42,078 nucleotides of DNA, taken from contig NZ_JACHHV010000016.1 in the NCBI RefSeq assembly GCF_014202895.1, positions 1 through 42,078 on the forward strand, read 5' to 3'. Position numbers and translations under genes: made by a program. Shown here in pieces: positions 1 to 42,078 of this stretch (positions are counted from its first letter, which is position 1; the number at the start of each line of letters is the position of its first letter). This DNA is from Lactovum miscens. Its GTDB lineage: Bacteria > Bacillota > Bacilli > Lactobacillales > Streptococcaceae. The notes under the pieces were generated by a model that had not been told where the DNA came from, ran no database searches, and saw only the letters and a program-made list of their open reading frames with translations.

Positions 1-2
1 GC

Positions 3-158
3 AATGAGAATCATAACCGCATGATCAGACGTTTCTTACCCAAAGGAACAAAACAAACAACAGCTTCAGCAGTTGCTAAAATTGAGACTTGGATGGCTCA
101 ATATCCAAGAAAAATGTTCAAGTATCAGGCACCACTTCAGATGTATCGGGGTGGCTAA
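3..158 (+). pseudogene. IS30-family transposase, C-terminal fragment
   Basis: This open frame enters from the window edge and codes for the last 51 residues of an IS30-type transposase, ending in MYRGG and a stop. The motif NENHNRMIRRFLPKGT is the region around the catalytic glutamate of the IS30 DDE domain. The same stretch occurs in the damaged copy at 35010-35734, where it is on the other strand. The terminal repeat follows the stop directly. Whether the element is complete cannot be judged because it runs off the window. Confidence 0.85.
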
Positions 159-178
159 ATTAAATTTGCAATTTGCCA
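151..178 (+). repeat. IS30 right terminal inverted repeat
   Basis: The sequence from the transposase stop to GCAATTTGCC matches, in reverse complement, the ends at 35010 and 39770. It marks the 3' boundary of the IS30 copy that enters from the left. Confidence 0.8.
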
Positions 179-395
179 AATTCAAAATATTAACAGATTC
201 AACAAGTTTAATGCAAAAAGTTATATTTTATTTTCCTGAGTTTCTTACCTAAATGATAAAGGTATCATTTCAAATATATATCAAAATCAAGACTTGAAAG
301 AACTATTTCCAATAAATATGTTCAAGTACCTGGGTGGCAGCACGTCAGATTTTATGGTACCTAGTTTACACATCAAATTTACGAAAATCAAAAAA
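179..395. other. Intergenic region with inverted repeat and a T-box-like motif
   Basis: No gene is seen. A perfect inverted repeat, AAATGATA-AAGG-TATCATTT, lies at 251-270 without a T-run, so it is more like an operator than a terminator. At 331-344 the plus strand reads TGGGTGGCAGCACG, which resembles the conserved T-box motif AGGGTGGNACCGCG. No plus-strand gene follows, so if genuine it is a relic. Confidence 0.35.
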
Positions 396-420
396 TAAAC
401 CAGAATTTAATCTGGTTTAT
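396..420 (-). terminator. Terminator of the catE-like gene
   Basis: A hairpin with arms ATAAACCAGA and TCTGGTTTAT lies just beyond the stop of the minus-strand gene ending at 425. On the minus strand it is followed by a T-rich run (TTTATTTTTTG). Confidence 0.75.
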
Positions 421-424
421 ATAC

Positions 425-1270
425 TTACTCAAGGATAACTATAATTCGATTACCAACAGGGTCTAAAATGGTCAATTTATTCTCAGTTGAGTCAACAAGT
501 GATTTATTAAATTCAGCACGTTCTTTTATCTCATTAAAATAAGTCGTTAGATTAACAAAAACGTCAAATTCAAGCAAACCTGGCCAAGCAGGATCATTTT
601 TTTCTAGATAAGGGCCAGACCAATCATTGAAGGCGAAATGATGGTGGTAACGACCCGAAGATACCCAACTTGCTGATGGTACAGCAAATTTTTCAGTCAT
701 ATCAAATAATTGTTGATAGAAGATAGAGTCTTTTCCAGCAGAACGCACTGTCAAATGGACATGGCCCATGCGAGTCACAATTGGCATTTCATATGGCTCT
801 TTTATAGAATTTGATGCTCCCAAAACACCATCGACATCAATTTGTTCAGTCACTCCAATAATCTTTTCACCTTGAATGTCCCAGTCATCAACGGCTTTGT
901 CACAATAAACTTCAATTCCATTGCCTTCCAAATCTTGCAAATAAATCGATTCGCTGTACCCATGGTCTGCAGCGCCAACGATTGGAAATTGATGCTTAAT
1001 CAAATGATTTAAAAAATTACCCAATTCTGCCCGTGAAGGAAGCAATATGGCCAAATGATAAAGTCCATAGGCCTCATGTTTTTCAGATTCAACTTTATTT
1101 AAACGAACTAAAATTTCTTTAGTTTCTGCAATGCCCAGTTGAACTTCCACATTACTGTGATTAATAATCGACAAACCAAGTACTTCTTGGTAATATTGAG
1201 ACTCAAGTTCTAAATTGAAAACATTAAGTGCTACTTGTCCTAATCTAACTTGTGATTGATACTGATACAT
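425..1270 (-). CDS. catE: Two-domain VOC protein, catechol-2,3-dioxygenase-like
   Basis: This 281-aa protein has two vicinal-oxygen-chelate halves (about 8-125 and 167-280), the layout and length of the Bacillus CatE/YfiE extradiol dioxygenases. Candidate metal ligands in the second half are in GHVHLTV (His172) and YHHHFAF (209-213), with a closing glutamate at the very C-terminus (Glu281). The first half carries GLYHLAIL and EGNGIEVY. In Bacillus such proteins deal with catechols and quinones, but the true substrate here is unknown. It lies 20 bp downstream of an Rrf2 regulator and probably shares its transcript, so it is likely a stress- or electrophile-controlled gene. The family call is firm; the gene symbol is by analogy. 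Confidence 0.8.
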   Translation of the reverse strand: MYQYQSQVRLGQVALNVFNLELESQYYQEVLGLSIINHSNVEVQLGIAETKEILVRLNKVESEKHEAYGLYHLAILLPSRAELGNFLNHLIKHQFPIVGAADHGYSESIYLQDLEGNGIEVYCDKAVDDWDIQGEKIIGVTEQIDVDGVLGASNSIKEPYEMPIVTRMGHVHLTVRSAGKDSIFYQQLFDMTEKFAVPSASWVSSGRYHHHFAFNDWSGPYLEKNDPAWPGLLEFDVFVNLTTYFNEIKERAEFNKSLVDSTENKLTILDPVGNRIIVILE

Positions 1271-1290
1271 ATTATTTCCTTTTTATATAA

Positions 1291-1728
1291 TTATTGTTTT
1301 TCATTTTTGATTTGTAATTTAACCGAATGAATTAAATCAGCCAAAGAAATTTTGGACATTTCATCATCTGCTGCACGTTGGACCTGATCATACCCATCAC
1401 TGAGCACAGACTTAATGTTTCTTCCCAATTCACATTCTGGATTTGTTTTCTGGTCAACTTGTAAAAGATGACATTCTGTTTCAACCGCTTGATAAACCTC
1501 AAAAAGTGAAATCTCACTCGCTTTTCGAGTTAAGGCTGGGACAGCTTTCCCTGCTTGTGTTGAAATTAGTCCAGCCTGACTTAGTTGTGCCATCAAACGT
1601 CTAACTACACCAGGGTTAGAAGATACACTTTTAGCAATTGCAGTACTCGTCATTTCTCGAGCACCTTTATATATCTCAATGTAGATCAATATATGAATTG
1701 CATCACTTGTTTTATAAGAATTCTTCAT
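1291..1728 (-). CDS. Rrf2-family transcriptional regulator
   Basis: This 145-aa protein has an N-terminal winged helix, with the recognition region around residues 28-60 (AIAKSVSSNPGVVRRLM), followed by the wing and the Rrf2 dimerisation helix. It keeps two cysteines, Cys86 and Cys99, in a loop resembling the IscR/NsrR cluster loop. The usual third cysteine is absent, so thiol sensing or no cofactor is as likely as an Fe-S cluster. It is the first gene of a two-gene unit with the VOC dioxygenase-like gene and probably represses both itself and that gene. Direct repeats in front of it are candidate operators. Confidence 0.85.
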   Translation of the reverse strand: MKNSYKTSDAIHILIYIEIYKGAREMTSTAIAKSVSSNPGVVRRLMAQLSQAGLISTQAGKAVPALTRKASEISLFEVYQAVETECHLLQVDQKTNPECELGRNIKSVLSDGYDQVQRAADDEMSKISLADLIHSVKLQIKNEKQ

Positions 1729-1751
1729 TATTTTTCTCCCTATTTAGCATA

Positions 1752-1799
1752 CTGTCACTTATAAAGTATCAGGTATGTTTTTAGTATAACCTGTCACTT
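1752..1799 (-). promoter_or_regulatory. Promoter with direct repeats before the Rrf2 gene
   Basis: Two exact copies of AAGTGACAG (minus strand; 1752-1760 and 1791-1799) flank a TATACT -10 candidate at 1783-1788. Repeats 39 bp apart around a promoter suggest operator half-sites for the Rrf2 protein. The motif is seen directly; its role is inferred. Confidence 0.45.
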
Positions 1800-1975
1800 T
1801 AAAAATATCAACTAATTAATTTCGAAAAATCATTACTTTTTCTATCTTGTTTTATGTATCTTTCTATCCTTGCATTATTTTTCATGATTAACTCTCCTGG
1901 CATATCCATTATGTCTTATATTGATAAAATTTAACACCACACAAAATGTAAAAAATTCTCACTTTATTCAAAATC

Positions 1976-2002
1976 AAAAAGACAAGAAATTTATCTTGTC
2001 TT
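1976..2002 (-). terminator. Terminator of transketolase gene
   Basis: A hairpin AAGACAAG-loop-CTTGTCTT is followed on the minus strand by TTTTTGATTTTG. It lies about 50 bp past the transketolase stop. Confidence 0.8.
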
Positions 2003-2054
2003 AGAGTTCTTATTCATTTGGTTGATCAGCATAACCATATTTATAGGAAAATAT

Positions 2055-4034
2055 TTAATTCAATTCATTATAGACTTTAATTATGTTTTTAGCAGTAAAT
2101 CCATAAGCTGGTAGTATAGTGCTTGCCGGAGCTGAAGCGCCCCATTTATCAACTGTTACTGTACTACCATCTAAACCAATATATTTGCCCCAACCATAAC
2201 TTGTTCCCGCTTCAATAGCAACACGCTTGCGAGTTTCTTTCGGTAAAACTTCTTCCTTATAAGATGCTGATTGTTCATCAAAGAGATTCATTGACGGCAT
2301 TGAAACCACACGAATTCCTTTTCCCAAGGTCTTTTTAGCTTCAATAGCAAGAGTTACTTCAGAGCCTGTTGCAATTAAAATGCCTTCAAGCTCGCCTTCT
2401 TCTTTGGCAAGAATATAAGCTCCGTGGTTTAATCCCTCTTCTGCTAATTCATTTGTTCCTTCAAGAATTGGTAAGTTTTGACGCGTCAAGATTAAAGCAG
2501 TTGGACGAGTTTTACTTAACAGTGCATGTTTCCATGCAGCTGTTACTTCATTTCCATCGGCCGGTCGAATCACATCCAAATTTGGCATTGAACGGACACT
2601 CGCTAATTGCTCCACAGGCTCATGAGTTGGACCATCTTCACCAACTGCTATTGAGTCATGTGTCCAAATGTAAGTTACTGGTAAATTTTGTAATGCTGCC
2701 ATACGGACTGCTGGGAGCATGTAGTTAGAGAAAACGAAAAAAGTTCCGCCATATACTCGAGTGCCTCCATGCAAGGCAATGCCGTTCATCGTTGCTCCCA
2801 TTGCAAATTCACGGACACCAAACCAAATATTCCGACCTTCATAGTTATCAGGCATGAAATCATTTTCTGCTTTGGCCATGGTATTGTTTGAAGATGACAA
2901 ATCAGCTGAGCCACCCCAGAAATTAGGCATTTGTGCAGATAATTCTTGAATGACCTCTTGAGAAGTCACACGAGAAGCTTTAGATTCTCCCATTTCGTAT
3001 TTACTTAATTCAAGTTCAGGTGTTTCATTGTCAAAAGCTTTTTCGTATTGTTTAGCTAGTTGTGGATATTTTAAAGCATATGCTTTAAAATTAACAACCC
3101 ACTCTTGTTCCAAAGCTTCACCGCGAGATACTATAGTATCAAGGAAGCGCTTTGAAACTTCAAAAGGTACTTCAAAAGGTTCATAGTTCCATCCATAAAC
3201 TTTTTTTGCAGCTTCAACTCCTTCAGTACCAAGTGGAGCACCATGAACCGCTGAGGTTCCTTGCTTTGGTGAACCATAGCCGATGATTGTCTTCACTTCT
3301 ATAATAGTTGGTCTACTTGTCTCTTTTTTCGCAGCTGCAATTGCGATGGCGATTTCATCCAAATCATTTCCATCTTTTACCAATAAATATTGCCAATTGT
3401 ACGATTCAAAACGTTTTTGAATATCATCGGTGAACGATTTCTCTAATTTACCATCCAAGGAAATATTATTTGAATCATACAACAAAATGAGTTTGTCTAA
3501 CTTCAGTTTTCCTGCTAGTGATGCAGCTTCCTGTGAGACGCCTTCCATTAAGTCACCGTCACCATTTAGTGCATATGTATAATGATCAACAATATTAAAA
3601 CCTGGCTTGTTGTATTGGGCTGCCAAATGTGCTTCTGCCATGGCCATCCCAACAGCGTTGGCAATACCTTGCCCCAAAGGACCTGTAGTTGCCTCCACAC
3701 CATCTGTATGGCCTACTTCTGGATGCCCTGGAGTTTTTGATTGCCACTGACGGAATTTCTTCAAATCATCAATATTTACTGCGTAATTTGCCAGATGTAA
3801 AAGACTGTAAAGCATGGCAGAACCATGACCGGCTGATAAAACAAAACGATCTCTATTTGTCCATTTACGTCCTGTTTTTGGATTTACATTGAGAAATTTA
3901 CTCCACAACACATAAGCCATTGGTGCTGCCCCCATTGGAAGTCCTGGGTGTCCTGAATTTGCTTTTTGGACCGCATCTATTGATAACGCACGAATTGTAT
4001 TAACCGCTAATTGATCTGTTGTATCAAACATCAT
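2055..4034 (-). CDS. tkt: Transketolase
   Basis: This 659-aa protein is full length for a bacterial transketolase, the thiamine-diphosphate enzyme that moves two-carbon ketol units between pentose-phosphate intermediates. The TPP/Mg motif GDGDLMEG is at 158-165 and ends at Asn190. The N-terminal substrate-binding region holds [15 protein letters not shown] (26-40), and the pyrimidine-binding domain carries GVREFAMG and [16 protein letters not shown]. It follows the ascorbate PTS genes on the same strand but is separated from them by a strong terminator. That pairing makes sense because ascorbate breakdown yields xylulose 5-phosphate, a transketolase substrate. The start may be either of the two adjacent Met codons. 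Confidence 0.95.
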
Positions 4035-4153
4035 ATTCTCTATTCATTCATTTAAAATTAATTATGTCTTAAACTCTACTTTATGTTTTATAAAAGATTA
4101 AGATTTACTATTTGTTATTTATAAATTTTTTTATGATTATATTCACTAAACTA

Positions 4154-4182
4154 TAAAAACCAGAGAATCTCTGGCTTTTTTA
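4154..4182 (-). terminator. Terminator between ulaA and tkt
   Basis: The hairpin AAAAACCAGAG-AAT-CTCTGGCTTTTT sits 4 bp beyond the EIIC stop codon. It has T-runs on both strands, so it should stop ulaA transcripts and leave transketolase with its own promoter in 4035-4150. Confidence 0.85.
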
Positions 4183-4185
4183 ATT

Positions 4186-5559
4186 TTATTTCGCTTTAGA
4201 TTTATCACGTGCATTCAAGATAACATTGAGGATCAAAACGACTACTAAGAATCCCAAAATGAGAGTAATTAAAGCTGCTGAACCAGCTTTACCTGTTAAA
4301 CCAAGTAGACCACCTGAAACAATATAATCAGAGTCGGCAAATGTTGATGCCGCTCCTGCACCAAATGAACCTAATGCTGGCATGATAAGTAATGGTCCCC
4401 ATGCAAGAATCAGACCATTGACGAATGAACCAATAACCGCACCGCGTACGCCACCAAAGGAATTTCCGTACACACCTGCAGCACCACCACAGAAGAAAAT
4501 TCCAACGACACCTGGAATAATAACAGTTGTGTGCAAACCAAGCATTGCAAGCATTGAAATTACACCCACGATAAAGGAAACAAAGAATCCAATCAAAACT
4601 GCATTGGGAGCATATGGAAAGACAATTGGAACGTCAAGTGCAGGTTTTGAGTTAGGTACTAATTTGGCTGCAATTCCTTGGAATGCAGGAATAATTTCGG
4701 CCAAAATCATACGAACACCTTGGAGTACAACCACAAATCCGGCTGCAAAAGTACCCGCTTGTGTGATTGCGTAAACAATATAGTTAGTTCCATTTGATAA
4801 AGTTGATCCTTCAACAAAATGTGGACCAGCAATCAACGCTAAAAGAATATAAACAACCATCATCACAAGTGAGATTGAAACCGTTGAATCACGCAAGAAT
4901 CCTAGGTTTTTAGGAATGTTTAATTTTTCAGTCGATTTTTCAGGATCTGGATTACCAAATTTTTCTCCTAAATATCCTGCTAAAGCATACCCCATATTTC
5001 CAGTATGTCCCATTGCTACACCATCACTCCCAGTCAGTTTTCGCATATATTTCTGTGTCAACGCAGGGGTGATTGTAAGTAATGTTCCTTCAAAGATACC
5101 ACCTAGTAAGATAGCTAACCAAGAAGTTCCAAGTCCAGCTGATGCTAAAACGACCGCGGCCATTGTTGAAACATAAAGCATCGCTTGTCCTGTCAAAAAG
5201 ATATATTTAAAGCGTGTAATTCTTGCTAAAATTATATTTACAACAAAACCTACCAACATGATAAGAGCTGCTGGTGTACCAAATTTTACAAGTGCCAATG
5301 CCACAACTGCTTCATTTGATGGAACAAGTCCTTTGGCATTGAAGACATGTTGAAACATTGCTGAAAAAGGGGTCAGTGAATTGACGAGAATTCCCGCACC
5401 ACCCGTTAATACTAAAAACCCTGCAAATGTTTTAACACCACCTTGAATAACTGCTGACGTAGGTTTTTTTTGCAAGAGCAGCCCTATCATAGCGATAATT
5501 CCGACAAGTAAGGCTGGGGTTGTTGCAAAAGAAACAATAAAATTTAAAATTCCGTTCAT
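4186..5559 (-). CDS. ulaA: Ascorbate-type PTS permease, EIIC
   Basis: This 457-aa polytopic membrane protein has about ten hydrophobic segments and the length and pattern of the UlaA/SgaT family, the EIIC of the L-ascorbate phosphotransferase system. Family-like stretches include GVKTFAGFLVLTGGAGILVN near residue 40 and GHTGNMGYALAGYLGEKFG near 183. It follows the EIIB gene by 43 bp in a regulator-EIIB-EIIC unit and ends at a strong terminator. No separate EIIA gene is present, and the EIIA-like domain is carried by the regulator two genes upstream. Ascorbate is the likely substrate from family membership. No downstream ulaD/E/F catabolic genes are in the window. Confidence 0.85.
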   Translation of the reverse strand: MNGILNFIVSFATTPALLVGIIAMIGLLLQKKPTSAVIQGGVKTFAGFLVLTGGAGILVNSLTPFSAMFQHVFNAKGLVPSNEAVVALALVKFGTPAALIMLVGFVVNIILARITRFKYIFLTGQAMLYVSTMAAVVLASAGLGTSWLAILLGGIFEGTLLTITPALTQKYMRKLTGSDGVAMGHTGNMGYALAGYLGEKFGNPDPEKSTEKLNIPKNLGFLRDSTVSISLVMMVVYILLALIAGPHFVEGSTLSNGTNYIVYAITQAGTFAAGFVVVLQGVRMILAEIIPAFQGIAAKLVPNSKPALDVPIVFPYAPNAVLIGFFVSFIVGVISMLAMLGLHTTVIIPGVVGIFFCGGAAGVYGNSFGGVRGAVIGSFVNGLILAWGPLLIMPALGSFGAGAASTFADSDYIVSGGLLGLTGKAGSAALITLILGFLVVVLILNVILNARDKSKAK

Positions 5560-5602
5560 TTTAATTTCTCTCCTATATGTTAGTGATATGACACTAACCT
5601 TG

Positions 5603-5902
5603 TTAACGATGACTAATGTTTTCGCGGTCTAAGACACTGTTGAGTGCTACTCTTGCGACTTCTCTATCAATAATCGTGTTCAATGGAACAATTTTTTCAG
5701 CAGGAATATTTGGCAATGCCGAAGTTAATGTCGCCTCTACAAAGAAATAATCCGCTGAATCAGCAGTTGCTGAGCCAACATCCATGTGATCTAATTCGAA
5801 CTCATTAATATCTAGTCCTTCTTCTTGTAAAAGCGCTTGTAAATTTAGCTGAACCATAAAACTCGTTCCTAATCCTGATTGACATACACATGCAAATTTC
5901 AT
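5603..5902 (-). CDS. ulaB: Ascorbate-type PTS EIIB component
   Basis: This 99-aa cytosolic domain begins with the EIIB phosphate-binding loop CQSGLGTS at residues 7-14, so Cys7 is the expected phosphorylated residue. Length and fold pattern fit the lactose/ascorbate-class EIIB proteins. It passes phosphate from EIIA to sugar bound by the EIIC encoded next. Its start codon overlaps the stop of the upstream regulator by 4 bp (ATGA), so the two are translationally coupled. Confidence 0.88.
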   Translation of the reverse strand: MKFACVCQSGLGTSFMVQLNLQALLQEEGLDINEFELDHMDVGSATADSADYFFVEATLTSALPNIPAEKIVPLNTIIDREVARVALNSVLDRENISHR

Positions 5903-7893
5903 TCTACTCCTCCTTTTTCTGATAAAATATTTTCTACTTCTGCAACTGTCGTTGCATCTAATAAACGTTGTAATTCTTCTCTGTTTGACAAAATCTGCGT
6001 AAGTGATGACAAGGCTCTTAGATGTGCCTCGTTGTCAATAGCCGATAAAACTATAAAAATTTTAATTTCATGCTTGGGATCGTCTAATAAGTTTACCGGT
6101 TTTTCACATCTAAGAAATGACATTCCAACTTTGTTCACACCATCTTCTGGCCGAGCATGTGGTAAGGCGATTCCCATACCTAAATCAACAAAAGGTCCAA
6201 ATTCCTTAATTCGATTTGTAATAGCTGTGATATAAGATGGTTCAATCGAATCTGAATCAAGTAAGGGCTGAGCCGCCAATGCGATTGCCTCCTCCCAGTT
6301 CAGATCTTGATTAGTAAATTGAATGTTTTTCCCTTTTATTAAATCTTGTAACATTAAACTCTCTTTCTCCTCTTCCCTTGTGTTAAGGCTATTTTTTTTG
6401 TGAAGGATTTTTTTTACATCATCTAGGATGACATTCTCTTTCAAATACGGTTTTAGTGAATTTAGCAACTGATCCTCAGATAACAACGGTAAACTTGGCA
6501 GTTCAAAATCATAAACAATCTGATTATAAAGTTTCCTAATTTCTTCATCTTTTGGAAAAGGTGAAAACAAGTAAACTTTCTTGCTGCTCTCAACTTTTAG
6601 AGTCGAAAAAATGATGTCATATGAATGAACAGGAATTTCATCAAGTTGAGCAATTGAGGTTGCAATGACGAATTCCATATTCGGAAACAAGTCAGACAAC
6701 CGTTTTTTCATAATCAGACTAGAACTTATACCATTGGCACAAAGAACAATAGCTTGCATGGAACTATGATGCTTTTTCTTGTATATTTCCCCTCCAAAAA
6801 GTATTACAAAATAACCTAATTCTTCTTCTGTTATGCCATTTGTTAATTCCGTCAGTGGGGACAAAGCTCTCTCAATCAAATGAAACAAGTCCGAGTACTC
6901 TTGTTTTATTCGTGCCAACAAATGGTTGCTAATTTCCAAATGATAAATCAGTCTAAAATAAGCTGGGATCAAGTGTGCTAGCAAAGCATCAAATGTTTTA
7001 GAAAAATCATCAAATTCCATTGCTGTTAATTTCATGACATTTTCCATTACTTCAAAACATGTCCGATATAAGAAATCTAACTTTTTATCTTCAAACGCTC
7101 CATCACTTGCACCAATTAAAAGAGCAATCAAATCATTTTGTTCCTGCTCATTTTGAAGTTCGAATAGTCCAAATTTAAAATGATTCACAAGTGTTGGAAA
7201 AATTTTTTCAATTATATGATGTTTCTGACGTTCAAATATCATACTTGTGAAAAAAAGTAATGGACGATAGCGACTATAAACAATATTCAAGTGATTTAAA
7301 TTGATTAAGGCTTTGAGTTCACGATTTGTTTGAGCTATAAACAATTGATTCTGGCTATTTAGTACTTGGGAAAGGCTATAAAAACTATATTCATCTTTTA
7401 AATTTTGAATTTCTTGATAAGCAAATCTTCTAATCTTCCATTCCTTGCCAACCAAATAAAATCCTTGTGATTGATTGTATTGAATCTCAATGTCTTCAAC
7501 AATGATCTTTTTTCTGAGTTGTTTCAAATCAGATAAAATTGTGTTTTTACTTGTATTTAGGTGATCTTTAAATGTCGTGATTGAAAGATTGCCAATTTCC
7601 AAAAAAATAAATAGATAAAGAAGACTTTGCCTTTCATTTTTGTCTATTGAAACCTGATTGGGTTGAAGAATTCCAAATCTAGCTTCCTCCAATTTTGAGA
7701 TATTTTCAGGAAATGCATACACACGTCCATTACTTTCAATTTGTGTAGAATTTTGTAGTAAGAATTGTTGATTAAACTGGTCCACTATTGTGTCTATCTC
7801 TTTTTTATTTAAACAAGTCCTTTCTTTTATTGTTTCTATTTTCCAAAACCGCTTCTTCGAATAGATAAGATCATCAAGATCATAACCAATCAT
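5899..7893 (-). CDS. BglG/PRD regulator with EIIB-like and EIIA domains
   Basis: This 664-aa regulator has N-terminal helix-turn-helix segments, including one around 110-130 (LSITTFKDHLNTSKNTILSD), then two PRD-like helical regions (about 170-380). An EIIB-like loop follows (LCANGISSS near 385-393), and a C-terminal EIIA domain of the mannitol/fructose class has its active histidine in GIALPHARPEDG (His579). Such proteins sense PTS phosphorylation state and switch their operon. The EIIA domain may also serve as the missing EIIA for the EIIB and EIIC genes downstream; that is inferred. It is first in the unit and overlaps ulaB by 4 bp. An activator role is more likely than antitermination given the DNA-binding N-terminus. 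Confidence 0.85.
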   Translation of the reverse strand: MIGYDLDDLIYSKKRFWKIETIKERTCLNKKEIDTIVDQFNQQFLLQNSTQIESNGRVYAFPENISKLEEARFGILQPNQVSIDKNERQSLLYLFIFLEIGNLSITTFKDHLNTSKNTILSDLKQLRKKIIVEDIEIQYNQSQGFYLVGKEWKIRRFAYQEIQNLKDEYSFYSLSQVLNSQNQLFIAQTNRELKALINLNHLNIVYSRYRPLLFFTSMIFERQKHHIIEKIFPTLVNHFKFGLFELQNEQEQNDLIALLIGASDGAFEDKKLDFLYRTCFEVMENVMKLTAMEFDDFSKTFDALLAHLIPAYFRLIYHLEISNHLLARIKQEYSDLFHLIERALSPLTELTNGITEEELGYFVILFGGEIYKKKHHSSMQAIVLCANGISSSLIMKKRLSDLFPNMEFVIATSIAQLDEIPVHSYDIIFSTLKVESSKKVYLFSPFPKDEEIRKLYNQIVYDFELPSLPLLSEDQLLNSLKPYLKENVILDDVKKILHKKNSLNTREEEKESLMLQDLIKGKNIQFTNQDLNWEEAIALAAQPLLDSDSIEPSYITAITNRIKEFGPFVDLGMGIALPHARPEDGVNKVGMSFLRCEKPVNLLDDPKHEIKIFIVLSAIDNEAHLRALSSLTQILSNREELQRLLDATTVAEVENILSEKGGVE

Positions 7894-7935
7894 TTGTTTC
7901 TCCTTACTTGTTTATTATATTTTATTTCTTTTGCT

Positions 7936-7949
7936 AGAAAACGCTTTAT
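7936..7949 (-). promoter_or_regulatory. Candidate cre (CcpA) site
   Basis: On the minus strand ATAAAGCGTTTTCT matches 11 of 14 positions of the catabolite-responsive element TGWAANCGNTNWCA, including the central CG. It lies about 45 bp ahead of the PTS regulator start, which fits carbon catabolite control of an alternative sugar system. Confidence 0.45.
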
Positions 7950-8068
7950 CGGTACAAATTTAATGTTTCATTTTTTTAATAACTAGACCGCTTTCATTTT
8001 GTTTTATACTTACTAGATGTTGTCAAGAATTATAGATCAAAAATCTATTACCACTTATCATTTTAAGT
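7950..8068. other. Intergenic region with hairpin
   Basis: No gene is seen. A perfect hairpin CCACTTA-TCATTT-TAAGTGG at 8051-8070 abuts the end of the degraded IS30 relic. It has no clear T-run, so I do not call it a terminator. Confidence 0.4.
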
Positions 8069-8252
8069 GGCAAAATTGTAATATTAAGTTAGCCACTTGA
8101 AAAAGAATACCTAAAACTTTTATACTTGAATTTGGAAAAAGTAAGTATATAAGAATTCAGATGCAAGATCACTCTGGCATAAAAGGCAATCAATTTACAC
8201 TTATAGAACAACCTCAAATTGAATGTTGGTACAATAAGGCTAATAACCATTA
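8069..8252 (+). mobile_element. Degraded IS30 5'-end relic
   Basis: The terminal repeat GGCAAAATTG...AGCCAC is followed about 90 bp later by codons for MQDHSGIKGNQFTLIEQPQ, a mutated version of the IS30 transposase start (MQDDSITKGKEITYAERQ) seen at 35640 and 32921. The match fades after about 30 codons. It is an old fragment; the open frame running on to 8370 is not a gene. Confidence 0.75.
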
Positions 8253-8351
8253 TATGTTTTATATCGTTCTACTAACAAGTATTTTATACAATAGTATAGT
8301 TTGTAGTAATAAAAAAACATGGAATTTAAGCCTTTACATTTACACAATAAA

Positions 8352-8377
8352 AAAGTCATCACATTTTTGATGACTTT
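8352..8377 (-). terminator. Terminator of the dlt operon
   Basis: The hairpin AAAGTCATCA-loop-TGATGACTTT is followed by TTTTTATTG on the minus strand. It lies about 35 bp beyond the dltD stop. Confidence 0.85.
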
Positions 8378-8412
8378 ATATTAACGCAAATTTAAGGAAA
8401 AATTATCATATT

Positions 8413-9696
8413 TTAATTGAAGTTAGAAGTTTGATTTTCCCACTCTTGTGACATAAACTTTTCACTATTTATTTTATAATCGAGCATTTTAGGCTTAGAT
8501 TTCATAAATTTTTGAATTGAAAGACTCGCATCTAGCCAGCCCAATGATCCAAAATGATCTGTATCTCCAATAAAATAGGGTGTATTGTACTCATTTGTAA
8601 AATCTGAAATTGTCGTAAAACCTTGAGACTTTAATTGAGCTGTTATTTTGTCGCTAAACTCTTGTAACATTGAAAATGACAGGCCTGTGTACTGATACCA
8701 CATTTGATTCACGGGCTGAATTATAAATTGAACGTCATCGTGATTTTTTGCAAAAAGTTCAAGCAAAGCTTGAAAATCAGTATATTCAGGGCTTTTTAAA
8801 TAGCTTACAAATTTCTGGTATCCTCTCATGCTTTTCCAACGATGCCTCAAATTTTTTTGCCAAACACTGTTGTTAATCATAAATGGATTATTATTTTGAA
8901 TCCTCATTGCATACCTTATAGCATTCCGACTAAGTAATATATCTTTTTGACGCACTGGCAAACTTTTGGCAAGTTGGATTGCTGACGCTAAATTATTTTT
9001 CCGCTTACTTCTTGCAATACTAACACCAGAAAATAGATTGTCTTCTTTTTTCCATGATTCCTCTGAGAGAACAACGAGAGCTTTCAAAGCTGGGTTGATA
9101 CTCTTTCCTTTTTCTAAGGCCATTAAACTGTCAGAAATTAACAAATCATCTGAAGCACCCTTAAAATTAAGTAATCGTTTGGCTAATATTTGTGTGCTCA
9201 AATCATTTGCATTGGCTGAAGCCAGCCAAGAATATATTTCACCTTTTGAAATAAATTGATCAAATGCAGATTCATTTAAACCATTCTGCGTAAACCATTG
9301 TGGGCTTATAATAAAAACAATTTTTCTATTTTTAAGTTCATTAGCAACTGAATTTACGTAAAAAAAATGTGTCAATGGTGATGTTCCAGGCATTCCAACT
9401 AAATATGGTGTATATCCAGATGGATATTTTTTAAAAAAGCTCGTTGGATGATAAGGGTTTACATGCTCCAACTCAGATGATCCCAATATTGGCAAATAAT
9501 TTGAATTGTTTAAAGCTTGAGCTTTTGCAGAATAACCAATAAAATTTAGACGATTTCCAGGATCAGCAGCAAATTCATTGAGCTGATGCTTTGAATAGTT
9601 GGGGGTCACATTAAACGGAAAAAAAATCAATAATAGAACTAAAAGAACAGCAGTTAGAAAAGGTGCTAATTCTTTCAGAAGATTATTATTTTTCAT
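8413..9696 (-). CDS. dltD: D-alanyl-lipoteichoic acid biosynthesis protein DltD
   Basis: This 427-aa protein has one N-terminal membrane anchor (about 13-30) and an extracellular SGNH-like esterase domain. The nucleophile region GSSELEH is at 72-78, and the late Asp/His pair is in GDTDHFGSLGW near the C-terminus. DltD acts outside the membrane in the final transfer of D-alanine to teichoic acids. It is last in the operon and overlaps dltC by 11 bp, then meets a terminator. Length and order are those expected of the family. Confidence 0.95.
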   Translation of the reverse strand: MKNNNLLKELAPFLTAVLLVLLLIFFPFNVTPNYSKHQLNEFAADPGNRLNFIGYSAKAQALNNSNYLPILGSSELEHVNPYHPTSFFKKYPSGYTPYLVGMPGTSPLTHFFYVNSVANELKNRKIVFIISPQWFTQNGLNESAFDQFISKGEIYSWLASANANDLSTQILAKRLLNFKGASDDLLISDSLMALEKGKSINPALKALVVLSEESWKKEDNLFSGVSIARSKRKNNLASAIQLAKSLPVRQKDILLSRNAIRYAMRIQNNNPFMINNSVWQKNLRHRWKSMRGYQKFVSYLKSPEYTDFQALLELFAKNHDDVQFIIQPVNQMWYQYTGLSFSMLQEFSDKITAQLKSQGFTTISDFTNEYNTPYFIGDTDHFGSLGWLDASLSIQKFMKSKPKMLDYKINSEKFMSQEWENQTSNFN

Positions 9697-9925
9697 TTAA
9701 TTTTTCCTTAACACGTAAAACAATTTTATTTGCTGTATTCCAATTTTCTCTATCCATTTCACTTGGTGGTAATGTAATGTCAAACGCTCCTTCCAATTCT
9801 ACAATGAGCATGATCGCCTTCATAGAATCAAGAATGGCTTCCTCAAACAAATCCATATTTAAATTTTCACGGAATTCATCTGTCTCCGCAACTCGTTCAA
9901 TAATATCAAACACTTCATTTTCCAT
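9686..9925 (-). CDS. dltC: D-alanyl carrier protein DltC
   Basis: This 79-aa acyl-carrier-type protein has its phosphopantetheine attachment serine at Ser34 in the motif LDSMKAIML. It takes D-alanine from DltA and hands it to the membrane protein DltB. It lies 63 bp downstream of dltB and overlaps the start of dltD. Confidence 0.95.
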   Translation of the reverse strand: MENEVFDIIERVAETDEFRENLNMDLFEEAILDSMKAIMLIVELEGAFDITLPPSEMDRENWNTANKIVLRVKEKLNEK

Positions 9926-9988
9926 ATTTTATTCTCCTTATAAATTTTAGTTTTTAATTAGATAACTACATAAATTTTAAAATTATAT

Positions 9989-11206
9989 CTAAAAATTTGG
10001 TAAAGCAACTTTTAGATGTAATTTATACATAATTGCAATATTTGGAATGCCTGAGAATATCAGGAAACCGGCAAATACAAGATTAATAGTGATAAAAATA
10101 CTTACAGCTGAGGTCCAACGATTACTAGGAATTTTCCATTTTCGTTTTTTCTTCAATCTCAGCCAAGTATCATAACCCATTAAGAGAAAGGCATGATAAA
10201 ACCCGTATACGATGTAAAACCAAGTAAAACCATGCCAGAATCCCATTAAACCCATTGATGCCATGTACCCAAGGTTTGCAATCAAAGCCATATTTTTTGT
10301 CCATCTTTTTTCCATAATAGTCTTCATAAGACGCATGGCTACAAAATCTCTAAACCAAAAACTTAGTGACATATGCCAACGGTTCCAAAAATCCTTAATG
10401 TTTTTTGATATAAATGGTTTATTAAAATTGTGTGGAATATCATAGCCCATAATTGAACTTATTCCAATAACAAAAAGTGAGTAACCAGCAAAATCAAAAA
10501 ATAAATATAAACCATAACTGTACATACTTACTAGCATGCTACAAAAAGAAGGATGAAGTGCAGCTTGAATCGAAATATCATGCAAAATATAGGTATCAAT
10601 TAGGTAACCAATAATATATTTGTACAAAAATCCTTGAAAAATATAAAAAATACCTTTTCCAACCATTTCTGAATAGTTTTCAGGAATGGGATTTTGCAAC
10701 TCTTTACGAAAACGCCTGAAACGATCTATTGGACCTGACGAGATTGTTGGAAAAAAATAAAGGAAATAAAAATATTCTTTCAAAGGGACATCTTTAATCA
10801 AGCCATCTCGAATTTCTAAAATGATACTCACCGTTTTAAAAGTGACGTAAGAAATTCCTAAAAACCCAAAAATTGATTGAGGATGGACTGGATTAATAAC
10901 AGGTGTCAATTTGACAATAAATAATGGAAGAATAGAAAGTAATAAAATAATTAAAAATATTAAAAAAGTATTTTTCTTTAATTTTATTCGATAGAATTCA
11001 TATATCTTAATAAGAATAGTTTCATATATTCCAAATCCAATCAGCGCCCACAATGTCACTGTCCCAGCAAAAGTCAACCAGAGGAAAGCAATTGTAAATA
11101 TAATTTGATACCACATTGCTTTTTTTCCGTAGGCGTGAGCAATGATAATTGGAATTAAAGCTATGCCCAAATACACAAAATAAAATGGTGATGAGTACGG
11201 TTGCAT
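9989..11206 (-). CDS. dltB: D-alanine transfer protein DltB (MBOAT)
   Basis: This 405-aa polytopic membrane protein is of the membrane-bound O-acyltransferase family. The conserved region FWNRWHMSLSFWFRDF includes His278, and GFWHGFTWFYIVYGFYHA carries His325 and His338, one of which is the family's catalytic histidine. It moves D-alanine from DltC-carried thioester across the membrane. The start follows the dltA stop by 1 bp, so the pair is translationally coupled. Confidence 0.95.
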   Translation of the reverse strand: MQPYSSPFYFVYLGIALIPIIIAHAYGKKAMWYQIIFTIAFLWLTFAGTVTLWALIGFGIYETILIKIYEFYRIKLKKNTFLIFLIILLLSILPLFIVKLTPVINPVHPQSIFGFLGISYVTFKTVSIILEIRDGLIKDVPLKEYFYFLYFFPTISSGPIDRFRRFRKELQNPIPENYSEMVGKGIFYIFQGFLYKYIIGYLIDTYILHDISIQAALHPSFCSMLVSMYSYGLYLFFDFAGYSLFVIGISSIMGYDIPHNFNKPFISKNIKDFWNRWHMSLSFWFRDFVAMRLMKTIMEKRWTKNMALIANLGYMASMGLMGFWHGFTWFYIVYGFYHAFLLMGYDTWLRLKKKRKWKIPSNRWTSAVSIFITINLVFAGFLIFSGIPNIAIMYKLHLKVALPNF

Positions 11207-11207
11207 A

Positions 11208-12701
11208 TTAATTTTCTAAAACCTGCTGGGCAAGTCTCTTTCTATCTACTTTACCATTATCATTAAGTGGAAATTCATTTAAGTATACAAACTTAGTTGG
11301 TATCATATAGTCCATAATAGTGTTGAGCAGTTTTCCTTTAAGAAACTTAGTATAAACTCTTTCATCTCCCTTAGTTAATAATTCTTTTTGTGTTTTAATT
11401 GCGGCAATAAGTGAAGTTACTTTATGATTTTCATCAATTTTTGGTATGATAATTGTTTTTTCAATTCCATCAATTCTCAAAAGATTAGCTTCGATATCTT
11501 GCAATTCAATTCTAAAGCCATTAAATTTGACTTGAAAATCAATTCTACCACTATAATGAAGTAACCCATCTTGGTCAAGTGTTCCAGCATCACCACTACG
11601 ATAGGCATTTTCATGATCTATTTCAAAGAAGGATTGAGCTGTTTTTTCTTCATTTTCAAAGTACCCTTTTGCAACAGAGTCACCAATAATAATCAGCTCG
11701 TCATCAATAATTTTAACTTTGACTCCGGGTTTTGCATACCCTAATGGTACTCTATTGTATTGATTTAGCAAATCTTTAGTTATTTGAATTTTAGAAATTG
11801 CTCCAGTTGCTTCTGTAGGTCCATAAGTATTGTAAATGAATGCATCTGGAAAAGCATTTAAAAGTTTTTCAGAAGTTTTTAATGTGAGTTCTTCACCGCA
11901 AAAAATGAATTCTTTAAGCCCTGGATGATTTGATTGAACAAAGGAAGGGTCAAGCAAGCAAATATCAACAAATGAAGGGGTTGAAATCCAAATGTTTATT
12001 TCTGACCGATTGATTCGATCAAATAATAACTTAAAATTTGTGGTCTCCTCACGGGAAAGAGAAATCAAAGTTCCTGCAGTTGTCAGACTTGGGTAAATTG
12101 AAAAAATTGATAAATCAAAACTATAAAGTGCCTGCTCCAAAAAATTATTGTGTTCAAATTTTGGAAAATCTTCGTTCATCCATCGTGTGAAACTTTCAAG
12201 ATTATCGTGTGATATATCAACGCCTTTAGGAGTTCCTGTTGTCCCTGAAGTATAAATGATATAATTGCTGTCATTTCCAGAAACAGCATGGCTCAGATCA
12301 ACCTCTTCCCAATTAAATACTTTATTTTTTAAATATTTTATTCTTTTTGGGTGAGATAAACTTTCAAAAAATTCAGATGATAGTTCTATGGTTGTTAATA
12401 CTAAGCTAGGATTTGCTGATTGAAATATCATTTCCGTTCGTTCAAGAGGTGTGTGTGCATCAACAGGAATATATGAATGCCCTGTTGACGAAACAGCGAG
12501 CATCGTGGCTAAAGTTAAAAAGTCATTTTTTCCAAAAACTAAAATTGGTCGATCAGAAGGTTGTGCGTCATTAATTTGTTCCATAACTTGACTAATTGCT
12601 TGAAATAAATCTGTATAACTATATTCATCTTTACCTTCTGAAACTGCAATGTTTGTTTTATTATTAAATCCGGCTTCATAAATTTGTTGTAATAAATTCA
12701 A
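11208..12701 (-). CDS. dltA: D-alanine--D-alanyl carrier protein ligase DltA
   Basis: This 497-aa adenylation enzyme has the AMP-binding P-loop motif YTSGTTGTPKGV at 150-161, a YNTYGPTEAT motif further on, and the C-terminal lysine region NDNGKVDRKRL. It activates D-alanine with ATP and loads it on DltC. It starts 12 bp after dltX. The family and length match DltA closely. Confidence 0.95.
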   Translation of the reverse strand: MNLLQQIYEAGFNNKTNIAVSEGKDEYSYTDLFQAISQVMEQINDAQPSDRPILVFGKNDFLTLATMLAVSSTGHSYIPVDAHTPLERTEMIFQSANPSLVLTTIELSSEFFESLSHPKRIKYLKNKVFNWEEVDLSHAVSGNDSNYIIYTSGTTGTPKGVDISHDNLESFTRWMNEDFPKFEHNNFLEQALYSFDLSIFSIYPSLTTAGTLISLSREETTNFKLLFDRINRSEINIWISTPSFVDICLLDPSFVQSNHPGLKEFIFCGEELTLKTSEKLLNAFPDAFIYNTYGPTEATGAISKIQITKDLLNQYNRVPLGYAKPGVKVKIIDDELIIIGDSVAKGYFENEEKTAQSFFEIDHENAYRSGDAGTLDQDGLLHYSGRIDFQVKFNGFRIELQDIEANLLRIDGIEKTIIIPKIDENHKVTSLIAAIKTQKELLTKGDERVYTKFLKGKLLNTIMDYMIPTKFVYLNEFPLNDNGKVDRKRLAQQVLEN

Positions 12702-12713
12702 TTGATTTTCCTT

Positions 12714-12842
12714 TTAAAATTCGTTATAAATAAAATGCGCTCCCCCAGTATGACTGTAGGAATAAAGGTAAAGCAAAATAATAATGATGATAAAATAGAA
12801 CAGTGTTTTCCCCAAAAACTTCCAAATCGTTGAATGATTCAT
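12714..12842 (-). CDS. dltX: DltX, small membrane protein of the dlt operon
   Basis: This 42-codon gene directly precedes dltA. It encodes a short basic N-terminus, one membrane helix (about residues 13-27, rich in Phe, Ile and Leu) and a tail ending HFIYNEF, the usual C-terminal pattern of DltX (DUF3687-type) proteins. The ribosome site AAGGAAGAG is 3 bp ahead of the ATG. DltX is needed for D-alanylation in other Gram-positives, where its C-terminal motif works with DltB and DltD. Confidence 0.88.
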   Translation of the reverse strand: MNHSTIWKFLGKTLFYFIIIIILLYLYSYSHTGGAHFIYNEF

Positions 12843-12903
12843 TCTCTTCCTTTCAAAATTCTAATTGATAATTTCATACTTGTCCCTATCTCTTCAATCT
12901 TTT

Positions 12904-12931
12904 ATTTTATCAAAAAAGTTTTGCATTTCAA
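12904..12931 (-). promoter_or_regulatory. Promoter of the dlt operon
   Basis: On the minus strand TTGAAA (12926-12931) and TAAAAT (12904-12909) are spaced by 16 bp, about 60 bp ahead of dltX. Confidence 0.6.
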
Positions 12932-12940
12932 TTTTCTAGT

Positions 12941-13843
12941 TTAATATATTATTTTTTTGATGTAATTTTGAACAAGTGGTTCTTTTGGGATATTGCCATG
13001 GCTATATTTTGTCGGATAGAGATACATAGATACAACATTTTTATTTTCTACAAGTAAGTGATAAATTGAAAAAGTGTCCGCCCATGAAACTGCACCATCT
13101 GTTTGTTTAGAAAAATTCCAGTTTCCTTCCATAAAGTAGATTTCCGTACTTGAGTTTATCTTTCTGTAATTTTTTGCAATGTAACGGTACATTGGCGTTT
13201 TCAGAATTGGTCCATTTGCAATTACACTTTGTAAGCTTTCTCCAAACTGTAGTTGCCCCTCAGAATTATATTCACCATCAAGAGAAATAAATTTATCTAC
13301 TTTCGGAAATGATTTATTATTTTCATTGTCAATCATATAGTAAACTGCACCTGTTCCTCCAGAAGAAAAACCTACAATGTTTATCTCAGTATAATTGTAG
13401 TGTGTGACTAAGTATCTCATTGCTACTTTAATAGCAGCCGAATAAAGTTCGCCATTTTCTGTTCCTTTTACGGTTGCGAATTCGATAATTGGAGATTTGT
13501 CATCTGGATTAATATTTCCTGAAACTGTGAGTTTATTGTGATCAGAAATATTGACTTGAATGGTTAGGCAATCATTTTTAGTATCTATATTTGGAAAAAT
13601 TCCTCCAAGCAAACTATTCATTGGAGATACATTTCCTCCTGATCCACTAATGTAAATTGTCGGGACTGCACCTTCTTTCTTAGATCCAAAGCTCATAGTT
13701 TCAGATGCTGAGCTGGTTTTTGTGCTTTTTTTCAAATCATTAGCTCTCAGATGACTTGGGGAAAAAACAACTATAAAAAAAACAACCCCAAATAGAACTA
13801 GTATTATCCCAATATATATAATTTTGATTATTCTTTTTTCCAT
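12941..13843 (-). CDS. DUF915-type alpha/beta hydrolase, cell-surface anchored
   Basis: This 300-aa protein has an N-terminal membrane anchor (about 8-28) and an extracellular alpha/beta-hydrolase domain. The nucleophile elbow is GFSSGG (Ser160), with Asp249 in the DGAVSWADT segment and His282 in KYSHGNIPKEP as likely triad partners. This matches the DUF915 family of lactic acid bacteria surface hydrolases. The substrate is unknown. It lies upstream of the dlt operon on the same strand, but the dlt promoter starts in between. A promoter with a palindrome precedes it. Confidence 0.8.
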   Translation of the reverse strand: MEKRIIKIIYIGIILVLFGVVFFIVVFSPSHLRANDLKKSTKTSSASETMSFGSKKEGAVPTIYISGSGGNVSPMNSLLGGIFPNIDTKNDCLTIQVNISDHNKLTVSGNINPDDKSPIIEFATVKGTENGELYSAAIKVAMRYLVTHYNYTEINIVGFSSGGTGAVYYMIDNENNKSFPKVDKFISLDGEYNSEGQLQFGESLQSVIANGPILKTPMYRYIAKNYRKINSSTEIYFMEGNWNFSKQTDGAVSWADTFSIYHLLVENKNVVSMYLYPTKYSHGNIPKEPLVQNYIKKIIY

Positions 13844-13883
13844 TTATTCATTTTTATTTATATCTCTTATATCAACTAAACGA

Positions 13884-13908
13884 TTATATCACAATATAAA
13901 GTTGTGAT
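13884..13908 (-). promoter_or_regulatory. Promoter with inverted repeat before the DUF915 gene
   Basis: The inverted repeat ATCACAA-TATAAAG-TTGTGAT (13888-13908) overlaps a TATAAT -10 element (13884-13889, minus strand) about 40 bp ahead of the gene. This is a plausible repressor site. Confidence 0.45.
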
Positions 13909-14288
13909 CTTTACTGAAAATACATATCTAATAGTTCCTATTTTACAAAGCAAAAAAATTTTTCAAATCAACTTATTGTGAACCGACAAACTCAGTAATT
14001 CGTTCACTTAATTATATTATTATAAGAAATCCAAATTGACCACCTCATAGAATTTAACTTTCGTTTTCTCTGCCACTATTGTTATTTGATTAATCGAGGC
14101 CCAGAAGCCAAATACTAAAATAAACACATTTCATAAAATAAAAATATTAAAGACTTAGCATTCAATTGTGAATAAAATTATTTTTAATTACTTAATTATT
14201 TTTCAGTATTCTAAACATTTTTTTGAAAACAAACACTAACCTTACATCTGTTGAAATGGCATATTTATTTACCGACACTATTTCTTGT
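13909..14288. other. AT-rich intergenic region
   Basis: About 380 bp with no credible open frame on either strand and no strong terminator. I see nothing else in it. Confidence 0.6.
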
Positions 14289-14852
14289 TTATTTCAGTAT
14301 CTCTTCTATTTCATAGTCATCTAAGTCTGTTATTTTTAAAATATCTTTAACCTCATCAGATTCTTGTAATGCAAGATCCATCCATTCAACTCCCCACCAT
14401 TGATTAAACTTATATCCTGATTTTTCCATGACACCAATCTCCCGAAAACCAAATTTCTCATGGAATGAATGACTCAATTTATTGGGGTATGTAATGCAAG
14501 CATAGGCCCTCTGATAATTTAAAAACGTTAGAGTATTCAATAATCTTTTATAAAGTTTATATCCCACATGGTTACCACATTCGTTTTCATCTATATAAAT
14601 AGATAATTCAACCACCCAATCATAGGCTTTACGTTCCCGGTAACGATTGGCATAAGCATAGCCTATAATTTTATCATTATCGTCCATCACAATGATATAT
14701 GGAAATATAGATGATATTTTGATAATTCTTTGCCTAAATTCCTCAATGCTTGGAACTTCGTATTCAAAAGTAATCGCAGTCTTTTCAACATACGGTTTGT
14801 AAATTTTTAACAAATTCGGAGCATCTTCTCCTCGTGCAAGTCTGTATTTCAT
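14289..14852 (-). CDS. GNAT acetyltransferase, phosphinothricin-acetyltransferase-like
   Basis: This 187-aa protein has the N-terminal pattern of the PAT group (YVEKTAITFEYEVPSIEEF at 22-40), the YAYANRYRERKAYDWVVELSIY stretch in the middle, an acetyl-CoA loop around NECGNHVGYKLY, and a C-terminal GVMEKSGYKFNQWWGVEWM typical of the same group. These enzymes N-acetylate small amines or amino acid analogues, and the substrate is not known here. It is a single gene with no operon partner. Confidence 0.8.
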   Translation of the reverse strand: MKYRLARGEDAPNLLKIYKPYVEKTAITFEYEVPSIEEFRQRIIKISSIFPYIIVMDDNDKIIGYAYANRYRERKAYDWVVELSIYIDENECGNHVGYKLYKRLLNTLTFLNYQRAYACITYPNKLSHSFHEKFGFREIGVMEKSGYKFNQWWGVEWMDLALQESDEVKDILKITDLDDYEIEEILK

Positions 14853-14920
14853 TTAGATATTATAGCACTTTGAATACATAGTAGACTTCTTCAAAATCTG
14901 TATAAACCGTTTTTATTTAA

Positions 14921-14940
14921 AAATGGACCGAGGTCCATTT
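14921..14940 (-). terminator. Terminator of the ABC exporter operon
   Basis: A perfect hairpin AAATGGACC-GA-GGTCCATTT lies 4 bp beyond the permease stop and is followed by T-rich sequence on the minus strand. Confidence 0.85.
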
Positions 14941-14944
14941 TTTC

Positions 14945-16582
14945 TTATTCAGAGATAAGATCACGGCGACGATAACCAACAAGCCCAATGACAGTAAATA
15001 GTAATGCAATCAGAAGAATATACATTACCACTGACCAATTTGGTGTATTTGGCATTACGGTTGACGAGGGCAACTTCATCAAATTATTGAAAATATTAAT
15101 ATTTAAGACCCAGTTAGGAAAATCAAGTAGTTTTCCTATGATTCCTATGAAGAAAGCAACTGCCATATACACCCATATCAGACTGGCAGAACGTGGAAGA
15201 AATGCTATTAATAGGCTCAACAAGCTAAGAATAAAGAAAATTCCAAAGACCCAGGCCAAACCCGATTCAAAAATTTTACTTGCTGAAATGACATTTGAAC
15301 TATTTTGTTGGGACAAATAAAGTCCAAAGATACCTGAAAACTGAGCCAGAGCACCTAACCCCCATGCGATAGCTACATAATTTAAATATACTTTGAATCG
15401 AGAAATTGGCATTGAATAAATTTGTTCTTGACGGTTTTTCCTTTCTTCTGAAATCATCCTAAATAATGAAGCAATTGCAAAACAGCTTGAAATAAGAGCC
15501 AGCACAAGATAAACTGTCCCCAAAAACTCTTGTTCCATCAGGGCTGAATCAGTCGTTGAAGTAATTGACAAAATTTTTGTCACGTAGTTATTTTTTGAAG
15601 CACCTCCTACTAGACTACCAATTTTATCAGTCATTGAACCATATGTAATACCTAAAACAAAAAGGCCTAAAATCCAAACGAAAATAGATGTTCTTTGTTG
15701 ATGAAATACCAATCCAGTAAAATTATGTAATAAGTGTCCTGCATGAGCCTTGCCACGAGTCTCTTGTATGTAGCCCGCCGCCAAATCTCGTTTAAGTTCA
15801 AGTATGTAGCTAATAATTAAAGCGAATAAAGAAAGAGCAAGTGTTAGTGCAATTGGAAGCCAATTGTCTTCAACATAAACTCCTGTTAGATAGCACCAAG
15901 ATAATGGGTTAAGCCAGCTGAGGCTTTCGTTACTAATATCAGTTCCCATGCGAACAATATAAAGAACAAAGAAGAGGCCTATTGCATTTCCTTTTGCAGA
16001 TCCCGATTCTGGAAAAATTTGAGCTAAGAGCAAGGCTAACATCCCCCACATGAAACTTTGTGATGTAATTGTTGATGAAAAAAGTAGATTATCTGTAAAA
16101 ATACCCATTCCTGCTGCGCCTTGAACTTGAATTGATCCTGCAAGCAAAAAAGTCATAAACAATTGAAGAACAAAAAGTTCAATTACTAAGGCAGTTGTGT
16201 TAGCTAATTTACCAATCTGGAAGCTTCGAAGCAATTCAGCAATTCCCTCTTCCTCATCCTTACGTGTCCGATTGACCACATAAACAATCGTAATAATAGC
16301 AAATACCATAACTGTTATCAAAGGCATAAGACTGCCAAATGCAGCGGCACCAGTAAATTGTTTAGGTCCAGTCACAAGAGTTGGTCCAAAAAGGCTGACA
16401 AGAGCGGGTCCATTAAAAAGGCTATACATAGATGCTTGATTAACTGGAGTAATTGCCACTTCTAACTTACCAACGCCCGACGCAGCAAAAGCAATCAGCG
16501 CAATTACCCAAAGAATAAATTTGACCCAATCACGCTTGAACAGTGTACGCATCATCATGGTTGTATTATTGAATACTAACAT
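14945..16582 (-). CDS. ABC exporter permease (ABC-2 type, multidrug/antibiotic)
   Basis: This 545-aa membrane protein has about twelve hydrophobic segments arranged as two six-helix halves (helices near 19-38, 84-105, 130-150, 172-190, and again from about 300 on). This is the shape of the COG3559-type exporter permeases for polyketide or other hydrophobic drugs. It lies 24 bp downstream of its ATPase gene. With the divergent TetR gene it makes an inducible efflux unit. The substrate is not identifiable. Confidence 0.8.
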   Translation of the reverse strand: MLVFNNTTMMMRTLFKRDWVKFILWVIALIAFAASGVGKLEVAITPVNQASMYSLFNGPALVSLFGPTLVTGPKQFTGAAAFGSLMPLITVMVFAIITIVYVVNRTRKDEEEGIAELLRSFQIGKLANTTALVIELFVLQLFMTFLLAGSIQVQGAAGMGIFTDNLLFSSTITSQSFMWGMLALLLAQIFPESGSAKGNAIGLFFVLYIVRMGTDISNESLSWLNPLSWCYLTGVYVEDNWLPIALTLALSLFALIISYILELKRDLAAGYIQETRGKAHAGHLLHNFTGLVFHQQRTSIFVWILGLFVLGITYGSMTDKIGSLVGGASKNNYVTKILSITSTTDSALMEQEFLGTVYLVLALISSCFAIASLFRMISEERKNRQEQIYSMPISRFKVYLNYVAIAWGLGALAQFSGIFGLYLSQQNSSNVISASKIFESGLAWVFGIFFILSLLSLLIAFLPRSASLIWVYMAVAFFIGIIGKLLDFPNWVLNINIFNNLMKLPSSTVMPNTPNWSVVMYILLIALLFTVIGLVGYRRRDLISE

Positions 16583-16606
16583 TATTTTAACCTTTCTTAT
16601 GCAATC

Positions 16607-17497
16607 CTATCTTGCTACTTGCGTGTAATGATGCATGAAAAGCTCTTCGAGAGTTTGGGGATTTGAGTCAATCTTTATAACTTGGTAAGGAAGTAGAGTG
16701 GCCAATACATCTTGTATCTTATCTGAATCAGCTTGAAATACAGCTTTATTTCCTTCTATCTTAAGATCATGAATCATTTCAAGATTGCTGAAGCCTGTTA
16801 TTGGAATCTTAGTTTCAACCTTAAATTCATAACGGGTCAAATGACGCATTTCTTCTAAGCTACCATATTCGACAATTTTACCATCTGAAATAATGGCAAT
16901 TTTATCACAAAGACGTTCAACTTCTGACAGAATATGGGAGCTTAAAAGAATTGACTTTCCTTCTGATTTGAGTCGAGAGACTTCTTCTTGAAAGACTACC
17001 TCCATCAGGGGATCAAGTCCTGAAGTGGGCTCATCAAAAATGTAAAGTTCAGCATTGCTAGCTAAGGCTGCAATTAAAGCGACTTTTTGGCGATTTCCTT
17101 TAGAGTATGAACGAGCCTTTTTTTTTGGATCAAATTCGAACTTTTTTATCAACACGTCACGACGGACATCATCAAAACTTCCATGCATATTCAAAAGCAT
17201 GTCAATTATTTCACCACCTGTGAGATTTGGCCAAAGATAGACATCACCTGGCACATAAGCAATATCTTTGTGAATCTTAATTGAATCAGACCAGACATCT
17301 TTTCCAAAAATTTTTGCAGATCCCCCTGATGCTTTGATAATACCAAGTAAAACACGAATCGTTGTTGATTTTCCAGCTCCATTTGGACCAACATAGCCCA
17401 GTACTTCACCTTTTTCAATATCAAAAGTGATGCCTTTGAGAGCCTCAACTGAGCCAAAGCACTTCTTTAAACTCCTAATTTCAACAAGCTTAGTCAT
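16607..17497 (-). CDS. ABC exporter ATP-binding protein
   Basis: This 296-aa ATPase has Walker A GPNGAGKST near residue 40, a signature-like YSKGNRQKVAL, Walker B LYIFDEPTSGLDPL and the switch-histidine region LLSSHILSEVERL. It belongs to the CcmA/DrrA-like drug-export class. I place the start at MTKLVEI because a strong ribosome site (GGAAAGGGGAG) is 6 bp ahead; a longer frame beginning at 17524 would swallow that site. It is first in a two-gene operon under a promoter that overlaps TetR operators. Confidence 0.9.
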   Translation of the reverse strand: MTKLVEIRSLKKCFGSVEALKGITFDIEKGEVLGYVGPNGAGKSTTIRVLLGIIKASGGSAKIFGKDVWSDSIKIHKDIAYVPGDVYLWPNLTGGEIIDMLLNMHGSFDDVRRDVLIKKFEFDPKKKARSYSKGNRQKVALIAALASNAELYIFDEPTSGLDPLMEVVFQEEVSRLKSEGKSILLSSHILSEVERLCDKIAIISDGKIVEYGSLEEMRHLTRYEFKVETKIPITGFSNLEMIHDLKIEGNKAVFQADSDKIQDVLATLLPYQVIKIDSNPQTLEELFMHHYTQVAR

Positions 17498-17554
17498 TTT
17501 AACTCCCCTTTCCAAACCTTGCATTAGAATTTTATAATTACAATAACGCTAAAA

Positions 17555-17581
17555 ATGAACTATTTCATATCTATAGTTCAT
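17555..17581 (-). promoter_or_regulatory. TetR operator 1 (efflux operon side)
   Basis: The inverted repeat ATGAACTAT-9 bp-ATAGTTCAT lies about 60 bp ahead of the ATPase gene. The same half-site recurs at 17638 and 17664, so the motif is shared across the divergent region. Confidence 0.65.
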
Positions 17582-17637
17582 ATTTTACTTTATTATATTT
17601 AAAAGTCAATAATTTATGAGCTATTTCTAAAGGTAAA

Positions 17638-17672
17638 GTTCATGATGAACCATTTGCATTGACATAGTTCAT
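17638..17672 (+). promoter_or_regulatory. TetR operator 2 and tetR promoter
   Basis: The palindrome GTTCATGATGAAC (17638-17650) and a further half-site ATAGTTCAT (17664-17672) flank a TTGACA -35 (17659-17664), which is 17 bp from a TAGTAT -10 at 17682-17687. Repressor bound here would block tetR itself as well as the efflux operon. Confidence 0.6.
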
Positions 17673-17693
17673 TAATTGTACTAGTATTTAATC

Positions 17694-18254
17694 ATGAATC
17701 AAACCGAAAAGAAGAAAAATTCGATTCTTAAAACAACGTTTCAACTCCTAAATGAAAAAACGATCAGTGCCATTACTGTAGATGAGATAGCAGAAAAGGC
17801 TGAAGTTTCTAAAGTCACAATTTTTAAATATTATGAATCCAAAAACAAACTCATGAAGACTGTTATTATGAAAGCCTTCGAGCATATGGGGGAAGATGTA
17901 AAAAGGCTCATAGCTTCCGACTTAAACTTTGAGGAAACCTACAAAGGGATTACCAAAATGAAATTCAAACAGCTCGGACGTTATACACCTCAGTTTACTG
18001 AAAACTTGATGTCTGAGTATTCCAACGACCCCGATTTTTTTGACACTGATACCATGGCCTTGCAAATGCAGGTCTATAAAGAGCTATTTAGTAAAGGCCA
18101 ACGTGAAGGCAAGATTTCTGTAAACTTGACTCAGGACGACTTCATGTTTATTTTAAATATCTTCGTTGAAGGAATGAAGGGTCTGAGTGCTGAGCGCTTA
18201 TTTGACAAAACTGAATTAATTACAAATTTCTTTATTAATGGTCTATCTAAATAA
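17694..18254 (+). CDS. TetR-family repressor of the adjacent exporter
   Basis: This 186-aa protein has an N-terminal TetR helix-turn-helix (about 24-50: ITVDEIAEKAEVSKVTIFKYY) and a helical ligand domain. It is divergent from the ABC exporter genes and faces shared palindromes, so it is very likely their repressor. No ribosome-binding site is seen before the ATG, and the -10 element ends only 6 bp upstream, so the transcript should start at or within a base of the ATG. It may therefore be leaderless. A bidirectional terminator follows immediately. Confidence 0.88.
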   Translation: MNQTEKKKNSILKTTFQLLNEKTISAITVDEIAEKAEVSKVTIFKYYESKNKLMKTVIMKAFEHMGEDVKRLIASDLNFEETYKGITKMKFKQLGRYTPQFTENLMSEYSNDPDFFDTDTMALQMQVYKELFSKGQREGKISVNLTQDDFMFILNIFVEGMKGLSAERLFDKTELITNFFINGLSK

Positions 18255-18285
18255 AAAGAATTTTCAAATTGAAAATTCTTTTTAT
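18252..18285 (+). terminator. Terminator of the TetR gene
   Basis: A long AT-rich hairpin (arms ATAAAAAGAATTTTCAA and its near-perfect complement) starts at the tetR stop codon and ends in TTTTTATTAG. Confidence 0.8.
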
Positions 18286-18669
18286 TAGTCTTATTCTTGT
18301 CACCTCTAAACTGATGAATAAACAATACAACCTAATTTTTATTCTGCATATCAGCCTAATGATCAACCACAGCCCTGACATCGAAATAGGTAATAACTTT
18401 CATCATGTTTTGTTTTAACAAAAAAGTTTCACTTTAAATGCATATCTGTATCAATTAAAATCGTCACAATATATTGTTATTTATTATTTTTTGATATGTT
18501 GAAACTAACATTACGGATTAAAATATTGATAAAAATTGATTGAATGCTGATTACTTAAGAATCAGAAGTCTATTTAGATTAATAAGTTTTATTAATTATA
18601 TGTGTTCTTTTATTAAAAATTAATTTTTGGCTCAAACAATTCTAATAACTTTATATAAAATTGTTTCGA
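18286..18669. other. AT-rich intergenic region
   Basis: No gene is seen. It contains one modest inverted repeat, CTGATT-ACTTAAG-AATCAG (18547-18565), of unknown meaning. Confidence 0.5.
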
Positions 18670-18671
18670 AA

Positions 18672-18694
18672 AAATCATTTTATACTAATGATTT
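18672..18694 (-). terminator. Terminator of the GNAT gene at 18711
   Basis: The hairpin AAATCATT-loop-AATGATTT is followed by a T-run (TTTTTTCG) on the minus strand, just beyond the acetyltransferase stop. Confidence 0.7.
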
Positions 18695-18710
18695 TAAATT
18701 TACTGGCAAT

Positions 18711-19256
18711 TTACCGATTAAAAAACTTTGAATATATAATAAGGTCCTTAAATTCATCATTATAAATTAAATGCTCTTTTAATGTGGCTTCATGCTCAAA
18801 GTTTAACCTTTCAGCTACTGCACGACTCTTATTGTTGTCACTCTCAGCTATAATCGTTAACTTATGAAGATTAAGCTCTTTAAAAACTACTTCTATAAAT
18901 CTTTTTACACTTTCAGTCATAATTCCATGTCCTTGAACATCTTTTGAAATCCAATAACCTATTTCTGCACGCATATTTTTGCGACTAATATTATGTAGAT
19001 CTATAATTCCTACTGCCTTGCCATTGATAAGGATTGTAGTGACAATTGTTTTATTAAGAGCTATATCTTTCCTTGCCATTTCAATAAATTTACTCTCATC
19101 TTCAATTGAATGAATTTCATCTACCCAGGGAAGCCACCTTCTAAGACTTAAGTAATCGGTGTTAATTGTTTCATAAAGAGATTTTACATGAGAAATTTCA
19201 GGAAAGTCTAGGGTTACAATATCGTTTCCTATTTTAAATTGTGTGAAAGTGGACAT
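18711..19256 (-). CDS. RimJ/RimL-type GNAT acetyltransferase
   Basis: This 181-aa protein has the RimL-like order: an N-terminal strand pair, LRRWLPWVDEIHS near 36, RAEIGYWISKDVQGHGIMTESVKRF (acetyl-CoA loop at about 108-118), and the LHKLTIIAESDNNKSRAVAERLNF segment. Relatives acetylate N-termini of ribosomal proteins or small molecules; which applies here is unknown. It stands alone and has its own terminator. Confidence 0.85.
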   Translation of the reverse strand: MSTFTQFKIGNDIVTLDFPEISHVKSLYETINTDYLSLRRWLPWVDEIHSIEDESKFIEMARKDIALNKTIVTTILINGKAVGIIDLHNISRKNMRAEIGYWISKDVQGHGIMTESVKRFIEVVFKELNLHKLTIIAESDNNKSRAVAERLNFEHEATLKEHLIYNDEFKDLIIYSKFFNR

Positions 19257-19565
19257 AGTTTCCTCTTTTCATGAACAAAGATGCTCATATTTTATATCAA
19301 AAAATAAAAATCTAAATAATATGATTTCACTATATTATCATAATTATGTAAAAAACCACAATGATTAGACTACTTATTCATATAATTAATTATATATTTT
19401 AAATTAACAAGGATAAAAATAAAAAGATTTATATAATATAATGTTACAACGTTTGCACATTATTTTTTTAATAATGCTTAAGGCGATAAAGTCCACTAAC
19501 AAATTAATACTAAGACATTATTTATAAAGCAATGTTAATTATTGCACGAATAACGTATTACACAA
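19257..19565. other. AT-rich intergenic region
   Basis: About 300 bp upstream of the acetyltransferase gene and downstream of the suf terminator. I see no open frame or repeat of note apart from TATAAT-like strings expected by chance in such AT-rich DNA. Confidence 0.5.
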
Positions 19566-19596
19566 AAGAAACCATCCTTTAAAAAGGGTAGTTTCT
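19566..19596 (-). terminator. Terminator of the suf operon
   Basis: A hairpin with arms GAAACTACCCTTT and AAAGGATGGTTTC is followed by TTTTG on the minus strand. It lies about 90 bp past the sufB stop. Confidence 0.75.
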
Positions 19597-19684
19597 AGAA
19601 TTTATTTTAATTTTCCCAACTCTTTTGTTACTATATCTTAAGATTAGGATTTGCAAGACGGGAGTCTACTTTGACTTGTGCCTT

Positions 19685-21133
19685 TCATCCTATAGAACCT
19701 TCCATTGAATAGGAAATAAGCCGATTTAATTCAACCGCATATTCCATAGGAAGTTCCTTAGTAAATGGCTCTATGAATCCCATAACGATCATATCTGTGG
19801 CTTCTTTTTCTGTTAAACCGCGACTCATAAGATAATAAAGCTGCTCCTCTGAAATCTTTGAAACCTTAGCTTCATGTTCAAGTGCAACATGTGAGTTATG
19901 AATTTCATTGAATGGTATTGTATCCGACTTCGAAATGTCATCCATGATAATGGTATCACACTCAATATGAGACTTTGACTTAGCTGAGTCTTTGTTAAAT
20001 GTAACTTGACCACGGTAATTGACAATCCCTCCCCCTCGAGCGATTGACTTCGAAATAATACTTGAGCTTGTATTCGGTGCATTATGAATCATTTTCGCAC
20101 CAGTATCTTGATTTTGTCCAGTATTTGCAAAAGCAACTGAAAGCATTGTTCCACGAGCACCAGGACCATTTAAATAAACGGACGGATACTTCATTGAAAT
20201 CTTCGCACCGAGATTACCATCTACCCATTCAACAGTTGCATTTGCAGCTGCACTAGCGCGCTTAGTTACCAAATTCAAGACATTGTCAGACCAGTTTTGA
20301 ATGGTTGAATAACGCATGTATCCACCTTCTTCTACGAAGATTTCAACTACAGCCGCATGAAGTGAAGTTGCTGAATAAGTTGGTGCTGTACAGCCCTCAA
20401 TGTATTGAACGGAGCCACCTTCTTCTACAATAATCAAAGTTCGCTCAAACTGACCAGACTTCTCATTATTAATACGGAAATAGGCTTGAACTGGTATCTC
20501 ACATTTCACACCTTTTGGCACATAGAGGAAGCTTCCACCCGACCAGACAGCTGAGTTCAGAGCAGCCAACTTGTTGTCTGTAGGTGGAACCAATTTGCTA
20601 AAATATTTTCTGAAAATCTCAGGATATTCTCGGAGTGCTGTATCTGTATCCGTAAAGATAATACCCAATTTTTCAAATTCGTCCTTCATGTTATGATAAA
20701 CCACTTCTGACTCATATTGTGCACTAGCTCCCGCGAGATAAGAGCGTTCTGCTTCAGGAATTCCGATCTTTTCGAATGTTTCCTTTATTTCATTTGGTAC
20801 ATCGTCCCATGTTCGTGCTGACTTGTCAGAAGCCTTTTGATAGTAAACAATGTCATCATAATTAATAAAGCTCAAGTCGGGTCCCCATTTTGGTGCGTCA
20901 ATTTTCTTAAAAGACTCGTAAGATTTTAGACGAAATTTAAGCATCCAGTCTGGTTCATTTTTAGCAGCTGAAATCTGACGAATAACTTCTTCATTTAAGC
21001 CAAGGCCAGTCGTATATTCCAACGTTGCGTTATCATGAAAGCCAAATTTATATTCTTCGAGTACAGGGACTTCATTTGCTTTATTTTTTTCAACTAAAGA
21101 CGGTACTTTTCTTTTTATATTTGTATCTGCCAT
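19685..21133 (-). CDS. sufB: Fe-S cluster scaffold subunit SufB
   Basis: This 482-aa beta-helix protein of the SUF scaffold has family stretches [21 protein letters not shown] near the N-terminus, [25 protein letters not shown] in the middle and a C-terminal [26 protein letters not shown]. Together with SufC and SufD it builds Fe-S clusters. It is the last gene of the operon, 56 bp after sufU, with a hairpin in between. Length and sequence pattern are typical. Confidence 0.96.
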
Positions 21134-21149
21134 ATTCTCTCCTTGTAAG

Positions 21150-21168
21150 AGTCAAGCTGTGCTTGACT
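21150..21168 (-). promoter_or_regulatory. Intercistronic hairpin between sufU and sufB
   Basis: A perfect hairpin AGTCAAGC-TGT-GCTTGACT without a T-run lies just ahead of the sufB ribosome site. It could tune RNA stability or partly end transcripts before sufB. The role is inferred. Confidence 0.4.
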
Positions 21169-21189
21169 TTCTAACATCTTACTCAGCTT

Positions 21190-21659
21190 TTATTCATGTG
21201 TTTCTGAAAGATTGGCAGAGCCAACTTCCAATGCCTTTTTTAAGGCATTCCAAGGTAAGGTTGAACACTTTACCCTCTGTGGAAACTTGGCAACCCCCTT
21301 TAAAAATAGGGCATCACCTAAGTTATCAAGATCCAATTCTTCCTGCCCAGTCACCATTTTGCTAAACAAGTCAGCCAATTCCAGAACTTCTTCTTTACTT
21401 TTTCCTAAGACTACTTCTGTCATCATTGAAGCTGAGGCCGTTGAAATGGTGCAACCATGTCCAGAGAAAGCAATATCTTTAACCTTGTTTTCTTCTAAAT
21501 TCACTGTCAGACGGATCACATCACCACAAGTAGGATTATTTAGATCTACAACACAACCAACTTGTAGCTTTCCAGCATTTCTTGGATGATCTGCATGGTC
21601 ACGAATAGCCATTTGTTCAAATTTTGAGCCATAGAGTTCATTTAATTTACTAAGTGCCA

Positions 21660-21660
<1 letters not shown>
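21190..21660 (-). CDS. sufU: Sulphur-transfer/scaffold protein SufU
   Basis: This 156-aa protein of the IscU/SufU fold carries the zinc and sulphur-accepting residues Cys45 and Asp47 (PTCGD), Cys70 (GHGCTIS) and Cys132 (RVKCSTL). It has the SufU-type insertion before the last cysteine. It accepts sulphur from SufS. Its start is fused (1-bp overlap) to the stop of the flavin-type gene upstream. Confidence 0.95.
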
Positions 21661-24524
<2,864 letters not shown>

Positions 24525-24528
24525 AAGT

Positions 24529-25311
24529 TTATACCTCTTCTTTATAATCAAGCCCAAGTTCTTCTGCGATCTTGGCATAACCTTCTTTTTCAAGTCGTTG
24601 AGCTAATTCTGCACCACCAGTCTTCACCACTTTACCATCCATTAAGATGTGAACATAATCTGGAGTGATATAGTCAAGCAATCGTTGGTAATGAGTAATT
24701 ATCATCGCACCAAAGTTTTCACCACGCATAGCATTAACACCTTTTGAAACAACCTTCAAAGCATCAATGTCAAGACCTGAGTCAATTTCATCAAGAATAG
24801 CAAAAGTTGGTTCAAGCATCATTAATTGAAGAATTTCATTACGTTTTTTTTCTCCACCTGAGAAACCTTCATTCAAATAACGCTCGGCCATTTCTTCCTT
24901 CATATTAAGCAAGTTCATATTTCTATCAAGTTTTTTAATAAAATCCCTGACTGAAATCTTATTATCCTCAGCACGACGGGCGTTGATTGCCGCACGCATG
25001 AATTCAGCATTTGTCACTCCTTGAATCTCAGATGGATATTGCATTCCAAGGAAGAGGCCTAAACGTGCACGCTCATCTACCGGAAGATCAACGATATTAT
25101 TGCCATCAAAGAGGATTGATCCACTTGTCACATGATAATGGGGATTACCCATAATTGCAGCTGACAATGTTGACTTACCGTTTCCGTTAGGTCCCATGAT
25201 GGCATGAACTTCATTTGTTTTAAAAGTCAAATTGATTCCCTTCAGGATTTCCGTATGAACCCCATTTTCATCAACGCCGACGTGAAGATCTTTTATCTCT
25301 AAAGTTGTCAT
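24529..25311 (-). CDS. sufC: Fe-S cluster assembly ATPase SufC
   Basis: This 260-aa ABC-type ATPase has Walker A GPNGNGKST at 40-48, signature GFSGGEKKRNEILQ near 148 and Walker B AILDEIDSGLDIDA. It drives the SufBCD scaffold. It is first in the operon, about 100 bp after an extended -10 promoter, with a hairpin in the leader. Confidence 0.96.
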   Translation of the reverse strand: MTTLEIKDLHVGVDENGVHTEILKGINLTFKTNEVHAIMGPNGNGKSTLSAAIMGNPHYHVTSGSILFDGNNIVDLPVDERARLGLFLGMQYPSEIQGVTNAEFMRAAINARRAEDNKISVRDFIKKLDRNMNLLNMKEEMAERYLNEGFSGGEKKRNEILQLMMLEPTFAILDEIDSGLDIDALKVVSKGVNAMRGENFGAMIITHYQRLLDYITPDYVHILMDGKVVKTGGAELAQRLEKEGYAKIAEELGLDYKEEV

Positions 25312-25328
25312 AAATAGCCTTTCTATCT

Positions 25329-25355
25329 ATAAGCCATGTCGGGCAGACAAGGCTT
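25329..25355 (-). promoter_or_regulatory. Leader hairpin of the suf operon
   Basis: The minus-strand leader can fold as AGCCTTGTC-TGCCC-GACATGGCT with one mismatch, close to the sufC ribosome site. On the plus strand it is followed by TTTTT. It may affect translation or stability of the operon RNA. Confidence 0.35.
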
Positions 25356-25413
25356 TTTCTCAATCCGATACTAATTCCACTAGATTTAGTGTCAAAAATG
25401 TTTTACAAAACTA

Positions 25414-25422
25414 ATTATAACA
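25414..25422 (-). promoter_or_regulatory. Extended -10 promoter of the suf operon
   Basis: TG-T-TATAAT is found on the minus strand about 100 bp before sufC. Confidence 0.6.
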
Positions 25423-25870
25423 AAAAGCCTCACCTTTTGTATAACTTTTTCACAGTTCCAAAGGTTCCTAACTGCAATGAATTTAACAAATTCACAAGAC
25501 TGATTGTCCATCTTTTCTTCAAATATCTTCATTTTTATTAATATTTTTTTATTCTAGCCTATAATTTTGATAAAGCTAACCAGCTAAACTTTCTAAAATA
25601 AGCTTGGGTGTGTTAACCTCAAACTGACTGAGCTTTAAGCCGCCACCTATCTCTTTTAGCAACTATTTCCTTTATTAAAGTTAACATCCTAATAAATTAG
25701 CTCTAATGATTCAGAAATTGGTTTCTTAATCAATTTAAATCTCATCAAAACTCTTTGTTCAATTATTACTACGTTCCTGTTTTTATCTGACTTGATAAAT
25801 TCTCCATCTCCCAATCAACTTCTCTTCCTACTCACCGATAGATTTATCCGTTATTGAGAATATTAAAAAA
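25423..25870. other. Intergenic region between suf and the stress-protein gene
   Basis: About 450 bp, AT-rich. Scattered short minus-strand frames (for example around 25640-25700) may be gene remains, but none is recognisable. Confidence 0.4.
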
Positions 25871-25896
25871 AATTGCGAATTTGTAAACTCGTAATC
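25871..25896 (-). terminator. Terminator of the universal stress protein gene
   Basis: An imperfect hairpin (TTACGAGTTT-loop-AATTCGCAA on the minus strand) is followed by eight T residues, about 25 bp past the stop. Confidence 0.65.
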
Positions 25897-25918
25897 TTTT
25901 AAATAATTAAACCGCGAA

Positions 25919-26362
25919 CTACCGCACAATCATCACAGAAATTGGTGAATTTTTAGCAATATATTCCGCTTGTGAGCCTAGCAAACGTTTGAGACCTTTT
26001 TTCTTATTTGAATTTGACCCGATAACAAGAAGATCAGCTTTGGAAGCAGGGATAACCTTTTTGACTATCACTGCGCCCGCAATACCTTCTTCTACGATGA
26101 CTTCCACTTTCTCAACTCCCGCTTCTTTTGCACGTTGTTGATAAGCCTTGATATTTTCCTCTAATTTTGTACGTTCGCTCCGCACATGATCCTTATCAAG
26201 TGCCTGATATACATTCATTTCATTTCCTTCAAGAATTGAAGTAATTATTAATGTTGCATCTATTTTTTTAGCTTCACGGATTGCATAACGAAAGCCCATT
26301 TGAGCATCTTCTGAATCATCTACCCCAACTAAAATCCGCTTAAATTCCTCAGTTTTATCCAT
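25919..26362 (-). CDS. Universal stress protein, UspA family
   Basis: This 147-aa single-domain Usp protein has the N-terminal strand KRILVGVDDSEDA (8-20) and the C-terminal nucleotide loop VIGSNSNKKKGLKRLLGS near 115-132, followed by SPISVMIVR. This glycine-rich loop is the ATP-binding type. Such proteins help survival under stress. It is a single gene. Confidence 0.9.
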   Translation of the reverse strand: MDKTEEFKRILVGVDDSEDAQMGFRYAIREAKKIDATLIITSILEGNEMNVYQALDKDHVRSERTKLEENIKAYQQRAKEAGVEKVEVIVEEGIAGAVIVKKVIPASKADLLVIGSNSNKKKGLKRLLGSQAEYIAKNSPISVMIVR

Positions 26363-26464
26363 TTTTTCTCCAAAATCTAAAGTAACTATAGTCGATGAAG
26401 TATCATACTACCGACAAACAGAACAAAGATTACAAGTATCACAAACAAAATTCAATTTAACAAC

Positions 26465-26859
26465 TTATCTAACTTCTCGTTGAATTTGATATTTTTTCAG
26501 AAACTCATAAATCTCAAATCCAATTATAACACCAGCGCGTTCATTAGCATATCGTTCACATCGGTTACGCCAATTTCAAAATGAACTGCAAAAACTCAAA
26601 AATCACACCAGTCAATAGAATAATTCCAAACTTTTTACCAAAAGACTAGCGTTTTACATTGATGCTGAACAGTGTGCCATGCTATAAGGAATAAAGGCAA
26701 GAATATTTCAAATATCTGACTATTACCACCGTCGGTATAAAAAGAAATGAAATTCAAGGTATGCCCCATCAATAATTCTACATGTAGAATAAGAATACCG
26801 ATTAACTTGAAAAAACAGTCAAACAAGAATAATAAAATAGAAAATAAACAAGAATTCAA
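26465..26859 (-). pseudogene. VanZ-like membrane protein, frameshifted remnant
   Basis: Translating the minus strand in pieces gives a VanZ-like order: an N-terminal membrane segment then TLNFISFYTDGGNSQIFEI (about 26740-26780), FGIILLTGVIFEFLQFIL after a frame change, then EIGVTDVNDMLMNAL and GVIIGFEIYEFLKKYQIQR to a stop at 26465. At least three frame changes or stops break the gene. The combination of a hydrophobic helix, a [TD]D-x-[ND]D segment and a Gly-rich last helix is the VanZ family pattern. It cannot make a full protein. Confidence 0.65.
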
Positions 26860-26865
26860 AAATAT

Positions 26866-28461
26866 TCACATATCTTTCTTTTCCTTCATCTCTCTTGATT
26901 TTTTAAAAGTTTCACTTTCAGCATAACGTTTATTTCCCTTATACAATTCAATTATCGTCCAAATAAGCAATGCCAATACCACAACAATTAATAAGTAAGC
27001 AATGCCATGTGCAATAGTAATTTGATTCACAGTAGGATTTTTTCCAAAAAAGCCTTCAATCGCTGCGGGTAAACCTTCTAAATTTAGAAAGGTCAAGGAA
27101 ATGACAGAAATCCATCCCAAAGCTTTAATAAACAACCCATTTTTAAATCGTTCTCCCATTTCCACTTGCGAATCTGTCATCATAAGAAGCGGTAACATAG
27201 AAAATGGTAAAGCAAAAGCAAGAAAAACTTGTGAATTATTCATCAAATTATTCAATGCAATGTGCTCATTAATTGAAGATTGTCCGGCAGTCAAAAGAAC
27301 AGCAATCAGTACTGGAATAACTGAAAGTAATCGTGTTATAAGACGCCTTAGCCAGAGTGGTATACGCATGTGGACAAACCCCTCCATTATTACCTGCCCA
27401 GATAATGTTCCAGTGATTGTTGAGTTTTGCCCCGAAGCAAGCAGTGCTACAGCAAAAAGTGCCGATAATGCTCCTGATTTAGCTACAGAAGCTAAAACAC
27501 CGTTACTTAAAGAATTTGCATCAGAAAGTGCATGATAAAGTCCAAAGAAAGATGGGTCCTTAACACCTCCTGACTTAAAAACTGCAACTCCTGTAATAAG
27601 CAATAATGCATTCACCACAAATGCTAAAGTTAACTGAATATTAGAGTCCCAAGTCGTGAATCGAACTGTTCGAGCCACATCTTCTTCATCATTGTGATCA
27701 ATTTTACGTGTCTGAGAAATAGCTGAATGTAGGTAAAGATTGTGTGGCATAACGGTTGCTCCAATAATTCCCAATGAACCTTGGAGGGCCGAAATTCCAT
27801 TGACTTGTGGTTGATTAGCAAACGTTTGACTTGTTGGTATCAGTCCTTTAACAACCCCCAACCAATCTGGATTGGACAATGCGACTTGATAAACAAAAAC
27901 AAGCAGAATAACAAGAATTAGGCAAACTACAATTGCCTCAATTTTTCGAAAACCTACTCGAGTTAGTAGTAAAAGTAAAAGAACATCAAGAACTGTGATG
28001 AAAACCGCAACAATGATCGGTATGCCAAAGAGGAGATAAAGGGCAATTGCAGCTCCAATAACCTCCGCAATATCCGTTGCCATAATCGCAAGCTCCGTTA
28101 AAATCCAAAGTACAATCCCCAAAGATTGACTAGTTCTCGCACGTATTGCTTGCGCTAGGTCCATTTGGGTCACAATGCCTAGCTTAGCTGCCATATACTG
28201 AAGCAACATAGCCACAAGGCTAGAAAGCAAAATAACCGACATGAGGAGATAACCGAAATTTTGTCCACCGGTGATAGATGTGGACCAGTTACCAGGATCC
28301 ATGTATCCGACGGCAACCAATGCTCCCGGACCTGAATACATAAAAAGTGTCTTCAAGAAACCTTTATCTCTGGGAACCTCAACTGTTCCATTAATTTCAC
28401 CTAAAGATCTGCCGTTGGCATAATGAAGTTGTACAATTCCTTTTTTCTTTTTTTTTGCCAA
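26866..28461 (-). CDS. mntH: NRAMP-type divalent metal (Mn2+/H+) transporter
   Basis: This 531-aa protein has about eleven membrane helices, the metal-binding motif DPGNWSTSI in helix 1 (about 55-63) and MPHNLYLHS in helix 6. These are the conserved NRAMP ligand sites, and proton-coupled manganese uptake is the usual role in lactic acid bacteria. The most likely start is a TTG at 28461 with AAGGG ahead of it. No manganese riboswitch is seen in the short leader. No clear terminator follows before the decayed VanZ gene. Confidence 0.93.
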   Translation of the reverse strand: MAKKKKKGIVQLHYANGRSLGEINGTVEVPRDKGFLKTLFMYSGPGALVAVGYMDPGNWSTSITGGQNFGYLLMSVILLSSLVAMLLQYMAAKLGIVTQMDLAQAIRARTSQSLGIVLWILTELAIMATDIAEVIGAAIALYLLFGIPIIVAVFITVLDVLLLLLLTRVGFRKIEAIVVCLILVILLVFVYQVALSNPDWLGVVKGLIPTSQTFANQPQVNGISALQGSLGIIGATVMPHNLYLHSAISQTRKIDHNDEEDVARTVRFTTWDSNIQLTLAFVVNALLLITGVAVFKSGGVKDPSFFGLYHALSDANSLSNGVLASVAKSGALSALFAVALLASGQNSTITGTLSGQVIMEGFVHMRIPLWLRRLITRLLSVIPVLIAVLLTAGQSSINEHIALNNLMNNSQVFLAFALPFSMLPLLMMTDSQVEMGERFKNGLFIKALGWISVISLTFLNLEGLPAAIEGFFGKNPTVNQITIAHGIAYLLIVVVLALLIWTIIELYKGNKRYAESETFKKSREMKEKKDM

Positions 28462-28504
28462 ATTTTCCCTTCTTCAAAATATTCTAATAAAGTTTCTCAA
28501 ATTA

Positions 28505-28512
28505 ATTATAAC
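28505..28512 (-). promoter_or_regulatory. Promoter of mntH
   Basis: A GTTATAAT -10 element lies about 45 bp ahead of the TTG start on the minus strand. Confidence 0.5.
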
Positions 28513-28537
28513 AAAAAATAATTATGTTTTTTCTGAT

Positions 28538-28554
28538 GGCAAATTGTAAAATCA
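28538..28554 (+). repeat. Solo IS30-end-like sequence
   Basis: GGCAAATTGTAAAAT here matches the first 15 bases of the IS30 left end at 32821 and then diverges. It may be a footprint of a lost copy; chance is possible in AT-rich DNA. Confidence 0.35.
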
Positions 28555-28581
28555 AACGAATACTTACTCATAAGAAAAGAG

Positions 28582-28614
28582 CTCCAAAAGTTAGATTTAT
28601 AAAGTCCAACTTTT
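28582..28614 (-). terminator. Terminator of the GNAT gene at 28646
   Basis: The hairpin CCAAAAGTT-loop-AACTTTTGG is followed by a T-rich stretch (CTCTTTTCTT) on the minus strand. Confidence 0.7.
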
Positions 28615-28645
28615 GGATGTCATATCAAATTTATTTCAACCCTTT

Positions 28646-29170
28646 TTAGGTAGTTGTTACCCAATATCTAGCAATAATTTCCCCATCTTCTCTCTCGTAA
28701 TAAGACTCCAATATCCCACCAACTTTTTCTATGGTAGCCCTACTAGCTTTATTATCTTTTAGCGCTGTAATAAAAACTTGCTTAATGTTCCGTTTATTAT
28801 ATTTAGTTAATGCAAAAGTCAAAAGTTTATACATTATACCCTTGCCTCTGAAATTTGGGGAGGTTATATAACCTATATGACCTCCTTCAGTTGAGAGATT
28901 TCCTTTATCAAGCTCCCATCTACAATCAATTTTTGCACAAATATCTTCACCATCCAAATAATAAAAAGTAGTCATTGTTGAATAATTAGGAATAATAGTA
29001 TAATTCTCTAATTTATTTCTTTCTACTAAATATTCCTCATAGTTATTGATCTCCTTTATCGTTGATAAAGAATACCTAAAACCAGAATTTTTTTCCTTAA
29101 GTAAATCATTGTTAAACTTTTCAAAGCGATTCTTGTCTTCTATATTCAACGTTCTAATTTTATACTCCAT
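28646..29170 (-). CDS. GNAT acetyltransferase
   Basis: This 174-aa protein has the acetyl-CoA loop SPNFRGKGIMYKLLTFAL (about 106-123) and the later ITALKDNKASRATIEKVGG segment of the GNAT fold, with a close resemblance to family members that have an LxVxxxNxxSxxxIEKxGG ending. I place the start at the ATG at 29170, six bases after AGGAGG. The ATG two codons earlier touches the ribosome site and is unlikely. The substrate is unknown. Confidence 0.85.
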   Translation of the reverse strand: MEYKIRTLNIEDKNRFEKFNNDLLKEKNSGFRYSLSTIKEINNYEEYLVERNKLENYTIIPNYSTMTTFYYLDGEDICAKIDCRWELDKGNLSTEGGHIGYITSPNFRGKGIMYKLLTFALTKYNKRNIKQVFITALKDNKASRATIEKVGGILESYYEREDGEIIARYWVTTT

Positions 29171-29176
29171 AAACAT

Positions 29177-29496
29177 CCTCCTAGGTCTAAAAACACTTCA
29201 ATTACCAATTATGGTCAAGTTACTTTCCAACTCATTTTTTGCATCTTATTATAAACTTCGTATATTATTTTATTTTCTCTCAAGAAGGTAAAAATAATTT
29301 CGACTTATAATTATCATCTAATCTTGCACCAAATGCAATACACATTTCAGGAAACTTAGAATAGCATCACTTGAACTAGCATATGTTCAATTATTAGGTG
29401 TAAAAATATTTATATAAACACATCCTTAATTTTCCAATCATACTGAGGTCCATATTTTTAAGTTATGATTCTATGGAAAATTGTGAAATTATTTTA
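29177..29496. other. Intergenic region before the accessory region
   Basis: AT-rich with no credible gene. It marks the passage from ordinary genes to the IS-rich accessory segment. Confidence 0.5.
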
Positions 29497-29599
29497 GCAT
29501 CTGAATTACTTTTCTGCTTGTTTTCGTTCAAATTCAAGTCTAAGAAATTCAGTTGCTTTTTGCTTACTTCAGGTGGCTAAATTAAATTTTCAATTTGCC
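29497..29599 (-). mobile_element. IS30 5'-end fragment
   Basis: The terminal repeat at 29572-29599 is followed on the minus strand by the IS30 leader (CTTAGACTTGAATTTGAACG) up to the transposase ATG at 29500, where similarity stops. Only the first about 100 bp of the element remain. Confidence 0.8.
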
Positions 29600-29643
29600 A
29601 TTTTTTTGTAGCCAACTTATTTTTACAATTTTCCATCTAAAGT

Positions 29644-30000
29644 TTATATTAATATGAAATCTCGCTTAAAAACTTTTTCAGAACAGAACTGATAGAGTTC
29701 TCCCCTTTTGTAAAGATAATCTCCAATAGAAGCTCTTAAGTTTCCTCCCAAGAAAGCACCATTTGAATCTCTAGCATCAAGTAATAGAAATTGTCGTGGT
29801 CGCTTCCCAACAACTAATTTATTTATCTTTTTTACACTTTCTTCTTTCATAAAAAAGGTTGCCAGCATTGGAAGTCCTCCCATTTCATCATCCCAAAAAA
29901 CTTTATGACTCTCAAATGCTTCTTTTACCCAAGCATCAGTGGGTGTTTTATCTGTAATCTTCCAAACATCAACCGTATCATTTCCTAATTTTGCCCTCAT
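29644..30000 (-). CDS. Hypothetical protein, possibly mobile-element cargo
   Basis: This 118-aa soluble protein is not one I recognise. It is rich in charged residues and holds KLVVGKRPRQFLLLDARDSNGAF in the middle. It has no membrane segment or signal peptide. A GGAG site precedes its start, which overlaps the stop of the upstream gene by 4 bp (ATGA), so the pair was one coding unit. Lying between an IS30 stub and an ISLre2-type stub and near an integrase relic, the pair is probably what is left of a mobile element. Confidence 0.55.
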   Translation of the reverse strand: MRAKLGNDTVDVWKITDKTPTDAWVKEAFESHKVFWDDEMGGLPMLATFFMKEESVKKINKLVVGKRPRQFLLLDARDSNGAFLGGNLRASIGDYLYKRGELYQFCSEKVFKRDFILI

Positions 30001-30203
30001 TTTTGTTCTCCATTTTTAATTTGTAAAAATTTTAAAATATAAGCTTCTTGTTTTAAAAGATCTTTAGAATCACTATCTTCTAACTCTATATAAATTTTAT
30101 AAGCTCCCTGATAATCCTTCATATCATATAGATATTTGACACCTATTGCACTTAACAAGTCAATTCCTCTATGGGTAATCTCTTCAGATGTGGTAAGTGT
30201 CAA
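29997..30203 (-). pseudogene. Hypothetical protein truncated at its N-terminus by an IS end
   Basis: The reading frame gives 68 residues, but its only start is a TTG (30203) lying in the terminal bases of the ISLre2-type element. Native sequence begins about four codons later (SEEITHRGIDLLSAIG). The native N-terminus was therefore lost. The rest has a helix-rich tail with DYQGAYKIYIELEDSDSKDLL, reminiscent of TPR-like helices. It is coupled by ATGA to the downstream gene. Confidence 0.5.
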
Positions 30204-30358
30204 ATAATTAGCAGTAAATCTTCAAAACTGAATTTTTGGTTAGATGTTAAAGCTATTTCTGAGCTCCTGAGGGCCAAATGCGCTTGGTAAAGTGAAGTGT
30301 AAATCCCACTTCATCATCTTCTTGAGCTCTGAAGTTGGTTTCTGATAAGATCTAAATA
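30192..30358 (-). mobile_element. UPF0236/ISLre2-type IS end fragment
   Basis: From GGTAAGTGTCAAATAATT onwards the sequence matches the copy at 32973 for about 165 bp with some changes, and then stops. It is the 3' end of the element, holding the end of the transposase frame in decayed form. It cuts a gene on its left and abuts an integrase relic on its right. Confidence 0.7.
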
Positions 30359-30481
30359 AATGACAAAGTCTCCATAGATTACATTTCTCAAAGGCTAGGA
30401 CATAGTTCTATTCAAACAACACAAGGGTACTATCTACAATTACTCCAAGGAAAAAACATCTGCAAGATACACATGCCTTAA
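30359..30481 (+). pseudogene. Tyrosine integrase, C-terminal relic
   Basis: In one frame the plus strand reads DKVSIDYISQRLGHSSIQTTQGYY (30362-30433) and runs to a stop at 30481. The RLGHSSIQTT motif with a following tyrosine is the C-terminal active-site region of phage/ICE-type tyrosine recombinases (the last His, and the nucleophile Tyr). Everything upstream has been replaced by the ISLre2-type end. Confidence 0.7.
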
Positions 30482-30753
30482 ATTTGTTAAATTCTTTATC
30501 GGATAGTTAAATATTTTCGACAATTTTCGACAAATAAGTTCCAAGAACGTTGACACAGAGCCAATCTGTTTAACGTTTTGAAAACTACCTTAGTAATATT
30601 GTGTTACTATTCATCTTAGCAAATCCTTTTATATCCCTATTTTATAATTTTTCTATCAGTTATAAACTGACAAAAATGTATGCAATTTGACACTATTTCC
30701 CTCAATGACGGATGAATACCTTTTTATGTTAATTATGCATTAGAACTAAAATT
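30482..30753. other. Intergenic region between integrase relic and MutS-like gene
   Basis: No gene is seen. It lies just past the end of an integrase, where an attachment site would be expected, but no direct-repeat partner is recognised in the window. There is no clear terminator for the minus-strand MutS-like gene. Confidence 0.4.
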
Positions 30754-32388
30754 TTAAACAGTAATAAACTCTTTCAATTTTAATTTCGATTCGGAAATTA
30801 TTTTATTTGGGTAGTTTAAATTTTCAAGAGTAGCTATTGCATTTGTAGTTGTAGAAATACCTTCCCTAATTTTATAATCACTCTTATTTGTAGTTTGTGA
30901 ACTAGTAAAATAATAATATTTATTAAAATCTATGCCTGATTTTATCAGTTCAATATCATGAGTCGTTATCATATACAAACAATTCTCATTTTTTAACCAA
31001 TTCATAAGGCTAGTCCCAATAGATACTCTTTCAGCTGAATTTGTGCCACTAAAAATTTCATCTAAAAATAGATAATTAAATTTATCAGATGACAAATTAT
31101 CAATCAAAATCTTTATTCGCTTGCCTTCTGCAACAAAATGACTTTCCCCATTCATAACGTTATCACCAATGTTTATTGAACTTGATACTCCTCCGTATGA
31201 TAACGAAAAATATTTAGCAAGTGCGAAATTCAAGCTTTGAGCCAGAATACAATTTATAGCGGTCGTTCTCATAAAGGTTGATTTTCCTGATGCATTATCT
31301 CCACTAATAACGATATTATTATAAAATTTAATAGAATTACTAACTGGATTTTTTAAAAGAGGATGATATATTTCTTTTGCTTTTAAACCCTTTTCATTAG
31401 AAAATATTGGTTTACAGTGATAAATGCTGTATTCCAGGTAATTCAAATTTGATATAGCAGCATCCAAATTTGATATTATATCCAAAATCTCTTTTATAGA
31501 ATCGTTGTACTTAAATAATTTACTATTTAATTGTGAATAAGCAATAAAAGGAATCATAAATATCGCATTAATATATTCAAATATTATTGATGTTTCAGAA
31601 ACGTCTGTTTTATAATTAAAAGCATACCCTAAAAAATTCAAAATTTTAAATTTATTCAAATCTCGAGCAAGAACATTACTATCTGGAAAATCTAACTTTT
31701 TTAAAACATTTGACACATGAATAATTCGTACTAAATATGACATTCTTTCTAATTCAAGCTCTAATGAATATTTTCTAAATACATAGAATATAATATTAAA
31801 GGAAACACTAAAAATAAATATCAAAGAACCAAGTATGTTATTTATAAAAGCTGTAAGAAGAGATAGTGCTGGTAACAACCCCAATATTATGTACATTCTA
31901 TCATATCTAACTTTTTGTAATCCTGAGCCATATACAATTTGAAATGTCAAATTGTTGTTTTTCTTTCCTAATTTTGCCAGTACATTCTGGATTCTCTCTC
32001 TTACACTCTCATTTTCCAAAAGATATGATTTTAAATTCTCAAAATCATCATCTATTGAAAACTTGAGTAATCTCATTTTTGAATATAATAATTCTCCACC
32101 TAAACTAGTTTGGGTACTATTTATTTGAGAGAAAATTTGTTGTAGATCTAAATTATCCCATGTATCGTCGTCTATATAGCAATCATAAAGAATATTTTTT
32201 TTCCGAACTAAAAAACTAGATGCGAGGCTATCAACTGTGTCTCCCCGTCTTTTCTGAGTATGAAGCAGAGTTCCCCACATCTTTTTCAAGGATTTTTTTG
32301 TCTTTTGCGCTTCAAAGTAATTCGTTATCAAATTAACTGACAACGACAAGAAAACAAACGCTATACCAATAAAAATCCCGAATACCAT
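30754..32388 (-). CDS. Membrane-anchored MutS-family ATPase
   Basis: This 544-aa protein ends in a MutS ATPase domain: Walker A GDNASGKSTFMRTTAIN (363-379), the MutS-type loop GESHFVAEGKRIKILID, Walker B YLFLDEIFSGTNSAERVSIG (439-458) and switch His477 (ITTHDIE). The front half is not mismatch-binding. It has an N-terminal membrane helix (about 3-21) and hydrophobic pairs near 165-205 and 270-285. It therefore belongs to the membrane-bound MutS-like proteins of unknown function and not to DNA repair MutS1. It ends the peptide cluster and lies 9 bp after a small membrane protein gene, probably acting with it in export, immunity or membrane remodelling. The role is inferred. Confidence 0.8.
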   Translation of the reverse strand: MVFGIFIGIAFVFLSLSVNLITNYFEAQKTKKSLKKMWGTLLHTQKRRGDTVDSLASSFLVRKKNILYDCYIDDDTWDNLDLQQIFSQINSTQTSLGGELLYSKMRLLKFSIDDDFENLKSYLLENESVRERIQNVLAKLGKKNNNLTFQIVYGSGLQKVRYDRMYIILGLLPALSLLTAFINNILGSLIFIFSVSFNIIFYVFRKYSLELELERMSYLVRIIHVSNVLKKLDFPDSNVLARDLNKFKILNFLGYAFNYKTDVSETSIIFEYINAIFMIPFIAYSQLNSKLFKYNDSIKEILDIISNLDAAISNLNYLEYSIYHCKPIFSNEKGLKAKEIYHPLLKNPVSNSIKFYNNIVISGDNASGKSTFMRTTAINCILAQSLNFALAKYFSLSYGGVSSSINIGDNVMNGESHFVAEGKRIKILIDNLSSDKFNYLFLDEIFSGTNSAERVSIGTSLMNWLKNENCLYMITTHDIELIKSGIDFNKYYYFTSSQTTNKSDYKIREGISTTTNAIATLENLNYPNKIISESKLKLKEFITV

Positions 32389-32397
32389 TACCTCTCC

Positions 32398-32733
32398 TTA
32401 TCTGATTATAAAAAGTTGAATAAGAAAAAAACTAGTTCCTATCAATGCTACAACATTCAAAAAAATCAACAAATATTTTAATACAGGGTTAAAATATCTC
32501 AAAGAATATTTTAAAGCACCTGAAACGAATAACATAGAAACAGGTAACGCTAAAACATTGAATTTGCTTCCAGAAGTTGGTTGATTTGTCAGTATAAACC
32601 CAAAATTTATTTTTATTGTTTCTGGTAAAAACAGTAATAATAAAATGAGGGATAAGCCAAACTCTAAAATAGTCCACACGATGAAAAAATCAGCAATATC
32701 ATGTCTCTTAACAATATCATATTTCTTAATCAC
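32398..32733 (-). CDS. Small membrane protein of the MutS-like pair
   Basis: This 111-aa protein has about three to four hydrophobic helices (near 18-36, 57-73, 82-108). The start is a GTG at 32733 with AAGGAG five bases ahead. It is spaced 9 bp from the MutS-like ATPase gene and should be its partner. I do not recognise a family. In the original gene order it followed a frame that is now cut by IS sequence at 32820. Confidence 0.6.
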   Translation of the reverse strand: MIKKYDIVKRHDIADFFIVWTILEFGLSLILLLLFLPETIKINFGFILTNQPTSGSKFNVLALPVSMLFVSGALKYSLRYFNPVLKYLLIFLNVVALIGTSFFLIQLFIIR

Positions 32734-32755
32734 GTATCTCCTTATACTTATTATA

Positions 32756-32820
32756 TTAAATATTCGATAAACTTTCTTGTTTTAATTTCTTTTCAAAAAT
32801 ATCATTAAATAATAATTTTT
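32756..32820 (-). pseudogene. C-terminal tail of a gene cut by an IS
   Basis: Directly before the GTG of the 111-aa gene, a minus-strand frame of about 21 codons ends in LFNDIFEKKLKQESLSNI and a stop. It has no start because the IS30 end begins at 32821. It may be the lost tail of the ABC transporter gene whose 3' end is replaced by IS sequence at 33402, or of a further gene between them. Confidence 0.45.
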
Positions 32821-32972
32821 GGCAAATTGTAAAATTAAGTTAGCCACCTGAAGCAAGAAAAAAACAACTGAATCTCTTAGACTTGAGTTTGAAAGAACAA
32901 AAAGTAGAAAAGGATTCAGATGCAAGATGATTCTATCACAAAAGGCAAAGAAATTACTTATGCAGAACGTCA
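32821..32972 (+). mobile_element. IS30 5'-end fragment
   Basis: The terminal repeat GGCAAATTGTAAAATTAAG is followed by the IS30 leader and the first 18 transposase codons (MQDDSITKGKEITYAERQ from 32921). It then changes abruptly into an ISLre2-type end. The sequence is little changed, so it is a recent fragment. Confidence 0.85.
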
Positions 32973-33350
32973 GGTAAGTGTCAAATAATTAGCAGTAAAT
33001 CTTCAAAACTGAATTTTGGGTTAAATGTTGAAGCTCCTTCTGAGCTTCTGAGGCCCAAAATGCGCTTGACAAGGGGAATGGTAATCCATTTCATCACCTT
33101 CTTGAGTTCTGAAGTTGGCTTCCGATAAGATTTAAAAAGGTGGTGCCAGTCGTAAGCTGGTACCTCAATTTCTGGAAGTGAGTCATAATCAGTGTAGGCG
33201 TTAAAGTTTTGATTTTGACCTGCGCTGAGTAATTTAACCATTGCGAGCCCTAGCTTCACTCCAACGTCGGCCTTGTTTCTTCATGCGATAAGTATACAAA
33301 CGTTAGTGGCTCTCACACGTCAATGGCTGCCTCTGTCTCCTTGAGAAGGT
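32973..33350 (-). mobile_element. UPF0236/ISLre2-type transposase C-terminal fragment
   Basis: The element end GGTAAGTGTCAAATAATT is at 32973. The minus strand encodes a transposase tail: TYRMKKQGRRWSE (33255-33300), then after a frame change AMVKLLSAGQNQNF and on to FEDLLLII with a stop at 32981. RMKKQGxxWS...A.AMxKL is the hallmark of the UPF0236/ISLre2 transposases. The frame change and a stop near 33308 show it is dead. The same end occurs at 30192 and 41983. Confidence 0.75.
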
Positions 33351-33402
33351 TTCAGGTGTTTTTTTATTGCTTTAGGTGGCTAACTTAATTTTACAATTTG
33401 CC
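33351..33402 (-). mobile_element. IS30 left-end stub
   Basis: A left-type IS30 terminal repeat (reverse complement of that at 32821) ends at 33402. Its inner side is only about 20 bp before ISLre2-like sequence begins. Its outer bases provide the last codons and stop of the ABC transporter gene. Confidence 0.75.
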
Positions 33403-34974
33403 AATATATAAATTTAAATCAATGCTGTGATACTCAGTTTTGTTCAAAAACAAATCAAAATTCCCATGATATATAAATATTGTTGTCATCTTCATTTCCT
33501 TAATATAAGAGATGAAGTTAAAAACAACAGAATCTTCCAGATTAGATAATACTTCATCCAAAATCAAAATATTTGGTTTACTTAATAGCGCTCGAATGAG
33601 TTTGATTTTTTGCAACTGTCCACTACTCAACGCTATTGTGACTGATGACACCTCCTGTGATAATGGTAACTCAAAACTCAGGGTATTAATTAGCCTAAGT
33701 AATTGGTCTGTTTCGTAAGACTCAATTCCTTTAATCATATTGTCTTTAATAGTACCATCAAATAAAAAATTTTCCTGTGGAACATAAACAATCTGACTAT
33801 CAGGTTTCTTTTTTATTTCTCCTTCAAAATTTTCATGGTAACCTACTAATGTTTTTAATAAAATAGACTTTCCCACTCCGTTTGACCCTGAAATTCTAAG
33901 AATATCCTCTTCCAAAAGCGAAAACGAGAGCCTTTTAGTAAATAGGGCTTTGTGCTCTACATATGGTATAAAATTTTTTACAAACAGTAACTCTTTATCT
34001 TTCAAAGTTGAAAATTTATACTCACCCAAAGAATAAGTTTCGCTTGAAAAATTTAACGATTCAATCCGAGCAATCGAAACTTTCATTTGAGAAAATAATG
34101 CGGGAATATCTAATAATTTTCCTACTGGTAAGAACAGCATTGCTGAATAACTATTAAAAGCAACTAATGAACCTAATGATAATTGATGATGAACTACCAA
34201 AAGACTCCCAAAAAACAAGGTAATCAGTGGGATAATCACTGTTAAAAGTCCTGAAATATTACCCAAAAATGATAATATGGTGTTTGTTTTAATGTTTACA
34301 TCTTTGACTTGCTCTACTGAATTAGTGAATTCTTTTTGTTCTACATCTTTTAATTTGTACAGATCAATTAATAATTTATTACGCACATAAGCATTTAAGA
34401 AGCCAATCAGCCGATCTCGGTATTCTTGAAGCTTTTTTGATAAAGTAAAAACTTTTTTAGAAGTGATATAAGATACGAATACAAAAACAGGGATGGTCAA
34501 TAAAATCAAAAGAGTCAATTTTAAATCTAAACTAAGCAGGACAACCATATAAAGAATGATAAGGAGAATATTTGGAATGCTATTCAATAATATTGAAAGA
34601 AGTTGGTTCCCAATAACTTCACAGTCATTGATAATAGTATTGATAAACAGCCCATTATTTTTAGAATTTTCTTTTGAATCCAGAAATCTTTCAGCAATCT
34701 TTTGCCGAAAATCAAAGATAATGAGCTGAAGCCATTTAGAAGAAAAGTAACTAATAGCTACGTTAATAGGAATCAAGGACACAACCAATACCATAGTTAT
34801 TATTAAAATCGTCCTTAAGTTCTGTAGATGACCGCTTACCAACACATTATCAATAATGAATTTCGTGATATAGGGAAAAACTGTACTGACTACTACCTGT
34901 AAAAATATGAATATTCCTAAAATAAAAAGCAAAAATTTGTGTTTCACAAATATATTTTTATAATTTATTTTCAT
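33391..34974 (-). CDS. ABC exporter (fused membrane and ATPase domains) of the peptide cluster
   Basis: This 527-aa half-transporter has six membrane helices (about 13-35, 55-78, 130-150, 153-172, 238-262, 266-285) followed by an ATPase with Walker A GSNGVGKS (363-370), YVPQENFLFDG, signature ALSSGQLQK (448-456), Walker B ILILDE (469-474) and His503. It lacks an N-terminal C39 peptidase domain, so leader removal must be done by another protein. In context it should export the product of the radical SAM cluster or give immunity. The last three codons and stop (33391-33402) come from the IS30 end, so the native tail is lost, though the ATPase core is complete. The ribosome site GGAG precedes the start. 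Confidence 0.85.
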   Translation of the reverse strand: MKINYKNIFVKHKFLLFILGIFIFLQVVVSTVFPYITKFIIDNVLVSGHLQNLRTILIITMVLVVSLIPINVAISYFSSKWLQLIIFDFRQKIAERFLDSKENSKNNGLFINTIINDCEVIGNQLLSILLNSIPNILLIILYMVVLLSLDLKLTLLILLTIPVFVFVSYITSKKVFTLSKKLQEYRDRLIGFLNAYVRNKLLIDLYKLKDVEQKEFTNSVEQVKDVNIKTNTILSFLGNISGLLTVIIPLITLFFGSLLVVHHQLSLGSLVAFNSYSAMLFLPVGKLLDIPALFSQMKVSIARIESLNFSSETYSLGEYKFSTLKDKELLFVKNFIPYVEHKALFTKRLSFSLLEEDILRISGSNGVGKSILLKTLVGYHENFEGEIKKKPDSQIVYVPQENFLFDGTIKDNMIKGIESYETDQLLRLINTLSFELPLSQEVSSVTIALSSGQLQKIKLIRALLSKPNILILDEVLSNLEDSVVFNFISYIKEMKMTTIFIYHGNFDLFLNKTEYHSIDLNLYIGKL

Positions 34975-34996
34975 AAGGCATCTCCATATTATTAAT

Positions 34997-35009
34997 ATCT
35001 TTAGAAAAA
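34997..35009. repeat. Left target-site duplication of the IS30 copy
   Basis: ATCTTTAGAAAAA directly abuts the element at 35010 and recurs exactly at 35735-35747. Confidence 0.8.
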
Positions 35010-35734
35010 GGCAAATTGCAACTTTAATTTAGCCACACCGATACATCTGAAGCGGTGTCTGATACTCGAAAACATTTTTCTTGGATAATGATTCATCTAA
35101 GTCTCAATTTTAGAAACAGCCTGAACTGTTGTTTGTTTTGTTCCTTTGGATAAGAAACGTCTTATCATGCGGTTATGATTCTCATTGCTTCCACGCTCAA
35201 AGCTGGCATAGGCATGACAATAGTAAACCGGACAAGTCACCGCCTCATGAAGGCGGGCAAATTCACGCCCATTATCTGAAGTAAGAGATTCGAACTGAGT
35301 TTCCTTTTGAAGTGCTAAGAGTGCCGTATTGACGGATTGGGCAGACTTATCTGGAATTAAACGAATGGTTTCATTGAGGGCCGAAGTGAGCTTAGAACGA
35401 CGACCGCAGTGACTTTTATTGGCTCTGTGGCATTCATGTGCGTGAGTTGCAGAGTACCTTGTCTTGGTCTTTAGTTGAACCTGTCCCCCGCTTGAGTTCA
35501 TGATGAATTGTCTGAGGGACTTTATTTAAGAGTTGAGCGATCTGACGATTACTTAGCTTCTCCTTGTTGTGCCAACGTTCAATCAACTGACGTTCTGCAT
35601 AAGTAATTTCTTTGCCTTTTGTGATAGAATCATCTTGCATCTGAATCCTTTTCTACTTTTTGTTCTTACAAACTCAAGTCTAAGAGATTCAGGTATTTTT
35701 TTCTTAAGGTGGCTAAACTAATTTTACAATTGCC
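35010..35734 (-). mobile_element. IS30-family element, internally deleted
   Basis: The 725-bp element has both terminal repeats (GGCAAATTGC at 35010, CAATTGCC ending at 35734) and an exact 13-bp duplication of the target on both sides. It is about 300 bp shorter than a normal IS30-type element because the middle of the transposase is missing. It lies between the PH-like gene and the ABC transporter gene, and separates what was probably one transcript. Confidence 0.88.
35047..35640 (-). pseudogene. IS30 transposase, deleted, frameshifted and with a nonsense codon
   Basis: The first part (from the ATG at 35640) reads MQDDSITKGKEITYAERQLI with an N-terminal helix-turn-helix (LSNRQIAQLLNKVPQTIHHE). 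After a frame change the text continues as ATHAHECHRANKSHCGRRSKL, then jumps to the catalytic part (SLTSDNGREFARL, NENHNRMIRRFL). A TAG replaces the Trp codon in KIETW, found intact in the copy at position 90. It cannot make active transposase, so the copy must have been moved by another element or decayed after insertion. Confidence 0.85.
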
Positions 35735-35747
35735 ATCTTTAGAAAAA
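35735..35747. repeat. Right target-site duplication of the IS30 copy
   Basis: Exact copy of ATCTTTAGAAAAA found at 34997-35009. Confidence 0.8.
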
Positions 35748-35793
35748 GTAAAGCTCACATCTTCTTATGTATGCCTTACTATCAAAATCACCT

Positions 35794-36399
35794 TTATTTT
35801 TGATTTCTATTTATTACTGAAATAATTAGGCTTGCAATAATAAGCACAACAATCACAGCTCCTAAAATGAGTACCAGAGGTATCGTGATGTTTGCAAGAG
35901 AAGGAGAAACACCACTAATTATCCCCAAAATTACCACAGGAATAGCCAAAGCAATTGCTGAATTTGACATATAGTAAACTGCTTTATATGCATTACTTAC
36001 CTTTTTTGAGGGGACAACGTTCCCTTTTGAAGCATCTGATACAATTTGAGGTTGTTTCTCTTTCAATTCCTCAATAAATTTCTGAGGATTTTCAACTCCT
36101 AATACTAACTGATTTACTTCTTCATCAATTACTTCAATTAAAACAGGCTCCTCATGTCTTTTAATATTAACATAAGCTTTTACTCCATCTTTGTCATATA
36201 AACCACTATTATTACCAAAAAAGCTAGTTCCTGCAACCCGCCAACCTCCTCCATTGTTGAGGATGCCATAATCTCTTGTAATACTTTTTATATGCGTAAA
36301 TGGAATACTAAAGTGACCTTTAAAGCCTAAAAGTCTAGAAATCCCTAAAGGATTTACATCCATAGTTGACTGATTGATATTAATTTCATTACTTGGCAT
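35794..36399 (-). CDS. Bacterial PH-like membrane protein of the peptide cluster
   Basis: This 201-aa protein has an N-terminal soluble domain (about 1-115) patterned like a bacterial PH (YokE/EbsA-type) fold: FSIPFTHIKSITRDYGIL, GGWRVAGTSFFG and VNIKRHEEPVLIEV, ending in a helix ENPQKFIEELKEKQ. A linker follows, then two membrane helices (143-163 and 171-195). PH-type membrane proteins occur with bacteriocin gene sets as accessory or immunity proteins. An AAAGGAGA site precedes the start, 30 bp after the transglutaminase-like gene. The function is inferred from context. Confidence 0.65.
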   Translation of the reverse strand: MPSNEININQSTMDVNPLGISRLLGFKGHFSIPFTHIKSITRDYGILNNGGGWRVAGTSFFGNNSGLYDKDGVKAYVNIKRHEEPVLIEVIDEEVNQLVLGVENPQKFIEELKEKQPQIVSDASKGNVVPSKKVSNAYKAVYYMSNSAIALAIPVVILGIISGVSPSLANITIPLVLILGAVIVVLIIASLIISVINRNQK

Positions 36400-36429
36400 A
36401 CAGTTCTCCTTTCATTGATTATATTTTCC

Positions 36430-37470
36430 CTAATTTCTTAATGTCTGAGCATTTGCTATAGCAGTATGTTGAGGATAATTATCAATACCATAGGCTGGAA
36501 GAGAGATATAAAAGTCGTTCAGCAAAGATTGGTTTTCAGAAAAAACCTCCCAGTTAGAGTCATACCCCCCTTTTTGTCCAGTATCTGTCCAAGTACTATC
36601 TGCTCCATACCATGAACCACCAAGGTTTAATTCATTCCATGTATGCAAATAATTAGCTTCTCCAGCTGACGAAGCTGCATAAAGCTCAGGAGTGATGTTA
36701 TCTACTACAACCGATTGAAGACCAGCATATAAAAATCCAAGTTGAGTCAATTCAGTATATTCTTGACATACACCACCTCCTATATTATAGGCTTCTAATC
36801 CTGCACCATAGTCGTCTTGAGGTACAGAAACATAAGATTGTAATACCCCTATAGCAAGTCCTCGTGAATATAAATCTCCACTTTTTTGTGCTTCGTTTGA
36901 ATCATCAGTAGAATATTGTAATCTATCATCAATAAGCTGAACTATTGCATCAGCTTTTTGTGACTTACTGTTCTTACCTTTTAGTGCCACTGAAAAATCA
37001 TACATTATATTATACACAGTTTGTATCTGACTTTTTGAATACTGAGCCTGAACGTATTCACCTTGATTATTTTCAAGCTTAATTGCAGAAAAACCTTTTT
37101 CTATTGGCAATACCGAATGTACTTGAAAAGCATGTAGTATATTATAATCATACCAATCATAATTAACAGCAAGCTCTTTATCAGTAAGATTAAATAGTTG
37201 AGTTTCAGAAATCGTGTTGGGACTTGACTTCATTATCAATTGTTCCTGATTAGCATCAAGCGATCTAGGTTGGTAATTTGAATTAATTTGAGAATTTATT
37301 AGCTTTAATTTAAATCTAGGTGCTTTTTTGAAAAAATGAGATCCATCCTTCACTACCTTATCAAAATCATGATTTCTTTGATTTATAGTTTGAGCTTTAG
37401 AAATCATTGGAAAACAAAGCAAACTTGTTAATAAAATTAGCGAAAAACCACCAATAGAATGTTTAATCAT
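36430..37470 (-). CDS. Secreted transglutaminase-like protein
   Basis: This 346-aa protein has a signal peptide (basic MIKHS, hydrophobic core to about 22, likely cut after SKA at 24-26). Its C-terminal half is a transglutaminase-like domain with the triad Cys235 (GGGVCQEYTEL), His277 (LHTWNEL) and Asp291 (GADSTW). This fold covers proteases, peptide cyclases and transamidases. Placed between a radical SAM gene and an exporter, it may cut or crosslink the exported peptide outside the cell. It starts 38 bp after the radical SAM stop with an AAGGAGA site. It is intact. Confidence 0.8.
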   Translation of the reverse strand: MIKHSIGGFSLILLTSLLCFPMISKAQTINQRNHDFDKVVKDGSHFFKKAPRFKLKLINSQINSNYQPRSLDANQEQLIMKSSPNTISETQLFNLTDKELAVNYDWYDYNILHAFQVHSVLPIEKGFSAIKLENNQGEYVQAQYSKSQIQTVYNIMYDFSVALKGKNSKSQKADAIVQLIDDRLQYSTDDSNEAQKSGDLYSRGLAIGVLQSYVSVPQDDYGAGLEAYNIGGGVCQEYTELTQLGFLYAGLQSVVVDNITPELYAASSAGEANYLHTWNELNLGGSWYGADSTWTDTGQKGGYDSNWEVFSENQSLLNDFYISLPAYGIDNYPQHTAIANAQTLRN

Positions 37471-37508
37471 TTTAATTTCTCCTTGAATAAAACATAGATT
37501 TAGAATAA

Positions 37509-38534
37509 TTAAGACATCGCTTTTTCAATAACCATTTTCTGAGTGTATCTTGAAAGTACATCATCTTTTAAAATGTAATAATTCTCTTTAATGGCACTAA
37601 GCAAGTCCTTATTATTGTACAGATACGCACAATATAGGCATTTATGTGCAAAGATAGGAGGTTGCTCCCCTAACCATTGAGAGGCAACTTCAACTATCTT
37701 CTTAGGACCATCTAGGAAAATCCAAATTTTTAAAAAATCATTATGATGTTTCTCGAATATTTCTTTTAATTTTGAATTTTCAAGCTTGCCCAAGTGAAAT
37801 TCTTCAATGTCGTTGACAGTAAGTCCGCAACAAGCCATAATGTCGCCTCTTGGTTCTAAAGCAATTGTATCAAAAATCCCTTCACAGCCGCTCTCGATAG
37901 AATCATCCATTACAGATTCATCATATTGGTATATTGTATCTGTATGGAAAGAAACCCACGTGGCTGATAAAAGTTGCAAGTATTTTTCGTTTTCAGTATT
38001 TGCAATATATTGTTGATATAGTGGGTGATTTATAAAATCATTTGCTTTAAATTTTTTGCTTTTATTTGATTCAACAGAAATACAAGTTGTGATTTCATTT
38101 TCTGTAGCCGCAATAGTAGCATTTAATACACTTTCTACAGGGATATATTGTTGATGACTGTCTCCTGTAGAAAAGTTTATTTCTGTTAAGCCACTCTCGT
38201 GCAAAGCTGCTACTTTTTTTCTGGCTAAGCCTAAAGATTTACCCCAAAAGCCATTTGTTACACATCTTGTCATTAGTCCTAAGTCATTAGCATACTTGAT
38301 GCTCTGTACTAATAAAGAAAATTCAATAAAACATTCTCCACCAGAAAAAACAACAATTTTTACTGATGGTATCTCTTTGATTTGATCCAGAAAATACTTC
38401 ACTTTATCAAAATTCAAAGACGTCCCTTGTAAATGGGGCCCACAAGAAAAACAACATTCATCACACCGAGCCACACATTGATAGGTCATTAAAACTGCAG
38501 CCATTTCAGGATTAGGCTCAATTATATTATTCAT
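37509..38534 (-). CDS. Radical SAM enzyme, putative peptide maturase
   Basis: This 341-aa protein has the SAM-cluster motif CVARCDEC (Cys20, Cys24, Cys27) with further Cys28 and Cys31, the FSGGECF motif for SAM binding and CVTNGFW later. Its C-terminal part holds EPRGDIMACCGL and HKCLYCAYLY, cysteines fit for an auxiliary SPASM/twitch-type cluster. This is the layout of enzymes that modify ribosomal peptides. I start at the ATG at 38534 after GGAAAG; a frame opens slightly earlier. It overlaps the end of the 174-aa gene by 8 bp, so the two are made together, suggesting that protein is its substrate. Confidence 0.85.
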   Translation of the reverse strand: MNNIIEPNPEMAAVLMTYQCVARCDECCFSCGPHLQGTSLNFDKVKYFLDQIKEIPSVKIVVFSGGECFIEFSLLVQSIKYANDLGLMTRCVTNGFWGKSLGLARKKVAALHESGLTEINFSTGDSHQQYIPVESVLNATIAATENEITTCISVESNKSKKFKANDFINHPLYQQYIANTENEKYLQLLSATWVSFHTDTIYQYDESVMDDSIESGCEGIFDTIALEPRGDIMACCGLTVNDIEEFHLGKLENSKLKEIFEKHHNDFLKIWIFLDGPKKIVEVASQWLGEQPPIFAHKCLYCAYLYNNKDLLSAIKENYYILKDDVLSRYTQKMVIEKAMS

Positions 38535-39051
38535 AACTTTCCATACCATTATATTCTTTTACATACAAAATGAACTCGGTTACAACACTTGTTGCAAATT
38601 TTAAGCCTCCTCGTTCCATAGCAGCACTTACCAGACTACTAAAGTAATTTTGATTAACGGATTTGAGAATGGCGCTGTTTTGATTGGGCTTTTCTCCTCC
38701 AAGAACGAGAACTGCTCCAGCTACAATAACTGCTAATGCAAGCACTACAAAGGTCGCTCCCACAGCAACTGTTCCAACATTTAATCCAGCTGCAGCATTA
38801 ACAAAAACACCGACGTTTACCGCAGCTTTGCTCTCCATTCTCACAGGAATTCCATAAGCATTATTTAATGTAACATTAGAGTCTAAACGAAATTTTTTCA
38901 TAAATTCTACAGGACTGGGCAAATCAGTAATAATAGCACTGTTTTCATAATCGAAAGCTGCAGTCATAGCAGAGGATACATCCAGATTAAAATTGGATTC
39001 ATTATTGAAGTTTTTGAGTGGTTCTCCAAAAAGTCGAGTATTGTTGGTCAT
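38527..39051 (-). CDS. Putative modified-peptide precursor / hydrophobic substrate protein
   Basis: This 174-aa protein belongs to no family I know. Residues 1-75 are polar and leader-like. A hydrophobic stretch at about 76-119 begins with repeats of Asn-Val-Gly (79-81 and 91-93, with VNAAAGLNVGTVAVGA) and ends in LVLGGEK. A polar tail follows (120-174). It has a strong AAAGGAGG site and is translationally coupled to the radical SAM gene. The Asn/Val/Ala/Gly-rich core could be the part that is modified, and LGG at 117-119 a possible cut site. Alternatively it is a membrane-bound immunity protein. No cysteine is present, so thioether chemistry is excluded. Confidence 0.6.
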   Translation of the reverse strand: MTNNTRLFGEPLKNFNNESNFNLDVSSAMTAAFDYENSAIITDLPSPVEFMKKFRLDSNVTLNNAYGIPVRMESKAAVNVGVFVNAAAGLNVGTVAVGATFVVLALAVIVAGAVLVLGGEKPNQNSAILKSVNQNYFSSLVSAAMERGGLKFATSVVTEFILYVKEYNGMESYE

Positions 39052-39121
39052 AATAAGGCCTCCTTTTTAAATTAGCTTTTGATATTAAGAACAATTTCTA
39101 ATATCTTTTACGTTAGTTTGA

Positions 39122-39168
39122 CATAGAATTAAGTGGATAATGTAGCATAGAACTAAGTGGATAATGTA
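39122..39168. repeat. Tandem 24-bp repeat in the divergent promoter region
   Basis: CATAGAATTAAGTGGATAATGTA (39122-39144) recurs with one change at 39146-39168. It lies about 70-120 bp upstream of the 174-aa gene, where a regulator could bind as a pair on one DNA face. Confidence 0.75.
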
Positions 39169-39268
39169 ACTTATTAATACTCATCTGTTTCCAATAAATA
39201 TATAGTTATTAAATAAAAAGCAGTAATACAGTAATATAAGATGGTTATGATTTTATTTATGAGATTTT

Positions 39269-39316
39269 AGGAAACACTTGTTTCCTATTTTTATATTTTT
39301 TCAATAACTTATTGAA
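39269..39316. promoter_or_regulatory. Two palindromes upstream of the truncated TetR gene
   Basis: AGGAAACA-CT-TGTTTCCT (39269-39286) and TTCAATAA-C-TTATTGAA (39300-39316) are both perfect. They lie between the divergent TetR-like and 174-aa genes and are good candidate TetR-type operators. The first is followed by T-rich DNA on the plus strand and could also work as a hairpin. Confidence 0.5.
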
Positions 39317-39365
39317 ATTAGAAGGCATTTTGTGATAACAATTAACGAAAACGAGATTTTTATTT

Positions 39366-39752
39366 ATGATAATAACAACAGACAACCAACAGAAAGTTAT
39401 CGATACCTTTTTCCTCATTGCAAAAGAAACTCCGAGTGTCAATAAAATCACTTTACAAATGATAGCTTCTCGTCTTGGTATACGTAGAGAGAGTATTTAC
39501 AAATACTGTTTTAGAATACCTAATGAAATACTAGAAAGAGCTCACTATTTAGTTGATAAAAAAATTGAAGAGTCAGTTAATGAGTTTGTCAATGGGGAAC
39601 GCCATGATTTTGCGGTCTTTCTTTCTCATGAAATACTTCCCCTTCTATATGAAAAAAGAGATTGGTTGCAAATTTTGTATAATACAATCCTTGATCCAAA
39701 ATGGGGGAAAATTTTAGAAAAAAATATGTACCCCTTATTGAAAATACCTTGA
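39366..39752 (+). pseudogene. TetR-like regulator, truncated
   Basis: The frame gives 128 residues with an N-terminal TetR-type helix-turn-helix (about 28-50: ITLQMIASRLGIRRESIYKYC) and the first part of the ligand domain. It stops 17 bp before an IS30 end at 39770. In another frame LDNIGKVW continues the ligand domain, so a frame change plus loss of the rest through IS30 is likely. TetR proteins are usually 180-200 aa. It is divergent from the 174-aa gene and was probably its regulator; the cluster may be free of this control now. Confidence 0.6.
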
Positions 39753-39769
39753 TAATATCGGAAAAGTAT

Positions 39770-39841
39770 GGCAAATTGCAAATTTAATTAGCCACCCCGA
39801 TACATCTGAAGTGGTGTCTGATACTTGAACATTTTTCTTGG
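39770..39841 (-). mobile_element. IS30 3'-end fragment
   Basis: The right-type terminal repeat (GGCAAATTGCAAATTTAATT) is followed by the end of the transposase frame in reverse (MYRGG, then YPRKMFKYQ). It stops at 39841. Only 72 bp remain. It joins the cut ends of a TetR-like gene and of a small minus-strand gene. Confidence 0.8.
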
Positions 39842-39938
39842 CTTCTTCATAATACTTAACATCTATAACCGATTTAAACATGTAATTTAAACCTGCATAG
39901 TTATTACTATTTCCTTCAGTTACGAAATACTCTTTCAT
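39842..39938 (-). pseudogene. Fragment of a small gene after the double-glycine peptide gene
   Basis: The start is an ATG at 39938 with AAGGCAGGGG ahead. About 32 codons (MKEYFVTEGNSNNYAGLNYM and on to YYEEAKK) are native, after which the frame enters the IS30 fragment. Being next in line after a peptide gene, it may have been an immunity or second precursor gene. I do not recognise it. Confidence 0.45.
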
Positions 39939-40007
39939 AACAGCCCCTGCCTTAATGCAAGTATAGAAGTTAAAATCAATTCCTATACCATTATGATATT
40001 AATATAA

Positions 40008-40153
40008 TTAATTTCCTGTTGCAGTATTATAAGCATAACCAATGATGCTTATAATATTAAGCCAATCGTTCCATCCGCCACCATTGATTTCCATAAGTTC
40101 ATCATCTGTTACCATCTGATATTATTAAATAATTGTTCAAAATTATTATTCAT
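40008..40153 (-). pseudogene. Double-glycine leader peptide gene, frameshifted
   Basis: The ATG at 40153 opens MNNNFEQLFNNI, and a frame change near 40115 leads into VTDDELMEINGGG-WNDWLNIISIIGYAYNTATGN, ending at 40008. The ELMEINGG stretch is a classic double-glycine leader end. The mature part would be about 22 residues with two Trp (GWNDW) and a hydrophobic middle. A 35-codon frame from the ATG at 40115 is open but has no ribosome site. The gene lies behind a decayed radical SAM gene and an Rgg regulator, so it was probably a bacteriocin-like or signalling RiPP. Confidence 0.65.
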
Positions 40154-40200
40154 TGTGTACTTCTTTTTAAAATTTGCAATTTTCCTTTACTAAACGACTA

Positions 40201-40220
40201 AGTATACTCTATAGATAGAG
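40201..40220 (-). promoter_or_regulatory. Promoter and palindrome before the double-glycine peptide gene
   Basis: A TATACT -10 (40201-40206, minus strand) is directly preceded by the palindrome CTCTAT-CT-ATAGAG (40207-40220), which would cover the spacer. This is a fitting place for an activator or repressor such as the nearby Rgg. Confidence 0.45.
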
Positions 40221-40304
40221 ATATGCTTTTAACATAATCAAAAATAGTACATTGGACTCACCTTCTCTCCAAAAAAATTCTGTCTAACCTTAGACATCAG
40301 AAAA

Positions 40305-40952
40305 TTAACCGAGTAAATCATCATAAGATATGAATAATCTTTTGTTAACTTTTCCCTCTGTCCCTAAGGGCACAAAGGCATTAATCTTACTTCAGAAACT
40401 CCAAGCTCTCCTGCAAGTTTCAACATATTTTGAATGGTGTGTTTATTTTTCTTAGTCAAAACCATTGCTAAACACACTGGAATTTCTTTTTCATTAACAC
40501 AGATATACTTTTAAGGGCCTTCTCTAGTGTTCCTCTCCCTCTTATTACTGCAACATTTATTCTCATAATTGGAGATTCAAGCGATACTCGCGCTTCTCGT
40601 AAATATTTAGAATTTTCTAAAAAATTTGACGTTTTCTCTCTCTCAAGAAATTCTGTCCATCTGTAGAGAAAGAATAATAAATTTTCGACTTTTCCAATTT
40701 ATTAAGTATGCAATCAAAATATTTTGATTCCGCTGGTTCTCCACCCAACAAAGAAACTTGGACAATTTCTTTCTCCTTAATTATTTTCAAGATATTACTG
40801 ACTTCATCAAAACTAAGATCATGACCAACGTAATCTTCTAAATAACAAAATTTACACCTTAAATTACAACGACTTGTTATAAACCATTTAACGTCTATTG
40901 GATTTTTTAAATACTCAACCTCAATATAAAAAGGATAACTTGGTATCCCAAA
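40305..40952 (-). pseudogene. Radical SAM peptide maturase, decayed
   Basis: The minus strand reads IPSYPFYIEVEYL, then WFITSRCNLRCKFCYLEDY with the CxxxCxxC motif (about 40845-40870), VSLLGGEPAESKYF, FSTDGQ, and after frame changes LAMVLTKKNKHTIQNM and EVRLMP/FVPLGTEGKVNKRL. No start codon precedes it in frame, and the C-terminal cysteine part is absent. The motif order is that of a radical SAM/SPASM enzyme. At least two frame changes make it dead. It differs from the intact radical SAM enzyme at 37509. Confidence 0.7.
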
Positions 40953-41013
40953 TTAATCCTATATTACCCTATTTTAAATTTTTTAAATATTCAATTTGAA
41001 TATATGAAACACG

Positions 41014-41898
41014 CTATAATTTTTCAATCTCCTTTTCTAGATTTCTTGCTTGATCAACTTCTCCATAATATTCTAAAGTGTCGGCACACTTTTGCATTTC
41101 TTTTTTTCCTTTTTCCCTAAATCCTTGAAGATACTCATAATGCCCTTCATGATACTTTAACATTATTTTTTCATAAAAAAAATCTGATGAGATTTCCATT
41201 GCTCTTAAATGATTAATATATTTAAAAGCTTGGACCAAATCACTTCGTAATAACCATACATTAATGATGTTTAAAAGTGTTCTGATAACAATTTGTTGAT
41301 TTAAATGAATCGTATGATAAAAATTAGTTCTCCCTAATATATACGAGCCATAATAAGACAACATAGTATTATCAAAAAAGTTTAAGCAGTTACCAAATAT
41401 CCATAGCTCATATCTACCCCATTCTTGTACATCATCTAGGTAATCAGTTATAAATAGAACATCTTCCTTCATGATTTTTGAGCCTGACGCAAGTGCTAAA
41501 ATAGCTCTAACTACCTTTTCATCAATCTTATAATACTTTCGAGTTGGAAAATTAGCTGATTTACCTTCCCATTCTTTAACCATTGATTTTAACTTTACGA
41601 GATCTCTTTTAACATAAGCTTGAGATAACTCTCTTCTGAATGAATAATTTTCCGACGCAGTGTAATTGTCATAAATTGTTTGAAATTCATCCAAAGACAC
41701 ATTTGAATTTTTAAGTGAAACAAAGAATTTACTAACCGTAATATCCGACTCCCCTGACTCAAATTTTGACTGCTGAGCCTCTGAAAACTCACCAGTAGTC
41801 ACATCCTTTAAGGTTAAACCTTTGGCCTTTCTTATCAAAGCAAAGGTTTCTCCAATTTTTAGATTTAATTTTTTATCCATTTGTATATTTTCTTTCAT
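41014..41898 (-). CDS. Rgg/GadR/MutR-family regulator
   Basis: This 294-aa protein has an N-terminal XRE helix-turn-helix (about 13-65: KIGETFALIRKAKGLTLKDV, FSEAQQSKFESGESDITVSKF) and a long helical repeat domain as in Rgg proteins that bind short hydrophobic peptides. It appears intact. The start may be the first Met or the Met at residue 7. It stands at the head of the decayed radical SAM/peptide genes and likely controlled them. Many streptococcal radical SAM peptide loci are under Rgg control. A palindrome sits at its own promoter. Confidence 0.85.
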   Translation of the reverse strand: MKENIQMDKKLNLKIGETFALIRKAKGLTLKDVTTGEFSEAQQSKFESGESDITVSKFFVSLKNSNVSLDEFQTIYDNYTASENYSFRRELSQAYVKRDLVKLKSMVKEWEGKSANFPTRKYYKIDEKVVRAILALASGSKIMKEDVLFITDYLDDVQEWGRYELWIFGNCLNFFDNTMLSYYGSYILGRTNFYHTIHLNQQIVIRTLLNIINVWLLRSDLVQAFKYINHLRAMEISSDFFYEKIMLKYHEGHYEYLQGFREKGKKEMQKCADTLEYYGEVDQARNLEKEIEKL

Positions 41899-41927
41899 AT
41901 ATTCAATATCTTAAAATATTATTAAAA

Positions 41928-41945
41928 TAATGTTATAACATTATA
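41928..41945 (-). promoter_or_regulatory. Promoter of the Rgg gene with palindrome
   Basis: TAATGTTATAACATTA (41928-41943) is a perfect 16-bp palindrome overlapping a TATAAT -10 (41940-41945) on the minus strand. Autoregulation or control of a divergent gene is likely. Confidence 0.5.
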
Positions 41946-41972
41946 CCATTGTTATTTATATCACTAAATTAT

Positions 41973-41980
41973 AAAAGGAG
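41973..41980 (+). promoter_or_regulatory. Orphan ribosome-binding site cut by an IS end
   Basis: AAAAGGAG on the plus strand is followed after two bases by the ISLre2-type end at 41983. A divergent gene next to rgg seems to have lost its coding part here. Confidence 0.5.
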
Positions 41981-41982
41981 CT

Positions 41983-42078
41983 GGTAAGTGTCAAATAATT
42001 GGCTGTAAATCTTCAAAACTGAATTTTTGTTTATATTTTAAAGCCCATCCTGAGCTTATGAGATCCAAGATGTACTTG
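41983..42078 (-). mobile_element. UPF0236/ISLre2-type element, end entering from the right
   Basis: The sequence from GGTAAGTGTCAAATAATT to the window edge matches the ends at 30192 and 32973 with a few changes. The orientation is the same, with the transposase tail on the minus strand. Its completeness cannot be judged. Confidence 0.7.

What the first reader, a model, noticed from the sequence alone, without database searches (positions are those of the whole stretch)
38527..39051. Precursor-like protein with Asn-Val-Gly repeats and no cysteine
The core at about residues 76-119 is unusual: VNVGVFVNAAAGLNVGTVAVGA then a long Val/Ala/Leu run and LGG. It is too long for a usual RiPP precursor and is fused to a polar tail. 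Because there is no Cys, modification would have to be at C-alpha, C-beta or by epimerisation, crosslink or similar. It may be a new substrate class.
Basis: partly seen in the sequence, partly recalled or inferred. Interest (0 to 1): 0.7.

Follow-up and report, generated by a model that had tools for sequence, protein, structure and literature searches.

The report
Ribosomal precursor of mirror-residue channel peptide
This gene most likely encodes the precursor of a water-repelling peptide that a partner enzyme flips into alternating left- and right-handed residues so that it can roll into a membrane channel, and it belongs to a large family of such gene pairs spread over many bacterial phyla that I found no published description of.

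Summary
The ORF is real: 174 aa, minus strand, good ribosome-binding site, overlapping the start of a radical SAM gene. It is a three-part RiPP precursor: leader (1-75), cysteine-free V/A/N/G core (76-119), polar helical follower (120-174). The nearest relative, on a Lactococcus plasmid, has the same gene order with a different core. A search with the radical SAM enzyme found the same pairing in nine phyla; its only solved relative is the peptide epimerase YydG/EpeE, and all eight EpeE cysteines are kept. The cores carry two signals that ordinary transmembrane segments from the same loci lack: V/I alternation (period 2) and Asn spaced exactly six residues apart (38 pairs seen, 8.8 expected), not explained by DNA duplication. 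Six residues are one turn of the beta-6.3 helix of gramicidin and polytheonamide; the window's Asn obey it (P about 0.002). Best reading: an EpeE-type epimerase installs D-residues so that the core forms a beta-helical membrane channel; secreted cysteine proteases trim leader and follower; a PH-domain membrane protein gives immunity. Many Gram-negative precursors carry Tat-like or lipoprotein signals. Epimerisation, pore formation and immunity are inferred. The family sits between epipeptides and proteusins and meets the definition of neither.

The parts
38527..39051 (-). precursor gene, 174 aa (P0001), stop codon included
   Evidence: homologue on a L. lactis plasmid with the same gene order
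38827..39051 (-). leader, residues 1-75
   Evidence: more conserved than the core towards L. lactis (37% against 20%)
39019..39036 (-). leader motif RLFGEP (residues 6-11)
   Evidence: pattern found in 21 of 50 curated precursors, in Gram-negative ones directly after the signal sequence
38695..38826 (-). core, residues 76-119, V/A/N/G-rich, Asn at spacing 6 and 6
38530..38694 (-). follower, residues 120-174, with GGLKF motif; predicted helix
   Evidence: GG..[FY] motif in 10 of 50 followers; AlphaFold helix 134-167, pLDDT blocks 84-92 in residues 131-170
39059..39064 (-). ribosome-binding site AGGAGG
   Evidence: read from the sequence
37509..38549 (-). radical SAM enzyme, EpeE/YydG-like (start probably at 38534, overlapping the precursor)
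   Evidence: TIGR04078 E 2.4e-22, under its cut-off; PDB 8ai1-8ai6 are the only structure matches; eight cysteines shared with a true EpeE
36430..37470 (-). secreted transglutaminase-like cysteine protease, candidate for trimming the exported precursor
   Evidence: Transglut_core E 1.8e-4, just under cut-off; Cys/His/Asp motifs at residues 233-294 and a signal sequence, by eye; L. lactis has a C1 papain-type protease at this place
35794..36399 (-). PH-domain membrane protein, candidate immunity protein
   Evidence: bPH_5 E 4.7e-7; bPH_5 in 15 of 33 small neighbours that I chose
33391..34974 (-). ABC exporter without peptidase domain
   Evidence: 53% identical to the one in the L. lactis cluster
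32398..32733 (-). small membrane protein shared with another Streptococcaceae cluster
   Evidence: 41% identical to L012:3998-4309, next to its radical SAM gene
30754..32388 (-). membrane-linked MutS-like ATPase, same neighbour in L012
   Evidence: 42% identical over 536 positions

Best explanation
The gene encodes a three-part RiPP precursor. The leader presents the core to an EpeE-type radical SAM epimerase encoded just downstream. The enzyme takes a hydrogen from C-alpha of chosen core residues and returns one from a cysteine on the other face (inferred to be window C241, matching EpeE Cys223), turning them to D. With D- and L-residues alternating, the core can coil into a beta-6.3 helix, in which residues six apart stack and the Asn form a ladder. 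The precursor is exported (ABC exporter here; Tat-like or lipoprotein signals in many Gram-negative relatives), leader and follower are cut off by a secreted cysteine protease, and the freed peptide inserts into rival membranes as a channel. The PH-domain membrane protein protects the producer. Shown by sequence: precursor/enzyme pairing, EpeE kinship, cysteine conservation, periodicities, export and protease genes. Inferred: epimerisation, helix, channel, immunity.
For: Enzyme: best NCBIfam match YydG epimerase; only YydG/EpeE structures match; C25, C29, C32, C222, C240, C304, C307 in 90 of 90 rows and C241 in 89 of 90, EpeE included (8 short rows dropped, 3 left out as duplicates). Pairing: 78 of 100 radical SAM loci have a candidate by rule (some are other membrane proteins), 50 curated by eye, nine phyla (names). 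Strong profile hits only beside the enzyme in 395 genomes. Core periodicity: V/I lag 1 Z -6.2, lag 2 +4.7, lag 3 -3.6, lag 4 +4.4 in 48 cores; 228 control transmembrane segments give lag 2 -1.9, lag 4 +4.8. Asn-Asn at lag 6: 38 against 8.8 (Z 12.6), parity-keeping Z 9.0; 26 against 3.7 without Thermus; 16 of 22 cores with two or more Asn have such a pair, 6.0 expected. One representative per lineage: 14 pairs against 3.5 without Thermus. Codons at lag 6 are not more alike than expected, 0.34 against 0.36, so not recent duplication. Alternating epimerisation by PoyD and the beta-helix of polytheonamide are in print (passages of PMC8326336 and PMC9505594). Membrane permeabilisation by the epipeptide is in print (passages of PMC7026026).
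Against: No chemistry was observed. V/I alternation is carried mainly by proteobacterial cores: in 28 lineage-spread cores lag 2 is only Z +0.9 (lag 1 -3.5, lag 4 +2.5). In the window alone V/I lag 2 is Z +1.4. The second half of the window core is Leu/Val-rich without Asn, and AlphaFold draws a low-confidence helix at residues 98-117 (pLDDT about 60-65), as an unmodified transmembrane helix would give. The L. lactis homologue's core has no Asn ladder. EpeE itself makes only two, independent, epimerisations (PMC8326336). Other residues than Asn also repeat at lag 6, so the ladder is one part of a hexad pattern.
Confidence: 0.6

Rival explanations
1. Epipeptide-like or SDP-like reading: the enzyme makes only a few D-residues and the trimmed core is a membrane-active, mostly alpha-helical peptide toxin cut from the middle of the precursor.
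For: EpeE makes two epimerisations (PMC8326336); SdpI-type proteins match 4 of 33 chosen small neighbours; weak SdpC-toxin matches in two precursors (E 0.003-0.004, under cut-off); AlphaFold helix at 98-117.
Against: The cores as a set do not show the alpha-helical periodicity that control segments show, and the Asn lag-6 signal has no reason in an alpha-helix.
Confidence: 0.17
2. The radical SAM enzyme does other chemistry on Val or Asn, for example cyclopropylglycine formation as TvgB does on Val repeats, or a crosslink.
For: Val-rich repeat precursors can be substrates of such an enzyme (TvgB; abstract and passages of PMC9062424). Mesorhizobium relatives carry a further B12-type radical SAM enzyme, so some members probably have more modifications.
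Against: The structural relatives are epimerases only, and all eight EpeE cysteines, including the inferred hydrogen donor, are kept.
Confidence: 0.12
3. An ordinary small membrane protein that happens to lie beside a radical SAM gene.
For: Hydrophobic middle, low-confidence predicted helix.
Against: Gene pairing across nine phyla; no strong hit away from the enzyme in 395 genomes, three weak ones at 8.6e-5 to 7.6e-4; periodicity unlike transmembrane segments.
Confidence: 0.04
4. A soluble left-handed beta-helix (hexapeptide repeat) rather than an alternating D/L helix explains the six-residue period.
For: Hexad periodicity.
Against: D, E, K and R together are under 2% of the cores, too few for a soluble fold; period 2 in V/I and an adjacent EpeE-like enzyme are then unexplained.
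Confidence: 0.02

Closest known systems
Epipeptides (YydF/EpeX with epimerase YydG/EpeE)
   Same: Related radical SAM epimerase with the same eight cysteines; a membrane-active product is in print for the epipeptide.
   Different: Enzyme far under the TIGR04078 cut-off (79.8 against 300 bits); precursor 174 aa with a follower instead of about 50-56 aa; a true YydG locus found here (L106) has a 56-aa precursor, an M50-like protease (by eye) and an ABC ATPase.
Proteusins with PoyD-type epimerases (polytheonamide)
   Same: Long V/A/N-rich core, large leader, period 2, six-residue Asn spacing (one beta-6.3 turn; the ladder in polytheonamide is recalled), cysteine protease for release (PoyH, PMC9505594).
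   Different: Enzyme is EpeE-like; [quoted passage not shown] No NHLP family match for this precursor, core not at the C-terminus, follower present.
SDP cannibalism toxin (SdpC/SdpI)
   Same: Hydrophobic peptide cut from the middle of a larger protein (recalled); SdpI-like neighbours in some relatives.
   Different: No radical SAM enzyme in that system (recalled); SdpC family matches only weakly and under cut-off.

Membership tests
Epipeptide | epimerase over the TIGR04078 cut-off | tested here: not met
   79.8 bits against 300
Epipeptide | short precursor (about 50 aa) with the core at the C-terminus | tested here: not met
   174 aa, core at 76-119, follower 120-174
Epipeptide | radical SAM cluster plus second cluster cysteines and hydrogen-donor cysteine | tested here: met
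   all eight aligned with EpeE of L106; which one is Cys223 is inferred from the PDB chain numbering
Epipeptide | M50-type membrane protease in the operon | tested here: not met
   transglutaminase-like protein instead
Proteusin | nitrile-hydratase-like (NHLP) leader | tested here: inconclusive
   no NCBIfam match for P0001; family leaders resemble NHLP over 35-50 columns with probability 47-52%, single relatives match NHLP-type models under cut-off
Proteusin | PoyD-type epimerase | tested here: not met
   EpeE-like enzyme with conserved C-terminal cysteines
Proteusin | core with alternating D-residues | not testable with these tools
   sequence periodicity fits; chirality needs experiment
Sactipeptide or ranthipeptide | cysteine in the core | tested here: not met
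   no cysteine in P0001
RiPP in general | precursor gene paired with a modifying enzyme, leader and core distinguishable | tested here: met
RiPP in general | modified peptide isolated | not testable with these tools
   no product known
SDP toxin (TIGR04032) | family match over cut-off | tested here: not met
   no match for P0001; 17 bits against 99.2 in two relatives

The most novel reading that the evidence does not exclude
A widespread, so far undescribed class of ribosomal 'gramicidins': EpeE-type enzymes turn V/A/N cores into alternating D/L beta-6.3-helix channels with an Asn ladder, made in at least nine phyla. The core is buried between leader and follower, and in many Gram-negative bacteria the finished, folded precursor leaves the cytoplasm by the Tat pathway or as a lipoprotein, which would be a new export route for a RiPP (as far as I recall).
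Probability: 0.45. Interest if true: 0.88.

Novelty: new variant of a known kind. Interest (0 to 1): 0.76.

Why it matters
Polytheonamide-type channels are prized but known from few, mostly uncultured, sources (recalled). If right, a two-gene system (precursor plus one SPASM-type epimerase) from culturable lactic acid bacteria, Vibrio, Thermus and others makes the same architecture with an unrelated enzyme: convergent evolution of ribosomal beta-helix channels, dozens of natural cores to study, and a testable rule (Asn every six residues) for finding more. It also raises concrete questions about how a D/L helix is kept harmless before export and whether Tat carries it.

Tried and rejected
Direct search for the precursor in genome contigs (99 pattern matches, no relative) and in 146 related genomes (only itself and three matches at E 0.0028-0.0055) gave nothing useful; the radical SAM enzyme was the productive bait. 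A single-sequence enzyme search of viral contigs found nothing; with the alignment it found six. PHROGs gave only one weak tail-protein match to a relative. Foldseek against the PDB with the Photorhabdus precursor model found no match better than E 0.76, so the leader/follower fold has no solved counterpart by this model. The NHLP comparison stayed inconclusive. Recent tandem duplication as the source of the six-residue period was tested and rejected. Literature: ten searches of open PMC papers found no description of this family in the listings; most subscription papers are not held.

Full report
Minus strand 38527-39051 encodes 174 aa without cysteine; the other strand is closed. An AGGAGG box precedes the start, and the stop overlaps the likely start of the radical SAM gene (read). 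The genome (1.76 Mb, 61 contigs) has one copy.

Cluster anatomy, all on the minus strand: precursor 38527-39051, radical SAM 37509-38549, secreted transglutaminase-like protein 36430-37470, PH-domain membrane protein 35794-36399, a transposase remnant 35097-35640 (by eye), ABC exporter 33391-34974, a 111-aa membrane protein and a MutS-like ATPase. A L. lactis plasmid has precursor, radical SAM (61% identical), a C1 protease and the same ABC exporter (53%). Another Streptococcaceae genome bin has the 111-aa protein and MutS-like ATPase beside its radical SAM gene. An Enterococcus mundtii plasmid has precursor, radical SAM, ABC exporter and an Rgg regulator.

The enzyme. Its best NCBIfam match is the YydG epimerase, far under the cut-off. 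A profile of six relatives finds only YydG/EpeE among solved structures. In 90 aligned rows, one of them a true EpeE, seven cysteines are invariant and the eighth is in 89 (eight rows under 300 aa were dropped, three left out as duplicates). From the chain numbering the second cysteine of the CC pair is inferred to be EpeE Cys223, the proposed hydrogen donor (section 11 of PMC8326336). The native numbering is recalled, so this step is an inference.

The family. The alignment found 82 relatives in genome contigs, 80 kept, and six in viral contigs. With the plasmid and genome-search loci, 78 of 100 enzyme loci have an adjacent ORF passing a mechanical rule; this over-counts, since some passing ORFs are other membrane proteins, and misses some short ones such as L012. 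I curated 50 by eye. Their hosts, as named, cover Bacillota, Bacteroidota, Pseudomonadota, Deinococcota, Acidobacteriota, Elusimicrobiota, Myxococcota, Actinomycetota and Planctomycetota. The most distant enzymes (for example L073-L078, L085-L087, L089) gave no candidate under the rule and are probably other subfamilies.

Architecture of precursors. A leader motif like RLFGEP is in 21 of 50 by pattern, in Gram-negative ones just after the signal. By eye 17 of 50 begin with a twin-arginine signal (L007, L008, L017, L018, L027, L028, L033, L035, L045, L046, L051, L052, L053, L054, L057, L063, L091; sequences) and 7 have a lipobox by pattern; no signal predictor was run. Followers share GG..[FY] in 10 of 50. 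AlphaFold of the Photorhabdus precursor gives a confident helical leader (blocks of 80-92 in residues 51-140), a core mostly under 50 and a helical follower (blocks of 73-86 in residues 261-330); for the window protein the follower helix is confident, residues 60-98 are under 50 (apart from one residue) and 98-117 is a helix at about 60-65. Conservation by region is mixed: leader/core/follower 84/41/73% for L017/L018, 37/20/27% for window/L. lactis, but 25/63/26% for L008/L046 (13 pairs).

Periodicity. In 48 non-duplicate cores V/I pairs are depleted at lags 1 and 3 and enriched at 2 and 4; 228 control transmembrane segments from the same loci show the alpha-helical pattern instead. Asn pairs at lag 6: 38 observed, 8.8 expected; a shuffle that keeps odd/even positions leaves Z 9.0; without Thermus 26 against 3.7 (22 cores with two or more Asn, of 47 kept). 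16 of those 22 have such a pair, 6.0 expected. Controls show no Asn lag-6 excess (Z +0.3). Relatedness inflates these numbers, so I reran with one core per lineage: 7 of 12 with a pair against 3.55 (P 0.009, parity) and 14 pairs against 3.5 without Thermus. In 28 lineage-spread cores the V/I lag-2 signal falls to Z +0.9, so alternation is strongest in Proteobacteria. Ala and other residues also recur at lag 6. Codon identity at lag 6 is as expected, 0.34 against 0.36, so selection on the protein, not DNA duplication, keeps the period. In the window the three Asn are six apart (P 0.0018 free, 0.008 parity).

Interpretation. Alternation plus a six-residue repeat is what a beta-6.3 helix of alternating L- and D-residues would need; polytheonamide's beta-helix and D-residues are in print (passages of PMC9505594; of PMC5808125; of PMC8326336), its Asn ladder is recalled. 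An epimerase-like enzyme beside such cores makes the channel reading the best one. Immunity: bPH_5 domains match 15 of 33 small neighbours that I chose, SdpI 4, SunI-like PH 3; SunI is a known immunity protein (abstract of PMC6391423). Release: secreted papain-type or transglutaminase-like proteases in the two lactococcal-type clusters; beta-lactamase-like hydrolases in 4 of 21 larger neighbours that I chose. Mesorhizobium clusters add a B12-type and another radical SAM enzyme, so some members are probably modified further.

Outside the clusters. In 395 Lactobacillales genomes the enzyme profile hits nine and the precursor profile hits strongly in the same nine, 0-59 bp from the enzyme; three other genomes have weak hits (8.6e-5 to 7.6e-4). 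Several of the nine were in the profile, so the informative part is the lack of strong hits elsewhere.

What is not shown: any modification, any product, any activity.

Noticed in passing
window 40380-40980, minus strand: A second radical SAM gene broken by frameshifts (SRCNLRCKFCY motif in one frame, the rest in others).
   Followed up: partly
window 40010-40120, minus strand: A short frame with a double-glycine-leader-like stretch (MVTDDELMEINGGGWNDW...), perhaps a class II bacteriocin remnant.
   Followed up: no
window 39366-39752 (+) and 41014-41898 (-): A short helix-turn-helix protein diverging from the precursor and an Rgg-family regulator; an Rgg gene also sits beside the E. mundtii cluster (L006).
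   Followed up: no
window 35097-35640, minus strand: Transposase remnant (by eye) inside the cluster, between the PH-domain gene and the ABC exporter.
   Followed up: no
L007:2599-3504 and L023:6336-6956: Thermus and Calidithermus precursors whose core has Asn at nearly every second position, the most extreme cores seen.
   Followed up: partly
L091-L095: The Xanthomonas version lies on contigs called viral in IMG/VR; possibly prophage-borne.
   Followed up: no
L036:4000-12764: Mesorhizobium cluster with three radical SAM enzymes, one with a B12-binding domain, and more than one precursor-like frame; possibly a more heavily modified product.
   Followed up: partly
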